Shown: in pieces, positions 1 to 60,869 of the stretch
Layout of the letters: every line of letters starts with the position of its first letter
Numbering within the stretch: the stretch's first letter is position 1
Assembly: GCA_019347575.1 (NCBI GenBank)
Contig: JAHWKY010000030.1
Location: forward strand, 1-60,869
DNA from: Actinomycetota bacterium
Lineage (GTDB): Bacteria > Actinomycetota > Nitriliruptoria > Nitriliruptorales > Nitriliruptoraceae
Length of the DNA: 60,869 bases
Direction: 5' to 3'
The notes under the pieces: generated by a model
Told to the model about the DNA's origin: nothing
The model's database searches: none
What the model saw: the letters and a program-made list of their open reading frames with translations, nothing else
Made by a program: the position numbers and the translations under genes

Positions 1-1
1 C

Positions 2-350
2 GCCTTCGATCTCGGCGCGAGCTTGGATAGTGGCCTCCGGTCCGCCTCCGCGAGAGTGAAGGATCGCCGCATGGCGCTCGTTCTGGAGACGCTGGGAATG
101 GCCGCGGAGGAACGGCTCGCGAGCGCCCGCGCCGCGGACCTCCTGGCGGGCCTCGCCGATCGGCTCGCGTTCGAGGAAAGGCTGGAGGACGAGGTCAAGG
201 CCAGAGCGAGCGGGGCCCGGCAGCAGCAGAAGCTGCTGGCGCTGCTCGTCCCGGCGATCGCGCTCGTGCTGATCGGCTCGATGCCTGCGCTCGCCACGGC
301 GCTGGATAGCACCTTGGGTCGGTTCGTATTGATACCTGGAGCCGTCGTCC
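2..350 (+). pseudogene. TadB/GspF-like type II/IV secretion membrane protein, C-terminal fragment
   Basis: The reading frame is open from the window edge. It ends in a pattern typical of TadB/TadC inner-membrane proteins of Tad pilus systems: a helical stretch ending in KARASGARQQQKL, a hydrophobic segment (LLALLVPAIALVLIG, about 240-285), a short loop (ALATALDSTLGR), and the start of a second hydrophobic segment (FVLIPGAVV). The family-like pattern stops near position 345-350. From there the DNA codes, on the other strand, for a thioesterase whose own C-terminus is missing. The frame then runs by chance to a stop at 1018. The upstream part lies outside the window, so only about 115 residues are visible. 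The family call is from pattern recognition; no other tad gene is in view. Confidence 0.55.
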
Positions 351-956
351 TCGAGGTTGAAGACCGGTGGTGCGAACGCGTCCGCCAGGAGCACGGGCGC
401 CAGGGGGTCGGTCTCGTCGGCGTCGGCGAAGCGGATCCACCCTCCGTTGACGCCGCGCCCCGTCTTCTCCCCCCGCATGAACCCGAGGAACTCCTCGGGG
501 GTCGCCCAGTCGAACCGTTGCAGGAGCGTCGGGGCGTCGGGGTACTCGCTGCCGTTGATGCGCTTGCACTCCTCACGCGGTGGGAGCGGAGGTGGCGACT
601 CGGCGACGTGGGTGGGACCGTCGGCACGCGACAGGTCGGTGAACGTGGCCAGCGTCCGCAGGACCTCGCGTCCGTCCTGGACCAGCCGGCACGTCGCGGT
701 GGAGTGGCGCTTGCCGGCGCGCACGACCTCGACCTCGAGCTGTGTCGGTCCGGCAGCCGGCGGTGCGATGAAGTGGCCCGTGATGGAGGCCGGATGCGGA
801 TGGGGCAGCGTGGCGGCCATCGCCCGGGCGGCCACGGCGAGGACGTAGCCCCCGTTGGGGGTCCCCCCGGGCGTCTGCCAGCGGTCGGTGAGTTCCCCAC
901 GCCAGCGGCCGTCGCCCGCGGGTTCGACCGCCGTGTCATCGGTGAAGACGCTCACA
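350..956 (-). CDS. Acyl-CoA thioesterase-like protein, 3'-truncated
   Basis: The GTG start at 956 is preceded by AGGAG at a 6-base spacing and lies 21 bases after the stop of the gene above it, so the two look like one operon. The protein begins VSVFTDDTAVEPAGDGRW and contains GGTPNGGYVLAVAARAM and SITGHFIAPPAAGP, typical of TesB-like double-hotdog acyl-CoA thioesterases. These hydrolyse acyl-CoA to fatty acid and CoA. Near residue 195 (DAFAPPVFNLE) the family sequence should enter its second hotdog strand set. Instead the frame changes to low-complexity charged sequence antisense to the TadB-like fragment and stays open to the window edge. The C-terminal third is therefore missing. This is a real rearrangement or an assembly join; the protein is probably not functional as written. 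Confidence 0.6.
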
Positions 957-977
957 CGCCACTCCTGTGTCGCCCGG

Positions 978-1598
978 TCACGCAGATTGCCACGAGGGAT
1001 CGCGACCACTGGCAATGAGGACGGCCTCCCAGGTATCGTGGTCCCCGTCGAGCGGCTGACCCGTGGGCCCCTCCAGGCGGGCTCGCCACACGTCCGCGAG
1101 GACCTCGGTGTCGCCAGGCCGGTGGTCGGTGCCCTGGGATCGGGCGAGGTCCCACGCGTGCACGTGCCACTCGATGGCCGCCACCCCGACGTGCTGTCCG
1201 ACCGTCCACACCGCCGACGGGGCGAGCATCATCGGCCAGTCCCAGTGACGGTCGGCGAGCTGCAGGTGGCGATTGGCGTGTCCGCTGAACACCTGCAGGT
1301 GGGTGCGGGCGGGCAGCAGCGGCAGACGCACCATGGCCTGCTCGTTGTGGTACGCGAGCTCGGCGCTCCGCAGCAGCGGACGGGTGCGGTCGGCGGGCGC
1401 GTCGTCGGCCCACTGCAGGTAATCGGCCGCGATGGCGTGCAGGTGGCGGACCAGCGTGTGAGCGTCCCACCGCGTGCAGGGCGTCGGGACCTGCCAGTCG
1501 GTGACGGTCTCCGCGATGCGCTCGATCGCCGCGATGCCGACACGTGCGGAGTCGAGCAGGCGGTAGCGACGCTCGGCGGGGCGCGGCTCCTCGCTCAC
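978..1598 (-). CDS. Maleylpyruvate isomerase family mycothiol-dependent enzyme
   Basis: A 206-residue protein starting at GTG. It has the helical-bundle pattern of the DinB/MDMPI superfamily: WDAHTLVRHLHA near residues 44-55 (first metal-side histidine region) and GVAAIEWHVHAWDLA near 140-155, the hallmark E-x-x-x-H-A-W-D motif. Family members use mycothiol, the low-molecular-weight thiol of actinobacteria, for isomerisation or conjugation, but most have no assigned substrate. It is followed after 21 bases by a thioesterase gene on the same strand. Family assignment is good; the substrate is unknown. Confidence 0.8.
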   Translation of the reverse strand: MSEEPRPAERRYRLLDSARVGIAAIERIAETVTDWQVPTPCTRWDAHTLVRHLHAIAADYLQWADDAPADRTRPLLRSAELAYHNEQAMVRLPLLPARTHLQVFSGHANRHLQLADRHWDWPMMLAPSAVWTVGQHVGVAAIEWHVHAWDLARSQGTDHRPGDTEVLADVWRARLEGPTGQPLDGDHDTWEAVLIASGRDPSWQSA

Positions 1599-1605
1599 GC
1601 GCCCG

Positions 1606-2484
1606 TCACACGCCCATCGGGTGCCACACCGTCTTGGTCTCGGTGAAGCGCAGGATGCGGCGCGGGTCGGGCTCGGCGGTCCAGTCCGGCTCGCCGTCGG
1701 TCGGCGGTCGGAGGACGCGCTTGATGTTGTCGGCAGCAGCGACCTCCAGCTCCGCCGCCGCGTCGGGCTCGACGCCGGCGAGGTCGATGGCGTTGACGTC
1801 CATGTGTCCGGCGAGGTGGGGGGCGAGCTCCTCGACGTGCCCGGTCAGCAGGTTGATGACTCCGCCCGGCACATCCGAGGTCGCGAGCACCTCGCTGAGC
1901 GTGATCGCGGGGAGCGGCATTCGGTGGGACGCGATGACCACGCAGGTGTTGCCGCTGACGACGACGGGGGCGATGACGCTGACGAGCCCGAGCAGCGGCG
2001 AGGTCTGCGGGGCGACGATCCCGACCACGCCAGTCGGCTCGGGGATCGAGAAGTTGAAGTAGGGACCCGCCACCGGGTTCGCCGCCCCGTCCACGACGGC
2101 GATCTTGTCGGACCACCCCGCGTACCAGACCCAGCGGTCGATGGCGGCGTCGACCTCACCAGCGGCGGCGGTTGCGTCGACGCCCCACGCCGCGGCGACC
2201 TCGGCCGCGAACTGCTCGCGTCGCCCCTCGAGGACCTCGGCGACGCGGTAGAGCACCTGCCCCCGGTTGTAGGCGGTGGCGGCCGCCCAGCCGGGCTGTG
2301 CCTTGCGGGCGGCGACGACCGCGTCGCGCAGGTCCTTGCGGGAGGCTCGCGCGGCGTTGGCAAGGAAGCGGCCGTCCGCGGCGGTGACCTCGTAGCTGCG
2401 CCCCGACTCGGAGCGTGGGAACGCCCCGCCGATGTACAGCTTGTAGGTCTTGCGCACGTCGAGCCGACCGGCACCGTCAGACAT
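1606..2484 (-). CDS. Truncated aldehyde dehydrogenase-family subunit (ALDH16 C-terminal-domain-like)
   Basis: A 292-residue protein, far shorter than the roughly 480-500 residues of an aldehyde dehydrogenase. It has the N-terminal cofactor-domain pattern (YKLYIGGAFPRSESGR near 14-29; GVVGIVAPQTSPLLGLV near 152-168; GGVINLLTGH) but no catalytic-cysteine region, and ends ETKTVWHPMGV. A full ALDH followed by a second, cysteine-less ALDH domain is the layout of the fused ALDH16 proteins, so this is probably the separate structural partner of the enzyme encoded just upstream. The ATG at 2484 was chosen because GGAGG lies 9 bases upstream and the family match starts there; longer upstream frames are antisense noise. 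The start region is a copy of a 34-base tandem duplication. Confidence 0.75.
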   Translation of the reverse strand: MSDGAGRLDVRKTYKLYIGGAFPRSESGRSYEVTAADGRFLANAARASRKDLRDAVVAARKAQPGWAAATAYNRGQVLYRVAEVLEGRREQFAAEVAAAWGVDATAAAGEVDAAIDRWVWYAGWSDKIAVVDGAANPVAGPYFNFSIPEPTGVVGIVAPQTSPLLGLVSVIAPVVVSGNTCVVIASHRMPLPAITLSEVLATSDVPGGVINLLTGHVEELAPHLAGHMDVNAIDLAGVEPDAAAELEVAAADNIKRVLRPPTDGEPDWTAEPDPRRILRFTETKTVWHPMGV

Positions 2485-2532
2485 CGAGGCGCGCCTCCCC
2501 ATCGGCGCCGTCAGACATCGAGGTACGCCTCC
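2465..2532 (-). repeat. 34-base tandem duplication at the ALDH gene junction
   Basis: Two adjacent 34-base copies (2532-2499 and 2498-2465) begin with GGAGGCG and share CCTCGATGTCTGACGG. They differ at only a few positions. Copy 1 carries the end of the upstream ALDH gene (stop TGA at 2513-2511) overlapping an ATG at 2518. Copy 2 carries the ribosome site and ATG used by the short ALDH gene. The copy-1 ATG opens a 13-residue frame, MSDGADGEARLDV, that stops inside copy 2. 34 is not a multiple of three, so the duplication separated two genes that originally overlapped. Confidence 0.85.
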
Positions 2533-4019
2533 AGGCCGTGGCGCCCGCCCTCGCGTCCGAACCCGGACTCCTTGTAGCCACCGAAGGGCGAGGCGGGGTC
2601 GAAGCGGTTGAACGTGTTGGCCCACACCACGCCGGCGCGCAGGCGCTGCGCCATCCACAGGATGCGGCTGCCCTTCTCGGTCCAGACACCGGCCGACAGC
2701 CCGTAGGGGGTGTTGTTGGCCTTGTCCACGGCCTCGTCGGGCGTGCGGAAGGTCAGCACCGACAGCACCGGGCCGAAGATCTCCTCGCGCGCGATGCGGT
2801 GGCTCTGGCTCACCTCGGTGAACACCGTCGGTGGGAACCACCACCCCCGTTCGGGGAGGGTGCACTCGGCCTGCCACAGGTGCGCGCCCTCGGCGGCGCC
2901 GGCCTCGACGAGCTCGGTGATGCGCTCGAGCTGCTCTGACGAGTTGATCGCGCCCAGGTCGGTGTTCTTGTCGAGAGGGTCGCCGACCCGGAGCTTGCCG
3001 AGGCGGCGCTTCAGCCGGTCCATCACCGGCTCGACGACGGACTCCTGGACCAGGAGGCGTGAGCCGGCGCAGCAGACGTGACCCTGGTTGAAGAAGATGC
3101 CGTTGACGATGCCCTCGACGGCCTGGTCGAGGGCCGCATCGTCGAACACCACGTTGGCGGCTTTCCCTCCCAGTTCCAGGGTCAGCTTCTTGCGCGTGCC
3201 GGCGACGGCACGTCGGATGAGCTTGCCTACCTCGGTGGATCCGGTGAACGCGACCTTGTCGACGTCGGGGTGCTCGACCACCGCGCGCCCCGTCTCACCC
3301 GCGCCGGTCACGATGTTGACGACGCCGGGGGGCAGATCGGCCTGCTGGCAGATCTCGGCGAAGGCGAGCGCGGACAGCGGGGTCGTTTCGGCTGGCTTGA
3401 GCACCACCGTGTTGCCACAGGCGAGGGCGGGGGCGATCTTCCAGGCGAGCATCAGCAGCGGGAAGTTCCAGGGGATGATCTGTCCCGCGACACCGAGCGG
3501 CCGCGGGTCGGCGCCGTAGCCCGCGTGGGCGAGCTTGTCGGCCCAGCCGGCGTGGTGGAAGAAGTGCGCCGCCGCGAGCGGCACATCGACGTCGCGCGTC
3601 TCGCGGATCGGCTTGCCGTTGTCGAGCGTCTCGAGGACCGCCAGCTCACGGGCGCGCTCCTGGATGGTGCGCGCGATGCGGTAGAGGTACTTCGCGCGTT
3701 CGCGCCCCGACATCGGCCCCCACACGTCGTCGTACGCGCGTCGTGCGGCGGTGACGGCGCGGTCGACGTCCGCCGGTCCAGCCTCGGTGACCTCCGCCAG
3801 CACCTCCTCCGAAGCCGGGTTGACGGTCTTGAAGGCGCGACCGTCGCTGCTCTCGACGAACTCCCCGCCCACGAACAGCCCGTAGCTCGAGCGGATCGTG
3901 ACGATTTCCCGGGCCTCGGGCGCCGGGGCGTACTCCCACGTCGGGGTGATCAGGTCGGGCACGTCGGAGATGGTCGCCACTGCGGCGTCGCTGGTCGCGG
4001 GCTCGGATGGGGTGGTCAT
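2511..4019 (-). CDS. Aldehyde dehydrogenase, catalytic subunit
   Basis: A full-length 502-residue NAD(P)-dependent aldehyde dehydrogenase, oxidising an aldehyde to the acid. Visible motifs are the cofactor segment GQIIPWNFPLLMLAWK, the nucleotide-binding FTGSTEVGK, the general-base glutamate in LTLELGGKAANVVF, the catalytic cysteine in NQGHVCCAGSR, and the C-terminal FNRFDPASPFGGYKESGFGR. The ATG at 4019 lies exactly 6 bases after TACCCT (4031-4026), so the message is probably leaderless; longer upstream frames are rejected. Its stop lies at the 34-base duplication before the short ALDH gene. Location near deoC suggests a role in acetaldehyde or deoxynucleoside catabolism, but that is inference. 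Confidence 0.88.
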   Translation of the reverse strand: MTTPSEPATSDAAVATISDVPDLITPTWEYAPAPEAREIVTIRSSYGLFVGGEFVESSDGRAFKTVNPASEEVLAEVTEAGPADVDRAVTAARRAYDDVWGPMSGRERAKYLYRIARTIQERARELAVLETLDNGKPIRETRDVDVPLAAAHFFHHAGWADKLAHAGYGADPRPLGVAGQIIPWNFPLLMLAWKIAPALACGNTVVLKPAETTPLSALAFAEICQQADLPPGVVNIVTGAGETGRAVVEHPDVDKVAFTGSTEVGKLIRRAVAGTRKKLTLELGGKAANVVFDDAALDQAVEGIVNGIFFNQGHVCCAGSRLLVQESVVEPVMDRLKRRLGKLRVGDPLDKNTDLGAINSSEQLERITELVEAGAAEGAHLWQAECTLPERGWWFPPTVFTEVSQSHRIAREEIFGPVLSVLTFRTPDEAVDKANNTPYGLSAGVWTEKGSRILWMAQRLRAGVVWANTFNRFDPASPFGGYKESGFGREGGRHGLEAYLDV

Positions 4020-4025
4020 GGGCGA

Positions 4026-4031
4026 AGGGTA
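4026..4031 (-). promoter_or_regulatory. -10 element TACCCT of a probable leaderless promoter (ALDH)
   Basis: TACCCT on the minus strand is followed by TCGCCC and then the ATG at 4019. A 6-base gap places transcription start on or next to the start codon. No clear -35 hexamer is visible, which is common in actinobacteria. Confidence 0.5.
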
Positions 4032-4105
4032 CGCGTGGTCACCGGTGGCGCGTCGTGACGACCGGGGCTCGATCGCGTACCCGCCTCCGACCGAGGACGA
4101 CCGAC

Positions 4106-4111
4106 TAGCCT
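4106..4111 (+). promoter_or_regulatory. Candidate -10 element TAGCCT for the antiporter operon
   Basis: TAGCCT fits the window-wide TA(C/G)NNT pattern. It lies 29 bases before the GTG at 4141, leaving room for the GGAGGG ribosome site at 4130-4135. Confidence 0.35.
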
Positions 4112-4140
4112 CGTCCGTCCTCGCGTGCGGAGGGCTGATC

Positions 4141-4641
4141 GTGCCCGACGAACCCCTGCGGCGGATCGAACGGACCTCGCTGCCGGGAGTCGGCGAGCGC
4201 TTCGCGTTCAGACTCGGCGACGGACGCCACCTGTCGGTGCTCGTCCACAACACCGGACGTCGGGAGCTGTTCCTGGAATCCGCCGACGATCCCGACGCCA
4301 GCGAGCACCTGGTGTCGCTCGACGAGCGCGACAGCGTGTTGCTCGCAGAGCTCCTCGGCGGGTCCCAGGTCGTGCGCGGACTCGAGCGGCTCCAGCACGT
4401 CGCCCCGAACCTCGCGTTCGACTGGATCACTGTCGGCAACACCAGCGAGGCCGTGGGCCGGAGCGTCGGCCAGCTCGAGTTGCGTTCCACGACCGGCGTC
4501 ACGGTCGTCGCCCTCCGCCGACGCGATCACACCGACGTCACCCCAGGCCCGGCGACGACGCTCCTGGCCGGTGACACGGTCGTCGTGCTCGGGACCCCCG
4601 AGAACATCCGCCGTGTCACCGACCTCCTGCGGCCGGGCTAG
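4141..4641 (+). CDS. khtT: Cation:proton antiporter regulatory subunit (KhtT-like, TrkA-C domain)
   Basis: A 166-residue soluble protein. The GTG at 4141 is chosen because GGAGGG sits 6 bases upstream and the length matches the KhtT family. The N-terminal half (RFAFRLGDGRHLSVLVHNTGRREL) resembles the KhtT regulatory part. Residues about 95-165 (DWITVGNTSEAVGRSVGQLEL to GDTVVVLGTPENIRRVTDLL) form a TrkA-C/RCK-C ligand-binding domain. KhtT gates a membrane antiporter that expels K+ or NH4+ in exchange for protons. The stop codon abuts the ATG of the antiporter gene, so the pair is co-translated. Confidence 0.85.
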   Translation: MPDEPLRRIERTSLPGVGERFAFRLGDGRHLSVLVHNTGRRELFLESADDPDASEHLVSLDERDSVLLAELLGGSQVVRGLERLQHVAPNLAFDWITVGNTSEAVGRSVGQLELRSTTGVTVVALRRRDHTDVTPGPATTLLAGDTVVVLGTPENIRRVTDLLRPG

Positions 4642-5790
4642 ATGGACACCGGGTCGCTCCTGATCGAGCTCGGGGCGGTCGCGCTCATCCTGTCGCTGGT
4701 CGCTCGCCTCGCCGGCGGGATCGGCATCTCGGCGATCCCGCTGTACGTCCTGGCCGGTCTCGCCCTGGGCGAAGGCGGTCTCGTCCCCGTCATCACCGCC
4801 GAGGAGTTCCTCGAGGCCGGCGCCGAGATCGGCGTGATTCTGTTGCTGCTCATGCTGGGGGTGGAGTACTCCGGACGTGAGCTGATCGACGGTCTGCGCC
4901 GGACCGCCCCGGTCGCGGGGCTGGACCTGGTGCTGAACGCGGGTGCCGGGTTCGTCTTCGGGCTCGTACTCGGGTTCGGCCATCTCGGGGCAATCGTCCT
5001 GGGAGGCGTGACCTACGCATCCTCGTCCGGCATCGTGGCCAAGCTGGTCGACGAGTTGGGGTGGCTGGGGAACCGGGAGACGCCCGGGATGCTCTCGCTC
5101 CTGGTCGCCGAGGACCTGCTGATGGCGTTGTACCTGCCCATCCTCGGGGTCCTGCTCCTCGGCGGAGCCGGCGCTTCGCTGGTGGGCCAGGTCGCACTCG
5201 CCGTCACGGCTGCGTTCCTCGTGCTGGGGGTGGCGATCCGGTTCGGCGGCACCATCAGCGCGTGGCTCTTCACCGAGCACACCGAGGCGATGCTGCTCGG
5301 AGCCTTCGGCCTGGCGCTGCTGGTCGCCGGTGCCGCCGAGGCGATCCAGGTCTCCGCGGCGGTGGGAGCGTTCATGGTCGGCATCGCGATCTCGGGTCCC
5401 GCGCAGGAGGTGAGTCGTGCGCTGTTCCGGCCGCTGCGTGACCTGTTCGCGGCGCTCTTCTTCACGTTCTTCAGCCTGACGATCGACCCGGGCGACATCC
5501 CGCCCGTGCTGCTGACCGCGGTCCTGCTCGCGGTCGTGACCGGCGCGACCAAGTACGCCGTCGTGCGGTGGGGTGCGACCCGGGATGGCGTCGGTGAGCG
5601 TGGCCGCAACCGGGCCGGCCTGGCCATGCTCGCGCGGGGCGAGTTCTCGATCGTGATCGCCGAGCTCGGTGTGGCGTCCGGGATCGACGAACGGCTGGGT
5701 CCCCTGGCGGCGGCGTACGTGCTGATCCTCGCCATCGCCGGTCCCGTGCTGGTCCGCGTGTCGAGCGCGTATCAGTCGCGCGTGAAGTAG
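4642..5790 (+). CDS. khtU: Cation:proton antiporter (CPA2 family, KhtU-like)
   Basis: A 382-residue integral membrane protein with about 11-12 hydrophobic segments starting at residue 4 (LLIELGAVALILSLVARLAGG). It has the CPA2 pattern YVLAGLALGEGGLVPV, a central LLVAEDLLMALYLPILGVLLLGG (core acidic residues of the exchange site), and FTFFSLTIDPGDIPPVL. It lacks a C-terminal RCK domain; that role is filled by the adjacent KhtT-like subunit. Its last 19 bases overlap the end of deoC on the opposite strand. K+ or ammonium as cargo is inferred from the partner; Na+ cannot be excluded. Confidence 0.85.
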   Translation: MDTGSLLIELGAVALILSLVARLAGGIGISAIPLYVLAGLALGEGGLVPVITAEEFLEAGAEIGVILLLLMLGVEYSGRELIDGLRRTAPVAGLDLVLNAGAGFVFGLVLGFGHLGAIVLGGVTYASSSGIVAKLVDELGWLGNRETPGMLSLLVAEDLLMALYLPILGVLLLGGAGASLVGQVALAVTAAFLVLGVAIRFGGTISAWLFTEHTEAMLLGAFGLALLVAGAAEAIQVSAAVGAFMVGIAISGPAQEVSRALFRPLRDLFAALFFTFFSLTIDPGDIPPVLLTAVLLAVVTGATKYAVVRWGATRDGVGERGRNRAGLAMLARGEFSIVIAELGVASGIDERLGPLAAAYVLILAIAGPVLVRVSSAYQSRVK

Positions 5791-6734
5791 TCGGGCCCCG
5801 CGTAGCGCCCCGTCGCCTGCTTCTCGAGCTGCATGAGCACGTCGTTGACGAGGCTCGACGCCCCGATGCGGAAGCGGTCGGGGTGGAGCCATTCCGCCCC
5901 GGCGATCTCGTTGACCAGCACGAGGTAGCGGATGGCGTCCTTCGCGGTGCGGATACCGCCCGCGGCTTTGACGCCCCGGACCTCCCCCGTGGCCTGGGCG
6001 AAGTCGCGCACGGCCTCGAGCATGACGAGCGTCACGGGCAGGGTGGCGGCCGGTGAGATCTTGCCGGTGGAGGTCTTGATGAAGTCGGCACCGGCGATCA
6101 GTGCCAGCCACGACGCTCGGCGGACGTTGTCGTAGGTCGCGAGCTCGCCGGTCTCGAGGATGACCTTGAGGTGGGCTGATCCGCACGCCTCCTTCGTGGC
6201 GACGATCTCCTCGAAGACCTGACCGAGGCGTCCGGCGAGGAACGCCCCTCGGTCGATCACCATGTCGATCTCGTCGGCGCCCGCCTCGACCGCGGCACGG
6301 GTGTCGGCGAGCTTCACGGGCAGCGGGGCGCGCCCCGACGGGAAGGCGGTCGCCACGGCAGCCACCGCGACCCCGCTGCCGGCGAGCACCTCGACCGCGG
6401 TGGGCACGAGGTCGCCGTACACGCACAGGGCGGCGCAGTGGGGCACCGTGTCGTCGCCGGGGGCGGGGCGCAGCGCCTTGTGCGCCAGCGCTCGGACCTT
6501 GCCCGGCGTGTCCTGGCCCTCGAGGGTGGTCAGGTCGGTCATCGCGATGGCGGTGCGCAGTGCGCGGACCTTGGCGTCACGCTTGATCGAGCGCTTGGTC
6601 AGCCACGCTGCCCGCTCGTCTGCCCCGACCTGGTCGACTCCCGGCAGGCCGTACAGGAACCGGGCGAGCGCCGCCTCCGATCCCGCCGCGTGACGCACCG
6701 CCTCGGCATCGAGCGGGACGAGCGTCTGGCTCAC
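5772..6734 (-). CDS. deoC: Deoxyribose-phosphate aldolase
   Basis: A 320-residue class I aldolase splitting 2-deoxyribose 5-phosphate into glyceraldehyde 3-phosphate and acetaldehyde. The Schiff-base lysine is in [10 protein letters not shown] and the second catalytic lysine in [27 protein letters not shown] and [10 protein letters not shown] are further DeoC signatures. The protein is longer than the roughly 220-residue E. coli-type core because of an N-terminal helical extension (about residues 1-65). The GTG at 6734 has GGAG 5-6 bases upstream. It is divergent from glyS, and the two promoters share a TA core. Acetaldehyde released here could feed the nearby ALDH. Confidence 0.92.
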
Positions 6735-6760
6735 GGCGGCTCCGGGCAGGGTGGAACCGA

Positions 6761-6770
6761 AGGGTACGCT
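6761..6770. promoter_or_regulatory. Overlapping divergent -10 elements (deoC / glyS)
   Basis: AGGGTACGCT reads as TACGCT on the plus strand (6765-6770, toward glyS) and TACCCT on the minus strand (6766-6761, toward deoC). The two hexamers share the TA step, so polymerase probably cannot occupy both directions at once. Confidence 0.45.
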
Positions 6771-6827
6771 CGCCGTCCAGACGAGGCGGTCCAGCCAGGG
6801 TCGCCGCGACCTCGCGAGGCTTCCCCC

Positions 6828-8216
6828 ATGCCCCCCACGTCGGACGATGCCACCACGCCCTCGGTCGAGGCCGACTTGCCCACCATCGTGGAGCTCAGCA
6901 AGAAGCGCGGACTGGTCTTCCCGTCGTCGGAGATCTACGGCGGGCTGCGCTCGACCTGGGACTACGGCCCGCTCGGCGTGGAACTGAAGGAGAACATCAA
7001 GCGCCAGTGGTGGCGTTCGATGGTGCAGCTGCGTGACGACATCGTCGGGCTCGACAGCGCCATCATGATGGCGCCCCAGGTGTGGGAGGCGTCGGGTCAC
7101 CTCGAGAACTTCACCGATCCGCTCGTCGAGTGCACCGTGTGCCACAAGCGTTGGCGCCTCGACCACCTCGAGGAGGCGGCCACTGAACGCGGTGATGACG
7201 GGCCGGTCACGTGTCCCGATGACGGCGGGACGCTCACGGACCCGCGCAACTTCAACCTCATGTTCAAGACCTTCCACGGACCCATCGAGGACGACAACGC
7301 GGTGGTGTGGCTGCGCCCCGAGACCGCCCAGGGGATGTTCGTCGACTTCGCCACCGTGCAGCGCGCGAGCCGGCAGAAGGTGCCCTTCGGCATCGCTCAG
7401 ATGGGCAAGTCCTTCCGCAACGAGATCACACCGGGCAACTTCATCTTCCGTACCCGCGAGTTCGAGCAGATGGAGATGGAGTTCTTCGTCGAACCGGGGA
7501 CCGACGAGGAGTGGCACCAGTACTGGATCGACGAGCGTCTGCGCTGGTACGTCGACCTCGGTATCCGCCACGAGAACCTGCGCATCCGCGAGCACGACGC
7601 CGACGAACTCAGCCACTACGCCAAGCGGACCGTAGACGTCGAGTACTACTTCCCCGACGAGTCCATGGGCTGGTCCGAGCTCGAGGGGATCGCCAACCGC
7701 ACCGACTTCGATCTCAAGGCGCACGAGAAGGTCAGCAACCAGGATCTCAGCTACTACGACCAGCCCAACGACCGGCGCTACCACCCCTACGTGATCGAGC
7801 CGGCGGCGGGTGCGACCCGAGCGACCCTGGGGTTCCTCTACGACGCGTACCGCGTGGAGCAGGCGCCGACCGCGGAGGGCGGAACCGAGGAGCGCGTGCT
7901 GCTCGCTCTCGACAAGCGGCTGGCGCCCATCAAGGTCGCGGTCCTGCCGCTGAGCAAGAAGGACACGCTCCAGCCGACCGCCAGGCGCGTGTTCGACATC
8001 GTCAAGACCGAGTGGATGTGCGACTACGACGAGACCCAGTCGATCGGTCGCCGCTACCGCCGCCAGGACGAGGTCGGCACCCCCTACTGCGTCACGGTCG
8101 ACTTCGACTCGCTCGACGACCAGGCCGTCACGGTCCGCGATCGCGACACGATGGCGCAGGACCGCGTCGCCATCGACCGCCTGGTCGACCACCTCCGGGA
8201 GCGACTGCCGCGGTGA
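6828..8216 (+). CDS. glyS: Glycyl-tRNA synthetase (alpha2 dimeric type)
   Basis: A 462-residue class II synthetase charging tRNA-Gly. Signatures include [26 protein letters not shown] near residues 21-46, the [20 protein letters not shown] motif-2 region, [11 protein letters not shown], and a C-terminal anticodon-binding domain ([15 protein letters not shown] to the end). CTVCHKRW is a partial zinc-site remnant. The ATG at 6828 starts the family match; upstream in-frame sequence is antisense to deoC. Length matches bacterial dimeric GlyRS of actinobacteria. Confidence 0.95.
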
Positions 8217-8282
8217 CCGCAGTGACCTCGATCCTGGTGTAACGCTGTACCACCGGACGGGCGAGGTGATCGGGGCCGCCCG

Positions 8283-8288
8283 TACGCT
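8283..8288 (+). promoter_or_regulatory. -10 element TACGCT of a probable leaderless promoter (subtilase)
   Basis: TACGCT is followed by CCAAAG and then the GTG at 8295, the same 6-base spacing seen at six other genes in the window (7 bases at one of them). Confidence 0.5.
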
Positions 8289-8294
8289 CCAAAG

Positions 8295-10658
8295 GTGAGG
8301 ACGCTCGATCACGAGATAGCACCCGGGCGCCGACCGCCGACGACCGGTCGAGCCGGGTCGCGCACTGTCGGGTCGTTCGCGTTCCTCCTCTTGCTGGTAG
8401 TCGTCGTCTCGACCGGCGCGAGCACGGAGTCGGTGATCCCTACCGCTACCGCGGCGGGTGTCGCGGTAGTGCCGACTCCGGATCACGAGCATCTGCTCGC
8501 GCAGCCAGCCCAGTCCTCGTCGGAACGGTTCGAGGCGGCGGTCGCAGCCGCTGGTGGGGATGTTGTCGGCCGCATCGCTCGGCTCGGCATCCACATCATC
8601 GAGGTGCCCACACGGCGCGCCCCGGAAGCGTTACGAGACCTGTCGAGGTCCAGCGCGGTCGCGTTCGTCGAGCGCGACGCTCCCGTCACGCTCCTGACGC
8701 GACTCCCCAACGACCCTCTCTACGAGTTCCAGTGGAGTGCTGAACTCGTGCGTGCGCCGGAGGCGTGGTCGATCTCGGTGGGGGACGAAGAGGTCCTTAT
8801 AGCGGTTCTCGACACGGGTGTGGATGAGTCACATGAGGACCTCCAAGGCTCGGTCGTGGGTGAGGCGAACTTCATCGATCCGGCGGCGCAGGCGGACGAC
8901 GATCACGGGCACGGCACGCTGGCGGCCGGGGCAGCCACCGCACGCACCGACAACGGACGTGGTGTCGCCGGGCCGTGCTGGACCTGCTCCATCCTGGATG
9001 TGAAGGTGCTGGACGAGCAGGGCCGGGGAAGCCTGTCGAGCGTGGCGTCGGGGCTCGTGTACGCGACCGACCAGGGCGCCGACATCATCAACATGAGCCT
9101 CGGCTCATCCAACCCCTCGAGCACCCTCCAGTCGGCGGTGACCTACGCCGAGCAACGCGGCGTCCTGTTGGTCGCCGCGGCCGGCAACGCCGGGACGACC
9201 GACCTCGTCTATCCCGCCGCCTACGACGAGGTCATCGGGGTCGCCGCGGTGGACGAGTTCGACCAGCGCTACTCGTGGTCCTCGCACGGCGGTTGGGTCG
9301 ACGTCGCCGCTCCTGGATGCACGCCGTCGACCGACTTCGACCCGTCGCGCCGGTACTCGTGGTTCTGCGGGACCTCCGCCGCCAGCCCGATCGTCGCCGG
9401 GATCGCTGGCATGGCGTTCGCGCTCGGAGCCCGACCGACGAACGAACAGGTCAGAACCGCGCTCTCGACGACGGCGATCCCCGTCGGTGACATCGTCAGG
9501 TTCGGACGGGTCGACGCGGGAGCAACACTGCAGACGTTCGTCGCCGCGTCGCCGTCCCCGTCACCCTCGCCCAGTCCGTCACCCTCGCCCAGTCCGTCAC
9601 CCTCTCCGTCCCCCTCGCCGAGCCCGTCGCCGTCGCCCAGTCCGTCGCCGTCGCCGAGCCCGTCTCCCTCGATCGCACCGCTACCCCCGATCAGCGACGG
9701 TGACGACGAGCCCGTTCCCGCGCCCGCGCCGGGCACGACCATCGAGCGTCTGGCGGGGAGCGATCGGTACGAGACCGCCGTCACCATCAGCCGCACGACG
9801 TTCGACTCGGGGCTCGATGAGGTCTTCTTGGTCAGCGGCGAGCGCTTCCCTGACGCGCTCAGCGCTGGTGCTGCCGCGGCGACGGTCGGGAGCCCGGTGC
9901 TGCTCACGCGCCCCGACGTCCTGCCGCAGCCGGTCGCGGACGAGCTGCGTCGGCTCGCGCCACGTCGGGTCACGATCGTCGGGGGACCTGACGCCGTCGA
10001 GTTGGAGGTGGCGGAGCGAGCCGGTGCTGCAGCTGGCGCACCCCTACGGCGGGTGGCGGGGGCGACCCGGTACGAGACGGCCGCGGCAGTCGCGGCAGCG
10101 TACTTCGCCGCCCCGCTCGGCACGGCGTACGTGGCCACCGGCGAGACCTTCCCCGACGCGCTGGCGGGCGTGCCCGCGGCGGGGAGTGACGACGCCCCCC
10201 TGCTGCTCGTGACCAGGGACGACGTCCCGGTCGCCGTCGAGGCGATGCTGGAACGCCTCGCCCCAGAGCGGATCATCCTGCTGGGAGGCGAGGAGGTGAT
10301 CACGCCGGAGGTGGCTCGGCGGCTCGCGGAGATCACACCCGACTTGCAGCGGATCGCCGGCGCCGACCGCTACGCGACCGCGGCCGCGATCGCGGAACGC
10401 ACCTTCCCGGGTGAGTCCGCCGCCGTGTTCCTGGCGACCGGGACGACCTTCCCGGACGCGCTCGCGGGAGGCGCGGCCGCTGCAGCTCTACCTGCTCCGA
10501 TCGTGCTAGTGACGCGCGACGCCGTACCGGACCCGTCACAGGAGGAGCTCACCCGTACAGGCGCGCACACCCTCAAGGTGCTCGGTGGGGTGCTGGCGAT
10601 CTCGGAGGACACCGCCCAGCAGGCGGCGCAGTTCGCCAGCGAGGGCGATCCCGCCTAG
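8295..10658 (+). CDS. Secreted S8 subtilisin-like protease with three CWB2 wall-binding repeats
   Basis: A 787-residue protein. An N-terminal arginine-rich stretch and hydrophobic segment (FAFLLLLVVVVSTGA, about 28-42) form the export signal. A propeptide-like region follows (about 60-130). The peptidase S8 domain carries the triad Asp173 (IAVLDTGVD), His206 (DHGHGTLAAG) and Ser361 (CGTSAASPIVAG). A Pro-Ser linker (about 420-458) leads to three CWB2 repeats, each starting like ERLAGSDRYETA, RRVAGATRYETA and QRIAGADRYATA, which bind secondary wall polymers. It is thus an exoprotease held on the cell surface. The start is leaderless GTG. It converges with the next gene, with 28 bases between the two stops. 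Confidence 0.92.
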   Translation: MRTLDHEIAPGRRPPTTGRAGSRTVGSFAFLLLLVVVVSTGASTESVIPTATAAGVAVVPTPDHEHLLAQPAQSSSERFEAAVAAAGGDVVGRIARLGIHIIEVPTRRAPEALRDLSRSSAVAFVERDAPVTLLTRLPNDPLYEFQWSAELVRAPEAWSISVGDEEVLIAVLDTGVDESHEDLQGSVVGEANFIDPAAQADDDHGHGTLAAGAATARTDNGRGVAGPCWTCSILDVKVLDEQGRGSLSSVASGLVYATDQGADIINMSLGSSNPSSTLQSAVTYAEQRGVLLVAAAGNAGTTDLVYPAAYDEVIGVAAVDEFDQRYSWSSHGGWVDVAAPGCTPSTDFDPSRRYSWFCGTSAASPIVAGIAGMAFALGARPTNEQVRTALSTTAIPVGDIVRFGRVDAGATLQTFVAASPSPSPSPSPSPSPSPSPSPSPSPSPSPSPSPSPSPSPSPSIAPLPPISDGDDEPVPAPAPGTTIERLAGSDRYETAVTISRTTFDSGLDEVFLVSGERFPDALSAGAAAATVGSPVLLTRPDVLPQPVADELRRLAPRRVTIVGGPDAVELEVAERAGAAAGAPLRRVAGATRYETAAAVAAAYFAAPLGTAYVATGETFPDALAGVPAAGSDDAPLLLVTRDDVPVAVEAMLERLAPERIILLGGEEVITPEVARRLAEITPDLQRIAGADRYATAAAIAERTFPGESAAVFLATGTTFPDALAGGAAAAALPAPIVLVTRDAVPDPSQEELTRTGAHTLKVLGGVLAISEDTAQQAAQFASEGDPA
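9549..9669 (+). repeat. Pro-Ser linker low-complexity repeat
   Basis: About 120 bases of near-tandem CCGTCGCC/CCCTCGCC-type hexamers encode alternating Pro and Ser residues. They separate the subtilase catalytic domain from the CWB2 wall-anchoring repeats and probably span the cell wall as an extended linker. Confidence 0.9.
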
Positions 10659-10686
10659 TCGGAAAAGGCGGGGGCGGCGTCGCTGT

Positions 10687-11886
10687 TCAACGCAGCTGCA
10701 GGTCCCGGACGTGGGCGTCGGTGTCGAGGTGGCGCGGGCGCTCCCCGGAGGACCGATCGCCCCGGTTCTCGAACGCCTGAGCCAGGCGCAATCGCTCTGA
10801 CGCGCACGTGGCGAACGACGACACGATGCGCTCGTCGCTGCGGCTGAACCCCACGGGGCGCTCGTCCTCGACGACCACCAGCAGCACGTGTTCCTCGGGG
10901 TCGAGGCACTCGAGCGGAGCGATGAGCGCGCGAGGCATGTCTCCGAACGGCCGTCGCAGACGCTTCACGCCGACGCCCCGCATCCGTTCGAGCAGCAGCG
11001 TCGTGCTGAGCTCGTCGATCATCACGGCGACGTCGTCCCGGTGACGCCACGCCTGCCACCGAACCGAGCCGTCGGGTCGTGCGGCGACGACCTGGGCGCG
11101 CGTCGCCTCGAACGCCTCGAGAGCCGCGTGCAGGATCGAGCTGATCACGGCGTGCCCGTCGGCCTCCGCCAGGCTGACCCGTTCGAAGAGCAGCCGCAGC
11201 GCGCGCTCCTCCTCCGCCCTCTGCACCTGGGAGTAGTACGCGGCGTGGGCGGGGATCAGCGGGAAGACCAGCAGGGCCATCTGCCACGGCTCGTCGAGGA
11301 ACCGCACGGCCGCGAGCCCCAGCGAGGTGTTCGCGGCCCACCCAACCATGAGGATGAGCACGTTCTGGCGCAGCACGGCGTGCAGGGGCTGACCGGAGGA
11401 CCGAGCGATGGCGACACCGACGAGCGTGTTGTTCACCAGGAAGTAGAAGGCCATCCCGATGGCGGCGGCACCGAGGTGCAGCCCGTCCGGGGCGACGAGC
11501 CACGCCACCATGGATGCGCCGCCTGCGGCGAGGGCGTGCTGAGCGGCGTTGAAGACCTGCTTCAACGGTTCTCGGCGGCCCCAGCGACCCAGGTACATGC
11601 CGCCGCCGCTGGCGAGCATGAGCCACCCGGGCGACAGCACGAACATCCCGACGGCGACGATCGCTTCCGAGAGGCCCCAGCCCCACCTCTGCCGGCCGAT
11701 CCGTCGCATCACGAGCGGCATCTCGGTGACGGCGGTGGCGAGCAGGAATGCGCCGAACCAGTTGGGAGAGAGCGTGTCGGGCACGAGCGTCACGGCTGCG
11801 GTGACCAGCACGACGGCCGCCGTGACCAACGTGAAGACGTAGCCACGCACGGAGGTGGATGGGGGAGGGGCGGCGGCCGCGATCAC
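10687..11886 (-). CDS. Integral membrane sensor protein with C-terminal GAF-like domain
   Basis: A 399-residue protein. The GTG at 11886 overlaps the TGA of the upstream subtilase gene by 4 bases (GTGA), which decides the start; the longer leucine-rich frame is antisense to the Trp repeat. Residues about 15-240 hold 7-8 membrane segments with the patterns LKQVFNAAQHALAAGG and FYFLVNNTLVGVAIAR. The same kind of membrane module often precedes GGDEF/EAL domains in actinobacterial cyclic-di-GMP proteins. Here the cytoplasmic part (about 250-380: ISSILHAALEAFEATRAQVV to VVEDERPVGFSRSDERIV) resembles a GAF domain, and no GGDEF, EAL, kinase or phosphatase motif follows. Coupling to a secreted protease suggests a shared role, unproven. 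Confidence 0.65.
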   Translation of the reverse strand: MIAAAAPPPSTSVRGYVFTLVTAAVVLVTAAVTLVPDTLSPNWFGAFLLATAVTEMPLVMRRIGRQRWGWGLSEAIVAVGMFVLSPGWLMLASGGGMYLGRWGRREPLKQVFNAAQHALAAGGASMVAWLVAPDGLHLGAAAIGMAFYFLVNNTLVGVAIARSSGQPLHAVLRQNVLILMVGWAANTSLGLAAVRFLDEPWQMALLVFPLIPAHAAYYSQVQRAEEERALRLLFERVSLAEADGHAVISSILHAALEAFEATRAQVVAARPDGSVRWQAWRHRDDVAVMIDELSTTLLLERMRGVGVKRLRRPFGDMPRALIAPLECLDPEEHVLLVVVEDERPVGFSRSDERIVSSFATCASERLRLAQAFENRGDRSSGERPRHLDTDAHVRDLQLR

Positions 11887-13394
11887 CGCCAGGCCGCCGT
11901 GTTCCAGGTAGAGCTCGCCCAGGACGACCACGACCAGCTCGAGCTGTTCCAGGACGAGGAGTCCCACGACGAGCCGTTCCAGCTCGAGGAGTTCCACGAG
12001 GAGCTGTTCCAGCTCGAGGAGTTCCAGGACGAGCTGTTCCAACTCGAGCTCGTCCACGTCTTGGGGTCCCAGGCGTTGCCGAACACGTCGACCTCGCCCT
12101 CGACGGCCTCACCGTCGACGTACACGACGCTGGTGCCGCGGGCGGCCTGGAGCGAACCGGATCCGTCACCGCTGAAGGCCGGCTCCAGCGGGGCGAGCTG
12201 CCCCCGGTCCACCTTCCGCCACTGGAACCAGCCCGCCCCGTCGCCCCGCCCGTTACCGCTGGGGTAGTGGGCACCGGACACGACGCGAGCCCGGATCGTG
12301 TCGACGTCGTCGTCGGGGTGAGCCTGCACGAGCACGGCGGTGGCGCCGGCCACGAGAGCCGCGGCGTGTGACGTGCCCGAGCCGCGGATGTAGCTCGCGT
12401 CCTGCAGCGCGTCCGGGTTCTCGGTGGCCACCGTCGAGCTGGGATCGACGGGCGCGACCAGGTGCGTCCCGGTCGCGAGCAGTTCGGGCTTCGCGAGCCC
12501 GTCGACGGTCGTGGCGGTGGCGGAGAACGCGGCCGCGCTGCCGGCGTCGTGGTCGAACGCCCCGACCGTCAACGCCGCCGGTGCTGCGCCAGGGTTGGTG
12601 ACGGCGGCGTCCGTGCCGCCGTTGCCGGCGGTCGCGACCGGCACGATGCCCGCGGCGTGCACGCGCTGGACGGCGTAGGCGAGGGGATCGACCGTCGCGG
12701 ACTGCTGGCTATCGGTCGCGTAGGCGAGGAGCAGGACGTCGACGCCGTACACCTCGCGGTGGCTGACCGTCCACTGCAGCGCCGCGAGCACCTGGCTGAC
12801 GTCGGTGGCTCCGTCGGCGCCGGCGACCTTGACCGACAGGATGCTCGCCCCCGGAGCCGCGCCCATCCAGCGGCCCCCGCTCGCGGTGCCATCACCGGCG
12901 ATCAGGCCGGCCATGACGGTCCCGTGCCCGTACACGTCGTCGCTGGTGCCGTCGCCCGCGAAGTTCTGGCCGTGGATCACCCGCCCGGCCAGGTCGGGGT
13001 GATCGGAGACCCCGGTGTCGACCAGCGCCACCGTCGCTCCCGCCCCGGTCAGACCGTGGCGCCAGGCGGCCTTCATCCCCAACTTGTCGCCACCGCTGTA
13101 GCGCGGGAGCGCGTCGGCGTCGCTGGCAGCCGTCGGCGTCAGGCTCCGATCGGCGGCGACGAAGACGGTGTCGGGATCGCGATCGAGGCGTTCCGCAGCG
13201 AGTCGGTCAGCGGCCACGAGGGCGACGTCGAGGTCGTCGAGGACCGCCGTCACCCGCCCCGCATCGAGGTCCGCGGCCGTGGCACCGGGTGCCAGTCCGA
13301 CGATCCACGTGGTCGCAGGTGGTGGCGCGGCGAAGAGGCCACCGAGCACCAGCAGCGTCGCGACCGCGACGGCGGTACGGCTTATCCGGGCCAT
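11883..13394 (-). CDS. Secreted S8 subtilisin-like protease with C-terminal Trp-every-5 repeat
   Basis: A 503-residue protein. The ATG at 13394 follows GAGGGG by 6 bases; the signal peptide is residues 1-25 (RTAVAVATLLVLGGLFAAPPPA). The S8 domain shows Asp in VALVDTGVSDHPDL, His in DVYGHGTVMAGL and Ser in IRGSGTSHAAALVAGA. After a short domain (VVYVDGEAVEGEVDVFGNAWD) the last 57 residues place a tryptophan at every fifth position, mostly W-N-S-S-S. It carries no CWB2 repeat, unlike the neighbouring subtilase. Its stop overlaps the start of the membrane sensor gene. The Trp-rich tail may attach the enzyme to the wall or to a partner; that function is a guess. Confidence 0.88.
   Translation of the reverse strand: MARISRTAVAVATLLVLGGLFAAPPPATTWIVGLAPGATAADLDAGRVTAVLDDLDVALVAADRLAAERLDRDPDTVFVAADRSLTPTAASDADALPRYSGGDKLGMKAAWRHGLTGAGATVALVDTGVSDHPDLAGRVIHGQNFAGDGTSDDVYGHGTVMAGLIAGDGTASGGRWMGAAPGASILSVKVAGADGATDVSQVLAALQWTVSHREVYGVDVLLLAYATDSQQSATVDPLAYAVQRVHAAGIVPVATAGNGGTDAAVTNPGAAPAALTVGAFDHDAGSAAAFSATATTVDGLAKPELLATGTHLVAPVDPSSTVATENPDALQDASYIRGSGTSHAAALVAGATAVLVQAHPDDDVDTIRARVVSGAHYPSGNGRGDGAGWFQWRKVDRGQLAPLEPAFSGDGSGSLQAARGTSVVYVDGEAVEGEVDVFGNAWDPKTWTSSSWNSSSWNSSSWNSSSWNSSSWNGSSWDSSSWNSSSWSWSSWASSTWNTAAWR
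11889..12056 (-). repeat. 15-base tandem repeat encoding W-x-S-S-S units
   Basis: Twelve tryptophan codons occur at exact 15-base spacing. Units read WTSSS, WNSSS (four), WNGSS, WDSSS, WNSSS, WSWSS, WASST, WNTAA and a final WR before the stop. The repeat degrades toward the 3' end. The antisense reading gives a spurious Leu-Glu-rich frame. Confidence 0.95.
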
Positions 13395-13493
13395 CGTTAA
13401 CCCCTCTGCCTCCACTACGGGTAACGGCACGGACCGTAACTAGCTGAAAGTGACTAGGCAGATACGCGGCGTTGCGTGCGCGCAGCGCACGTC

Positions 13494-13826
13494 TCAGTAG
13501 GGTGGGGTGTGGCGCCCCCAGGGGTCGCGTCCCGGCTCCGGTGTTCCGCCCCGGTCCGCCACGAGCTGGGCCAGATCGCTCTCCATGCGCGCGATCCGTG
13601 CCAACAGTGCGGCCATGCCGCGGGTCAGGAACGCGACGATCATCAGCAGCGCGCCCGCGGCGAAGGTGAGGACCCAGACGATGACCGCGCCGGCGGTGTC
13701 CCCGTCGGAGAACGCCAACCCCCCCGCGACGACGCCGGCGAGTCCGACGACGTACGCGAGCGACTGCGCCACCGCGGCGGCGCCGCGCAGGTCCTTGGGT
13801 GAGGGGATGCGGTCCACGGGTCGCAT
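13494..13826 (-). CDS. Small two-helix membrane protein, unknown function
   Basis: A 110-residue protein starting MRPVDRIPSPKDLRGAAA. Two hydrophobic segments (SLAYVVGLAGVVAGGLAF and AVIVWVLTFAAGALLMIVAFL) are followed by an amphipathic helix (LLARIARMESDLAQLVADRGG) and a Pro/Gly-rich tail (GRDPWGRHTPPY). It is not recognised as a named family. The ATG at 13826 is preferred because the upstream frame is arginine-rich noise. It is divergent from the next gene. Confidence 0.6.
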   Translation of the reverse strand: MRPVDRIPSPKDLRGAAAVAQSLAYVVGLAGVVAGGLAFSDGDTAGAVIVWVLTFAAGALLMIVAFLTRGMAALLARIARMESDLAQLVADRGGTPEPGRDPWGRHTPPY

Positions 13827-13890
13827 GGTCGCACACGCGTCGCCCGGTGCCGGCGCCCGCCACCTGCGACGCCACACGCGGAGGAGTCGG

Positions 13891-13896
13891 TACCCT
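13891..13896 (+). promoter_or_regulatory. Candidate -10 element TACCCT (NAD-salvage cluster)
   Basis: TACCCT lies 31 bases before the TTG at 13928, with GGAGG between them. It is the likely promoter of the three-gene run ending in the phosphoribosyltransferase gene. Confidence 0.35.
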
Positions 13897-13927
13897 GCCG
13901 TCTCGAGCGGTTCATGGAGGTGCAGGG

Positions 13928-14302
13928 TTGGACGACACCTCTCCGATCTCCTCCTGGGATGTCGCGCTGGCACGTCTCGAGGACTACCTGCTCGCCTACC
14001 CCTACGACCGGTCGCTACCCGATCTCGACACGATCCTCGTCGAGGCTGACGTGACGCGCGACTTCATCGAGAGCGACGACCGCGCTCTCAAGGTCCTCCA
14101 CGAGGCCATCGTCGCCAGGCCGCTGTCGTCAGCCGATGCGGTCGCGCGGGTCCGTACCGAGGTCGAGCTGCTGACCCTCGAGGTCCGCGTCCTCACCGAG
14201 CGGCTGCGACACCCACGAACGACCGATGAGGAGGCCGCCACGGCCAGCGCGCGCTTGGCTAGGGTGCGACGGAAGCTCAACGAGATCCGCGACCTGCTCT
14301 GA
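13928..14302 (+). CDS. Hypothetical helical protein upstream of pncA
   Basis: A 124-residue protein using a TTG start with GGAGG 7 bases upstream; no ATG or GTG fits the frame better. It begins LDDTSPISSWDVALARLEDYL and is predicted almost entirely helical, with a long charged stretch (VRTEVELLTLEVRVLTERLRH, then RLARVRRKLNEIRDLL) likely to form a coiled coil. It has no signal peptide or membrane segment. It is 5 bases upstream of pncA, so probably co-transcribed. Function not recognised. Confidence 0.6.
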   Translation: MDDTSPISSWDVALARLEDYLLAYPYDRSLPDLDTILVEADVTRDFIESDDRALKVLHEAIVARPLSSADAVARVRTEVELLTLEVRVLTERLRHPRTTDEEAATASARLARVRRKLNEIRDLL

Positions 14303-14307
14303 GGCAC

Positions 14308-14898
14308 ATGCCGACCACGTGGGACCCCGCCACCGCGCTGGTCGTCGTCGACGTCCAGAACGACTTCGCCGATCCCGACGGTCGCCTGTACGTGCCGGGC
14401 GGCGACGAGGTCATCCCCGCCATCAACGATGCCGTACGTTCGGCCGACGAGGCGCGCGCGACGATCGTCTACACCCAGGACTGGCACCCCGAGGTCACGC
14501 CGCACTTCGAGAAGGACGGCGGCATCTGGCCCGTCCACTGCGTCAAGGGCACCTGGGGTGCAGCCTTGCACCCCGACCTCGTCGTGATCCCCGGACCCGT
14601 GATCCGCAAGGGCGTCGAGGGCGAGGACGGCTACAGCGCCTTCACCGTGCGCGATCCGGAGACGGGCGAGGAGGACCCCACCGACCTCGACGGGGTGCTC
14701 CGGGAGCGTGGCATCGAGCGGGTGGTCATCGTCGGTCTCGCCCAGGACGTGTGCGTCAGGGCGTCGGCCCTCGACGCGGTCGAGCGCGGTTACGACACGG
14801 TCGTCCTGCGGCACGCGACCGCCCCGGTCGAGCGCGAGCCGGGCGACGGCGACCGCGCGAACGACGAGATGGTCGAGGCGGGCGTGACACTCGCGTGA
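14308..14898 (+). CDS. pncA: Nicotinamidase
   Basis: A 196-residue isochorismatase-fold hydrolase converting nicotinamide to nicotinate plus ammonia. The triad is Asp15 (VVVDVQNDF), Lys101 (VIRKGVEG) and Cys149 (LAQDVCVRASAL); metal ligands are Asp58, His60 and His66 (TQDWHPEVTPHF). All are intact. Its TGA overlaps the GTG of the next gene by 4 bases, coupling it to nicotinate phosphoribosyltransferase, so nicotinamide recycled from NAD is carried to nicotinate mononucleotide by adjacent enzymes. Confidence 0.95.
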   Translation: MPTTWDPATALVVVDVQNDFADPDGRLYVPGGDEVIPAINDAVRSADEARATIVYTQDWHPEVTPHFEKDGGIWPVHCVKGTWGAALHPDLVVIPGPVIRKGVEGEDGYSAFTVRDPETGEEDPTDLDGVLRERGIERVVIVGLAQDVCVRASALDAVERGYDTVVLRHATAPVEREPGDGDRANDEMVEAGVTLA

Positions 14899-16208
14899 AC
14901 CTCGGGCTCCACACGGACCTCTACGAGCTCCGGATGGTCGAGTCCTACCTCGCCGCCGGGATGACCGGCGCTGCGACCTTCAGCCTGTTCGTCCGCCCGC
15001 ACCGGGCGCGACCCTGGCTGCTCGCTGCGGGTCTCGAGCGCGTCCACGAGACCCTCGCGGGGTACCGCTTCGGCGGCCCCGAACTCGACTACCTGCGGGA
15101 ACAGGGTGTGGGAGACGGGGCGCTCGAGTGGTTCTCGACCTTCGAGACCGAAGGCGAGCTGGTGGCGGTCCCGGAGGGCACGGTGGTCCTGGGCGACGAG
15201 CCGTTGCTGGAGTTCACCGCTCCGCTGCCCGTGGCCCAGCTGCTCGAGACCGCGCTGCTCAACGTCGTCCACCTCGACACGCTGCTCGCGACCGAGGCCG
15301 CGCGGTGCGTGATCGCCGCCGAAGGACGCAGCGTCGTCGACTTCGGTTTCCGACGCGCGCACGGGTTCGAGGCCGGGATGCGTGCCGCCCGGTGCAGCTA
15401 CCTGGCCGGAGCTGGCGCGACCTCCAACGTCGAGGCCGGCCGCCGGTTCGGCCTGCCCATCACGGGAACGATGGCCCACGCGTACGTGCAGGCCCACGAC
15501 GACGAGCGCGAGGCGTTCCGTCGCTTCGCCCGTGACCACCCCCACGGAGTGACGCTGCTCGTGGACACCTACGACACCGAGGCCGGCGTGGCCAACGCGA
15601 TCGCGGTCGCCCACGAGCTCGCCACCGAGGACATCGCGGTCCAGGCCGTCCGCCTCGACTCCGAACCGCTCGACGAGCTCGCCCGCAGCACCCGCTCCCA
15701 GCTGGACAGCGCCGGCCTGCGGAAGGTGCGCGTCTTCGCGTCCGGAGGTCTGGACGAGGAGCGCATCGCGGCGCTCGTCGCCGCCGGCGCCCCGATCGAC
15801 GGGTTCGGAGTGGGCACGGCCCTGGCCGTGTCACGCGACTATCCGGCGCTCGACATCGTGTACAAGCTGGTGGCCTACGACGGCGTGCCGAGGGCGAAGT
15901 ACTCGACCGGCAAGGAGCTGCTCCCGGGTCCCAAGCAGGTCAGACGGCCGGACGGCCTGGGTAGCGACGTGCTCGACGTCAGGGCTGGCGATGCGCCGGG
16001 CGAGCCCCTGCTGCTCCCGGCGTGGCGGGACGGCGAGGTGCTGCTCGGCACGGCCCTGGGCGAAGCCCGGGAGCGTGCCGCCGACCAGCTGGCACGGCTA
16101 CCCGACGCGTGGACCCGGCTTCCGGGCCCCGACCCCCCGCCGGTCCCGAGGGTCTCGGACGCGCTACGGCAACTTGCTGCCGAGGTACGCGCGCGCGAGG
16201 TGGCGTGA
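14895..16208 (+). CDS. pncB: Nicotinate phosphoribosyltransferase
   Basis: A 437-residue enzyme joining nicotinate to PRPP to make nicotinate mononucleotide, the committed step of NAD salvage. GTG at 14895 overlaps the pncA stop. Signatures: LHTDLYELRMVESYLAAGM at the N-terminus, SVVDFGFRRAHG, SNVEAGRRFGLPITGTMAHA, LLVDTYDTEAGV, and YKLVAYDGVPRAKYSTGK with GPKQVRR near the C-terminus. It ends one base before the convergent M61 peptidase gene ends. Confidence 0.95.
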   Translation: MNLGLHTDLYELRMVESYLAAGMTGAATFSLFVRPHRARPWLLAAGLERVHETLAGYRFGGPELDYLREQGVGDGALEWFSTFETEGELVAVPEGTVVLGDEPLLEFTAPLPVAQLLETALLNVVHLDTLLATEAARCVIAAEGRSVVDFGFRRAHGFEAGMRAARCSYLAGAGATSNVEAGRRFGLPITGTMAHAYVQAHDDEREAFRRFARDHPHGVTLLVDTYDTEAGVANAIAVAHELATEDIAVQAVRLDSEPLDELARSTRSQLDSAGLRKVRVFASGGLDEERIAALVAAGAPIDGFGVGTALAVSRDYPALDIVYKLVAYDGVPRAKYSTGKELLPGPKQVRRPDGLGSDVLDVRAGDAPGEPLLLPAWRDGEVLLGTALGEARERAADQLARLPDAWTRLPGPDPPPVPRVSDALRQLAAEVRAREVA

Positions 16209-16209
16209 T

Positions 16210-17934
16210 TCAGGCGACGTCGTCGATGCTGGTTCCCGACCAGCGCTCGAACGCCGTCCGCTGGTCCTCGGAGGGATCGTCCACCGCGCCGATGCGACGT
16301 CGTGGGGCCGGCTCCCCCAGGGTGACCGGCAGCAGCAGCAGGCGCGGCCCACGGAGGACCGCGAGTTCGACGGTGACCCCTGCGGCGTGCTGACGCAGGA
16401 CCGCATCGAGTTCGCCGCGCTCGACGCGCTGGCGGTCGATCGCGACCAGTCGGTCTCCACCCGTGACCCCGCCCCGCCACGCGGGTCCATCGCGCAACAC
16501 GGCGGTGAACCGCACGCCCTCGTCGCTCTCTTCCGTCTGCGCGCCCAGGTGGGGGGCGGGTGGATCGTCGCCGCCGTCGGGGTCCTCGGCCAGCGCGAGG
16601 CCGATGACCTCGAGCAGTTCCTCGAGCGGTGGATCGTCGGTGCCGGCGACGTGGTCGTCGAAGAACTCCGACAGGTCGGTGCCGGCGACCTCGGACGCCG
16701 CGGTCTCGACGTCGGCCTCGGTGTAGCCCTTCCCGGTCCGTCCGAAGCGGCCCCAGAGCAGACGCAGGACGTCGTCGAGCCCGTCCCCGGTGGGTTCCGC
16801 ACGACGGACCAGCAGGTCCAGGCACCATGCGAGGTTGGCGCCATGTGCGTAGTAGTTCACGGTCGCGTTGGGTGAGTTCTCGTCGCGCACGTAGTAGCGC
16901 GTCCACGCGTCGTGGCTCGCCTGACGGACGGACTGCAGCTTGCGACCCGGCGTCTCGAGGCTCGACCGCCACCGCTCCGCCGCGCGGTCGAGGTGGCGAC
17001 GCGGTCCCCACGCCCCCGCGCGGAGCGGCAGCAGGTCGTCGTAGTAGGCGGTCCAACCCTCGGCCACCCACAGCGAGGGCGTGTGCGTCGGACGCTCGAG
17101 GTCCAGCTCCACGAGCTCGACCGGGACGAGGCGCTTGACGTTCCACAGATGCAGGTACTCGTGAGCCACCAGCTCGAGGAACGAGCGGTAGCGGTCCGCG
17201 GTGCTGAAGGTGGTGGCCGGAACCATCAGTACCGACCCGTCGCGATGCTCCAAGCCACCACCACCGCGATCCCACGCGGTGCAGAGGAACGTGTACGCCT
17301 CGATCGGCAGGTCGCCCTCGAACAGCTCCACCGCCTTCTCGGCCACCGCCCTGATGTCCTCGGCGATGCGATCGAGATCGGGGCGTCCGCTGTGGCCCGC
17401 CCAGACGAACCGGTGCGGGACGCCGGCGACCTCGAAGCTCGTCTCTGGATGCGCCCCTGCCTCGAAGGCACTGTCGACGAGGTGGTCGTAGTCGGTGGCG
17501 GTGAAGCGATCGTCGCCGGGCAGCAACGACCAGACGTGCCAGCCATCGGGAGCGTCCACCGTGACCTCGTGCGGCCGGTCGCGAGCGCCATCGACGAAGG
17601 GGAAGGTCGCGGCCCCGACGAGGAGGGCGTGATGGTCGTCGACGTGGTTGGAGCGGACCGTCAGCTCGTTGGCGTACAGCTCGAGCGTGAACGTCGCCGC
17701 ATCGGGAGACACCAGCCAGGCGGTGTGGCCGTCGGACCGGACGCCAACCTCGGTGCCGCGATCATCGGCTGCTCTGACCTGTTGCACGTGGTGCACGTAG
17801 TCGCGGACGACGTAGCTGCCGGGGGTCCACACCGGCAGCACGATGCGCTCGGCATCGTCGGGGAGCATCAGGGTCACGCGGACGAGGTGCTGGCGGTGGC
17901 CCGACAGATCGATCGCGTAGCGGATGGGATCCAC
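16210..17934 (-). CDS. M61 family metallopeptidase with PDZ domain
   Basis: A 574-residue protein resembling glycyl aminopeptidases of family M61. The zinc motif H-E-x-x-H is in LVAHEYLHLWNVKR near residues 252-265. An N-terminal beta domain (IRYAIDLSGHRQHLVRVTL, VLPVWTPGSYVVRDY) precedes it. WVAEGWTAYYDDLL supplies the third-ligand region. A PDZ domain is at about 460-540 (WRGGVTGGDRLVAIDRQRV). There is no signal peptide, so it is probably cytosolic peptide turnover. The GTG at 17934 gives the family N-terminus. Confidence 0.9.
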   Translation of the reverse strand: MDPIRYAIDLSGHRQHLVRVTLMLPDDAERIVLPVWTPGSYVVRDYVHHVQQVRAADDRGTEVGVRSDGHTAWLVSPDAATFTLELYANELTVRSNHVDDHHALLVGAATFPFVDGARDRPHEVTVDAPDGWHVWSLLPGDDRFTATDYDHLVDSAFEAGAHPETSFEVAGVPHRFVWAGHSGRPDLDRIAEDIRAVAEKAVELFEGDLPIEAYTFLCTAWDRGGGGLEHRDGSVLMVPATTFSTADRYRSFLELVAHEYLHLWNVKRLVPVELVELDLERPTHTPSLWVAEGWTAYYDDLLPLRAGAWGPRRHLDRAAERWRSSLETPGRKLQSVRQASHDAWTRYYVRDENSPNATVNYYAHGANLAWCLDLLVRRAEPTGDGLDDVLRLLWGRFGRTGKGYTEADVETAASEVAGTDLSEFFDDHVAGTDDPPLEELLEVIGLALAEDPDGGDDPPAPHLGAQTEESDEGVRFTAVLRDGPAWRGGVTGGDRLVAIDRQRVERGELDAVLRQHAAGVTVELAVLRGPRLLLLPVTLGEPAPRRRIGAVDDPSEDQRTAFERWSGTSIDDVA

Positions 17935-18150
17935 TAGGTGGCCTGCGCGTAACGCCGGTTTCGGCTGATGGAGGCGAGGTCGTTGCTGGCAAGGCGCCGG
18001 AGGAGGTCGTACCGGTGCTGTACGGACGACGACGGCAACGCAGCCAGCGGCGACCTCGGCCCGTCAGGCGGAGGCATGTGTTGCGCGCAGGTCACCTAAG
18101 TCTCCACAGCGGCTCCGGGCCGGGCGAGGCTAGCTCGTCGGCCCGGTCGG

Positions 18151-18156
18151 TACCTT
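18151..18156 (+). promoter_or_regulatory. Candidate -10 element TACCTT for dnaG
   Basis: TACCTT lies 20 bases upstream of the dnaG GTG, leaving a short leader that contains AGGAG at 18166-18170. Confidence 0.35.
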
Positions 18157-18176
18157 CCGTACGACAGGAGCGGGAC

Positions 18177-20003
18177 GTGGCCGGTCGGATCCGACGCGAG
18201 GACATCGAGGCCCTGCGCGAACGCGTTGACGCCGCGGACGTGATCGGCGACCACACGAAGCTGACTCGGGCCGGAGCGCGCCTCAAGGGTCTGTGCCCCC
18301 TGCACGGCGAGCGGACGCCGTCGTTCACGGTCGACCCGGGGCAGGGGCTGTGGCACTGCTTCGGTTGCCAGGAGGGGGGCGACGTCTTCTCGTTCCTGCA
18401 GAAGGTCGAGGGGCTCAGCTTCGTCGAGGCGGTCGAGCAGCTCGCGCGCCGCGTCGGGTTCCAGCTGCGCTACGAGGAGCTGTCGGCGGGGGAGAAGCGT
18501 GCGCTCGGCGAGCGCAGCCGTCTCGTGGCGATCAACGCGACCGCCTCCGAGTTCTTCCGCGAGCAGCTGCTCACGGACGCTGGCGCGGCCGCGCGCGACT
18601 ACCTCAAGGGGCGCGGCTTCGGGCGCGAGGACGCGGACCGGTTCGCGCTCGGGTTCGCACCGCTGGAGTGGGAAGGGCTGTCGCGTCACCTCACGGCACA
18701 ACGCTTCGACGAGCGCGAGCTGGTGAAGGCCGGTGTCGCGGTGCGCTCGGAGCGTGGCCGGCTCCGGGACCGCTTCCGCGGCCGGTTGATCTTCCCCGTG
18801 CTCGACCTGTCCGGTGACGTCATCGGGTTCGGTGGCCGCATCCTGCCCACGCTCGACTACGGCGACCGTGACCCACCCAAGTACCTCAACACCGCCGAGA
18901 CCCCGATCTACCACAAGAGCAAGGTGCTCTACGGCATGAACTGGGCCCGCGCCGACATCGTGCGCAGCGGCGAGGCGTTGATCTGCGAGGGCTACACCGA
19001 CGTGATGGCGCTGCAGCAGGCGGGGTTCGGCAACGCGGTGGCGACGTGCGGGACCGCCGTGGGTGCCGAGCACTTCCGGCTCCTGGAAAGGTACGCGGAT
19101 CGCGTCGTGCTGGCGTTCGACAGCGACGAGGCAGGCGGCAAGGCCGCCGAGCGGGCGTGGGAGATCGCCCGCGACTTCGATCTCGACGTCCGCGTGCTCG
19201 TGTTGCCCGCGGGCCAGGACCCCGCCGACCTCGTCCGCGACGCTGGTGTCGACACGATGCGGGAACGCGTCGCTGCCGCGACCCCGGTCATCCCCTTCGT
19301 GCTCCGCCGCCACGTCGAGGCGTTCGACCTCGAGCAGCCCGAAGGGCGGGCGGCCGCCGTCCGTGACGTCGCCCCGATCCTGGCGAGCATCCCCGACCCC
19401 GTCCTGCGACACGAGTACACCCGCGTCCACGTCGCCGATCGTGTCGGCCTGTCGTTCGACGTCGTCGCGCGGGCGGTCGAGGGCGCAGGTGGCGACGTCG
19501 GCGGTGGTGGACGGATCGCGACGCCGGCGACCCGCACCGCCGAGCTCGATCCGCCACGTGATCCGCACGCCAGTGCCCAACTCGAACGCGAGGTGCTGCG
19601 TGTCATCCTCCAGCGCCCCGACCTCGTCCCCGATGCGTGGGCCGAGGTCACGGAGGACGATTTCAGCCACCCCCGTGCCAAGAGCGTCTTCCGGGCGGTC
19701 GCAGCGGGCGGCGGGCTCGGCGCCGACCTCACCTCCGTGCTCGATGCTGCCGAGGACGACGAGGCGCGCCAGCTGATCCGCGCGGTCGCGCTCGAGGACC
19801 CGACGGTGGAACCGGACGCGACGCACGTCGCCGCCCTGGTATCGCGCCTGCTCGTGCGACGCCTCGAGGACGAGATCGCGTGGCAGAAGGCCGAGCTCGA
19901 GCGCCTGAACCCGACGACCGATCCCGACGCCTACCGCCGGCGGTTCGAGGAGCTCATCGCCCTGGAGGCGCAGCGCCGCGTGCTCCGCGCGGTCGAGGAG
20001 TGA
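18177..20003 (+). CDS. dnaG: DNA primase
   Basis: A 608-residue primase that lays RNA primers at the replication fork. The GTG at 18177 has AGGAG at a 6-base spacing. The N-terminal zinc ribbon has Cys40, His43, Cys61 and Cys64 (LCPLHGERTPSF ... LWHCFGCQEGGD). The catalytic core includes YFNT-type KYLNTAETPIYHKS, and the TOPRIM acidic residues are in ALICEGYTDVMAL and VVLAFDSDEAG. The C-terminal part (about 470-608) is the helicase-interacting domain. It lies immediately upstream of rpoD, the classical macromolecular-synthesis arrangement. Confidence 0.96.
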   Translation: MAGRIRREDIEALRERVDAADVIGDHTKLTRAGARLKGLCPLHGERTPSFTVDPGQGLWHCFGCQEGGDVFSFLQKVEGLSFVEAVEQLARRVGFQLRYEELSAGEKRALGERSRLVAINATASEFFREQLLTDAGAAARDYLKGRGFGREDADRFALGFAPLEWEGLSRHLTAQRFDERELVKAGVAVRSERGRLRDRFRGRLIFPVLDLSGDVIGFGGRILPTLDYGDRDPPKYLNTAETPIYHKSKVLYGMNWARADIVRSGEALICEGYTDVMALQQAGFGNAVATCGTAVGAEHFRLLERYADRVVLAFDSDEAGGKAAERAWEIARDFDLDVRVLVLPAGQDPADLVRDAGVDTMRERVAAATPVIPFVLRRHVEAFDLEQPEGRAAAVRDVAPILASIPDPVLRHEYTRVHVADRVGLSFDVVARAVEGAGGDVGGGGRIATPATRTAELDPPRDPHASAQLEREVLRVILQRPDLVPDAWAEVTEDDFSHPRAKSVFRAVAAGGGLGADLTSVLDAAEDDEARQLIRAVALEDPTVEPDATHVAALVSRLLVRRLEDEIAWQKAELERLNPTTDPDAYRRRFEELIALEAQRRVLRAVEE

Positions 20004-20022
20004 GCGACCTCTCGTGACGCCT

Positions 20023-20036
20023 ACACCCGAGCGGGT
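20023..20036 (+). terminator. Short hairpin between dnaG and rpoD
   Basis: CACCC GAGC GGGTG forms a 5-bp stem with a 4-base loop shortly after the dnaG stop. There is no T run, so it is only a weak terminator or attenuator candidate. Confidence 0.25.
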
Positions 20037-20043
20037 GGGGCGT

Positions 20044-20049
20044 TAGCAT
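20044..20049 (+). promoter_or_regulatory. Candidate -10 element TAGCAT for rpoD
   Basis: TAGCAT lies 31 bases upstream of the rpoD GTG, with a GGAG ribosome site between them, so the sigma-factor gene may have its own promoter as well as readthrough from dnaG. Confidence 0.35.
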
Positions 20050-20080
20050 CGACCGTCACGGCCCATCGAAGGAGCCTGGG

Positions 20081-21340
20081 GTGGTGCAGGGCACGCTCGA
20101 TCCGCCCCCACCACCGCACGCGTCCGACCAGTTCGGTGACGCCTCCCGATCCCACGGGGCGCCGGGTACGGGCCCCCCCGCCGCCGCAGCGCGGGTCGTG
20201 GAGTTGCGGGCACGCATGGACGAGGAGCAGTCCGAACTCGACATCCTGCTCGACCGCAGCCGCGAGCGCGGGTTCGTGACGACCGCCGAGCTGGCCGAGC
20301 TCGCGGGGCGCGTCGAAGCCACCGCCGAGGATCTCGTGCGTGCCGCGCACCGGGCCGGTGTCGCGATCATCGACGTCGGCGAGGATGCCTCGGGCGACGA
20401 TCGCGAGCCGGAGAAGGAGGCGGCCACCACCGTCGACGCCGTCCGCCAGTACCTCAACGAGATCGGGCAGGTGGACCTGCTCGAGCAGGAGGAGGAGGTC
20501 GATCTCGCCAAGCGCATCGAGGCGGGGCGCATCTCCGGCGAGATCCTCGATTCCCCCGCGCACCTCGGCCCCGAGCTGCGAGCACGGCTACGCCGCATCG
20601 AACGCGACGGTGCCACCGCCAAGGCGCACCTGGTCGAGGCCAACCTGCGGCTGGTCGTGTCGATCGCGAAGCGCTACATCGGCCGCGGGATGCAGTTCCC
20701 CGACCTGGTCCAGGAGGGCAACCTCGGCCTGATCCGCGCGGTCGAGAAGTTCGACTACACCCGTGGCTACAAGTTCTCGACCTACGCCACGTGGTGGATC
20801 CGCCAGATGATCAGTCGCGGTATCGCGGACCAGTCACGGACCATCCGCATCCCGGTCCACCTCGTCGAATCGCTGAACAAGATCGCGCGCGTGGAGCGCC
20901 ACCTGCTGCAGAAGTACGGGCGCGAACCGACCCTCGACGAGCTCGCGTCGGCGGTCGAGATGGACCCCGACCGGGTCGAGGAGCTGCGGTCGCTCGAGAT
21001 CGACCCCGCCTCGCTCGACGCTCCGGTCGGCGAGGACGCGGGAGCCTCGCTCGGCGAGCTCGTCGAGGACGACAACGCCGTCGTGCCGATCGACGCGGCC
21101 TCCCACCTGCTCCTGCAGACCCACCTCGGGTCGATCCTCGCCGAGCTGAACGATCGTGAGCGGGTCGTCCTCGAGATGCGCTTCGGTGTCCGTGACGGCG
21201 AGACCCACACCCTCGAACAGGTGGGGGAGGCCCTCGGCCTGACGCGCGAGCGGATCCGCCAGATCGAGGCGAAGGCGCTGGCGAAGCTGCGTCATCCCTC
21301 GTACGCGGACGCGCTGCAGGGCTACCTCGTCGATGACTGA
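20081..21340 (+). CDS. rpoD: Primary RNA polymerase sigma factor (SigA/RpoD)
   Basis: A 419-residue group 1 sigma-70 factor. After a Pro/Ala-rich N-terminus come a region 1.1-like helix set, region 1.2 ([20 protein letters not shown]), region 2 with core- and -10-binding [19 protein letters not shown] and [14 protein letters not shown], region 3 ([13 protein letters not shown]) and region 4 helix-turn-helix ([20 protein letters not shown]). The length is close to HrdB/SigA minimal forms. Its last 8 bases overlap the start of yqgE, indicating translational coupling. The TA(C/G)NNT elements proposed in this window would be its targets. Confidence 0.96.
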
Positions 21341-21875
21341 GGCCACCCGCGGCAGCCTCGTGGTCGCGACCCCCGGTCTGGCCGACCCCAACTTCGCCCA
21401 CTCGGTCGTGCTCCTCCTCGATAACGGCGACGACGGGGCGCTCGGGGTGATCCTGAACCGGCCCACCGAGATCGAGGTGGTCGAGGCGTTGCCGGTCTGG
21501 TACCCGATCGCTGCCGAACCTCCCGTGGTGTTCGAGGGCGGTCCGGTGGAGCCGTCGGCGGTCCTCGCGTTGGGACGCAGTGACGTCGACGCCGACCGGG
21601 GCACGTGGCGACGCGTCACCGAGGACATCGGCATCGTCGATCTCAGCATCGACCCCAGCACGCTCGACGGCCTCGTGGCCGTGCGGGTCTTCGCCGGCTA
21701 CTCGGGGTGGGCCCCGGGCCAGCTCGAGGGCGAGATCGAGGCCGGAGGTTGGTTCGTGCTCGAGACCCGCCCCGACGACCCCTTCGTCGCCGATCCCGAC
21801 GGGCTGTGGCAGGACGTCCTGCGCCGTCAAGGCGGTGTCTACGTGACCGCCTCGGAGGACCCGTCACTCAATTAG
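21333..21875 (+). CDS. yqgE: YqgE/AlgH family protein
   Basis: A 180-residue protein of the DUF179 fold: [20 protein letters not shown] near the N-terminus, [30 protein letters not shown], and [19 protein letters not shown]. The family is widespread and of uncertain molecular function. The ATG overlaps the rpoD stop by 8 bases, so it is expressed with the sigma factor. Confidence 0.92.
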
Positions 21876-21958
21876 GGCCTTGGTCGTTCGGACGGGTGTT
21901 CACGGGGTGTCTGCGCCCCTGAACGGGCTGCGCCCGATCCCGTGTCACACCCACGTCG

Positions 21959-21964
21959 TACCTT
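21959..21964 (+). promoter_or_regulatory. -10 element TACCTT of a probable leaderless promoter
   Basis: TACCTT is followed by GGGAGC and the ATG at 21971, the recurrent 6-base spacing. Confidence 0.5.
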
Positions 21965-21970
21965 GGGAGC

Positions 21971-22819
21971 ATGGATGACAACGGTGTAACTCAGCCTCCC
22001 GAGCAGGGCACCCTGCCGCTCGAGACCGCCGCGGACGCCCCGATCGCGTACGAGCTCACCGCGCGGGCCCGTCGCGCGGTCGCACCCGACTCGCTGCCAC
22101 CCCTCGAGGTCATCCCCGAGCGCGGAGACGCGGGGACCGTGGTGCTCGAGCGCGGCGATACCCGAGCCGCCCGTGCCCGGGCGCTCCGGCGCGCCGGGAT
22201 GTCGCACGAGCGGATCGCCGACGAGCTCGACGTCGACGAGCTGCTGGTCCGGGCCTGGTGCGGGGACATCGCCTCGGGCCGTCCTGGCCGTCTGTCCGTG
22301 GTCGAGCAGCCGACGGCGCCGGCTCGTGTCGAGGCCACGCCACCGAGGCCGGACACGGCGGCCATCCGCACCGCGGCCCGCGCTGACGCCAACGATCGGC
22401 TCGATGGGCCGACGGTGTCGTTCGTCGGCGGGCTCGGTCTGACGCTGGCTCGCACCGAGGTGTCCGAGCACGCTGCCCTGATCGCGGTGGCGGACCAGCA
22501 GGTCGCGGCGGCCACGGTTCGCTGGTTGCTCGACCACGCTGGCGTCGACCCGCGGCGGCTTCGTGTCGTGCTCAAGATCGCCCCCGAGTTGGCAGCCGAC
22601 GTCACGGTCCACTCCTGGGCCGCCGCGATGGAGATGGACCCCGAGACCTTGGTGCACACCAGGTGGCGCGGCGCTCCGACCGGCGATGCGGTCGAGGCGC
22701 TCATCCGGATCGCCGACCCCTCCGTGGCCGCCAGACTGGCGGGGTGGCGCGAAGCGTTGCTCGACCGACTGGGTGTCGACGCTCGTCCGGACGCCACCGA
22801 GACCGCGCCCGGTTCTTAA
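21971..22819 (+). CDS. HTH protein with degenerate LAGLIDADG-like C-terminal domain
   Basis: A 282-residue protein not belonging to a family I can name. Residues about 66-100 (ARALRRAGMSHERIADELDVDELLVRAWCGDI) form a helix-turn-helix of the kind that reads DNA. Residues about 140-275 (FVGGLGLTLARTEVSEHAALIAVADQQVAAATVRWLL to AARLAGWREALLDRLG) follow, segment for segment, the C-terminal domain of the HTH protein at 31966-32619, including RWL-x-x-x-x-x-VDPRRLRVVLKI against RWLRTFFEIDEERLRVALYL. The acidic GEG and the cysteine and histidine residues of that paralogue are lost, so any catalytic or metal role is probably gone. The start is leaderless. Confidence 0.6.
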   Translation: MDDNGVTQPPEQGTLPLETAADAPIAYELTARARRAVAPDSLPPLEVIPERGDAGTVVLERGDTRAARARALRRAGMSHERIADELDVDELLVRAWCGDIASGRPGRLSVVEQPTAPARVEATPPRPDTAAIRTAARADANDRLDGPTVSFVGGLGLTLARTEVSEHAALIAVADQQVAAATVRWLLDHAGVDPRRLRVVLKIAPELAADVTVHSWAAAMEMDPETLVHTRWRGAPTGDAVEALIRIADPSVAARLAGWREALLDRLGVDARPDATETAPGS

Positions 22820-22839
22820 GGACCGAGCGGCCCGGTGCT

Positions 22840-22845
22840 TACCCT
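22840..22845 (+). promoter_or_regulatory. -10 element TACCCT of a probable leaderless promoter
   Basis: TACCCT is followed by GGCGCC and the GTG at 22852, the recurrent 6-base spacing. Confidence 0.5.
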
Positions 22846-22851
22846 GGCGCC

Positions 22852-23199
22852 GTGGATCGACCGGAGCCGGGCTTCGAGCGTGCGGCGCCTTCCGACGAGG
22901 TCGGAGGGCCGCCGTTCCTACGCGTCACGATCGGTGACACCGAGGTGCTGCTCGGCCGGCTGCCCGACGGCGCGGCGGTGGCGTTCGATCCGGCGTGCCC
23001 GCACCAGGGCCACCAGCTCTCGCGCGGGTTCGTGACCGATGACGGCTGCATCGAGTGTCCCCACCACTTCTACGCGTACGACGCCCGCACGGGGACCAAC
23101 ACCTTCCCCGGTGACGACCAGGATCTCGCACTTCCCGTTCACGAGGTCCAGGAGGCCGAAGGCTGGGTGTGGGTCCGGCTCGCCGCCCCCACCTCGTGA
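22852..23199 (+). CDS. Small Rieske [2Fe-2S] protein
   Basis: A 115-residue soluble protein that is essentially one Rieske domain. The iron-sulfur ligands are in CPHQGHQL (Cys, His) and ECPHHFYAYD (Cys, His). The size and lack of membrane segment suit a ferredoxin component of a non-haem oxygenase or a nitrite-reductase small-subunit-like protein; no partner reductase or oxygenase is adjacent. The GTG at 22852 is set by the promoter spacing. It converges with the MMPL operon. Confidence 0.85.
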   Translation: MDRPEPGFERAAPSDEVGGPPFLRVTIGDTEVLLGRLPDGAAVAFDPACPHQGHQLSRGFVTDDGCIECPHHFYAYDARTGTNTFPGDDQDLALPVHEVQEAEGWVWVRLAAPTS

Positions 23200-23215
23200 C
23201 CACCGCTCCAGCCGC

Positions 23216-25183
23216 TCAGTCGGCGTAGGCTCGCTGCGAGGGCCACCAGTTGTGTCGCCCGATCAGGATCGCCAGCGACGGCACCAGGAACGAACGCACG
23301 ACGAAGGTGTCGAGCAGGATCCCTACCGTCGTGGCGAAGCCCATCTGCGCTAGCGAGGTCATGGGGGCAGCCATGAGGGCGGCGAACGTCCCAGCCAGGA
23401 TCAGCCCCGCCGAGGTGATGACCCCTCCCGTCAGCCGCAAGCCCTCGGCGACCGCATGGCGGGTCGTGCGGGTCATCGCCTCCTCCCGGACACGGCTCAT
23501 CATGTAGATGTTGTAGTCCGCTCCGAGCGCGACCAGCAGCACGTACAGGAACGGCGGGATCCACCACGCGAGCCCCTGATGGCCCAGCAGACCCTGGTAG
23601 ACGATCGTCGTGAGGCCGAGCGCGGTCCCGAACGACAGCAGCACCGTCGCCACCATGTAGATGGGCGCCACCACCGCCCGCAGGAGCAGCACCAGGACCA
23701 GGAACACGCCGACGATGACCGCGACCACGATCAGCAGGAAGTCGCGGTCGACCGCCTCGTCGAGGTCCTCGAAGAAGGCCGAGACGCCAGTCGCCACCAC
23801 CTCGGCGTCCTCGAGCGGCGACGACTGCAGCGAACGCTGTGCGGTCTCACGGATGTCGGGGACGAGCGCGACCGCCTCCGGCGAGAACGGTGAGGCGTCG
23901 AGACCGACGAACACGCGCGTGCGGGTCGCGTCCTCCGTCACGAAGAACTCGAGCTGTTCGCGCACGTCGGGCAGCGCCTGGACCATGCCCGCGGTCAGCA
24001 CGAACGGTCCGCCCTCGTCTCCGAGCAGCAGCTCGCCGAGGCCGGCTTCCTCGATGCGTGACGCTGCTTGGCCGAGGCCGTCCGCGAGCTGAGCAGCGCC
24101 ATCTTCGAGACGGCCGAGGCCGGCGAGCAGCTCGTCGATGCCCGCCGCCAGCCGGTTGATGCCCGGTCCGGCCTCGGCCAGACCGGTCTGCAGCTCCTGC
24201 AGGCCCTCCACCAACCGTGCCAGGCCGTCGTCGATGCTGCCGACACCGTCCCGCAGCTCGTCGACGCCGCCGATGGCCTCGCCGAGCCCCGCCTCCAGCT
24301 CTCCCAGCGCCGCCGGCAAGCCGTCGTACTCCGGATCGACCTGAGCTCCGGTCGTCGGATCGCGCCCCGTGATGTAGCCGAAGGCTTCGCCGACCGCCTC
24401 GACCGCTTCGGGGTACGCGGGGTCCGTCCGTCCGACGGTGAAGTCCTCGAAGAGCCGGCTCCAGGCGGAGCGGATCGCCTCCTCGGCGGGGACCGCCACG
24501 TCCTGGCGGAGCCGCCCCGCGCCGTCACGGGCATCCGCCAAGCCGGTCCGCAACTCGCCGAGCCCGGCGTCGAGCCGATCGAGGCCGTCGCGGACGCGCG
24601 CGGCGCCGTCGATCAGCTGACCGACACCGTCCACGGCGTCCGAGACCCCGGACCGCAGCTCCGGCAGCCGTTCGTCGATCTCGCCGACCCCCATGCGCGC
24701 CTGGGCCAGGCCGTCCTCGATGCGCCGCGCCCCGGACGCCGCCTCCTGCAGCCGAGTGGGCAGCTCGGACAGCTTCTCGGCCTCGGGGGTCGTGGTCAGC
24801 TCGGGGCGCTCCCCGTCGGTGGGCATCGCCACAGAGCGGACCGACGCCACGCCATCGAGACGCTTGAGGTTGCGGGACAGGTCGCCGAGGGCGCGGAAGC
24901 TGCCGGGGTCGAACACCGATGCGTCGTCGTCGATGACGAGGATCAGCGGGGCGATGGTGCCCGGGGGGAAGTGCTCGGCGAGCAACTCGAAGCCCTCGAC
25001 CGATCCGGCGCCGTCGGGCAGTTCCTCGAGCGTGTCGTTCGACAACCGCATCGACGGCAGTGCGAGCAGCGGCGGGACCAGCAGCAGCAGCGCGAGCGCC
25101 AGAATGCGACCCGGGTGCTCCATGACGGTCGTGGCCAAGCGGCCCCAGAAGCCCTCGGCACGCGGTGCACGGTCGTCGCTCAC
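23216..25183 (-). CDS. MMPL/RND-type transporter half with large coiled-coil extracellular domain
   Basis: A 655-residue protein: one N-terminal membrane helix (ILALALLLLVPPLLALPSM), a large external region, then five to six C-terminal helices with the MMPL pattern FLLIVVAVIVGVFLVLVLLLR, VALGADYNIYMMSRVREEA and GFATTVGILLDTFVVRSFLVPSL. The external region holds many heptad-like Gly/Leu repeats (RDGLDRLDAGLGELRTGLAD) predicted as long helices. One half of a normal 12-helix RND exporter is present; the other half is the upstream gene, whose stop overlaps this GTG by 4 bases (25180-25183). Cargo is probably lipid or a hydrophobic compound, by family. Confidence 0.85.
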   Translation of the reverse strand: MSDDRAPRAEGFWGRLATTVMEHPGRILALALLLLVPPLLALPSMRLSNDTLEELPDGAGSVEGFELLAEHFPPGTIAPLILVIDDDASVFDPGSFRALGDLSRNLKRLDGVASVRSVAMPTDGERPELTTTPEAEKLSELPTRLQEAASGARRIEDGLAQARMGVGEIDERLPELRSGVSDAVDGVGQLIDGAARVRDGLDRLDAGLGELRTGLADARDGAGRLRQDVAVPAEEAIRSAWSRLFEDFTVGRTDPAYPEAVEAVGEAFGYITGRDPTTGAQVDPEYDGLPAALGELEAGLGEAIGGVDELRDGVGSIDDGLARLVEGLQELQTGLAEAGPGINRLAAGIDELLAGLGRLEDGAAQLADGLGQAASRIEEAGLGELLLGDEGGPFVLTAGMVQALPDVREQLEFFVTEDATRTRVFVGLDASPFSPEAVALVPDIRETAQRSLQSSPLEDAEVVATGVSAFFEDLDEAVDRDFLLIVVAVIVGVFLVLVLLLRAVVAPIYMVATVLLSFGTALGLTTIVYQGLLGHQGLAWWIPPFLYVLLVALGADYNIYMMSRVREEAMTRTTRHAVAEGLRLTGGVITSAGLILAGTFAALMAAPMTSLAQMGFATTVGILLDTFVVRSFLVPSLAILIGRHNWWPSQRAYAD

Positions 25184-26379
25184 TCTCCCTCGCCGTCGCC
25201 AGGGCGGTCAGCCCGCCGTTCCAGCGGGGCATCGAGGCGGAGCGCCGTGCCGCGCTGTTCGATGACCAGCGAGCCCGCGGCGTGCCCTCCCCGGATGCTC
25301 GCGTCCGGCCAGAACAGCCAGCGTCCGAACAGCCGCATGAGTGCGGGAGTCAGGGTCAGCGCGGCCGCGAGCGTGATCGCGACGGCTATCGCCATCGCCG
25401 GCCCCATGGTCCGGAACATGCCGAACTCCGCGACGGCCTGGGCGCTGAAGCCCGCGATGGTCGTGCCCGCCGACGAGGCGATGACGGCTCCGAGGACGAC
25501 CATCGTTCCAGTCAGCGTGGCCCGGCGCATCCGCGGCGAAGCCACGTACCCGTGGCGCTCGCCGAGGTCGAGTTCCTCGTGGTAGCGGGATATCAGGAAC
25601 AGGCAGTAGTCGGTTCCGGCCCCGAAGACGATCACGATGCTGAAGGTCTCGTAGAGCGACGAGACGTCCATGCCCAGCTGTGCCAGCAGCGACACCGTGC
25701 CGAGTGCGACGAGGAACGCGATCCCGATCGTGATCAACGGCACGATCGGGGCCACCGGGGAGCGGTAGACCCACAAGAGGATCGTGGCGACCAGGACCAG
25801 CGTCAGAAGGTGGGTGCGGTTGACCGACTCGTCGATCGCGGCCGATTCGTCGGATGCGACACCCGCCGACCCGGTGAGGTGGACCTGCAGTCCCGACGGG
25901 GTGTTGGCCTCGTCGAGGAAGGATCGCGCCTCGGCGACCGCCTCGTTGGCCGGTGGGGTGAACGGCGGGAGTTCGAGGCCGACGACGATGAAAGCCGCCT
26001 GACCGTCCGAGGACACGAGCACCTCCTCGAGAGCCGGATCGTCGAGGTGCGTGCTCACCGCGCCGAAGGCGCGCGGGGCCTCCGAGTCGAACCAGGCCGC
26101 CACGTCGCTCAGGAAGCGCTGATCGTCGTCGGTCAGCGGTCCGTCGTCCCGTGCGAACACGATGATGGCGCTGCGTGTGAAGTCGTCCTCCGGCCATCCC
26201 TCGGCCAGCAGTTCGCCGCCACGGATCGCCGGTGCATCGTCGCCGAGGAACGCGGTCTCGTCGAACGTGGCCACCTCGGCGAACGGGGGCGCGGCCACCT
26301 GCAGGGCGAGGGTGGCGCCGCCCCAGGCGAGCAGGACGAGCCACCACCAGCGCACGCTGAAGCGAGCGAGCCCAGCCAT
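25180..26379 (-). CDS. MMPL/RND-type transporter half (partner subunit)
   Basis: A 399-residue protein starting MAGLARFSVRWWWLVLLAWGG. It has one N-terminal helix, a compact external domain (about 35-180, with LGDDAPAIRGGELLAEGWP), and about six helices including LVLVATILLWVYRSPVAP, IVIVFGAGTDYCLFLISRYHEEL and FGMFRTMGPAMAIAVAITLAAAL. The intramembrane Asp in GAGTDYCLF is the usual proton-relay residue of MMPL proteins, and the partner has the equivalent GADYNIYM. Two half-size genes translated in tandem imply a heterodimeric exporter. Confidence 0.85.
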   Translation of the reverse strand: MAGLARFSVRWWWLVLLAWGGATLALQVAAPPFAEVATFDETAFLGDDAPAIRGGELLAEGWPEDDFTRSAIIVFARDDGPLTDDDQRFLSDVAAWFDSEAPRAFGAVSTHLDDPALEEVLVSSDGQAAFIVVGLELPPFTPPANEAVAEARSFLDEANTPSGLQVHLTGSAGVASDESAAIDESVNRTHLLTLVLVATILLWVYRSPVAPIVPLITIGIAFLVALGTVSLLAQLGMDVSSLYETFSIVIVFGAGTDYCLFLISRYHEELDLGERHGYVASPRMRRATLTGTMVVLGAVIASSAGTTIAGFSAQAVAEFGMFRTMGPAMAIAVAITLAAALTLTPALMRLFGRWLFWPDASIRGGHAAGSLVIEQRGTALRLDAPLERRADRPGDGEGE

Positions 26380-26426
26380 CGAGGTGTGCTCCGGGGGGTC
26401 AGGACGGTTCGCGCGAGCGTAGGGCC

Positions 26427-26432
26427 TAGCCT
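26427..26432 (+). promoter_or_regulatory. Candidate -10 element TAGCCT (glycosyltransferase)
   Basis: TAGCCT, then GGGAG at 26450-26454, then the first glycosyltransferase codon at 26462. The layout supports initiation at 26462 despite the codon being GTC. Confidence 0.35.
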
Positions 26433-26461
26433 GTCGCGGCGAACTCCCAGGGAGACCGTCC

Positions 26462-27652
26462 GTCCAGGTCGTTGCCGTCAGCGGTCCCGATGCTGGGCAC
26501 GCCCTACCCATCATCGCGGTCGCCGTCGCGCTCCGACGGCGGGGACACGACGTCACCGTCGCCACCGGGCCCCGATGGCGCTCCGGCGCCCAGGCCGAGG
26601 GCCTGGACTGGCTCGAGCTGCCGCACCTTGCCGCGCGCTCCGACGATGACGACTTCGGGTTCCGCATCTGGGGTCGAGCCGCCGAGATGGCCCCACCGCT
26701 CGCCGAGGTGGCGGCGGCGCTCGGGCCGGACGTGTTCGTCGTGGACACGCTGACGATGGCAGGCGCCTTCGCAGCCGACCTGCTCGGGGTCCCGTGGGTC
26801 GAGCTCTCCCCGCAGTACCTGTACGACCCCGCACCGTCGGTGCCGCCGGTGGGCCTCGGGGCGCGTCCGCCCCGAACCCCCCTGGGACGGCTCGACCAGG
26901 CTCGGCTCCGGCGCCGCCAGGAGGAGTCGTTGGCGGAGGGTCGCGCGCTGCGTGACCGGATGCGGGGACGGATCGGTCTGCCGCCCGGAGGCGAGCCCGT
27001 GCGTCGGCTCCTGGCGACCCTGCCGGGGCTGGAGTACCCGCGCGATCCCTGGCCCGAAGAGACCTTCGTCGTCGGACCGCTCGTGTGGGAGCCTTCGGAC
27101 TGGCCGCGCCTGGATCCGCCCCGGGGGGAGGGTCCGGTGGTAGCGGTCACCGACTCGACCGCGTCGACGGTCGATCAGAGCCTGGTCGCCCACACGTTGG
27201 ACGGGCTCGCATCGAGCGATCTGCGGGTCGTGGCGACCACACCGCAGGACATCACGGGCAACGTCCCGGACCGTCTCGTGATCGGCCGCGGCTCGCACGC
27301 AGCTCTCGTGCAGCAGGCATCGGTGTTCGTCTGCCCCGGAGGGCACGGGACCATCGTGAAGGCCCTCGCGGCTGGTTGCCCGGTCGTGGTCGCCCCTATC
27401 CAGGGTGACCAACGCGAGACGGCCCGTCGGGTGAACCTCGCCGGAGCCGGCGTCACCGTGCGGTGGGGCCCGCTGTTCGCGGTACGCCTCGCGTCCGCCG
27501 TGCGGCGCGTTCTACGCGACGATCGTCACCGACGCGCCGCCGCGCGACTCGCTCGTGGGGCGGCCGGTTTGGGGCCCGACCGCGCGGCCCGACTGATCGA
27601 AGCCGTCATGGCCGCGCGCGACCCGGCGGGACTCAGTGGTCGCGACCGCTGA
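26462..27652 (+). CDS. GT1-type glycosyltransferase (MGT-like) without canonical start codon
   Basis: A GT-B fold glycosyltransferase of about 396 residues if read from 26462. The N-terminal donor/acceptor pattern VQVVAVSGPDAGHALPIIA with ALRRRGHDVTVATGPRW is complete. The C-terminal nucleotide-sugar motif is SVFVCPGGHGTIVKALAAGCPVVVAP. The frame has no ATG, GTG or TTG between the stop at 26420 and the ATG at 26687, yet the fold begins at codon 26462, which is GTC and lies 7 bases after GGGAG. Either GTC is a non-standard start, the base is a variant or error of GTG, or only a 75-residue-shorter, probably inactive form is made from 26687. The acceptor is unknown. Confidence 0.75.
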   Translation, partial: VQVVAVSGPDAGHALPIIAVAVALRRRGHDVTVATGPRWRSGAQAEGLDWLELPHLAARSDDDDFGFRIWGRAAEMAPPLAEVAAALGPDVFVVDTLTMAGAFAADLLGVPWVELSPQYLYDPAPSVPPVGLGARPPRTPLGRLDQARLRRRQEESLAEGRALRDRMRGRIGLPPGGEPVRRLLATLPGLEYPRDPWPEETFVVGPLVWEPSDWPRLDPPRGEGPVVAVTDSTASTVDQSLVAHTLDGLASSDLRVVATTPQDITGNVPDRLVIGRGSHAALVQQASVFVCPGGHGTIVKALAAGCPVVVAPIQGDQRETARRVNLAGAGVTVRWGPLFAVRLASAVRRVLRDDRHRRAAARLARGAAGLGPDRAARLIEAVMAARDPAGLSGRDR

Positions 27653-27678
27653 CCGTAGTGCCGTGAGGGACCACTTTT
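27635..27678 (+). terminator. Stem-loop with T run between convergent genes
   Basis: AGTGGTC (27635-27641) pairs with GACCACT (27669-27675), followed by a T run. The loop is long (27 bases) and contains the self-complementary GGTCGCGACC. It may terminate the glycosyltransferase transcript. Confidence 0.35.
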
Positions 27679-28183
27679 AGAGGCGTGCGAGCAGCGCCTT
27701 CGTGAACGCGGGGACGTCGTCGGGCTTGCGCGACGAGATCAGGTTGCCGTCCTCGACGACCTCCTGGTCGACCCACTCGGCGCCGGCGAGCGTCAGCTCC
27801 TTGCGCACGGACGGCCACGAGGTGATCGTGCGGCCGTCGACCACCTCCGCCTCGACGAGGAGCTGTCCCGCGTGGCAGATGGCGGCGACCGGCTTGTCGG
27901 CCTCGAAGAAGCCACGCACGAACTTGACGATGTCGTCGTTCAGCCGCAGCTTGTCCGGTGAGTACCCGCCGGGCACCACCAGTGCGTCGAAGTCATCGAC
28001 GTGGACCTGGCCGGGGGTCTTCTCGACGGTTACGGTCACATCGCCCCTCTTGCCGGTCAACTGCTTACCGGCTTCGGTGCCGACGATGACAGCGTCGTGA
28101 CCTGCCTCGCGCACCCCGTCGTAGGGGCCCTCGAACTCCACATCCTCGAAATCGGTCTCGAGCACGAACGCGACCTTCGCCAC
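27677..28183 (-). CDS. DJ-1/PfpI family protein
   Basis: A 168-residue DJ-1/PfpI domain. The nucleophile elbow is Cys103-His104 in AAICHAGQLL, with the acidic residue in DVEFEGPYDGVREAG and the pattern DALVVPGGYSPDKLR. Such proteins act as protease-, chaperone- or glyoxalase/deglycase-like stress enzymes. The GTG at 28183 has GGAGG 5 bases upstream, and TAGGGT lies further up at 28228-28223. It is monocistronic. Confidence 0.9.
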   Translation of the reverse strand: MAKVAFVLETDFEDVEFEGPYDGVREAGHDAVIVGTEAGKQLTGKRGDVTVTVEKTPGQVHVDDFDALVVPGGYSPDKLRLNDDIVKFVRGFFEADKPVAAICHAGQLLVEAEVVDGRTITSWPSVRKELTLAGAEWVDQEVVEDGNLISSRKPDDVPAFTKALLARL

Positions 28184-28222
28184 GGCTGCCTCCTCGTTCG
28201 GGTTCTGCGGCGATCCGTACCC

Positions 28223-28228
28223 ACCCTA
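28223..28228 (-). promoter_or_regulatory. Candidate -10 element TAGGGT for the DJ-1/PfpI gene
   Basis: TAGGGT on the minus strand is 39 bases upstream of the GTG at 28183, leaving a leader that carries the strong ribosome site. Confidence 0.35.
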
Positions 28229-28277
28229 CGGGGCGGGAGCGCACGCGCTGAGGCTGGTCCCGTCCGAACGTGGCCGG

Positions 28278-28853
28278 TCAGCCGGCCAGCGTCGCGCGTT
28301 CCAGCCCGGCGCCGAAGGCGGTGGCGGTCTCGTCATCGAACCCGACGAGGACGACCTCGGCGAGGCCCAGATCGGGCGCCAATCGCACGACCTCGTGGGC
28401 GATGACGGCTGTCGCCTCGTCCAGCGGGTACCCGTAGATGCCGGCCGAGATCGCCGGGAGGGCGACCCGCTGCGCGCCCGTCCTCGCAGCCGCTCGTAGC
28501 GCGGCGCCGACCGCGCGACGCAGGAGCGGCTCGTTCTGGTCGGAGCCCTCCTCGTACACCGGCCCGGCGACGTGCACCAGCTGCTGGGCAGGTAGCGTCC
28601 CGGCGGTCGTCACGGCGGCATCGTCAGGTCCCAGCGGGCCGTGCTCGTCGACCCAGGCGTCGGATGCTCGTTGGACCTGCGGACCGCCGGCCGCGGAGAG
28701 GGCACCCGCGAGCCCGCCTCCGTGCTGCAGGTGGCGGTTGGCGGCGTTGACGACCACATCGGCGTCGAAGGCGGTCAGATCCGCCTCGACGACCCGCACG
28801 ACGGTCCCGCGGATCTCGGACTGCGCGTGCTGTTCCACGTCACCTCCGATCAC
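28278..28853 (-). CDS. Macro domain protein (ADP-ribose binding/hydrolase)
   Basis: A 191-residue macro domain. VVVNAANRHLQHGGGLAGAL (about 33-52) and LPAISAGIYGYPLDEA (about 151-166) are the two phosphate/ribose loops. Such proteins bind or remove ADP-ribose or O-acetyl-ADP-ribose. Two starts are possible: GTG at 28853, exactly 6 bases after TAGCCT (28865-28860), or GTG at 28838, 4 bases after GGAGG. The promoter spacing favours the leaderless 28853 start. It is divergent from an oxidoreductase gene that also looks leaderless. Confidence 0.88.
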   Translation of the reverse strand: MIGGDVEQHAQSEIRGTVVRVVEADLTAFDADVVVNAANRHLQHGGGLAGALSAAGGPQVQRASDAWVDEHGPLGPDDAAVTTAGTLPAQQLVHVAGPVYEEGSDQNEPLLRRAVGAALRAAARTGAQRVALPAISAGIYGYPLDEATAVIAHEVVRLAPDLGLAEVVLVGFDDETATAFGAGLERATLAG

Positions 28854-28859
28854 GGCTGC

Positions 28860-28865
28860 AGGCTA
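28860..28865 (-). promoter_or_regulatory. -10 element TAGCCT of a probable leaderless promoter (macro domain gene)
   Basis: TAGCCT on the minus strand, then GCAGCC, then the GTG at 28853. Confidence 0.5.
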
Positions 28866-28893
28866 CGAGAACGGGGTCGGGGCGGTGGGGCCC

Positions 28894-28899
28894 TACAGT
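28894..28899 (+). promoter_or_regulatory. -10 element TACAGT of a probable leaderless promoter (oxidoreductase)
   Basis: TACAGT, then GGCCCC, then the ATG at 28906. It faces away from the macro-domain promoter 28 bases away. Confidence 0.5.
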
Positions 28900-28905
28900 G
28901 GCCCC

Positions 28906-29865
28906 ATGTTCGCTGCCACCGCCACCAGCCTGTCCGCCGACGATCCACTGTCGGGGTTGACCCTCGGCGAGCACCCTGATCCCGATCCACCGTCCGGGTG
29001 GGAGGTCGTCGAGGTGCGAGCGGCCTCGTTGAACCACCACGACCTATGGACGTTGCGGGGCGTGGGGATGAGCGCCGACCGGTTGCCCATCGTCCTCGGA
29101 TGCGATGCCGCAGGGGTCACGGCCGACGGTCGCGAGGTGATCGTGCACGCCGTTGTCGCCACGCCCGATGGAGACGAGACGCTGGCGGAGGACTTCTCGA
29201 TCCTGTCCGAGCAGCACGACGGGACCTTCGCGGAGCGCGTCGCGGTGCCGCGTCGCAACCTCGTCGACAAGCCCGCCGGGCTGTCGTTCGAGGAAGCCGC
29301 GTGCCTGCCCACCGCCTACCTCACGGCCTACCGGGCTCTGTTCACGCGGGCGGGCCTGGCACCGGGACAGACCCTGCTGATCCAGGGCGCCGGCGGCGGC
29401 GTCGCATCCGCGGCGATCCTGCTGGCCAGGGCGTCCGGGTCACGGGTGTGGGTGACGAGCCGGAGCCAGGACAAGCGCGACCGTGCCGTGGAGCTCGGAG
29501 CCGACGCGGCGTTCGAGTCGGGTGCCCGCCTGCCAGAGCGCGTGGACGTGATCCTGGAATCGGTCGGGCAGGCGACCTGGGATCACTCGCTGAAGGCGCT
29601 GCGCCCCGGCGGCGTGATCGTCGTCGTGGGCGCCACCAGCGGCGCCGACCCGTCGGCGCAGCTGCGACGGCTGTTCTACCGCCAGCTCAACGTCGTCGGC
29701 TCGTCGATGGGGACCCGCGATGAGCTGGCGATGCTCGTCCGCCTGATGGACGTGACCGGGACGCGTCCCCTCGTCGACGACGTCTTCGTGCTCTCCGACG
29801 CACGGGAGGCGTTCGCGCGTCTCAAGGAGGGCGAGGTGTTCGGCAAGCTCGTCCTGACCCCCTAG
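28906..29865 (+). CDS. Zinc-type MDR alcohol dehydrogenase / quinone oxidoreductase
   Basis: A 319-residue medium-chain dehydrogenase/reductase. The N-terminal GroES-like domain has VRAASLNHHDLWTLRG and VLGCDAAGV. The Rossmann domain has AACLPTAYLTAYRALF, TLLIQGAGGGVASAAILLA (NAD(P) loop), and VDVILESVGQATWDHSLKALRPGG. The catalytic-zinc cysteine site is not evident, so a zinc-independent quinone- or enoyl-reductase type is likely. The ATG at 28906 follows TACAGT by 6 bases. It nearly abuts the convergent gene. Confidence 0.87.
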   Translation: MFAATATSLSADDPLSGLTLGEHPDPDPPSGWEVVEVRAASLNHHDLWTLRGVGMSADRLPIVLGCDAAGVTADGREVIVHAVVATPDGDETLAEDFSILSEQHDGTFAERVAVPRRNLVDKPAGLSFEEAACLPTAYLTAYRALFTRAGLAPGQTLLIQGAGGGVASAAILLARASGSRVWVTSRSQDKRDRAVELGADAAFESGARLPERVDVILESVGQATWDHSLKALRPGGVIVVVGATSGADPSAQLRRLFYRQLNVVGSSMGTRDELAMLVRLMDVTGTRPLVDDVFVLSDAREAFARLKEGEVFGKLVLTP

Positions 29866-29866
29866 C

Positions 29867-31765
29867 TCAGCTCGCCGCCTGGCGCGCCTGCGTCAGTAGA
29901 GCCTGCCAGCTGGTCTCGTCGGGGCGCTCCTCGACCGCGTGCGCCAGCAGCTCGACGGCGCGATCGGGATCACCGTGCTCGAGGTGGAAGCGACCCACCT
30001 CGGCCACGATCTCCGGCGTGGAGGGATCGAGCTGCAGCACCCGCTCGTAGGTTGCGCTCGCATCCTCGATCCGCCCCGCCGCCACGAGCAGCCGGGCACG
30101 GTTGACCACGTTGGCGAGATCGCGCGGCTCGCGAGCGGTCGCCTCGTCGATCGCGATCCGCGCGTCGTCGGTCCGTCCCGCCTCCGCCAGAACCGACGCG
30201 CGGAACGCGGAGTACTGACCCTCCCACGTGGCGACCGATGCGGCGTCGGCGTACGCGTCGACCGCGGCATCGACGTCACCGCGTGCCGCCAGGTCGCGAG
30301 CACGACCCGCCGCGAGATCGGCTCGCAACGGCCACGTGGCGAGGGCCAGCGCCATCAGCCCGACCACGCCGATGGCGGTCACGAGCACCGGGTTGGCCCG
30401 TCGTAGCGGTACCGGGCGCGCCTTGCTCGGCTTCTTGCCCTTGGGGATGTGCAGGGGTGGAGCCCCCGGCAGCGCGACGAGCTCGGTGTCGGGGCGTGAT
30501 CCGCGAGCGACCAGCACACCGCCCAGCACCCACTGCAGCACCGCGACCGGCGGCACATCGATCGAGACCAGCGACTGCAGCTGGTACGCGAGCCAGGCGC
30601 CGGCGATCGCCGCGACAAGCAGGTGATCGCTCGCATCCGTCCGTCGTAGGCCCCGCCACGCGGCGAGGGCGACGCCCACCACGATCGCGAGGTACGCCGC
30701 CCCGAGCGGGACACCGCCGCCTGTGAACATCGCCAGGGGCACGTCGTGGGGGTCGTCGACGGTCCGCCGCAGGCCCGACTCGGTGGCCAGCTCCTGCGAG
30801 CGGTACGCGTGGAAGTGGTCTCCGTACGCGTCGAGGCCGACCCCGAGCAACGGCTGGTCCGCGATCATGTCGAGGCCCGCCGCCCACTTGCCCGTCCTGG
30901 TCTCGAGGCTGCGGTCGAGGTTGGCCTGGATCTGGCTGAACGGTCCCGCTCCCGTCACCGCCAGGGTCGCCACGGCCACCGCGAGGATCGCGCCGAGCAC
31001 CGCCACCGGCCCGCGCCAGCGTCGGACCGCCTCGCCGGGATGCGTCCACGCCCACGCCGCCAACACCACGGCCGTGCCCGACGGGGCGACGATCGCGCCC
31101 TGGAGCGATCCGGTGGCCAGACCCGCCACGTACGCGAGCGCCGCCGCGGCCGCTCCCGCCCAGCGGGACCACGCCGCGGCACCAGGTCGCAGGACCAGCC
31201 AGACCGCCAGCGGGACGGTGATCCCGAGCCAGGCGGCCAGGAAGTCGGCGTTGCCGAAACTCGAGACGACCTGGGGACCACCCTCGACGGCCTGCCAGTC
31301 GAAAGGCCCGACGTCTGCAGCCTGAGCGAGGGCGTACACGGCGACCGGGACCGATGCGAGGACCAGGGCGACCGCGAGGTGGTTGGCCGGTTGGCGCAGG
31401 TGCAACCTCACCGCGAAGACCATCAGGATCACGTAGGCGAGGTAGGCCGCCGCCCCGGTGTGGCGGCCGGGGTCGCCGACGAACGAGCGCATCGGCGTCT
31501 GCGATGTCACGGTCGCCAGCAGCAGGAGCACGGTGAACGCACCCAGCGCCCACCACAACCGGGTGCGGGGGACCGTCAGTCGCCGCGTGCGGTTCACGCG
31601 GACCGCGCCTATCGCCAGGAGCACGATCACCCCGACGACGATCCAGGTCACCTTCACGGTGTTGAAGACGTCGTAGGTCGCGCGCCAGAACACCACCGCC
31701 GCCCCCGCGACGGTGAGGCTGAGGATGGTCCGCTGCAGCCGCAGCGTCCGCTCGATCAGGGCCAT
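29867..31765 (-). CDS. O-antigen ligase/polymerase-like membrane protein with TPR tail
   Basis: A 632-residue protein with about 12 membrane segments in residues 1-490 and a Wzy_C-type external loop (SSFGNADFLAAWLGITVPL; RTGKWAAGLDMIADQPLLGVGLDAYGDHF, the conserved ligase loop). Residues about 495-625 are tetratricopeptide repeats (DAAVDAYADAASVATWEGQYSA; EDASATYERVLQLDPSTPEIV; DRAVELLAHAVEERPDETSW). WaaL/Wzy-type proteins join or polymerise surface glycans. No adjacent polysaccharide cluster is seen, so the substrate is unknown. Confidence 0.85.
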   Translation of the reverse strand: MALIERTLRLQRTILSLTVAGAAVVFWRATYDVFNTVKVTWIVVGVIVLLAIGAVRVNRTRRLTVPRTRLWWALGAFTVLLLLATVTSQTPMRSFVGDPGRHTGAAAYLAYVILMVFAVRLHLRQPANHLAVALVLASVPVAVYALAQAADVGPFDWQAVEGGPQVVSSFGNADFLAAWLGITVPLAVWLVLRPGAAAWSRWAGAAAAALAYVAGLATGSLQGAIVAPSGTAVVLAAWAWTHPGEAVRRWRGPVAVLGAILAVAVATLAVTGAGPFSQIQANLDRSLETRTGKWAAGLDMIADQPLLGVGLDAYGDHFHAYRSQELATESGLRRTVDDPHDVPLAMFTGGGVPLGAAYLAIVVGVALAAWRGLRRTDASDHLLVAAIAGAWLAYQLQSLVSIDVPPVAVLQWVLGGVLVARGSRPDTELVALPGAPPLHIPKGKKPSKARPVPLRRANPVLVTAIGVVGLMALALATWPLRADLAAGRARDLAARGDVDAAVDAYADAASVATWEGQYSAFRASVLAEAGRTDDARIAIDEATAREPRDLANVVNRARLLVAAGRIEDASATYERVLQLDPSTPEIVAEVGRFHLEHGDPDRAVELLAHAVEERPDETSWQALLTQARQAAS

Positions 31766-31852
31766 GCGCCCGAGCGTAACCAGCGCCGCTCACCGCTCCC
31801 CGCCTACGCCAGCGGTGACGCGCGACCGGTGGTGAGCCGGGCGGGGCGTCGG

Positions 31853-31858
31853 TAGACT
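31853..31858 (+). promoter_or_regulatory. -10 element TAGACT for tRNA-Asn
   Basis: TAGACT then CCGCAG; the predicted start falls on position 31865, the first base of a hairpin that occupies the 5' leader. Confidence 0.45.
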
Positions 31859-31864
31859 CCGCAG

Positions 31865-31880
31865 GCTCCCGTTCGGGAGC
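31865..31880 (+). other. Hairpin in the 5' leader of tRNA-Asn
   Basis: GCTCCC GTTC GGGAGC is a perfect 6-bp stem with a 4-base loop, ending 6 bases before the mature tRNA 5' end. It could affect RNase P processing or 5' stability. Confidence 0.6.
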
Positions 31881-31886
31881 GCCTAT

Positions 31887-31960
31887 TCCGGGGTAGCTCA
31901 ACTGGCAGAGCAGTCGGCTGTTAACCGAAAGGTTTGTGGGTTCGAGTCCCACCCCCGGAG
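31887..31960 (+). tRNA. tRNA-Asn (GTT)
   Basis: The cloverleaf is clear: acceptor TCCGGGG with CCCCGGA, D stem GCTC/GAGC, anticodon loop CTGTTAA giving GTT, T stem GTGGG/CCCAC with TTCGAGT. The first anticodon-stem pair is a G-A mismatch. The discriminator is G and CCA is not encoded. The gene ends 5 bases before the stop of the convergent HTH gene. Confidence 0.95.
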
Positions 31961-31965
31961 CGGCC

Positions 31966-32619
31966 TCAGTCGACCTCATCGCTCGTCGTAACGAACAGCG
32001 CGCGCATCAGACCCATGATCTGACGGTGAGTGCGCGAGCAGGCGTAACGAACGGTGGCGCAACCGCGTGGATGCTTCGTCGAGCGGATGCCACCGGTCGC
32101 GGCCGCCCGGTACGGCTTGCTGAACCGCTCCGGCGGGACACCGGTCACCTCGGACCAGAACGCGATCGCCGTGACCAGATCGAGTCCCTCGTGCAGGTAC
32201 AGAGCGACACGTAGACGCTCCTCATCGATCTCGAAGAAGGTCCGGAGCCAGCGGCAGAAGAACCCCAGCAACCTCGGGTCCGTGTTGGCGAGCGCGACGC
32301 GGCCGTCGCCCTTCGTTCCTTCGCCGGCGTACAGCGCGAGGCCGGCGATGAGGAACTCCTGCTGCGACAGATCGCCGATCCGTTCCACGCCCGCCTGGTT
32401 CGCGGCTTCGATCTCGGCCTGCTTGCGACGTTGGAGCGCGTTGGGTCCACGTTTCTGCGCCCCGCGTCGGGGGCTCGGGGTGAACTCGACGTCGCGGACC
32501 CAGACGGAGACCGAACTCTTGGACACGCCGAGTTCGTCGGCGATCTCCTGCAGCTTCCACGCCTCGGCGCGTAGCTCGCGTGCTCGTTGTTGTTGCGTGA
32601 CCTTGCCTCGGTAGCCCAT
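31966..32619 (-). CDS. HTH protein with LAGLIDADG-like C-terminal domain
   Basis: A 217-residue protein. The ATG at 32619 follows GGAGG after 8 bases. The N-terminus (AEAWKLQEIADELGVSKSSVSVWVRDVEF, about 18-46) is a helix-turn-helix. The C-terminal domain (about 85-215) has GLALYAGEGTKGDGRVALAN, then TDPRLLGFFCRWLRTFFEID, ERLRVALYLHEGLD and FWSEVTGVPPERFSKPY. The fold pattern resembles one-domain LAGLIDADG/WhiA-like proteins used in regulation. Conserved GEG, HE and basic KP residues suggest it keeps an ancestral function. A diverged paralogue is at 21971. It converges with tRNA-Asn. Confidence 0.65.
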   Translation of the reverse strand: MGYRGKVTQQQRARELRAEAWKLQEIADELGVSKSSVSVWVRDVEFTPSPRRGAQKRGPNALQRRKQAEIEAANQAGVERIGDLSQQEFLIAGLALYAGEGTKGDGRVALANTDPRLLGFFCRWLRTFFEIDEERLRVALYLHEGLDLVTAIAFWSEVTGVPPERFSKPYRAAATGGIRSTKHPRGCATVRYACSRTHRQIMGLMRALFVTTSDEVD

Positions 32620-32734
32620 GGTGATGTCCTCCACGCGGTCCGCCCCGCGACCGATCGACCGCGGGGTGACCGCCCCCGTCGGGGCGAGGATGCCCGCGAG
32701 GTGTGACAGCCCGAGGCGGCGCGGCGGTGGTCGC

Positions 32735-32740
32735 TAGGCT
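32735..32740 (+). promoter_or_regulatory. Candidate -10 element TAGGCT for the ACT-domain gene
   Basis: TAGGCT lies 27 bases before the GTG at 32768, with the ribosome site AGGAG at 32758-32762. Confidence 0.35.
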
Positions 32741-32767
32741 CCCGTGGAACCGCCGACAGGAGCCGTC

Positions 32768-33190
32768 GTGCCCCACCGTGACCTCGTGATCATCCCCGAC
32801 GACCAGCCCGGCGTGCTCGCGCGCATCGGACGAGCGCTCGGCGACGCTGGCGTCAACATCGAGGGCGTGAGTGCCTTCACCGGGCAGGGCAAGGGCATCG
32901 TGCACCTGCTCGTGGACGAGCCACACAAGGCGAACCAGGCGCTGGCCGAGGCGGGCTTCGACGTCAAGGCGATGCGCCGCGTGCTCGTGTCGGACGTCGC
33001 GGACCGGCCCGGGGCGCTGGCCGAGCTGAGCCAGAAGCTCGCCGACGCCGAGGTCAACATCGAGCAGGCGTACATCGCGACGCCCGGGGGTGGGGCGACG
33101 CCCACACGCATCGTGCTGGTCGTCGATGACGTCGACAGGGGCAAGGCGGCGCTGGGGATGGAGCCGGACGACCTCTCCGAGGAGGAGTGA
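32768..33190 (+). CDS. Tandem ACT-domain protein
   Basis: A 140-residue protein beginning VPHRDLVIIPDDQPGVLARIGRA, with GTG preceded by AGGAG at 5 bases. It has two ACT modules: residues 4-67 (DQPGVLARIGRALGDAGVNIEG) and 71-122 (DRPGALAELSQKLADAEVNIEQ). ACT pairs bind amino acids or related ligands and usually regulate metabolic enzymes. No catalytic domain is attached, so it is a free-standing sensor or regulatory subunit; the partner is unknown. It converges with the DsbA-fold gene 3 bases away. Confidence 0.88.
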   Translation: MPHRDLVIIPDDQPGVLARIGRALGDAGVNIEGVSAFTGQGKGIVHLLVDEPHKANQALAEAGFDVKAMRRVLVSDVADRPGALAELSQKLADAEVNIEQAYIATPGGGATPTRIVLVVDDVDRGKAALGMEPDDLSEEE

Positions 33191-33193
33191 GGC

Positions 33194-33805
33194 TCAGCGC
33201 GGCACGACCGTCTGCTTGAACTCGTTGAGGTCGCTCCAGCCGTCCACGAGGTCGAGGACGCGGTCGACCGTACGGATCGCGAGTTCCGCGTCACCGTCGG
33301 GGCGGCGCATGAGCCGCACGAAGACCGCACGCTGCTGACCGATGAACGTGGGCACGCCGAACACGGCGTGATCGGTCACGGCTGCCTCGTGCTCCTTCCG
33401 GAGCGTGTCGAGCGGCTCGCCGTCGTCGACGATCGCCAGGATCGCGTCCACGTCGAGGTCGCCAGCCCGTTCCAGCGCCCCGCGGACCACCGCGCGGTCG
33501 CGGATGTCCTCGCCCCGGTCGTGACGGGCACGGAACAGCTCGATGTGGGTGTCCAGGAAGCGGTCGGGGGAGTGGTCACGCACGGCGAGGCCGGCTTGCA
33601 GCGCGAGGATGCCGGCTTCGGCCGACGGGTCGTCGAGCCCCCAGACGTCGGTCTCGTCGTCGGCGCGGTTGTTCTGCGTCAACGAGAAGGGGACGAAGTC
33701 CACCTCCAGGTTGGCGCCGCCACGCAACGCCAGGACGACGTGCTCGGCGACGTTACGTGCGAACGGGCACAGGTAGTCGAAGGTCAGTCCGAACGTCCGG
33801 CTCAC
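33194..33805 (-). CDS. DsbA-family thioredoxin-fold protein (FrnE-like)
   Basis: A 203-residue cytosolic protein starting VSRTFGLTFDYLCPFARNVAEH. The active-site position reads C-P-F-A, with one cysteine rather than CxxC, and the cis-proline is in FGVPTFIGQQ. This suits FrnE/2-hydroxychromene-2-carboxylate isomerase-type members that act as isomerases or glutathione/mycothiol-linked enzymes rather than disulfide oxidases. No signal peptide is present. The GTG at 33805 gives the family N-terminus. Confidence 0.82.
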   Translation of the reverse strand: MSRTFGLTFDYLCPFARNVAEHVVLALRGGANLEVDFVPFSLTQNNRADDETDVWGLDDPSAEAGILALQAGLAVRDHSPDRFLDTHIELFRARHDRGEDIRDRAVVRGALERAGDLDVDAILAIVDDGEPLDTLRKEHEAAVTDHAVFGVPTFIGQQRAVFVRLMRRPDGDAELAIRTVDRVLDLVDGWSDLNEFKQTVVPR

Positions 33806-33885
33806 GGCGCGGTCCTCGTCTCGGGTCCGGGTACCAGCTAACACCGTCGCTCGGTTGTCGCTTCCTCCCGTTCGGGCAGCCGGGG

Positions 33886-34281
33886 TCAGCCGACGCTCGC
33901 GAGTCCCACCTGCAGGGCACGCAGGGTCAACGCGAACGCGAACAGCGCGCCCCACGCGATCCCCACGTAGCCCGGCTTGCCGGCCTCCTCGCGGCGCAGC
34001 TTGGCGATGCGGCCGCCGACGATGGCGATCAGCGGGAACAGCGACCCGTAGAAGTAGTGCAGGACCGGCACGCTCACGCCGGTGATGCGACGACCGAGGA
34101 GCAGCAGCACGATCCCAACGACGATCTGCACGACCAGGAGGTTCTCGGTCCAGTGCAGCACCGCGCGGAACGGGACGGGTTCCTCCGAGCGTCCGGCGAT
34201 GCGCAGGGCGAGACCCCACAGCATCAGGAGCGCGAACGCTCCGACGATCGCCCACCCGAGGATCAGGTGGAGCGTGTTCAC
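33886..34281 (-). CDS. Four-helix membrane protein coupled to qcrB
   Basis: A 131-residue protein with four hydrophobic segments: LHLILGWAIVGAFALLMLWGLAL, LVVQIVVGIVLLLLG, YGSLFPLIAIVGGRIA and YVGIAWGALFAFALTLRAL. Conserved-looking histidines lie at HWTEN and LHYFYG. Its ATG overlaps the qcrB stop by 4 bases, so it is translated with the bc1 complex and may be an accessory subunit. Family not recognised. Confidence 0.65.
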   Translation of the reverse strand: MNTLHLILGWAIVGAFALLMLWGLALRIAGRSEEPVPFRAVLHWTENLLVVQIVVGIVLLLLGRRITGVSVPVLHYFYGSLFPLIAIVGGRIAKLRREEAGKPGYVGIAWGALFAFALTLRALQVGLASVG

Positions 34282-35618
34282 GATGATGCCGCCGGGGACT
34301 CCACCGCTGGTGGTGGCGGAGGCCGGCTGAGTCGGTCGGCGACCCGGTACGTGGCGAGGCCGGTGAGGATCGGTAGCAACACGGCGGTGGTGCGCAGCAC
34401 GTTCGTGAGCGCGTTGAGCGACACACCCCAGTCCGCCGCGAGCACGTCGTTGCTACCGGCGACGAAGATGACGAGCGCGAACGTGAGACCGGCCGCTCCG
34501 ACCGCCGCCCGTTGCGGCACATCGCGGATGCGCTGCAGCAGGTGGTGCTCGGCGTCGTCCCTAGTGACGTAGCGCTGCTCGATCCACGGCCACGCGCCGA
34601 CGATCGTGAACAGCACGCCCGGGACGACCACTCCCGGCAGGAACGGCTCGGGGATGGTGATGCCGAAGACGGTGAACTCCCACGCCGGCCACAGGCGCAG
34701 GAGACCCTCCAACCAGCCGATGTACCAGTCTGGCTGCGCGGGCGCGAACACCGCGAACGGTTCGTAGGGTCCGTAGAGCCACACCGGGTTGATCTCGAAG
34801 AGGCCGCCGAGCAGGGCGAGCACGGCGATGACGAACGCGAACAGCGACAACGACACCATCGCCTGCGTGGGGAAGAGCGGTTCGCCGACGACGTTCCTCT
34901 CGGTGCGGCGGGGTCCGGGCTTCTGGGTGTGGCGCTGACGGAACAGGATCACGAGGTGTGCCGTGAGCACCGCCACGAGTCCGGCGGGGATCAGCAGGAC
35001 GTGCATGATGTGGAGGCGTCCGAGCACGTCCGTGCCGGGGAACTCTCCGCCGAGGGTGATGAATCCGAGCAGCGGCCCCAGCAGGGGGATGGACAGCAGC
35101 ACCGAGTACGCGATGCGCAGGCCCGTGCCCGAGAGCAGGTCGTCGGGCAGCGAGTAGCCGGTGAAGCCCGCTCCCAGCGCCAGGATCAGCAGCACCACCC
35201 CGATGACCCAGTTCAGTTCGCGCGGCTTGCGGAACGCCCCGGTGAAGAACACCCGCAGCATGTGCAGCACGATGGCGCCGATGAAGACCAGCGCCGCCCA
35301 GTGGTGGATCTGGCGCATCACGAGTCCGGCGCGCACCTCGAACGACAGGCGCATCGTCGAGTCGAACGCGGCGGAGACTTCGGCGCCCTGGAGCGGGACG
35401 TACGGGCCGTCGTAGACCACGGTCCGGGAATCCGGGGTGTAGAACAGCGCTAGGAACGTCCCCGTGAAGAGCAGCACCACCAGCGCGAACAGCGCGACCT
35501 CACCGAGCAGGAACGTCCAGTGCGACGGGAAGGCCTTGCGCAGGTACTTGCTGCTCGCACCGGCCAGCCGCAGGCGGTCATCGAACCAGCGGGCGAGGGC
35601 GTCGACCGGGCTCGTCAC
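34278..35618 (-). CDS. qcrB: Cytochrome bc1 complex cytochrome b subunit
   Basis: A 446-residue membrane protein carrying the two b haems. Histidine-rich helices are MRQIHHWAALVFIGAIVLHML and LGRLHIMHVLLIPAGLVAVLTAH. The quinol-site PEWY-type motif appears as PDWY in APAQPDWYIGW. Eight or more helices are present. It oxidises menaquinol and passes electrons to the Rieske subunit and to low-potential haem. GTG at 35618 overlaps the qcrA stop by 4 bases. Confidence 0.94.
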   Translation of the reverse strand: MTSPVDALARWFDDRLRLAGASSKYLRKAFPSHWTFLLGEVALFALVVLLFTGTFLALFYTPDSRTVVYDGPYVPLQGAEVSAAFDSTMRLSFEVRAGLVMRQIHHWAALVFIGAIVLHMLRVFFTGAFRKPRELNWVIGVVLLILALGAGFTGYSLPDDLLSGTGLRIAYSVLLSIPLLGPLLGFITLGGEFPGTDVLGRLHIMHVLLIPAGLVAVLTAHLVILFRQRHTQKPGPRRTERNVVGEPLFPTQAMVSLSLFAFVIAVLALLGGLFEINPVWLYGPYEPFAVFAPAQPDWYIGWLEGLLRLWPAWEFTVFGITIPEPFLPGVVVPGVLFTIVGAWPWIEQRYVTRDDAEHHLLQRIRDVPQRAAVGAAGLTFALVIFVAGSNDVLAADWGVSLNALTNVLRTTAVLLPILTGLATYRVADRLSRPPPPPAVESPAASS

Positions 35619-36526
35619 GCATCACTCCCGGGCCGATCGCTCATGTTCCAGAAGGCGGGCCCGACCGGACCCTCGAAGTCGCCGAGCGAGATCAGGAAGC
35701 CGTCGTCGTCGGTCCCGAGGGGGAGCTGTGGCAGCGGCCGACCCGCCGGTCCCGACCGCACCCGGGCACCCTCGTTGACGTCGAAGGTCGACTGGTGGCA
35801 CGGGCACAGCAGCTCGCCGACGGCAGCTCGGTAGAGCCCCACAGGGCAGCCGGCGTGCGTGCAGATCTTGGAGTAGACGACGAGCTGCTCGACCGTCGGC
35901 GGCGATCCCTCGGGTAGCGCCATGCGTTCGGCACGCAGGCCGATCAGCACCGCCTGCGAATCGGCACGTTGCTCGGGGGTCGTCGCCGACTCGGGGAAGA
36001 CGGTGACGATCTCGTCGGCGACGACGTCGGCCGCCCGGATCCGCTCGCCTTCGGCCGTGACGAGGTGCTCGCCCTCGCGCCAGCTGGTCCTGAAGAGTTC
36101 GCTCTCCGGCCCCGGGCCCAGCGACCGGAACGGCAGGAGCAGCGCGAGCCCCAGCGAGGTCCCGGCTCCGGCCAACAAGCGCACGAGGAAGCGGCGGCGT
36201 GGCGAGCGCGACTGTCCAGCCGAGCCGCCGTAGACCTTGACGAACTCGGCCCGCTCCTCGGCGGTGCTGTGGAGCGGTGGTCGGTCCTCGACGAGTTCGG
36301 GCTCGGGGAGCAGCACCTTCGCCCAGATCCCCAGGCCCACCCCGATCCCACCGAACGCGACGAACAGCAGGGCGCCCTCGCCCTGCGTGTGGCCGCCGCT
36401 CAGGTAGACGACGAACAGGCCGATCGCGGCCGCGATCGCGACGAGGAACGCGGCCGCAGCGCCCCGTGCCGCACGGTCCTCGCGCTCACGCTGCTGCGCC
36501 CGATCAACCGTCGTGCTCACCGACAC
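35615..36526 (-). CDS. qcrA: Cytochrome bc1 complex Rieske iron-sulfur subunit
   Basis: A 303-residue protein with three N-terminal membrane helices, the actinobacterial form (AAAAFLVAIAAAIGLFVVYL, GALLFVAFGGIGVGLGIWA, RRRFLVRLLAGAGTSLGLALLLPF). The [2Fe-2S] ligands are in CTHAGCPVG and CPCHQSTFDV. It transfers electrons from menaquinol to the diheme cytochrome c. Its start overlaps the end of qcrC by 23 bases, and the order qcrC-qcrA-qcrB is standard. Confidence 0.94.
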   Translation of the reverse strand: MSVSTTVDRAQQREREDRAARGAAAAFLVAIAAAIGLFVVYLSGGHTQGEGALLFVAFGGIGVGLGIWAKVLLPEPELVEDRPPLHSTAEERAEFVKVYGGSAGQSRSPRRRFLVRLLAGAGTSLGLALLLPFRSLGPGPESELFRTSWREGEHLVTAEGERIRAADVVADEIVTVFPESATTPEQRADSQAVLIGLRAERMALPEGSPPTVEQLVVYSKICTHAGCPVGLYRAAVGELLCPCHQSTFDVNEGARVRSGPAGRPLPQLPLGTDDDGFLISLGDFEGPVGPAFWNMSDRPGSDA

Positions 36527-37289
36527 CTCCCTCCTCCGTGCGTTCGCCGAGCAGGTAGATGACGATCAGCAGCAGACCCAGACCGAGGATCCACGCCACC
36601 GCGCCCTCGAACACCGGACCGCTCCGACCGACGTGCGCCCCGCCTGGAGTAGCGCGGTCACGCAGGTCGAGCACCCAGGCGACGACCGAGTCGAGGTCGT
36701 GCTGGTCGTACACGTCCTCGCTGAAGACCGGCATGACCCCGGGGCCGGTACGGACCGCCTCGGCGATCTCGAGGGCGGTCGCCTCGTCGAGATCCGGGGC
36801 GATGTCCCGCTGCCCCACCGCGATCCCGGCGGCCGTAGGACCGTGGCACGCCGCGCAGTTGTGCGTGAACAGCTCGCGGCCACGAGAGAGGTCGCCCGCC
36901 GCCGGGTCCACCGCGGGGATCGGAGGCCCGGGGTCATCGCTCAGCCCCGTGATGTAGGCGATCAGGTCCTCGCGCTGCTCGTCGGTGACCTTCGGCGCCT
37001 CGTGGGTCATGCGCGCGTCCGGGTGCGGCAACGGCATCCGTCCCGTGCGCAGCATGAAGTCGACCGAGGCCGCGCCGACGCCGACGAGCGGAGGACCCGT
37101 ACCCTCGATCCCGCGCCCCATCTCCCCGTGGCACAGAGCGCACTGCGCCGCGTACAGGTCCTGACCCCGCGGGTTGGTCTGGCCCTCCTGGCCGGCACCC
37201 GCCGATGCCTCGAGCACGACCGCGACGGTCAGGACCCCCAACACGACCGCGCTGCGACGGAGGAGGCGCGAGGGCACGGCGTTCGCCAC
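36504..37289 (-). CDS. qcrC: Cytochrome bc1 complex diheme cytochrome c subunit
   Basis: A 261-residue protein with an N-terminal signal/anchor (SAVVLGVLTVAVVLEASAGAG), two c-type haem sites at Cys50/Cys53/His54 (CALCHGEMG) and Cys144/Cys147/His148 (CAACHGPTA), likely Met ligands in GRMPLPHPD and GVMPVFSED, and a C-terminal helix (GAVAWILGLGLLLIVIYLL). Carrying two haems on one anchored subunit is typical of actinobacterial bc1-aa3 supercomplexes, which lack soluble cytochrome c. No ctaE lies upstream here. Confidence 0.93.
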   Translation of the reverse strand: MANAVPSRLLRRSAVVLGVLTVAVVLEASAGAGQEGQTNPRGQDLYAAQCALCHGEMGRGIEGTGPPLVGVGAASVDFMLRTGRMPLPHPDARMTHEAPKVTDEQREDLIAYITGLSDDPGPPIPAVDPAAGDLSRGRELFTHNCAACHGPTAAGIAVGQRDIAPDLDEATALEIAEAVRTGPGVMPVFSEDVYDQHDLDSVVAWVLDLRDRATPGGAHVGRSGPVFEGAVAWILGLGLLLIVIYLLGERTEEGGVGEHDG

Positions 37290-37387
37290 CGACGAGATCC
37301 TGCGTTCGGGGGGTCAGCCACGTTAGTGCAGGTGAGCGCAAGTACGGTGACGGCCGTGCCTCTCTCGACGCGTATATCGACGACGGG

Positions 37388-38371
37388 TCAACGTGGAGTC
37401 ACCGTGATGTCGTTGGCCTTGACCGTCGCGGCCACCTCGCTACCAGGATGTAGGTCGAGGTCGCGGGCGGCAGCGTGCGTCAGGGCAGCGATCAGTGGCG
37501 GTCGGGTGTCGAGCCGGACGAGGACGGCATCGGCCGTGTCGAGCAGCGCGACGACCCGGCCGACGAGGACGTTGCGTGCGGACGAGCCCGTCGGGGGAGC
37601 GGGGTGGAGCGCGACCGCGGCGGGGCGTATGGTCGCGGCAGCCGGGCCGCTGGGCGTCCCATCGGGAACCGTCAGTCGTCCCCAGTCGCCGATCAGCTCG
37701 TGTCCGTCGACCGTCCCATCGAGGACGGTCGCGCCGGCGACGCGGGCGACGTAGGTGGAGGCGGGAGCGGCGGCTAGCTCGGCTGGCGTACCCACCTGGG
37801 TGACGCGACCGGCTTCGATGACGACGAGACGGTCGGCTAGGGCATGGGCATCTTCGGGTTGGTGTGATGCCACGACCACGTGGCCGCCCAGATCGGCGTA
37901 CCTGCGGATGGCGCGCCGGACGGCGGCCGCACCCGCGGCATCCTGTGCCGCAGTCGGCTCATCGAGCAGAGCCAACGAGGCGGCGAACAGGGCGCGCGCG
38001 ACCGCCACGCGCTGGGCCTCGCCCACGGACAGCTCGTCAGCACGACGACGATCGTCGGGGTCTATCCCGAGCGTGACCAGGAGTGCGGCCACGTCGTCGG
38101 GCCCTCCCAGCGGCGAACAGCCACGAGCGAACCGCGCCACCTGCTCTCGCGGTCGCAGGCGCGGCAGCAGCCCGCCGCGCTGTGGTGACCAGCCGACTGG
38201 CGGGAGCAGCAGCGTCGGGCCGATGTGGCCGAGCAACGCGGCGAAAGTGGCCGACTTCCCCGCCCCGTTCGGCCCCACCAGCGCGGTCACGGGCGCCGTG
38301 CGTGGCTCCAGCGTGACGTCGAGGTCGAGCTGGCCCACCCGCGCACGTATCCGTACCGCTGCATCGCTCAC
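37388..38371 (-). CDS. modC: Molybdate-type ABC transporter ATP-binding protein
   Basis: A 327-residue ABC ATPase: Walker A in VGPNGAGKSATF, signature LSVGEAQRVAVARALFA, Walker B LALLDEPTAA, and a His-switch VVASHQPEDAH. Residues about 260-327 (NVLVGRVVALLDTADAVLVRLD to TVKANDITVTP) form a TOBE/Mop-type oxyanion-sensing domain. It powers uptake through the ModB-like permease, whose stop its ATG overlaps by 4 bases. Confidence 0.88.
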   Translation of the reverse strand: MSDAAVRIRARVGQLDLDVTLEPRTAPVTALVGPNGAGKSATFAALLGHIGPTLLLPPVGWSPQRGGLLPRLRPREQVARFARGCSPLGGPDDVAALLVTLGIDPDDRRRADELSVGEAQRVAVARALFAASLALLDEPTAAQDAAGAAAVRRAIRRYADLGGHVVVASHQPEDAHALADRLVVIEAGRVTQVGTPAELAAAPASTYVARVAGATVLDGTVDGHELIGDWGRLTVPDGTPSGPAAATIRPAAVALHPAPPTGSSARNVLVGRVVALLDTADAVLVRLDTRPPLIAALTHAAARDLDLHPGSEVAATVKANDITVTPR

Positions 38372-39150
38372 GAGATCCTGCCCCGCAGGCGTCGCGCGGC
38401 GACGAGGACCAGACCGGCGACCAGCAGCTGCAGGAGCGCGGCTGCGGCAGCCTGTCGGGGCTGGTCCTGTAGCTCGTTGAAGACCTCCAGCGGCAGCGTG
38501 CGGGTGGAGCCCGGGAGCGAGCCGGCGAAGGTCAGGGTGGCGCCGAACTCACCGGCGGCGCGACCCCACCCGAGCGCGGCCCCCAGCAGGATCGCGCTGC
38601 GCAGCGACGGTAACGTGGCCCAGCGGAAGCGCTCCCACGCGCTCGCTCCGAGCGCGTCGGCAGCGAGCTCTGCGGTCGGGTCGGTCGATGCGAGACCGGC
38701 TCGGACCGCCAGGACGACCAGCGGCAGCGCGACCGACGCCTGGGCGATCACCACCGCGGCCGAGGTGAAGGTCAGCCGCAGCCCGGCGGCGTCGAGCGCA
38801 CCTCCGAGCAGGCCGTTGCGCCCGAACGCCAGGAGCAGCCCCAGCCCCACCACGACCGGTGGGACGACCAGGGGGAGCTCGCTGACCAGCCCGGCGACCG
38901 TCGCCCAGCCGCCCCGCGCCCTCTCGGCGACGTAGGCGAGCGCGACACCGGTCGCTACCGCCAGGACCGTCGCGATCGTGCTCGTCCACGCCGTCAGCCA
39001 CAGAGCCTGCTGGACTGCATTGCTGCCGACGGCGGCTCCGAGGTTGCTTACGCCTCCTGCGATGGCGAGGGCGAGCAGGGGCGCGAGCAGGAGCCCCGCA
39101 CCGAGAGCGGCGGTCGTGCGGACCGCCAAGGGTGGGGCGAGGGCCCTCAC
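38368..39150 (-). CDS. modB: Molybdate-type ABC transporter permease
   Basis: A 260-residue permease with 5-6 membrane helices and the EAA-type loop [21 protein letters not shown]. The motif [19 protein letters not shown] is characteristic of ModB/CysT permeases. GTG at 39150 overlaps the stop of the stomatin-like gene by 4 bases (39147-39150), fixing the start. It forms the channel for oxyanion brought by the ModA-like lipoprotein. Confidence 0.88.
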
Positions 39151-39911
39151 CGCTTGGCAGCAACCCCGGCCGCGGCCGCGTCCATGAACCGCAGTAGCTC
39201 CATCGGCAGCGGGAAGATCAGCGTCGAGTTCTTCTCGGCGGCGACCTCCGCCATCGTCGACAGCACCCGCAACTGCATCGCGCCGGGGCTCGTCGCCATC
39301 TCGGTGGCCGCCTCGGCGAGACGGGTAGCCGCCTCGTACTCGCCTTGGGCGTGGATCACCTTGGCGCGGCGCTCGCGCTCGGCCTCCGCCTGGCGCGCCA
39401 TCGCCCGACGCATGGACTCGGGCAGGTCCACGTCCTTCACCTCGACCAGGGTGACCTTGACGCCCCACGGGTTGGTGAGCTCGTCGATGATCTGCTGCAG
39501 CCGATCGTTGATCTCGTCGCGGTTGATCAGCAGGTCGTCGAGCTCGACCTGGCCGAGGATGCTCCGCAGCGTGGTCTGGGCCACCTGGGACGTGCCGAAC
39601 AGGTAGTTCTGGATCTGGATGACGGCCTTCACCGGGTCGACCACGTTGAAGTAGGTCACCGCGTTGACCCTGACGGTGACGTTGTCCTTGGTGATGACGT
39701 CCTGCGGCGGGATGTCCATCGTGACGGTCTGCAGGTTGACCTTGATCATCTTGTCGATGATCGGGACGATCAGGAATAGGCCGGGCCCCTTCGCGCCGAC
39801 GACCCGGCCGAGTCGCAGGATCACGCCCCGCTCGTACTCCTTCACGATGCGGACCGCTGCGATGAGGATCATGAGCAGGACGACTGCGGCGATGCCGAGA
39901 CCGACGATCAC
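39147..39911 (-). CDS. Stomatin-like SPFH domain protein (slipin)
   Basis: A 254-residue protein with one N-terminal helix ([21 protein letters not shown]) and a Band-7/SPFH domain: [60 protein letters not shown], and [19 protein letters not shown]. It ends in a helical oligomerisation region. It assembles membrane microdomains and is the usual partner and substrate of NfeD proteases. It is coupled by 4-base overlaps both to nfeD upstream and to modB downstream. Confidence 0.92.
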
Positions 39912-41251
39912 GGTTGCTCCTTAGCTATGGGTTGGGTGTCCGAGGGGTCGATCGACCCCAGTGGTTCGACGATCAGGTCGAGCCCGTCGCGGTCCGTGAC
40001 GCGGACGACCTCGCCGGGGGTCAGCGGCAGGCCGCTGCGCCGGCGCAGACGCCACCACGTCCCGTCGATCCGCGCGCGGCCGACGCCGGCCTCGCTGCGT
40101 TCGACGGTGATCTCGTGCCCCAGGTACAGGTCGCCGGGCGCGACGGACGGGGCGTTGCGCAGACGCCACGCCATGCGGCCGATCAGCACGACGAGGGCGG
40201 CCGTCACGACGGCGACGGGGACGAGGACGCCGAGATCGACGCCGATGCCGGTGGGGCGCTGGAAGAGGAACAACCCACCGAGGATGAGCGCGATAGTGCC
40301 TCCACCGCCCATCACACCGACACCGGGCACGAACAGTTCGGAGATGAACAACACCGCGGCCAGGACCAGCAGTGCGGCGCCAGCGAGGTTCACGGGCAGG
40401 ACGGAGAGGGAGAAGAACGCCAGGATCAGCAGGATGACGCCCGCGATGCCGCCAGCGCCGACACCCGGGTTGGCGACCTCGTAGATGATCGCCAGGGTCC
40501 CCAGCGAGATGAAGATGAAAGCGAGGTTGGGGTCCGCGAGGCGCTGCAGCAACCGCCGCACGCCCGACAGCTCCGCCGGGACGAGTCCGGCATCGGCCGT
40601 CCGCAGCGTCACCTCGCCGTCGGCGAGTTCGATCGTCAGCCCGTCGATCGCCTCGAGCAACTCCTCGGTCGTGGCGGCGATAAGGTCGATCGCGCCGATC
40701 TCCAACGCTTCATCGGCCGTGATGGACCTGCCGTCGCGCACCGCGTCGACGGCGAACTCGACGTTGCGGCCGCGCTCCTCGGCGATGGCCTCGGCGTACG
40801 CCGCAGCGTTGTTCACGATCTTGTCGCCGACCTCCCCGCCCTCGAGATCGACGGGCGTGGCGGCGCCGATCGTCGTCGCCGGTGCCATGGCGGCGATGTG
40901 AGCGGCCAGCGTGATGAACGTGCCTGCCGAGCCCGCATCGGCTCCGCGCGGGGCCACGTGGACCACCACCGGGATCTCTGCCGCCAGGAACGTCTGCACG
41001 ATCGAGCGCATCGAGGTCACGAGCCCGCCCGGCGTGTCGAGCGTGACGATGAGTGCCTCGTGTCCCTCGGCGGCAGCGCTCGCGACGGTGTCGCGGAGGT
41101 GGTCGTCGATGACCGGCGTGATGACTCCGGACACGGTCGTCGTGGCGACGGTGGGTCCGGCCTGGAACGCGGCAGCGAGGGTTGCGGCGCTGACGGCCAG
41201 CCAGAGCGAGAGCACGCCGACCGCCAGGGCTACGCGACGCCCCCGGCCCAT
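39908..41251 (-). CDS. nfeD: NfeD membrane protease (ClpP-class)
   Basis: A 447-residue NfeD1b-type protein. After a signal helix ([23 protein letters not shown]) comes a ClpP/SppA-like serine protease domain with [17 protein letters not shown], nucleophile Ser108 ([11 protein letters not shown]) and general base Lys144 ([18 protein letters not shown]). Four to six central helices follow, then a C-terminal NfeD OB-fold ([21 protein letters not shown]). It cleaves the C-terminus of its stomatin partner, encoded next with a 4-base overlap. Confidence 0.92.
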
Positions 41252-41275
41252 GTCGTCTCCTCCTCCACGTTGAGC

Positions 41276-42049
41276 CTAATGGGGCTTGAACCCGTGTTCC
41301 TCCCAGATCGAGGCAGCCGCGTCGGACCGCAGGAAGCGCACCAGGTCCTCGCCCCGCGCGGTGAGCGCTTGGGCCGTGTAGACGACCTCGATCTGCCCCG
41401 GTTCGGGCCACGCGAGGATGCGGAGCGAGGGATCGGCCGCGACGGCACGCAGCGAGTCGGTCTCGTAGACGATGGCCGCATCGGCTTCCCCTGCGACCAG
41501 CTTGGCGACGACGAGCCGGGCCGAGTCCTCCAGCGAGCGCGCGTTGGCGAGGATCCCGGCGGCGCTGGTACCACGCTCCAGCATCGCGGCTCGTTCCAGC
41601 CGATCGAGGCCCGTACGGGTGTAGCGCCCGAGCGGGACCCCGGCATCTGCCAGGACGAGCCGGACATCCCTGCTGGCGAGGTCTGCGATCGACCCCACAT
41701 CCGAGCCGGCGGCGACCAGTACGGACAGCCCGGTCTTGGCCACGGTGACCGGAGGGGGAGCGAGCGCCGCCCGGGCCAGGCGCTGCGCGATGTCGGGGTC
41801 GGCGAGCAGTACCGCCTCCGCGCTCGCCCCGGCCTCGATCTGCGCGGCCAGAACCTGCGAGCCAGCCTCGGAGACGCGCCCCCGTGCGTCCCAGGCGCGC
41901 GTGAGCTCGTCGGCGACCCCTGCTAACGACGAGGCCACCAGCACCGTCGGACTGGACGGGCCGCATGCAGCGAAAAGCGCCAGGATCACGATCGGAGCCA
42001 GGAGACGTGGCACGATGTCGTCCAACGACGGGGGAACGGAGCGCATCAT
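41276..42049 (-). CDS. modA: Molybdate-type substrate-binding lipoprotein
   Basis: A 257-residue lipoprotein with a lipobox ending at Cys29 (VILALFAACG). The ModA pattern follows: VLVASSLAGVADELTRAWDA, GSQVLAAQIEAGASAEAVLLAD, VLADAGVPLGRYTR, and AAIVYETDSLRA. The start is uncertain: ATG-ATG at 42049-42044 or a later GTG. It binds molybdate or tungstate and delivers it to the permease, encoded two genes further on after the inserted nfeD-stomatin pair, 24 bases away. Confidence 0.82.
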   Translation of the reverse strand: MMRSVPPSLDDIVPRLLAPIVILALFAACGPSSPTVLVASSLAGVADELTRAWDARGRVSEAGSQVLAAQIEAGASAEAVLLADPDIAQRLARAALAPPPVTVAKTGLSVLVAAGSDVGSIADLASRDVRLVLADAGVPLGRYTRTGLDRLERAAMLERGTSAAGILANARSLEDSARLVVAKLVAGEADAAIVYETDSLRAVAADPSLRILAWPEPGQIEVVYTAQALTARGEDLVRFLRSDAAASIWEEHGFKPH

Positions 42050-42115
42050 CGGTGACGGCGGCCCCCAAGCGGTAACCGGTCCCGCGGTGCTCCAGGACGC
42101 TGGCGAGGAGCTGCG

Positions 42116-43750
42116 GTGACGGTGCTGCCGTTCGACGACGCGGAGTGGCTCCGCAGCGTCCTCGATCACCTCGACGAGGCGGTCCTGGTCATCGCTCGTG
42201 ACGGCCAGTTGCTCTGGGCCAACGCCGCCGCCCGCGACCTGCTGTCGGGGCGCGAGAGCGCCGCCGTCGGCTCGTTGCTCCCCGAGGGCTGGCAGGTCAT
42301 CGACACCGACGGCCAGCCGGTACCGCTCGACGAGCTTCCGGCAGTGAGAACGCTGCGAACCGGTGAGGCCATCACGCGGCGCACGCTCGGGGCGCTGGAG
42401 GGTGGCAAGCCGCGATGGTTCGACGTGTCCACGCGGCCTCTACTCGGCGAGGGCGGAGACGTCGCGGCCGTGGTCGTCTCCGTCGCGGACGTGAGCGCGC
42501 GACAGGAAGCCGAGGCGGAGCTGTGGTACCGCCTCGCGTACGAGGACCTGGTCGCGGGTGTGTCGCGCGCGTTCATCAGCGTCGAGCCGGAGGAGATCGA
42601 CGATCGCGTCGACCGGGCGCTGGCGGACGTCGGCGAGTTCCTCGAGGTCCTGCACGTCGCTGCGTTCGAACACGATCTGCGAGCCGGGGCGCTCGTGCTC
42701 AGCCACGAGTGGTCCGCGGACCCGGCCCGGTTGCGGATCGCGACGCGCATCGACCTCGACGACACCCCCAACCTGCGCGAAGCGCTCCTGGACCTCGAGC
42801 CGTTCGTCGCCATCGACACGAGGCAGCTGCCCGACCTCGAACGCACGCTGCTCGAGGGTGAGTCGGTCGCGGTCGTTCCCGTCCCCTCCGGCCTCCGGCT
42901 CGGCGCTTGCATGCTCGCCCAACGTCCCGCAGGCGAGTCCTGGTCGGTCGATGCCATCCGGCTCCTGCGAGGCGTCGGCGAGCTCATCGCGACGGTCGTG
43001 CAGCGCAGGCAGGCGGCGGAGCTAACGGACGCCGTGTACAGCCGCCTCCAGCGTTCGAACGAGGACCTCGAGCACCTCAACCGCGAGCTCATCCGCGCCA
43101 ACCAGGCGAAGGACGAGTTCCTGTCGGTGGCGTCCCACGAGCTGCGCTCGCCCCTGGTCTCGATCACCGGTTTCACCGAGACGCTGCAGAAGCGCTGGGC
43201 CTCCCTGACCGACGACGAGCGACACCGCTACATCGAGGTCGTCGGACGCCAGGCGCAGCGGTTGCACCACCTCGTCGAGGAGCTCCTGGAGACCTCACGC
43301 ATCTCGTCCGGTCACGTACGGGTGACGCCCGAGCTCCACAGTGCGTTGGACTTCGTCAGCGAGCTGCTGGACGAGGTGCGTGACCCCGGGACCGAGGTTC
43401 GCGGTGACGCCTCCGTGCGCTTCGAGGCGGATCCGGACCACGTGCGCCGCATGATCGCCAACCTCGTTGAGAACGCACGCAAGTACGGCGCCCCGCCCAT
43501 ACGGGTCACGATCGGTGCGGAGGATGAGTTCGTGACCATCGAGGTCCGTGATCACGGAGCGGGCGTCCCGGAGCGCTTCGTCCCGAGACTGTTCGAGCGG
43601 TTCGCACGCGCCGAGGAGGACCCTGACACAACCGGCACGGGCTTGGGGCTGTCCATCGTGCGTGACCTGGCCGTGCTCAACGGGGGAGGTATCACCTACG
43701 AACGGGCCGACCCGGGAGCGGCGTTCACGGTCCGACTGCCGCGAGGATGA
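42116..43750 (+). CDS. PAS-GAF sensor histidine kinase
   Basis: A 544-residue soluble kinase. Residues 10-130 are a PAS domain (LDHLDEAVLVIARDGQLLWAN), about 140-300 a GAF-like domain (VLHVAAFEHDLRAGALVLSHEW to GACMLAQRPAGESWS), 300-335 a coiled coil. Phospho-acceptor His341 is in SVASHELRSPL. The ATPase domain has N-box MIANLVENARKYG, G1 VRDHGAGVPERF and G2 TTGTGLGLSIV. No membrane segment or response regulator is adjacent. Its stop overlaps the ATG of the E1-alpha gene by 4 bases. Confidence 0.9.
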   Translation: MTVLPFDDAEWLRSVLDHLDEAVLVIARDGQLLWANAAARDLLSGRESAAVGSLLPEGWQVIDTDGQPVPLDELPAVRTLRTGEAITRRTLGALEGGKPRWFDVSTRPLLGEGGDVAAVVVSVADVSARQEAEAELWYRLAYEDLVAGVSRAFISVEPEEIDDRVDRALADVGEFLEVLHVAAFEHDLRAGALVLSHEWSADPARLRIATRIDLDDTPNLREALLDLEPFVAIDTRQLPDLERTLLEGESVAVVPVPSGLRLGACMLAQRPAGESWSVDAIRLLRGVGELIATVVQRRQAAELTDAVYSRLQRSNEDLEHLNRELIRANQAKDEFLSVASHELRSPLVSITGFTETLQKRWASLTDDERHRYIEVVGRQAQRLHHLVEELLETSRISSGHVRVTPELHSALDFVSELLDEVRDPGTEVRGDASVRFEADPDHVRRMIANLVENARKYGAPPIRVTIGAEDEFVTIEVRDHGAGVPERFVPRLFERFARAEEDPDTTGTGLGLSIVRDLAVLNGGGITYERADPGAAFTVRLPRG

Positions 43751-44850
43751 CCGCCCGCGACGCCTCGGGACCCGATGCGTCCGCGCGGTTGCACGACCGC
43801 ACCGTCCGCGTGCTCCATCCGGACGGGTCGGTCGAGGCCTCGTCGGACTTCCCCGGCTCGCTCGCGCCACCGCGCGGACGACCGCTCTACCGCACGATGC
43901 GGCTGACCCGAGCGGTCGATGACGAGGCCGTCACGCTCCAGCGACAGGGCGAGCTCGGGACCTACTCGCCGTGCCGCGGCCAGGAAGCGGCACAGATCGG
44001 CAGCGCCGCCGCCCTGGACGAGATGGACTGGGTCTTCCCGTCCTACCGCGAGACCGGCGCTGCCCTGCTCCGCGGCATCCCGCCCGCCTCGTGGCTGCAA
44101 CGCGCGCGTGGGACCTGGCTGTCGGGCTACGACCCGCACGCTCACCGCTTCGGCCTGATAACCATCCCCATCGCGACCCAGACGCTGCACGCCGTCGGGT
44201 ACGCGATGGGAGCGAGACGGGCCAGCTCGGACATCGTCGTCATGACCTACCTCGGCGATGGCGCGACCTCCGAGGGCGATACGCACGAGGCGATGAACTT
44301 CGCCGCGGTCGAGCGGGCCGCGGTGGTGTTCGTCGTCCAGAACAACGGTTGGGCGATCTCGGTGCCGACGCACCGGCAGACCCGGGCCCCGACCCTCGCC
44401 CACCGCGCCCTCGGCTACGGCATGCCGGGCGTCCGCGTCGACGGCAACGATCTCCTCGCCTGCTACGCGGTCGCGCGGTGGGCCGTCGAACGGGCACGTG
44501 CTGGCGAGGGACCCGCCCTGATCGAAGCCGTCACGTACCGTCTGGGACCGCACACGACCTCCGACGACCCCACTCGGTACCGCTCCGAGGACGACGTCGC
44601 GGCGTGGGAGGCGCTGGACCCGCTCGTGCGCGTCGAGACGTGGCTCCGTGCCGCCGGCGCGTGGACCGACGAGGACGAGACCGCCATGGCCGAGGCGGAG
44701 CGAGCCGTAGCCGCCGACGTCCGTGCGGAGCTCCTCGCCACGCCCCGTCCCGAGCCGGTGGAGCTGTTCGAGCACGTCTACGTCAGCCAGACGTCCGAGC
44801 TCCGGCGTCAGCGACATGCGTTGGAGCGGGGACTTCGCGCCGGCTCGTGA
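43747..44850 (+). CDS. Thiamine-diphosphate 2-oxoacid dehydrogenase E1 alpha subunit
   Basis: A 367-residue E1-alpha: YRTMRLTRAVDDEAVTLQRQG, GQEAAQIGSAAAL, FPSYRETGAALLRG, the thiamine-diphosphate motif from GDGATSEGD to NNGWAIS (about residues 169-200), and the regulatory-loop region GPHTTSDDPTRYRSEDD. It decarboxylates pyruvate or branched-chain 2-oxoacids with an E1-beta partner. No E1-beta, E2 or E3 gene follows, because the next gene is on the opposite strand, so the partner must be elsewhere. It is coupled to a histidine kinase and overlaps the convergent EamA gene by 68 bases. Confidence 0.9.
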   Translation: MTARDASGPDASARLHDRTVRVLHPDGSVEASSDFPGSLAPPRGRPLYRTMRLTRAVDDEAVTLQRQGELGTYSPCRGQEAAQIGSAAALDEMDWVFPSYRETGAALLRGIPPASWLQRARGTWLSGYDPHAHRFGLITIPIATQTLHAVGYAMGARRASSDIVVMTYLGDGATSEGDTHEAMNFAAVERAAVVFVVQNNGWAISVPTHRQTRAPTLAHRALGYGMPGVRVDGNDLLACYAVARWAVERARAGEGPALIEAVTYRLGPHTTSDDPTRYRSEDDVAAWEALDPLVRVETWLRAAGAWTDEDETAMAEAERAVAADVRAELLATPRPEPVELFEHVYVSQTSELRRQRHALERGLRAGS

Positions 44851-45748
44851 GCCACGCGCCCGCGATCACGACGGCGGTGCCGACGAGCGAGATGACGGCG
44901 ACCGCCTCGTCGCGGAACACGATCCCCAGCACGATGGCCACGATCGGGACGAAGTAGATCGCCACCGAGCCTCGCGGCCCGCCGACGCGCCCGACGAGCA
45001 CCGTCATCGCAACGAACGCGAGTCCGGTCCCGAGGGTGCCCAGGGGCACCATCGCGATCGCACTGGCGGTGTCCCAGCTGGAGTACGGCAGCCCGAACAG
45101 CCCGGCGGGCACCACGACCACGAGTGCGGCCAGCTGGGCACGCAGCAGGACCGGCAGGGCCCCGTACCGCTGCTGCAGCGGCACCGCCACGTTGGCTGCG
45201 AGGCCGTACAGCACGATGGCGATCAGGACCAGGCCGGTCCCCAGCGCCGTTGCTTCGGCACCGCGCAGGCCGGGCAGGGAGATCAGCACGATCCCGAGGA
45301 AGCCGATGACGATCCCCGCCACCTGCCGTGCGGGAGGGAGGCGCCGCAGCATCAAGGTCGCGATCGCCGCGGTCGCGATGGGCATGCCGCCGTTGAGCAT
45401 CCCGGCCAGGGCGGAGTCGATCCACTGCTGCGCTACCGGGAACAGCGTCAACGGGATGGCGATCCAGATGAGTCCCAGGAAGGCGATCCGGAGCCGGTCC
45501 TCGGCGTCGACCGGTCGTCGAGCGCGGGGGACCAGCGCCAGCGTCGCGGCGCCCAGTCCCACCCGCGCCATGGTGACCACGGTCGGGTGGAACGCGTCGA
45601 GGCCGATCTCCATGAACAGGAAGGACGAGCCCCAGATGCTGGCGATCGCTGCGAGCAGACCCCACTCCCGGGTGCCGAAGGCATCGAGGTTGGTGCCGGC
45701 CGACGTCGTGATGAGACGTGACCTGGCGGTCGAGGCAGGGCCGGACAC
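44783..45748 (-). CDS. EamA/DMT-family transporter
   Basis: A 321-residue protein with ten helices in two EamA repeats: LLAAIASIWGSSFLFMEIGLDAF and ALGTGLVLIAIVLYGLAANVAV. The GTG at 45748 (VSGPASTARSRL) is preferred because GAGGAG lies 6 bases upstream; a longer start at 45811 is possible but lacks a ribosome site. Such proteins export metabolites or amino acids. The last 68 bases overlap the end of the convergent E1-alpha gene. Confidence 0.87.
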   Translation of the reverse strand: MSGPASTARSRLITTSAGTNLDAFGTREWGLLAAIASIWGSSFLFMEIGLDAFHPTVVTMARVGLGAATLALVPRARRPVDAEDRLRIAFLGLIWIAIPLTLFPVAQQWIDSALAGMLNGGMPIATAAIATLMLRRLPPARQVAGIVIGFLGIVLISLPGLRGAEATALGTGLVLIAIVLYGLAANVAVPLQQRYGALPVLLRAQLAALVVVVPAGLFGLPYSSWDTASAIAMVPLGTLGTGLAFVAMTVLVGRVGGPRGSVAIYFVPIVAIVLGIVFRDEAVAVISLVGTAVVIAGAWLTSRREVPAPTHVADAGARTSG

Positions 45749-45807
45749 GGAGGACTCCTCGGTGGCTACTCGGCGACAACAGCGTTGGAGGGGCGTGCTG
45801 TTCCCCG

Positions 45808-46425
45808 TCACACCGTCACGGTGTCAACCGCGCGGTAGCAGTACCAGGCGGCGATCGAGCGGTACGGGCGGAAGCGGTCGCCGAGGGTAGCGAGCACCTT
45901 CGGAGCGGGAAGGTCGTCGAGGCCGTAGGCGATGGCGTAGCCCTTGCGGACGCCGAGGTCGTCGACCGGCCACACATCGGGACGACGCAGCTGGAACATC
46001 AGGAACATCTCGGCCGTCCACCGGCCGATGCCCCGGACCTGGACCAGCCGTTCGATGATGTCCTCGTCCGGCAGACGGCTGATGCGCGCCAGCGGGATGG
46101 ACCCGTCGCTCGTCTTCAGGGCGAGATCACGGATCGCGGCGAGCTTGTTCCGTGACAGGCCCGCGCCCCGTAGCTGCTCCTCGTCGGCTCCCAGGATCGC
46201 CTCGGCGGTGACCCGTCCACCCAACACGTCCTTGGTCCGACCCCAGATCGTGCGCGCTGCCGCGCCGGCGAGCTGCTGATACACGATCGCGCGGGCGAGC
46301 GCTTCGAGGTGGCTGGCTCGACGTCGGCCCAGTCGGACGGGTCCGTGGGCACGCACGAGCAGCCGCATCACGGGATCCCGCCGAGCCAACTCGGCGGACG
46401 CCCGGTCACGTTGCACGTCGTCCAC
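45808..46425 (-). CDS. DNA-3-methyladenine glycosylase (AlkA-type HhH-GPD)
   Basis: A 205-residue HhH-GPD DNA glycosylase: AIVYQQLAGAAARTIWGR (about 47-64), the helix-hairpin-helix LVQVRGIGRWTAEMFLMF (about 127-144), and the catalytic-Asp region VWPVDDLGVRKG (Asp155/Asp156). It lacks the N-terminal domain of E. coli AlkA but matches the shorter actinobacterial and archaeal type that removes alkylated bases. The GTG at 46425 is 7 bases after TAGGGT, so it is probably leaderless. Confidence 0.9.
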   Translation of the reverse strand: MDDVQRDRASAELARRDPVMRLLVRAHGPVRLGRRRASHLEALARAIVYQQLAGAAARTIWGRTKDVLGGRVTAEAILGADEEQLRGAGLSRNKLAAIRDLALKTSDGSIPLARISRLPDEDIIERLVQVRGIGRWTAEMFLMFQLRRPDVWPVDDLGVRKGYAIAYGLDDLPAPKVLATLGDRFRPYRSIAAWYCYRAVDTVTV

Positions 46426-46432
46426 GCAGCGA

Positions 46433-46448
46433 ACCCTACGGGTAGGGT
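46433..46448. promoter_or_regulatory. Symmetrical divergent -10 elements (AlkA-type gene / glycosidase-like gene)
   Basis: CCCTAC-GG-GTAGGG is a perfect inverted repeat (46434-46447). It gives TAGGGT on the minus strand (46438-46433) and TAGGGT on the plus strand (46443-46448), so both genes probably start from one symmetrical element. Confidence 0.45.
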
Positions 46449-46475
46449 CGAGGTGATCATCAACCGAGGAGCACC

Positions 46476-48767
46476 GTGCCGAACCTGCGCGCGTGGATCC
46501 TGAGGCGCCTCGCGCGACGTCTCCGCATCGGCGAGGACATCCTCAGCCACCTGTCGTCGTTCCAACGGCTCGGTGAGCACCTCGAGATCGCCTCGCCGCA
46601 GGAGATGCTGCCGGTCGGGGCGAGGACGGTCGTGCGGGCGTTGCGGTCGCGTGCCGCCCCCGAGATCCGCCCCGACTGGCTCTGGCCCTACTGGCTGGAG
46701 CGTCAACACGATCCGACCTCGCCGGCGTTCATCCCGCGCGGACACCTCGCGTTCACCCAGAACCTCACGCAGCGGAACTGGACCGCCGTCGGCAACATCG
46801 CCTCCCCCTGGGAGGCGATCGTCGACCCCCGAGGGCTGGTGACTCCCTGGTACGACGGGTGGTCGCTCGACTGGTGGGTCGACGACGACGGCTGGCGCTT
46901 CCCCAGCCGTGAGGACGGCGTCACCCAGGAACTGCTCTCCGGGACGCCCGTGACCCTCACGACGCTGCCGCTGCGCGATGGGGCGCTGGTGCAGCGTGTC
47001 TCGGCCCAGGTCCACGACGGCGAGTGGGTCGCCGTGGAGCTGGAGAACGCGTCAACGCGTGGCCGCTCCGTCGCCGTCGCCCTGCGGCCCTACAACCCCG
47101 AGGGCCTCGCGGTCGTCACGGCGATCGCCGTCGAGGGGCGCCACGTCCTGCTGACGCGCGACACCCTGGCGATGGTCCTGCCGCGTGAGCCGGAGCGCGT
47201 CGCGCTCTCCACCTTCCACCAGGGCGACAGCCGTCACGTGCTAGAGCAGGGGCTGGCACGCGGGGCCGGGCGGCTGGCAGTCCACGACCCTGCTGGGCTG
47301 GCGCAGGCCGCGTTCGTCTACGACCTCGAGCCGGGCGAGGTGCTGCGGGTCGCGATCCCCCTCGTCCCGGGCATCGAGCAGGCCTCGGCCCGCAGCCTGC
47401 GTGAACGCGTCCAGCCGGTCCGCGTCACGCCCCCCGTCCTGCGGCCCGCAGCCGAGGTCGCCGCCGGATGGTCCACGCCGCTGCGGAGGGGTATGCAGGT
47501 CGACCTTCCCGACGAGCGACTCCAACGGGCGGTCGACGCCAACCGAGCCCACCTTCTGGTGCTCCACGATCCCGGGGCCATCACGCCGGGTCCCTTCACC
47601 TACCACCGCTTCTGGTTCCGCGACGCTGCGTACATGCTGCTGGCGCTGGACCGGTGGGGCTTCCACGAGGAGGCCGCCGACGTGCTCGATACGTTCCCCG
47701 CCCGCCAACGGGGCGACGGCTTCTTCTACAGCCAGTGGCGCGAGTGGGACGCCAACGGCGCGGCCATCTTCGCGCTGGCCGAGCATCACCGTCTGACCGG
47801 CGACGAGACGATCCTGCGCCGCACCGCACGGTCGGTGGCACGCGGCGGCCGGTGGATCGAACGCATGCGCCTCCGTGGACGCGGCGTCGCCCCGGAGGTC
47901 GAGGGTCTGCTGCCCGCTGGGATATCGGCGGAGCACCTGGGTCCGTTCGACTACTACTACTGGGACGACTTCTGGTCGCTGCGCGGGCTGATCGATGCGG
48001 CGTACGTGGCGCGGGTGATCGGGGACGAGCGCGTCGCGGACGACTTCGACCGCGCGGCTGCCTCGTTGCGCGCCGACACGCTCGCGTCCATCGAACGGGC
48101 CGCCAAGAGGCTCGGCCAGCACCTGATCACCGCCGGGCCCACGCGGGCCATCGATCCGGGGATCATCGGCTCGCTCGTCGCGTGCGAGCCGTTGCGCCTG
48201 CTCGAGGCCGACGATCCGCTCATCGATGGCACGCTCGAGGTCGTGCGGGATCGGTTCACGCTCGGCCCGGCCTTCTACCAGGGCATCAGCCACACCGGCC
48301 TGGGCACCTACCTGACGATCCAGCTCGCGCTGTGCGAGCTCGAGCAGGGCGATCCCCGTGCCTGGGAGCGGCTGCGCTGGCTGCTCGACGCGGCGACGCC
48401 GACATTCACCTGGCCCGAGGCCATCCACCCCCAGCTCGACGGCGGCTGCATGGGCGACGGCCACCACGGCTGGGCCGCTGCCGAGTTCCTCACGTTCGTG
48501 CGTCAGGTCCTGGTCCGGGAGGGACGCGACGTGGCGCTGCACCTCCTCGGCGTGCTACCCGACGAGTGGCGCGGCCACGACCTCGCGGTGCGGAAGGCAC
48601 CGACCCACCACGGGGCGCTGTCCTACGAGCTGCGCTGGGACGGTGACGTTCCCGTGCTGTCGTGGGAGGCCGAGCGCCCCGGCGTACGCCTCCGGGCGCC
48701 CTCGCTCGATCCCGCATGGACGACGACGGAGCAACGGGGCGAGGTCAAGCTGCCGAGCCCGGACTGA
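46476..48767 (+). CDS. Six-hairpin glycosidase-like protein
   Basis: A 763-residue soluble protein with a beta-sandwich N-terminal half (residues about 50-300: LWPYWLERQHDPTSPAFIPRG, LVTPWYDGWSLDWWVDDDGW) and an (alpha/alpha)6-barrel half (about 350-690: YHRFWFRDAAYMLLALDRWGF, DGFFYSQWREWDANGAAIFALAEHHRLTGD, DYYYWDDFWSLRGLIDAAYVA, ATPTFTWPEAIHPQLDGGCMGDGHHGW). The layout resembles GH15-, GH63- or GH94-like enzymes acting on alpha-glucans, with carboxylates in RFWFRD and TWPEA as candidates. The exact family and substrate are not determined. There is no signal peptide. Confidence 0.72.
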   Translation: MPNLRAWILRRLARRLRIGEDILSHLSSFQRLGEHLEIASPQEMLPVGARTVVRALRSRAAPEIRPDWLWPYWLERQHDPTSPAFIPRGHLAFTQNLTQRNWTAVGNIASPWEAIVDPRGLVTPWYDGWSLDWWVDDDGWRFPSREDGVTQELLSGTPVTLTTLPLRDGALVQRVSAQVHDGEWVAVELENASTRGRSVAVALRPYNPEGLAVVTAIAVEGRHVLLTRDTLAMVLPREPERVALSTFHQGDSRHVLEQGLARGAGRLAVHDPAGLAQAAFVYDLEPGEVLRVAIPLVPGIEQASARSLRERVQPVRVTPPVLRPAAEVAAGWSTPLRRGMQVDLPDERLQRAVDANRAHLLVLHDPGAITPGPFTYHRFWFRDAAYMLLALDRWGFHEEAADVLDTFPARQRGDGFFYSQWREWDANGAAIFALAEHHRLTGDETILRRTARSVARGGRWIERMRLRGRGVAPEVEGLLPAGISAEHLGPFDYYYWDDFWSLRGLIDAAYVARVIGDERVADDFDRAAASLRADTLASIERAAKRLGQHLITAGPTRAIDPGIIGSLVACEPLRLLEADDPLIDGTLEVVRDRFTLGPAFYQGISHTGLGTYLTIQLALCELEQGDPRAWERLRWLLDAATPTFTWPEAIHPQLDGGCMGDGHHGWAAAEFLTFVRQVLVREGRDVALHLLGVLPDEWRGHDLAVRKAPTHHGALSYELRWDGDVPVLSWEAERPGVRLRAPSLDPAWTTTEQRGEVKLPSPD

Positions 48768-48785
48768 GCCGACTCGGACGGGATC

Positions 48786-51700
48786 TCAGCTCGCGAGGAA
48801 GTCAGCCAAGGCGCTCTCGACCGCAACGTCCACGACCGCCGGGCCGCCGAGCACGACGATGCGCCGGGGACGGATACGGTCGAGCTGCGCGGACACGTCC
48901 GCCGGGATGGCATCGCCCGGCACCAGCACGATCGGTCCGACCGCCAGGACCGCTGGGGGCGTCCCGGTCAGCGCATCGGGGAAGTTGGCGCCGGTGGCGA
49001 CGTACACCACCGCGGTGTCGGCGGCGAACGTCGCGGCGACTCCGGCCGCCGTGGCGTAGCGGTCGGTGCCTTCCAGCCGGGTGACGCTGCCGGTGGTGAA
49101 CGCTCCGAGGCGGCTCTGGACCGCGTCAGACACGGCTGCTGTCCCGCCGAGGATCACGATCCGGCCGGGGCGCAGCCGGTCGAGCTCCGCCGCCACCACG
49201 TCAGGGATGTCGTCCCCCGTCACGAGCAAGATCGGGCCGCCGTCGCGTCCCGCAGCCGCTGCCCCCGCGAGGGCGTCCGGGAAGTTCGCGCCGGTCGCCA
49301 CGTAGGCCACCGGGACACCCGGCTGGAACGCGCTCGCGGACACCTCGACGGCGGTCTCGTAGCGGTTGCTGCCCTGCAGTCGCGTGACCACACCCGAGGC
49401 GAAGCCCACGAGCTGTCGCTCGACGCCCGGGGAGACCGCAGCGTCGCCCCCGAGCACGACGATGTTCGTGGGACCCAGGCGTCGCAGCTCGGTCGCGGTC
49501 GCCTCCGGGACCGCGTCGGTCGTGACGAGCAGGATCGGCGCGTCTGCACGACCGGCGACCGGTCCGGCGGCCAGGGCATCGGGGAAGTTGATGCCGGTAG
49601 CCACGTAGACCGTGCTCGCACCGTCAGGGAAGCTGTCCGCGGGGACCCTCGCAGCGGTCTCGTACCGGTTCAGCCCCGCCAACCGGGCGACCTCGCGCAC
49701 GATCGACTCCAGCGTCGTCGCGGTGGTCGCGAGCACATCCGACACGTTGCCCGCAGCATCGGCCGCGCGGATGGTGAAGGTGTAGGTCGTGCCGTCACCG
49801 AGTCCGGCGAGCGTCGCTGACGTCTCGCTCGCCGGCACCTCCGTGGTGGTCGCGGTGGCGTCGACCGTGGAAGCTACGACCTCGTACCGATCGACGGCGA
49901 TGTTGTCGGTGGCTGCCTGCCATGCGAGCGTCACGTGATCGTTGCCGACGTCGATCGCTTCGAGCTTCGCGCCGGCCGGGAACGTCGGGGCGGTGGCGTC
50001 CACCGTCGTGACATCGCGGCTGAGTGCGCTCGACACGTTGCCCGCGTCGTCCAGTGCGACCACGGTGAACGTGTACGCCGTCGCCTCATCGAGGCCGCTC
50101 ACCGCGTGACTGGTCTGCCCCACCGTCTTGGTGGCGATGAGCAGGCCATCCTGGTGCACGTGGTAGGCGGTCACGGCCACGTTGTCGTCGGCTTCTGGCC
50201 AGCTGAGTACGAGACCTGTCGTCGTGACGTCGGTCGCCGCGAGCTTCGATCCTCCTGAGAACGTCGGGGCGAGCGTGTCGAGGGTCTCGACGAGCACCTC
50301 GAGAGGCCCCGAGGTGTTGCCGCCCGCATCGGCTGCCACGACCTCGAACGTGTAGGAGGTCGCCGGGGTGAGTCCGGTCGCCTCGTAGGTGGTGGTCGCG
50401 CCGCTCACCGTCGCGATCTGCGTGCCGTTGCGACGGATGCGGTACTCGTCGACGCCGACATCGTCCGTCGCCGGTGTCCACTGGAGAGTGGTGGCGGTGC
50501 CGGTCGTTCCGCTCGCCGTGAGTGCGGCTCCGACGGGGAACTCCGGAGGTACGCCGTCGATGATCTCGCAGGTGTAGATCTCGATGTCATCGAGGAACCA
50601 CCCGTAGCTGCCCACGGCGCTGTCGGTGCCGATACGCCACCGGAGCGACACGTCCTGGCTGGCCAGAGCGGACAGGTCGACCACGGAGGCGGTGTACCCA
50701 CCGCTCGTGCCGACGAACGCCGGGGCGCCCGCCAGCGGGTTGCCGAAGCCGGTGTCGATGGTGCCGTTGTAGCCCTGGGCGACGAACGACCCACCCAGGT
50801 CGGCCCACGTCTCGCCTCTATCGATGGAGTACTGGACGATGCCGCCATCGAAGTCAGGGGCCTGGAACTCCCACGCGTGGGCGAAGCGCAGGTACGCGTC
50901 GGCCGGCACCGAGATCGGCGTGATGGTGTAGAGGTCCCAGGTGCCCGTGACCGCGACGTTGTCGCCCCAGAAATGCAGGTCCCCACTGGTGGCGTAGAAG
51001 TCTCCGTAGTACCAGCGACTATCCGGGCCCGCCGGTGACACCCCCCAGTCGTCGATGTCCGTCTCCGCGTCCTCCTGGTAAACGAACGCCGGCGCCGACC
51101 CCGTCACGCAGTAGGGGGCCTCCAGCGTCGTGGGGCCCGCAGGCTCCATGCGCATCTCGGTCGCTGCTACGGCATCCGCGACCTCGACGCAGTCGCTGAC
51201 GGTGATGCCGTGTTGGTCGACCAGCGTGTCGCAGGCCTGCTCGAGTGCGTCCGCAAGTCCTGGGTAGTCGGTGGCGGAGGTCAGGAGAGAGGTCTGCGCC
51301 TCATAGTAGATCTGCAGTGTCTTCGCAGCTCCCAGCCCCGTGATGGTCCGACCGTTGAACGTGTCACCGTCGACCAACAGGTAGATGGCCTTGTTGTTCA
51401 CGCCGCTGTTGGTGTGGACGCCGCCGTTGTCCCATGCGTCGGGGTCGGTCCGGTCCGTGAACGTGTGGTAGTTGGCATGCCCGATGCGATCCGGCTGCAT
51501 GCCGAGCGGTGGGTCCGCCATGTCACGGATCGCACCGATGGCCGAGTCCTCGCCGACGAGCCACCGGTTGCCAGGCGTGTCGTCGCCATCGTCGGTCTCG
51601 AGGTCGTACAGCTCGCCGTAGAGGTCGGACAGCGACTCGTTGATGGCCCCCGACTGGTAGTAGTAGAAGAGGTTGGCCGTGAACTGGGTCAGGCCATGCG

Positions 51701-52832
51701 CGAGCTCGTGCCCAACGATGTCGTCGGCGGCGAGCCCGGTTCCGTAGTACATCTCGGCGCCGGTCCAGAAGGCGTTGAGGTAGGGGCAATCGGGATCGGC
51801 GGTGAAGTCGTAACACCAGCGCACCGTCGATCGCAGCTCCAGGCCTGCGTCGTTCAGCGAGTCGCGGCCGAAGTGGGCGAAGAGGAAGTCGTACACTCCG
51901 CCGGCGTGGTCGTGGGCCGAGTTCACGTCGGCATGCCCGGTCGCAGGGTCGCCCTCGCCACGGACGAACAGCCCGCTCGCGGCGGTGCAGCTCGGCAGGG
52001 GATCGCCAGGGTCTCGTTCAACGTCGGCGTTGTCGCACGTGTAGCGCTGCTTCACGGCATGCACGAGCGAGAAGTGCACCACGATGCCGCCCCGGTGTGC
52101 ATCGACCAGGACGTACTCTCGCAACGAGGGATCCACCGTCGAGGCCACTTCGGTGCGCCACACCAGCCGCGTGGTGGGTAGTCCCGGGCCGCCGAAGAGA
52201 GCCCGGTCGAACACCGCCAGCTCCGGCGCGCTGGCCTCGAGCGTGTCGGCGGCGACGTCGGCGTACTTCGCAACTGCGGCCCTGGCGGTCGCCGTCGCGG
52301 CGTCAGCCGGGACGGCGGCCGTCACGTCGACGTCGGTTTCCGGCAGGATCTCGCCGGCGACGGACACGATCCGGTTGGCGGCGTCGGTGCGCACGACGAG
52401 CTCACCGCCGAGGATGGGGATGCCGTCGAGGGTCTGGTCGAAGCGCACGGCGCTCCCACCGACGTGCGTCAGCGCCGCGGTCGCACGGTGATCGAGGTCC
52501 TGGTCCGCGTCCTCCATCCCGAAGGCGCGCTGGTGACGGCGCAGGAACGCACGGGCAGCGACCTCCGGAGCATCCGACGCCCCGACCCCCGCCGGCCGGC
52601 CGAGGGTGTTGCCCGGCGCGGCGCCGACGAGACGTGCGAACCCCGTCGTCTCGTGGGCGACGAGACGGACCGGAGCCGAGGACGTGACGCGAAGCGCTGC
52701 CGCGTCCTCCATCGCCATGCCCCGGCCGGGATCGGCTGCGGCTGCTGGTGACCCCTCGAGCGTGACCGCGAGCTGGGCGGCAAGCGCCACCACCAGCAGG
52801 ACAGCACGGAAGGAGGTGATCTCTCTGGACAC
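48786..52832 (-). CDS. Giant secreted M4 metalloprotease with FN3 and CWB2 repeats
   Basis: A 1348-residue protein. Signal peptide 1-34 (AVLLVVALAAQLAVTLEGS), FTP-type propeptide about 85-225, and a thermolysin-like M4 domain about 255-560 with zinc motif HELAH at 375-379, Glu399 in AINESLSD and GGVHTNSGVNNKAIY. Residues about 570-765 form a beta-sandwich (DGGIVQYSIDRGETWADLGG; SYGWFLDDIEIYTCE) like those in immune-inhibitor A-type proteases. Three fibronectin III repeats follow (about 770-1040), then three CWB2 repeats (about 1045-1348: ARLAGLNRYETA, TRLQGSNRYETA, TRLEGTDRYATA). It shares its wall anchor with the subtilase at 8295. Confidence 0.94.
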   Translation of the reverse strand: MSREITSFRAVLLVVALAAQLAVTLEGSPAAAADPGRGMAMEDAAALRVTSSAPVRLVAHETTGFARLVGAAPGNTLGRPAGVGASDAPEVAARAFLRRHQRAFGMEDADQDLDHRATAALTHVGGSAVRFDQTLDGIPILGGELVVRTDAANRIVSVAGEILPETDVDVTAAVPADAATATARAAVAKYADVAADTLEASAPELAVFDRALFGGPGLPTTRLVWRTEVASTVDPSLREYVLVDAHRGGIVVHFSLVHAVKQRYTCDNADVERDPGDPLPSCTAASGLFVRGEGDPATGHADVNSAHDHAGGVYDFLFAHFGRDSLNDAGLELRSTVRWCYDFTADPDCPYLNAFWTGAEMYYGTGLAADDIVGHELAHGLTQFTANLFYYYQSGAINESLSDLYGELYDLETDDGDDTPGNRWLVGEDSAIGAIRDMADPPLGMQPDRIGHANYHTFTDRTDPDAWDNGGVHTNSGVNNKAIYLLVDGDTFNGRTITGLGAAKTLQIYYEAQTSLLTSATDYPGLADALEQACDTLVDQHGITVSDCVEVADAVAATEMRMEPAGPTTLEAPYCVTGSAPAFVYQEDAETDIDDWGVSPAGPDSRWYYGDFYATSGDLHFWGDNVAVTGTWDLYTITPISVPADAYLRFAHAWEFQAPDFDGGIVQYSIDRGETWADLGGSFVAQGYNGTIDTGFGNPLAGAPAFVGTSGGYTASVVDLSALASQDVSLRWRIGTDSAVGSYGWFLDDIEIYTCEIIDGVPPEFPVGAALTASGTTGTATTLQWTPATDDVGVDEYRIRRNGTQIATVSGATTTYEATGLTPATSYTFEVVAADAGGNTSGPLEVLVETLDTLAPTFSGGSKLAATDVTTTGLVLSWPEADDNVAVTAYHVHQDGLLIATKTVGQTSHAVSGLDEATAYTFTVVALDDAGNVSSALSRDVTTVDATAPTFPAGAKLEAIDVGNDHVTLAWQAATDNIAVDRYEVVASTVDATATTTEVPASETSATLAGLGDGTTYTFTIRAADAAGNVSDVLATTATTLESIVREVARLAGLNRYETAARVPADSFPDGASTVYVATGINFPDALAAGPVAGRADAPILLVTTDAVPEATATELRRLGPTNIVVLGGDAAVSPGVERQLVGFASGVVTRLQGSNRYETAVEVSASAFQPGVPVAYVATGANFPDALAGAAAAGRDGGPILLVTGDDIPDVVAAELDRLRPGRIVILGGTAAVSDAVQSRLGAFTTGSVTRLEGTDRYATAAGVAATFAADTAVVYVATGANFPDALTGTPPAVLAVGPIVLVPGDAIPADVSAQLDRIRPRRIVVLGGPAVVDVAVESALADFLAS

Positions 52833-53056
52833 GAACGACCCGCTCGTTGCGTTCCGGCGCCCGCCCCGCCGATGTACCGAAGTGTCGAAGGTACCTGACG
52901 CTGAGAGGTCGCGCGCATACGGCCGGCGACGGCCCGACCGGGCCGCCCGTCCGGGCGGACAGGGTCACTCGGTACCCCCCGAACGATGGGATCGCCGGAT
53001 GTGTTCGGAACCTCGGGCGCGACAGGGTGGAGGCATCCAACCGAGAGAGGCACGGC

Positions 53057-53593
53057 GTGAGCTTGGGACTGTTCGTACTCAGGGTCGTGGTCGGCGCGTT
53101 GTTCATCGGCCACGGCAGCCAGAAGCTGTTCGGCTGGTTCGGGGGGCCTGGCCCCGAGGGCGCGGGGCAGTTCTTCGACAGCCTCGGGTACCGCGAGAGC
53201 CAGAAGATGGCCCGGCTCGCCGGCGCGACCGAGGCGGGTGCCGGCGTGCTCCTCGTGCTCGGCCTGTTCACGCCCCTGGCTGCTGCCGCGATCGTGGGTG
53301 CGATGCTCAACGCCGCCGTCGCCGCGCACCGAGAGAACGGACTGTGGAACTCCGATGGCGGCTACGAGTACCCGCTGGTGCTGGCGACCGCGGCCACCGC
53401 TCTGGCCTTCGTCGGCCCAGGAGCTGCCTCGCTCGACAACGCGCTCGGTCTGAGCCTGGTCGGGCTGTCGTGGGGCTTCACGGCCCTGCTGCTCGGGCTG
53501 GTGGTGGGTGCTGCGACCCTGGCGATGCGCAACGACGAGGTGGTCGAGCCGGCAGGGGTCTCCGAGGAGGAGGACCAGCGACAGGCTGCGTGA
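53057..53593 (+). CDS. DoxX family membrane protein
   Basis: A 178-residue protein with four helices: FVLRVVVGALFIGHGSQKLFGWFGG (the DoxX signature), GATEAGAGVLLVLGLFTPLAAAA, YPLVLATAATALAFVG, and LVGLSWGFTALLLGLVVGAATL. DoxX proteins are membrane components linked to redox and thiol homeostasis. The GTG at 53057 is preceded by a weak AGAGG. Confidence 0.88.
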   Translation: MSLGLFVLRVVVGALFIGHGSQKLFGWFGGPGPEGAGQFFDSLGYRESQKMARLAGATEAGAGVLLVLGLFTPLAAAAIVGAMLNAAVAAHRENGLWNSDGGYEYPLVLATAATALAFVGPGAASLDNALGLSLVGLSWGFTALLLGLVVGAATLAMRNDEVVEPAGVSEEEDQRQAA

Positions 53594-53612
53594 CGCCGGG
53601 GCTGCTCCGTCG

Positions 53613-54290
53613 CTACGTCCCGCCAAGCCCGAACCTGTCGCGCACGGGGCGGACGAGGGCGTAGCTGACGTAGGACCAGACCGCGGTCGTGAGCATCCCC
53701 ACCTTCCGCAACGTGCCGACCGCACGGGAGACCTCGTCCTTCTCCTCCTTGGTGCGGTGCCACAGGCCCTCGCACACGAACGCGGTGGTCGGTAGATCGC
53801 GCTCGTTGCACAGCGAGTTGAGCGCGGCCTCCACCTTGTACCCGCGGATGTCGTCCGCGCTGAGCTGCTCGAACAGCGCGCGTCGCATCGCACGTTGACC
53901 GGTCAGCTTGGGCAGGACGTTGAGGAAGACGGCGTTCAACTCGTCACCGCGGTCGAACAGCCCCATGGACATCGCGACCTCGCCGGAGGCGACCGGGGCG
54001 ACGAGCGAGTCGACGTGCTCGGGGGTCAGGCCCAACAGGTCCGCGTCGAGAAAGACGATGAGGTCGGCATGGGTCGCGGACGCCCCGGCCGCCATCGCCT
54101 GTCCCTTGCCCTTCGTGGCGCAGTCGACGACGCGAGCGCCCCGCCGACGCGCGATGTCGCCGGTCTCGTCCCAGGAGGCGTTGTCGACGACGATCACCTC
54201 GTCGACCCGTGTCGCACGCCGTGCCACGTCGACCACGTCACCGACGGTCGCCGCCTCGTTGTGCGCTGCGATGATGGCAGCCGTCGTCAC
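53613..54290 (-). CDS. Glycosyltransferase family 2 protein
   Basis: A 225-residue GT-A enzyme: TTAAIIAAHNEAATVGDVVDVA, VIVVDNASWDETGDIARRRGA, GKGQAMAAGASAT and the metal site VFLDADLLGL. Its small size and C-terminal single helix (VGMLTTAVWSYVSYALV) suit dolichyl-phosphate-mannose- or glucosyl-phosphoglycerate-synthase-like enzymes. The GTG at 54290 lies 8 bases after AGGAGG. It is convergent with doxX and lies just beyond the alpha/beta hydrolase gene on the same strand. Confidence 0.85.
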   Translation of the reverse strand: MTTAAIIAAHNEAATVGDVVDVARRATRVDEVIVVDNASWDETGDIARRRGARVVDCATKGKGQAMAAGASATHADLIVFLDADLLGLTPEHVDSLVAPVASGEVAMSMGLFDRGDELNAVFLNVLPKLTGQRAMRRALFEQLSADDIRGYKVEAALNSLCNERDLPTTAFVCEGLWHRTKEEKDEVSRAVGTLRKVGMLTTAVWSYVSYALVRPVRDRFGLGGT

Positions 54291-54378
54291 CTCCGCGTCC
54301 TCCTGGTGTCCGCGCCCTTCGCCTGGCCCCTCACGGTACCGGCCGACGTGAGCCGCCCCGCGGTCCGACCCCGTTCGG

Positions 54379-56514
54379 TCAGTCGGTCCAGGCACCTTCC
54401 CAGCCGTCGAGGTAGCAGGGCCGCTCGCCGCAGATCTCGATCACGTGTCCGTCCGGGCTGAGGAACGCCGCGATCGACGCCAACCCGTAGACGGTCTCTG
54501 ACGCGTCCGGGCCGTGGGGATCGACGCCGTCACGGTTGGGCACGTTGTCGACGGGGGGTGGCGTCGTCCCGCGGGTGCGGCCGTCCTCGTCGCGCAGTGG
54601 GCCGATGTCGGCAACCACCATCGCCGAGCCGACGTAGGGATACTCCTCGATCCGCTCCAGACCCCAGTAAGCGTTGTCGCCGGCGGGGTGCCGGCCCGGG
54701 TCGATGGCCGGGGCGCGCAGCCGCGCCCCGACGGTACGAGCCATCACGTCCGATGCCCAGTTGGTGACCTGGTGATCCCCGAACGCCACGTTGAGGTAGA
54801 CCTCGTGCGGCGGGGTGTTGGCGTAGGGATCGTCGGTCATGTGGTGGGCGTAGCCGTTGGACTCGGCCCGGTCCCACAGCGTCTGGATGAGCGAGAGCAG
54901 CAGCGGCCGCTCGAGCTCGTCGGGGTAGGCGCTGTACATCACGACCGCGTAGGTGTCGAAGTCGATGCTGCGGCGCAGCAACGTCGAGTAGTTCATCGCC
55001 GGTACGCCGAGGTGGGCACGGGTGAAGTCGGGAGCCACCGCGGTGAGCGAGCCGCCCATGATCCCGCCCTGGCTGCCGCCGTTGTAGTACAGCCGGCTGG
55101 TGTCGATGACCGAGTCACCGTCGACCTGGAACGCTTCGTGGCTGGAGAAGCCGTCCGGGTGGATCATCGCGCGGCCCAGGAACAGGAAGTTCAGCATCCC
55201 CTGCTGACCGCGGTCGGCGAGCGAGGGGAACTGGTTGAGGTCGGCCAGGATCGCCAGCGCGTTGGCGATGTCCTCGGTCGACATCCCCGACCAGTCGGTG
55301 GCGCAGAACATCAGTCCCTCGTCGTGCAGCTCGTACAGCTTCCAGGTGTTCACCTGGCTGCCGGAGCCGAGCAGCCCGTGCCCGTACAGCGAGGGGCGGT
55401 ACGTCTTGCCCTCTGCCGCCCCCGCCGGGACGTTGCACGTGAACGGCGCCGCCGCGACGTTGCCGGGGATGCGCAGCGGCGTGTTGTCGTCGAGCCCGGC
55501 GAACGCGAACCGTGACCCGGGCACGCAGCCCGGCGCGTCGAGGTAGCAGGGGACGATGACCCGACCCTCGACGCGGCGGAGCACACGCGGGTCGAGCTCC
55601 TCCTCGTCGCAGTCGACCGGCGGGACGTCGAACTCGACCCGGCACGGCAGGCTCTGGGTGATCTCGTCGACGACGAACGTCGGGGCGGCACCGGCCACCT
55701 CGAGGTCGGCGAGGTTGCTGTCGCCGAGCTGCGCGAACGCGTCGTCACGGATGTGCAGCATCCGCTCCGCGAGGTTGCGTTCCGACGCCACCGTGAAGTC
55801 CCAGGCGAGATAGAGCTCCTCTCGCTCGATGCCGGCCTCCTCGAGGACGGTGAAGATGCTCTCGAAGCGCTCGGCACGCGCCCCGTCTGCCGTCCCGTCG
55901 CGGAACGCGGCGAAGGCGTCCTGCGCTGCCAGCTCCTCGCCGTCGGCGCCCCGCAGGTTGCGCAGCGCGACGATGTAGCGGGCGCCCTCGTCGAAGTTGA
56001 CGGCGGGGCGGATGAGCAGCGTGACGTCCTCGACGGAGGCGGGGTTCGCGTCGAGCTCGCTCCAGATGGGGTGACGCTCACCGGTGTCGGCGTTGATGAC
56101 GACCACGGGCTGGTCGGCATAGGTGTAGGCCCCGAGGTCGAGCAGGCTCACGGGGTTGGTCGCTGCGAACGCCTCTGGCGTGTCGAGGCCCGGCACCCTC
56201 GTGACGATCAGCGCCCCGGGGCTGAAGCCGTCGTTGCGGTTGTACGGCTCGGGCCGGATGGGATCGCCTGCGATGTTGCGGGGCATCTGGCGCACGTCGA
56301 GCGCCAGTCGCCGCCCCGTGTCGGTGCCTTCGTCCTCGTCGGTGAAGTGGTCGTTGGGGAAGGGGTAGAGGCAGTGGCTGGGGTCGAGCGGGTCACAGCG
56401 CCCCGACGTCTCCGTGACGTCGTCGTCGATCGGCCCGACCGCGGCCGGGGCGGCCGCGACGAGCGTCGCGAGCGTGGCCAGCGCGGTGAGCAGCGTGAGC
56501 GGGCGTGCAGGCAT
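54379..56514 (-). CDS. Secreted alpha/beta hydrolase-like protein, unknown substrate
   Basis: A 711-residue secreted protein (signal ARPLTLLTALATLATLVAAAPA). The N-terminus CDPLDPSHCLYPFPNDHFT and a beta-rich region precede a C-terminal alpha/beta hydrolase pattern: GHGLLGSGSQVN, nucleophile elbow YYNGGSQGGIMGG (Ser near residue 480), and a candidate catalytic His in GDHQVTNWASDV. Several cysteine pairs suggest extracellular disulfides. The layout resembles bacterial Pla-1/VolA-type lipases with their own N-terminal domain, but the substrate is not established. It is divergently transcribed from the ceramidase-like gene, so the two may act on one lipid substrate. Confidence 0.75.
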   Translation of the reverse strand: MPARPLTLLTALATLATLVAAAPAAVGPIDDDVTETSGRCDPLDPSHCLYPFPNDHFTDEDEGTDTGRRLALDVRQMPRNIAGDPIRPEPYNRNDGFSPGALIVTRVPGLDTPEAFAATNPVSLLDLGAYTYADQPVVVINADTGERHPIWSELDANPASVEDVTLLIRPAVNFDEGARYIVALRNLRGADGEELAAQDAFAAFRDGTADGARAERFESIFTVLEEAGIEREELYLAWDFTVASERNLAERMLHIRDDAFAQLGDSNLADLEVAGAAPTFVVDEITQSLPCRVEFDVPPVDCDEEELDPRVLRRVEGRVIVPCYLDAPGCVPGSRFAFAGLDDNTPLRIPGNVAAAPFTCNVPAGAAEGKTYRPSLYGHGLLGSGSQVNTWKLYELHDEGLMFCATDWSGMSTEDIANALAILADLNQFPSLADRGQQGMLNFLFLGRAMIHPDGFSSHEAFQVDGDSVIDTSRLYYNGGSQGGIMGGSLTAVAPDFTRAHLGVPAMNYSTLLRRSIDFDTYAVVMYSAYPDELERPLLLSLIQTLWDRAESNGYAHHMTDDPYANTPPHEVYLNVAFGDHQVTNWASDVMARTVGARLRAPAIDPGRHPAGDNAYWGLERIEEYPYVGSAMVVADIGPLRDEDGRTRGTTPPPVDNVPNRDGVDPHGPDASETVYGLASIAAFLSPDGHVIEICGERPCYLDGWEGAWTD

Positions 56515-56653
56515 CAGGGAGCGTTCTCCGGTCCGGGCGGTACTCCAGAGGGTTCGACGCCACGTCCGCCCGCTCCTCCCCGGGCAGGAGAGCGACCCTC
56601 GCGCGCCGAAGTCTCCCAGTCCGACCCGCACCCCTCCTCGAGGCGGACCGCCG

Positions 56654-59600
56654 ATGCGCTGGAAGTTCACCCCTGTCGTCCTGCTCGCCGCCCTCGTGGC
56701 GTCGACGCTCGCGTTCGTGACTCCCGGTCCGGGGCCGGTCGCCGACGCTGCCGACCGCCCCGAGGTCGCGATCCCCGACGGCGTCGCCTACGCCGGTGTG
56801 GGGTCGCGCGACGTGTCGTGGCACCTCGGGGCGTCCGGGGGCCAGTTCGCGGACACGGAACCGCCTGTCCGCGAGGACTTCATCGACCCGCACGCCCACA
56901 GCGTGAAGAAGCGCCCCGCCGACGGCATCGCCTCCCGCATCCTCACCCGGGCACTGGTGGTCGAGGGCGCGGACGGCACGCGCGCCGCGGTCGTGGCCAA
57001 CGACCTCTACCTCCCCAACGACTACCTGCTCCGGCGGACCGCGCAGCTCATCGCCGAACACGACCTGCTCGTGACCGCCGGAGTGAAGGACGGGCCGGTC
57101 ACGGGCATCACCGGCGACAACCTCGCGATGACCGTCAGCCACAACCACAACTCGGCGTTCTACTCGACCCCGAGCTGGGGCACCTGGATCTTCCAGGACG
57201 TGGTCGACCTGCGCTTCTTCGACTACTACGCCCAGCGCATGGCCGACGCGGTCATCGAGGCGGCGAGCGACCTGCGTCCCGTCCGCATGGGCGCCGCCAC
57301 GGTCCCGTTCAACGAGATCACCTCGCACACCTACGGTCCCAAGGTCGCCGACGACGGCACGCCAGCGGGCCAGCCCTACAGCCACACCACCGGCCAGCTC
57401 TCGGTCGTCCGTTTCGACGACGTCACCGACCCGGCCGACCCCCAGCCCTTCATCGCGTGGATCACCCTGGGTGTCCACCCGGAGTGGACCTGGGGCTACG
57501 ACCTGTTCAACGGCGACATCACGCACGCCACGATGCGCGTCGTCGACCGCGAGCTGGGCGTCACCTCGGTGATGAGCCAGCGCGAGACCGGCTCCTCTGG
57601 TCCGCACAAGGACCGTCGGGTGCACGAGCCGGAGGACCGGCGCGAGTTCCAGGACAACGGCTTCGAGCAGCTGGACCGCGGGGCGCGCATCTGGGCCGAC
57701 GCGGTCCACGAGGCGTGGGACGCGATCGAGACCACGCCTGACACCGAACCGTACGACCCTGCCGCACCGCGCCGCGACGGCCCCCCCATCGATGTGCTGG
57801 GGTTCGTCGAGGGCTTCACCGTCGACGTCGCCTCGTTCCGCTTCGCCCCGCCGAAGGGTCGCCCCGTCCCCGGCGTGAGCAACTGCAACACCGCGTCGCT
57901 GTTCCACGGCAACTGGCAGCTACCGGTGCTGGGGTTGCCGGACTGCGAGGACAACCCGTTCGGCCTGATGCCGGTGGGGCTCGACGAGGTCGGTGGCCAG
58001 GTCGTCGGCACCACACCGGTGGACGAGTACGCCCTGTACGAGCAGCTCAAGGCCGCCGGCGTTCCCATCCCCGAGTCGTACACCGCGACGAAGTTCGGTG
58101 CGGTGGAGGAGACCGCCGCGGTCCACATCATGGCGATGCGCTTCGGCGACCTCGGCGTGACCTTCTGTCCCTGCGAGCAGTTCACCGACACGGCGCTGAA
58201 CACTCAGACGCGGCTCGACCGTGTCGACGACAACGTGTGGCACGGCTGGGACTGGACCACCCAGAAGACCCCGTCGGGGCGCGAGTGGTGCGTCGACAAC
58301 GGCGACGGCACGTCCACGTGCGCCGACCCGCGCAACCCGGCGGCCGATCTGGCTCCGGTGCGCAGCATCGACGTGGATCGGATGCTGTCCCAGATCCGCA
58401 ACGACGCCGATGGCTGGGAGGACGACGCCGCCCAGCTGTTCGGCGAGGCCGAGTCGGCCGACCCCGCCAGCATCTACGGCAACTTCGTCCACGAGGAGGC
58501 GACCGAGCACGGCTTCGGGATGGTCATCTCGGTCGGTATGGCCAACGACTACTTCGGCTACGTGCCCAACTACCGCGAGATGCGTGCGCACGACCACTAC
58601 CGCAAGGCGCTCAACGGGTTGGGGCTGCACGGCGCCGACTACCTGGCCACGCGGATGGTGCGGGTCGCCGCATCCCTCAACGGCGGCCCAGAGGTGGAGC
58701 TGTCGCCCCACGACCTGGCATACCAGGCCGAGTCCGCTCGGGCGGAGGCCTTCGCCCGTTCCATGGGCGAGCTCGCCCGGGCGTACGTCACCAGCTACGA
58801 CGCGCGCCTTCCGGCGGACGGCGGTCAGCCTCGAATCGTCACCGAGCCAGGGTCGATCGAACGCTTCGACGCGACCCACGTGAGCTGGGTCGGCGGCTCC
58901 AACTACGGCGACATCCCGAACGTCGTCGTGGAGCGCGAGGTCGCCCCCGACGTGTGGGAGCCGTACGCCGACATGCATGGCGAGCTCCCGGTGCGGCTCG
59001 ACTTCCCCGCGCCTGCTGACCTGCCAGCCGTCGAGTCCGGCACGTTCGAGTGGGTGTGGACGGCCGCGTTCGAGGCGTTCAGCTCGGAGATGGTGCTGCC
59101 CGATGCGAGCGGGGCGCCGCAGCGTGCCACGCCGGCGGGGCGCTACCGGTTCGTCATCGATGGCACCCACCGCCCCGCACGGGGCGGCGGGGAGGTCGCC
59201 TACCAGCTCGAGTCACAGCCTTTCACGGTGTCGCCTTGGACCGGTATCACGACGTCGGTGACGACGTTGGCGAGCGGTGACGTGGAGGTCGTCGTGGGTC
59301 CGACGACCGCGCTCGAGACGGACGGCAACACGTACACGTTCGGGCCCATCGACTACCCCGATGGCTACGAGTCCCCCTTCGACATCCTCAACGGTGACAA
59401 GCGGCGCTTCACCTACGGGCTGTCCGACCCCGCACGTCACCAGTTCTACTGCTCGTTCTGCCGCTTCCGTGGCTGGGCCGACACCGGCGATGCGGCGGCG
59501 GTCGCTGTGACCGTCACGCGTGCCGACGGCACGACCGAGGTCGTGGATGGCGTGCGCGTCGAGTCCGGTCGGTTCGTCGCCGACGCGGATCTGAGCCCCG

Positions 59601-59662
59601 GTGACACCGCTGCAGCCCTGCCTGGCCAGGTCGTCGACGCGTACGGCAACACCAACGCCTGA
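56654..59662 (+). CDS. Neutral/alkaline ceramidase-like secreted hydrolase
   Basis: A 1002-residue secreted protein (signal VVLLAALVASTLAFVTPGPG). Residues about 40-400 follow the neutral-ceramidase N-terminal domain: GVGSRDVSWHLGASGG, LVVEGADGTRAAVVANDLYL, and the zinc pair His163-x-His165 in TVSHNHNSAF with His275 in LGVHPEWTWG. The canonical nucleophile segment is not obvious; VMSQRETGSSGPHKD occupies its place. A long middle part and a beta-sandwich C-terminus with a CSFCRF cysteine pair follow. The ATG at 56654 opens the signal peptide. It would cleave amide-linked lipids if truly a ceramidase. Confidence 0.72.
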   Translation: MRWKFTPVVLLAALVASTLAFVTPGPGPVADAADRPEVAIPDGVAYAGVGSRDVSWHLGASGGQFADTEPPVREDFIDPHAHSVKKRPADGIASRILTRALVVEGADGTRAAVVANDLYLPNDYLLRRTAQLIAEHDLLVTAGVKDGPVTGITGDNLAMTVSHNHNSAFYSTPSWGTWIFQDVVDLRFFDYYAQRMADAVIEAASDLRPVRMGAATVPFNEITSHTYGPKVADDGTPAGQPYSHTTGQLSVVRFDDVTDPADPQPFIAWITLGVHPEWTWGYDLFNGDITHATMRVVDRELGVTSVMSQRETGSSGPHKDRRVHEPEDRREFQDNGFEQLDRGARIWADAVHEAWDAIETTPDTEPYDPAAPRRDGPPIDVLGFVEGFTVDVASFRFAPPKGRPVPGVSNCNTASLFHGNWQLPVLGLPDCEDNPFGLMPVGLDEVGGQVVGTTPVDEYALYEQLKAAGVPIPESYTATKFGAVEETAAVHIMAMRFGDLGVTFCPCEQFTDTALNTQTRLDRVDDNVWHGWDWTTQKTPSGREWCVDNGDGTSTCADPRNPAADLAPVRSIDVDRMLSQIRNDADGWEDDAAQLFGEAESADPASIYGNFVHEEATEHGFGMVISVGMANDYFGYVPNYREMRAHDHYRKALNGLGLHGADYLATRMVRVAASLNGGPEVELSPHDLAYQAESARAEAFARSMGELARAYVTSYDARLPADGGQPRIVTEPGSIERFDATHVSWVGGSNYGDIPNVVVEREVAPDVWEPYADMHGELPVRLDFPAPADLPAVESGTFEWVWTAAFEAFSSEMVLPDASGAPQRATPAGRYRFVIDGTHRPARGGGEVAYQLESQPFTVSPWTGITTSVTTLASGDVEVVVGPTTALETDGNTYTFGPIDYPDGYESPFDILNGDKRRFTYGLSDPARHQFYCSFCRFRGWADTGDAAAVAVTVTRADGTTEVVDGVRVESGRFVADADLSPGDTAAALPGQVVDAYGNTNA

Positions 59663-59669
59663 CCTCTCG

Positions 59670-59699
59670 CCCGTCGCCGCCGAGCGGGTCGGCGACGGG
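59670..59699 (+). terminator. Strong hairpin after the ceramidase-like gene
   Basis: CCCGTCGCCG (59670-59679) pairs perfectly with CGGCGACGGG (59690-59699) across a 10-base loop, starting 7 bases after the stop. There is no T run, but the 10-bp GC stem and position argue for a terminator. Confidence 0.55.
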
Positions 59700-59713
59700 G
59701 CGCGGACGCCGCG

Positions 59714-59719
59714 TACGCT
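59714..59719 (+). promoter_or_regulatory. -10 element TACGCT for the CAT-anticodon tRNA
   Basis: TACGCT lies 7 bases before the mature tRNA 5' end, so the primary transcript would carry almost no leader. Confidence 0.45.
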
Positions 59720-59726
59720 TGTCACG

Positions 59727-59803
59727 GGGCCCGTAGCTCAAGTGGTCAGAGCAGCGGACTCATAATCCGTTGGTTCCAGGTTCGAGCCCTGGCGGGCCCA
59801 CCA
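59727..59803 (+). tRNA. tRNA with CAT anticodon (elongator Met or Ile2 with lysidine)
   Basis: Acceptor GGGCCCG with CGGGCCC, D stem GCTC/GAGC, anticodon stem GCGGA/TCCGT around loop CTCATAA, T stem CCAGG/CCTGG, discriminator A and encoded CCA. The C4-G69 and C5-G68 acceptor pairs are features recognised by TilS in tRNA-Ile2, so the isoleucine identity is plausible; elongator Met cannot be excluded by eye. Confidence 0.9.
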
Positions 59804-60329
59804 CCGAAACAGCCTTCTACGGGCTTTTAGAGGCAGTTTTCGGCCATTTGGCCGATCGGCGTCGAAGCGGGTTCGGACCCTTCGCACACCGTTCGCACAC
59901 ATCAGGATCACCCGGTGGCCGCGCTCGAGCGCGCCGCAGTCCACGGACCGCGTCTCATGCGTACGACGGCGGCCCAGGAGGCGGCATGTGTCCCAGCCGG
60001 GCGGCCCGAGGGTGGAACCAACGGAGAGGGCATTCGTTGTCGTCGGGCTCGCGGCTCGCCTCCTGGCAGAGCAGTCCTGGGAGGCATCCCCCGACGCATC
60101 GCTCCTATGGGCGTGCTGGGACGACGCTCGCGCGGCCGCGGCGTAGGGCGGGTCTCGGACTCGAGACACTCAAGACATGCCAGCGTCGGCCGCAGCGGAA
60201 GCACGAAGGCCGTCACTCGGACGGGTTTTCGTGTTGCCTACGGCGCCTCGGCCGAGGGCCAACGGTTTCGATGGGGGAAGGACGGTATCGCCCTGATGTT
60301 TCCTGGTGACAGGCGTTGGGCCTCGCGCT
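59804..60329. other. Non-coding stretch between the tRNA and the IS110-family element
   Basis: No coding frame here looks real: all open frames are arginine/serine-rich and lack ribosome sites. The first 60 bases are AT-richer than the window and contain the palindrome CGGCCATTTGGCCG (59841-59854). TTCGCACAC occurs twice in tandem near 59880-59900. A tRNA 3' end followed by AT-rich DNA and a mobile element is the usual setting of an integration site, but no integrase or second att copy is visible. Confidence 0.5.
59811..59828 (+). terminator. Weak stem-loop with T run after the tRNA
   Basis: AGCC (59811-59814) and GGCT (59822-59825) frame a short loop, followed by TTTT. The stem is only 4 bp, typical of minor tRNA terminators. 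Confidence 0.35.
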
Positions 60330-60519
60330 TAGCGTCTGCAGCACCGGGCCGGCTGACCCGATAACGCCCTGTCGACCCGCGAGGGTCTGGCTCATAGCGA
60401 TGTGTCGCCGGTCCGGTGTTGCGCTGCGGTGTGGCTCAAGAGAGGCATGCCGGGAATCGGTCGGCATCAGGACTGTCCGCCGCGGCGTACTCACCGTCTC
60501 CACGACCAGGAGGTGAACC
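60330..60519 (+). ncRNA. Candidate IS110 bridge RNA region
   Basis: The roughly 190 bases upstream of the IS110-type transposase have no coding signal but show structure: GACCC-GCGA-GGGTC (60374-60387), a 5-bp stem closed by a GNRA tetraloop, and ATGCCG (60447-60452) pairing with CGGCAT (60462-60467) around a 9-base loop. TAGCGT at 60330-60335 fits the -10 pattern. IS110-group elements carry their bridge RNA in this left-end position. Exact boundaries and guide loops cannot be set, because the right end is outside the window. Confidence 0.45.
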
Positions 60520-60869
60520 ATGACGGTGATGATCGGGATCGACCCGCATAAGCGGACCCACACCGCGGTCGCGATCGACGAACGCGGCAAGACGCTGGAT
60601 GAGCTGCGGCTGGTGGCTGACCGCAGCCAGGTCGCCAAGCTGCTGGCCTGGGCAGACCGATTCGACGAGCGTCACTGGGCGGTCGAGGGAGCCAACGGGC
60701 TGGGGCGGATGCTCGCGGTCGGTCTGGTGTCGGCCGGAGAGCACGTGATCGACGTCCCGGCGACGCTCTCGGCTCGGATCCGCACGCTGGGCGGAACCCC
60801 GCACAAGAGCGATGCTCACGACGCTCGCTCAACAGCGCTGGCTGGCCGTCACCGTGACGACCTGCGACC
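60520..60869 (+). mobile_element. IS110-family transposase, 3'-truncated by window end
   Basis: The ATG at 60520 follows AGGAGGT. The visible 116 residues start MTVMIGIDPHKRTHTAVAID, with the first catalytic Asp of the RuvC-like DEDD domain in GIDPHK, the Glu in WAVEGANGLGRML, and LSARIRTLGGTPHKSDAHDARSTA leading to the third acidic residue. These are hallmarks of the IS110 transposase N-terminal domain. The C-terminal serine-containing Tnp domain and the right end are beyond the window. IS110 elements insert without flanking inverted repeats, guided by a bridge RNA. Confidence 0.92.

What the first reader, a model, noticed from the sequence alone, without database searches (positions are those of the whole stretch)
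60330..60519. Candidate bridge RNA with GNRA hairpin
Upstream of the IS110 transposase lie a GCGA-tetraloop hairpin (60374-60387) and a 6-bp stem with a 9-base loop (60447-60467), matching the position expected for an IS110-group bridge RNA. The 9-base loop is a candidate guide loop.
Basis: partly seen in the sequence, partly recalled or inferred. Interest (0 to 1): 0.6.

Follow-up and report, generated by a model that had tools for sequence, protein, structure and literature searches.

The report
Bridge RNA of an IS110 element
The sequence just upstream of this cut-off IS110 transposase gene encodes a genuine bridge RNA, the two-armed guide RNA that tells the jumping element where to insert; it is a new example of a known kind, and the guides sit in different loops from the one first proposed.

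Summary
Window 60310-60487 (+) encodes an IS110-group bridge RNA of about 178 nt: a 5' stem-loop, a target-binding loop (TBL) and a donor-binding loop (DBL), just upstream of an IS110 transposase cut off by the contig end. A covariance model built only from 21 relatives, window left out, finds it at 109 bits (E 5e-23). Its stems carry 124 two-sided compensatory cells across 31 sequences, against 36 in shuffles. Across relatives the guides match their own target and donor sequences far better than those of other elements (0 of 100,000 permutations each for left target, right target and right donor). In the window, 9 of 11 bases of left-target guide plus core match the DNA at the element's left edge. 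The first hairpin is the tip of the TBL; the second lies in the DBL apex and is not conserved; the guides are the internal loops around them. In passing: relatives carry a second, antisense, pseudoknotted RNA in the right end (absent from this truncated copy). A model of it recovers the mycobacterial sRNAs Ms_IGR-2 and ncrMT1302/Mcr11. That link, not the bridge RNA, is the unexpected part.

The parts
60282..60294 (+). Left target flank plus core, ACGGTATCGCC-CT (core CT 60293-60294)
   Evidence: Edge placed by homology to relatives whose ends are known; matches the left target guide in 7 of 9 positions plus both core bases
60293..60519 (+). Left non-coding end (LE) of the IS110 element, beginning CT-GATG
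   Evidence: Homology to the G015 element, five identical copies that diverge at their edges
60310..60487 (+). Bridge RNA, about 178 nt
   Evidence: Three-domain fold; held-out model 109 bits at 60309-60488; covariation
60310..60338 (+). 5' stem-loop, 12 bp in the window
   Evidence: Fold; pairing in this exact register is poorly kept in relatives, so the boundary is tentative
60339..60421 (+). Target-binding loop (15-bp outer stem, internal loop, tip)
60358..60370 (+). Left target guide CCGAUAACGCCCU
   Evidence: Fixed-register match to own left flank, 0 of 100,000 permutations across 36 elements
60371..60391 (+).
   Evidence: helix 3
60392..60403 (+). Right target guide UCAUAGCGAUGU, predicting a right target near TCGCTATGA
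   Evidence: Family-level test in 24 relatives; the window's own right flank is not in the assembly
60422..60487 (+). Donor-binding loop (13-bp stem with bulged U60432)
   Evidence: helix 4, 94% of cells paired
60436..60446 (+). Left donor guide region UCAAGAGAGGC
   Evidence: Resembles the right-end termini ACAAAGAGG/ACAGAGAGG of relatives; no permutation test run because the motif is nearly invariant
60447..60467 (+).
60465..60474 (+). Right donor guide CAUCAGGACU, complementary to the element's left terminus CTGATG
   Evidence: 0 of 100,000 permutations across 35 elements
60520..60867 (+). N-terminal 116 aa of the IS110 transposase, cut by the contig end
   Evidence: PF01548 61 bits; NF033542 IS110 family RNA-guided transposase, partial

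Best explanation
60310-60487 (+) is the bridge RNA of an IS110-group insertion sequence, encoded in its left non-coding end. Shown here: the three-domain fold, compensatory evolution of its stems, association with this transposase subfamily, and guide loops that co-vary with the elements' own target and donor DNA. Inferred from IS621: the RNA is transcribed and bound by the transposase, its TBL pairs with the chromosomal target and its DBL with the joined ends of the excised circle, and the recombinase joins them at a CT core. The window copy sits at a site that its left target guide largely specifies (GGTATCGCC-CT against guide GATAACGCC-CU). Whether this copy is active is unknown, because the assembly stops inside the transposase.
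For: Held-out covariance model 109 bits, E 5.2e-23. 31 sequences: 92.1% of cells paired, 124 cells changed on both sides versus 36.5 in shuffles and at most 28 when slid. G.U 198 versus A.C 9 on this strand. Guide-site permutation tests, 0 of 100,000 each: left target, right target, right donor. Model hits track the IS110 copies of this subfamily in four genomes. Position upstream of tnp in the LE, as in the IS110 group (PMC11208160, PMC11187229).
Against: No expression or binding data. The window's right end, right target and half the transposase are missing. The left target match is 7 of 9, not perfect. The core dinucleotide is not the same at both ends in many relatives, so the core register is uncertain. 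The 5' stem-loop is poorly conserved in register. No Rfam family covers it.
Confidence: 0.94

Rival explanations
1. The hairpins are only a structured 5' leader that controls transposase translation, or DNA hairpins recognised at the element end, with no guide function.
For: The structure lies directly upstream of the ribosome site (AGGAGG at 60508-60513) and start codon.
Against: Internal loops co-vary with flanking and terminal DNA of each element, which a leader or DNA hairpin does not predict; G.U pairs are tolerated on one strand only.
Confidence: 0.03
2. It is a true bridge RNA by descent, but the window copy is a dead remnant.
For: Transposase is cut by the contig end and its second domain is absent from the assembly; single copy.
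Against: The 116 aa present are an open frame with conserved motifs, the RNA is intact, and the left guide still fits the site it sits in. Contig breaks at insertion sequences are common, so the missing half may be an assembly effect.
Confidence: 0.3
3. Chance hairpins in GC-rich DNA.
For: Six-bp hairpins occur about 1.4 times per 190 nt here; the second hairpin is not conserved.
Against: Held-out model and compensatory changes.
Confidence: 0.01

Closest known systems
IS621 bridge RNA (Durrant et al. 2024, PMC11208160)
   Same: Encoded in the left non-coding end upstream of tnp; 5' stem-loop, TBL, DBL in that order; about 177 nt; 5' side of each loop pairs with the bottom strand and 3' side with the top strand; CT core at the left edge.
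   Different: No expression or binding shown here. Relatives have long right ends (most 127-196 nt after the stop codon) and a variable core at the right edge. Sequence family distinct enough that Rfam has no match.
seekRNA of the IS110-type element ISEc21 (Siddiquee et al. 2024, PMC11187229)
   Same: Non-coding region upstream of tnp encodes an RNA with short matches to both target strands.
   Different: Described as 70-100 nt plus a longer precursor; here only the full-length structure is inferred.
IS1111-group bridge/seekRNA
   Same: DEDD transposase family and two-loop guide principle.
   Different: IS1111 elements usually carry the RNA downstream of tnp; here the guide-bearing RNA is upstream.

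Membership tests
IS110-group bridge RNA | Encoded in the LE next to a DEDD (PF01548) transposase | tested here: met
   PF01548 at 60520 on, RNA at 60310-60487
IS110-group bridge RNA | 5' stem-loop, then TBL, then DBL, conserved by covariation | tested here: met
   TBL and DBL strongly; the 5' stem-loop folds but is weakly conserved in register
IS110-group bridge RNA | TBL guides match left and right target | tested here: met
   Family level both sides; window left side 7 of 9 plus core; window right side not available
IS110-group bridge RNA | DBL guides match the element's own termini | tested here: met
   Right donor tested (window CATCAG/CTGATG); left donor seen by inspection only
IS110-group bridge RNA | Same core dinucleotide at both ends and in all four pairings | tested here: inconclusive
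   CT general at left ends; right ends CT in about a third, otherwise GT, CC, CG, CA, AT, GC
IS110-group bridge RNA | Promoter formed across the RE-LE junction | tested here: inconclusive
   TTGACA in nearly all right ends of relatives, but poor -10 matches; window right end missing
IS110-group bridge RNA | Transcribed and bound by the transposase | not testable with these tools
   Needs small-RNA sequencing and binding assays
IS110-group transposase | C-terminal PF02371 domain with conserved serine | not testable with these tools
   Contig ends; domain not in the assembly. The G015 relative matches IS621 structures in this domain
IS1111-group seekRNA | Guide RNA downstream of tnp | tested here: not met
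   The guide-bearing RNA is upstream. The right-end RNA of relatives is antisense and no guide match was shown for it

The most novel reading that the evidence does not exclude
Elements of this IS110 subfamily encode two RNAs: the bridge RNA in the left end and, antisense in the right end, a second pseudoknotted RNA of about 113 nt that is homologous to the mycobacterial sRNAs Ms_IGR-2 and ncrMT1302/Mcr11. The M. tuberculosis regulator Mcr11 would then be a transposon RNA taken over by the host, or both would share an older ancestor. The window's own right end is missing and its nearest relatives (L005, L014) have a shortened form, so this concerns the family rather than the window copy.
Probability: 0.65. 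Interest if true: 0.75.

Novelty: new member of a known kind. Interest (0 to 1): 0.4.

Why it matters
The bridge RNA adds a well-supported case from a sparsely sampled actinobacterial lineage, with guides placed precisely enough to predict its target (about GATAACGCC-CT-TCGCTATGA). It also shows that a guide cannot be read from the most visible hairpin loop. The right-end RNA of its relatives, if confirmed, would suggest an origin for an abundant M. tuberculosis sRNA and add a new component to a recombinase family now used for genome editing.

Tried and rejected
Rfam on the region: nothing but the tRNA and sub-threshold noise. Peptide-pattern search of genome contigs and viral contigs with the 116-aa query: no relatives; whole-genome search worked instead. 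Empty site in sister genomes: essentially only the conserved tRNA-Met matched, so the pre-insertion site could not be reconstructed. Other copies or the missing transposase half in the same assembly: none. Sigma-70 promoter in the left end alone: none. The 9-base loop as guide: rejected. Idea that the right-end antisense RNA is a duplicated donor-binding loop: they share a G(U)GRCU/GYCC entry motif and GTAGCGTT, and there is one weak model hit in a right end (20 bits, L056), but sequence similarity is not above shuffles, so paralogy is not claimed.

Full report
What is there. The window is one whole contig of a 120-contig, 4.9-Mb assembly (Actinomycetota, judging from its relatives), and it ends inside an IS110 transposase (ATG at 60520; PF01548 61 bits). 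Each alone proves little: six-bp hairpins are expected about 1.4 times per 190 nt in this window, while 5-bp GNRA hairpins are rarer. Folded as RNA, 60310-60500 gives three domains in a row: a 12-bp 5' stem-loop (60310-60338), a 15-bp stem with an internal loop and tip (60339-60421), and a 13-bp stem with a large loop (60422-60487); z = -2.78. That is the order 5' stem-loop, target-binding loop (TBL), donor-binding loop (DBL) reported for IS621 (PMC11208160).

Is it conserved? Whole-genome searches gave 30-odd relatives of the transposase at 46-65% identity, with more distant ones on plasmids. On 31 aligned upstream regions the structure pairs in 92.1% of cells, with 23 pairs and 124 cells changed on both sides. 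Shuffles give 16.1 pairs and 36.5 cells, and sliding the partners by 1-3 columns drops pairing to 31-49%. A covariance model built from 21 relatives without the window finds the window copy at 109 bits (E 5.2e-23), and nothing else in the 61 kb above 12.2 bits. A model that includes it gives one hit in this genome, seven in G015, one in G011 and two in G028, matching the IS110 copies of this subfamily there. G.U pairs exceed A.C mismatches 198 to 9, so the selected molecule is RNA of this strand.

Where does the element end? Genome G015 holds five identical copies at different loci. They share 1418 bp from TCCCCTGATGG to CACACAGAGGGTTCG and then diverge. By homology the window element begins at the core CT 60293-60294, followed by GATG.

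Where are the guides? Not in the apical loops. For 36 elements, the 13 nt before the TBL tip were compared in fixed register with the DNA at the element's own left edge. The nine positions before the core match on average 5.64 times, against 3.96 +/- 0.22 when guides are permuted among elements (0 of 100,000 as high). For the window, guide CCGAUAACGCCCU faces DNA ACGGTATCGCCCT: 7 of 9 plus the core. For 24 relatives with a readable right end, the other side of the TBL matches the right flank (6.0 versus 4.99 +/- 0.17, 0 of 100,000), with clear paired changes such as CGCTAATCA in L031/L032 and CGCTATCAG in L033. For 35 elements the 3' side of the DBL matches the element's own left terminus (6.14 versus 5.48 +/- 0.10, 0 of 100,000), and the fourth base after the core changes with the guide in most elements (GATG, GATT, GATA; also GACTTG and ACTT). 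Because relatives share guides and sites, the permuted scores are raised, so these tests are if anything conservative. The guide segments were picked by hand from the fold before scoring.

60447-60467 lies in the apex of the DBL. In relatives that apex does not form a conserved stem, and its 3' arm overlaps the right donor guide. The 9-base loop matches the left flank region in 6 of 9 positions, which shuffled loops reach 20% of the time.

How it most likely works (inferred from IS621 and seekRNA work, PMC11208160, PMC11187229). After excision the joined ends form a promoter. Among relatives with a readable right end nearly all carry TTGACA just before the terminus, though -10 matches are poor. 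The RNA binds the transposase, the TBL finds the chromosomal site, the DBL holds the circle junction, and strands are exchanged at the core. The core register is the least certain part: CT is general at left ends but not at right ends.

Limits. The window's right end, right target and half its transposase are not in the assembly. No empty site was found. There are no expression data.

A further finding in relatives, outside the window. The right ends of most relatives contain a highly conserved structure read antisense to the transposase: an outer stem, an inner GCCGG/CCGGC hairpin, and a pseudoknot between its loop and the 3' side, with paired changes (CAGGA/UCCUG, UCGGGA/UCCCGA, GAGG/CCUC). 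Ten of 24 pairs have two-sided changes (shuffles 4.0), and G.U 31 against A.C 2 points to the antisense strand. A model of it (R3) gave 27 hits in 33 relatives' loci (one locus has two), including several not used to build it at 82-111 bits; it is weak (32-35 bits) in the window's nearest relatives L005 and L014. In 396 actinobacterial genomes R3 has 18 hits: eight beside an IS110 transposase or remnant, ten not, and no bridge RNA was found near any of the unlinked ones. Of the ten, three are Rfam Ms_IGR-2 and one is Rfam ncrMT1302 above threshold, at the same place and strand. The ncrMT1302 hit (L098) lies between an adenylyl-cyclase-type ORF and the next ORF, which fits the Rv1264-Rv1265 position reported for Mcr11 (PMC4109619, PMC8628891); the orthology of these two ORFs is my reading of their translations, not a search result. 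In reverse, Rfam's ncrMT1302 model hits IS110 right ends at 23-33 bits, below its threshold of 45 but over its full length. Homology is therefore well supported, the direction of descent is not, and the function in the element is unknown. R3 E-values come from a short calibration and are rough. I found no paper that mentions both Mcr11 and IS110 in the library searched.

Verdict. The bridge RNA is real and ordinary for its family: a new member of a known kind, with the guide loops reassigned. The antisense right-end RNA of the family is the part that deserves follow-up.

Noticed in passing
Right ends of relatives, e.g. L056:2532-2644 (-), L030:2528-2640 (-), L026:1659-1770 (-); not in the window: A conserved pseudoknotted RNA antisense to the transposase in the right end of most relatives; its model also finds the mycobacterial sRNAs Ms_IGR-2 and ncrMT1302/Mcr11.
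   Followed up: partly
L091, L094, L096, L099, L100, L103: Hits of the right-end RNA model with no IS110 transposase of this subfamily and no bridge RNA within 1.5 kb; possible further free-standing sRNAs or remnants.
   Followed up: no
L033:2555-2693 (-): A weak bridge-RNA-like hit (32.9 bits) on the opposite strand just outside the right edge of a Streptomyces element, perhaps a relic of a neighbouring IS110.
   Followed up: no
window 59727-59803: tRNA-Met (CAT), followed by about 490 nt without a recognised gene before the IS110 left edge.
   Followed up: no
window 60210-60234: Terminator-like hairpin with a T-rich tail upstream of the element.
   Followed up: no
window 56414-59662: Long secreted-looking ORF (1082 aa as listed, true start probably further in) that by eye resembles a neutral ceramidase; not searched.
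   Followed up: no
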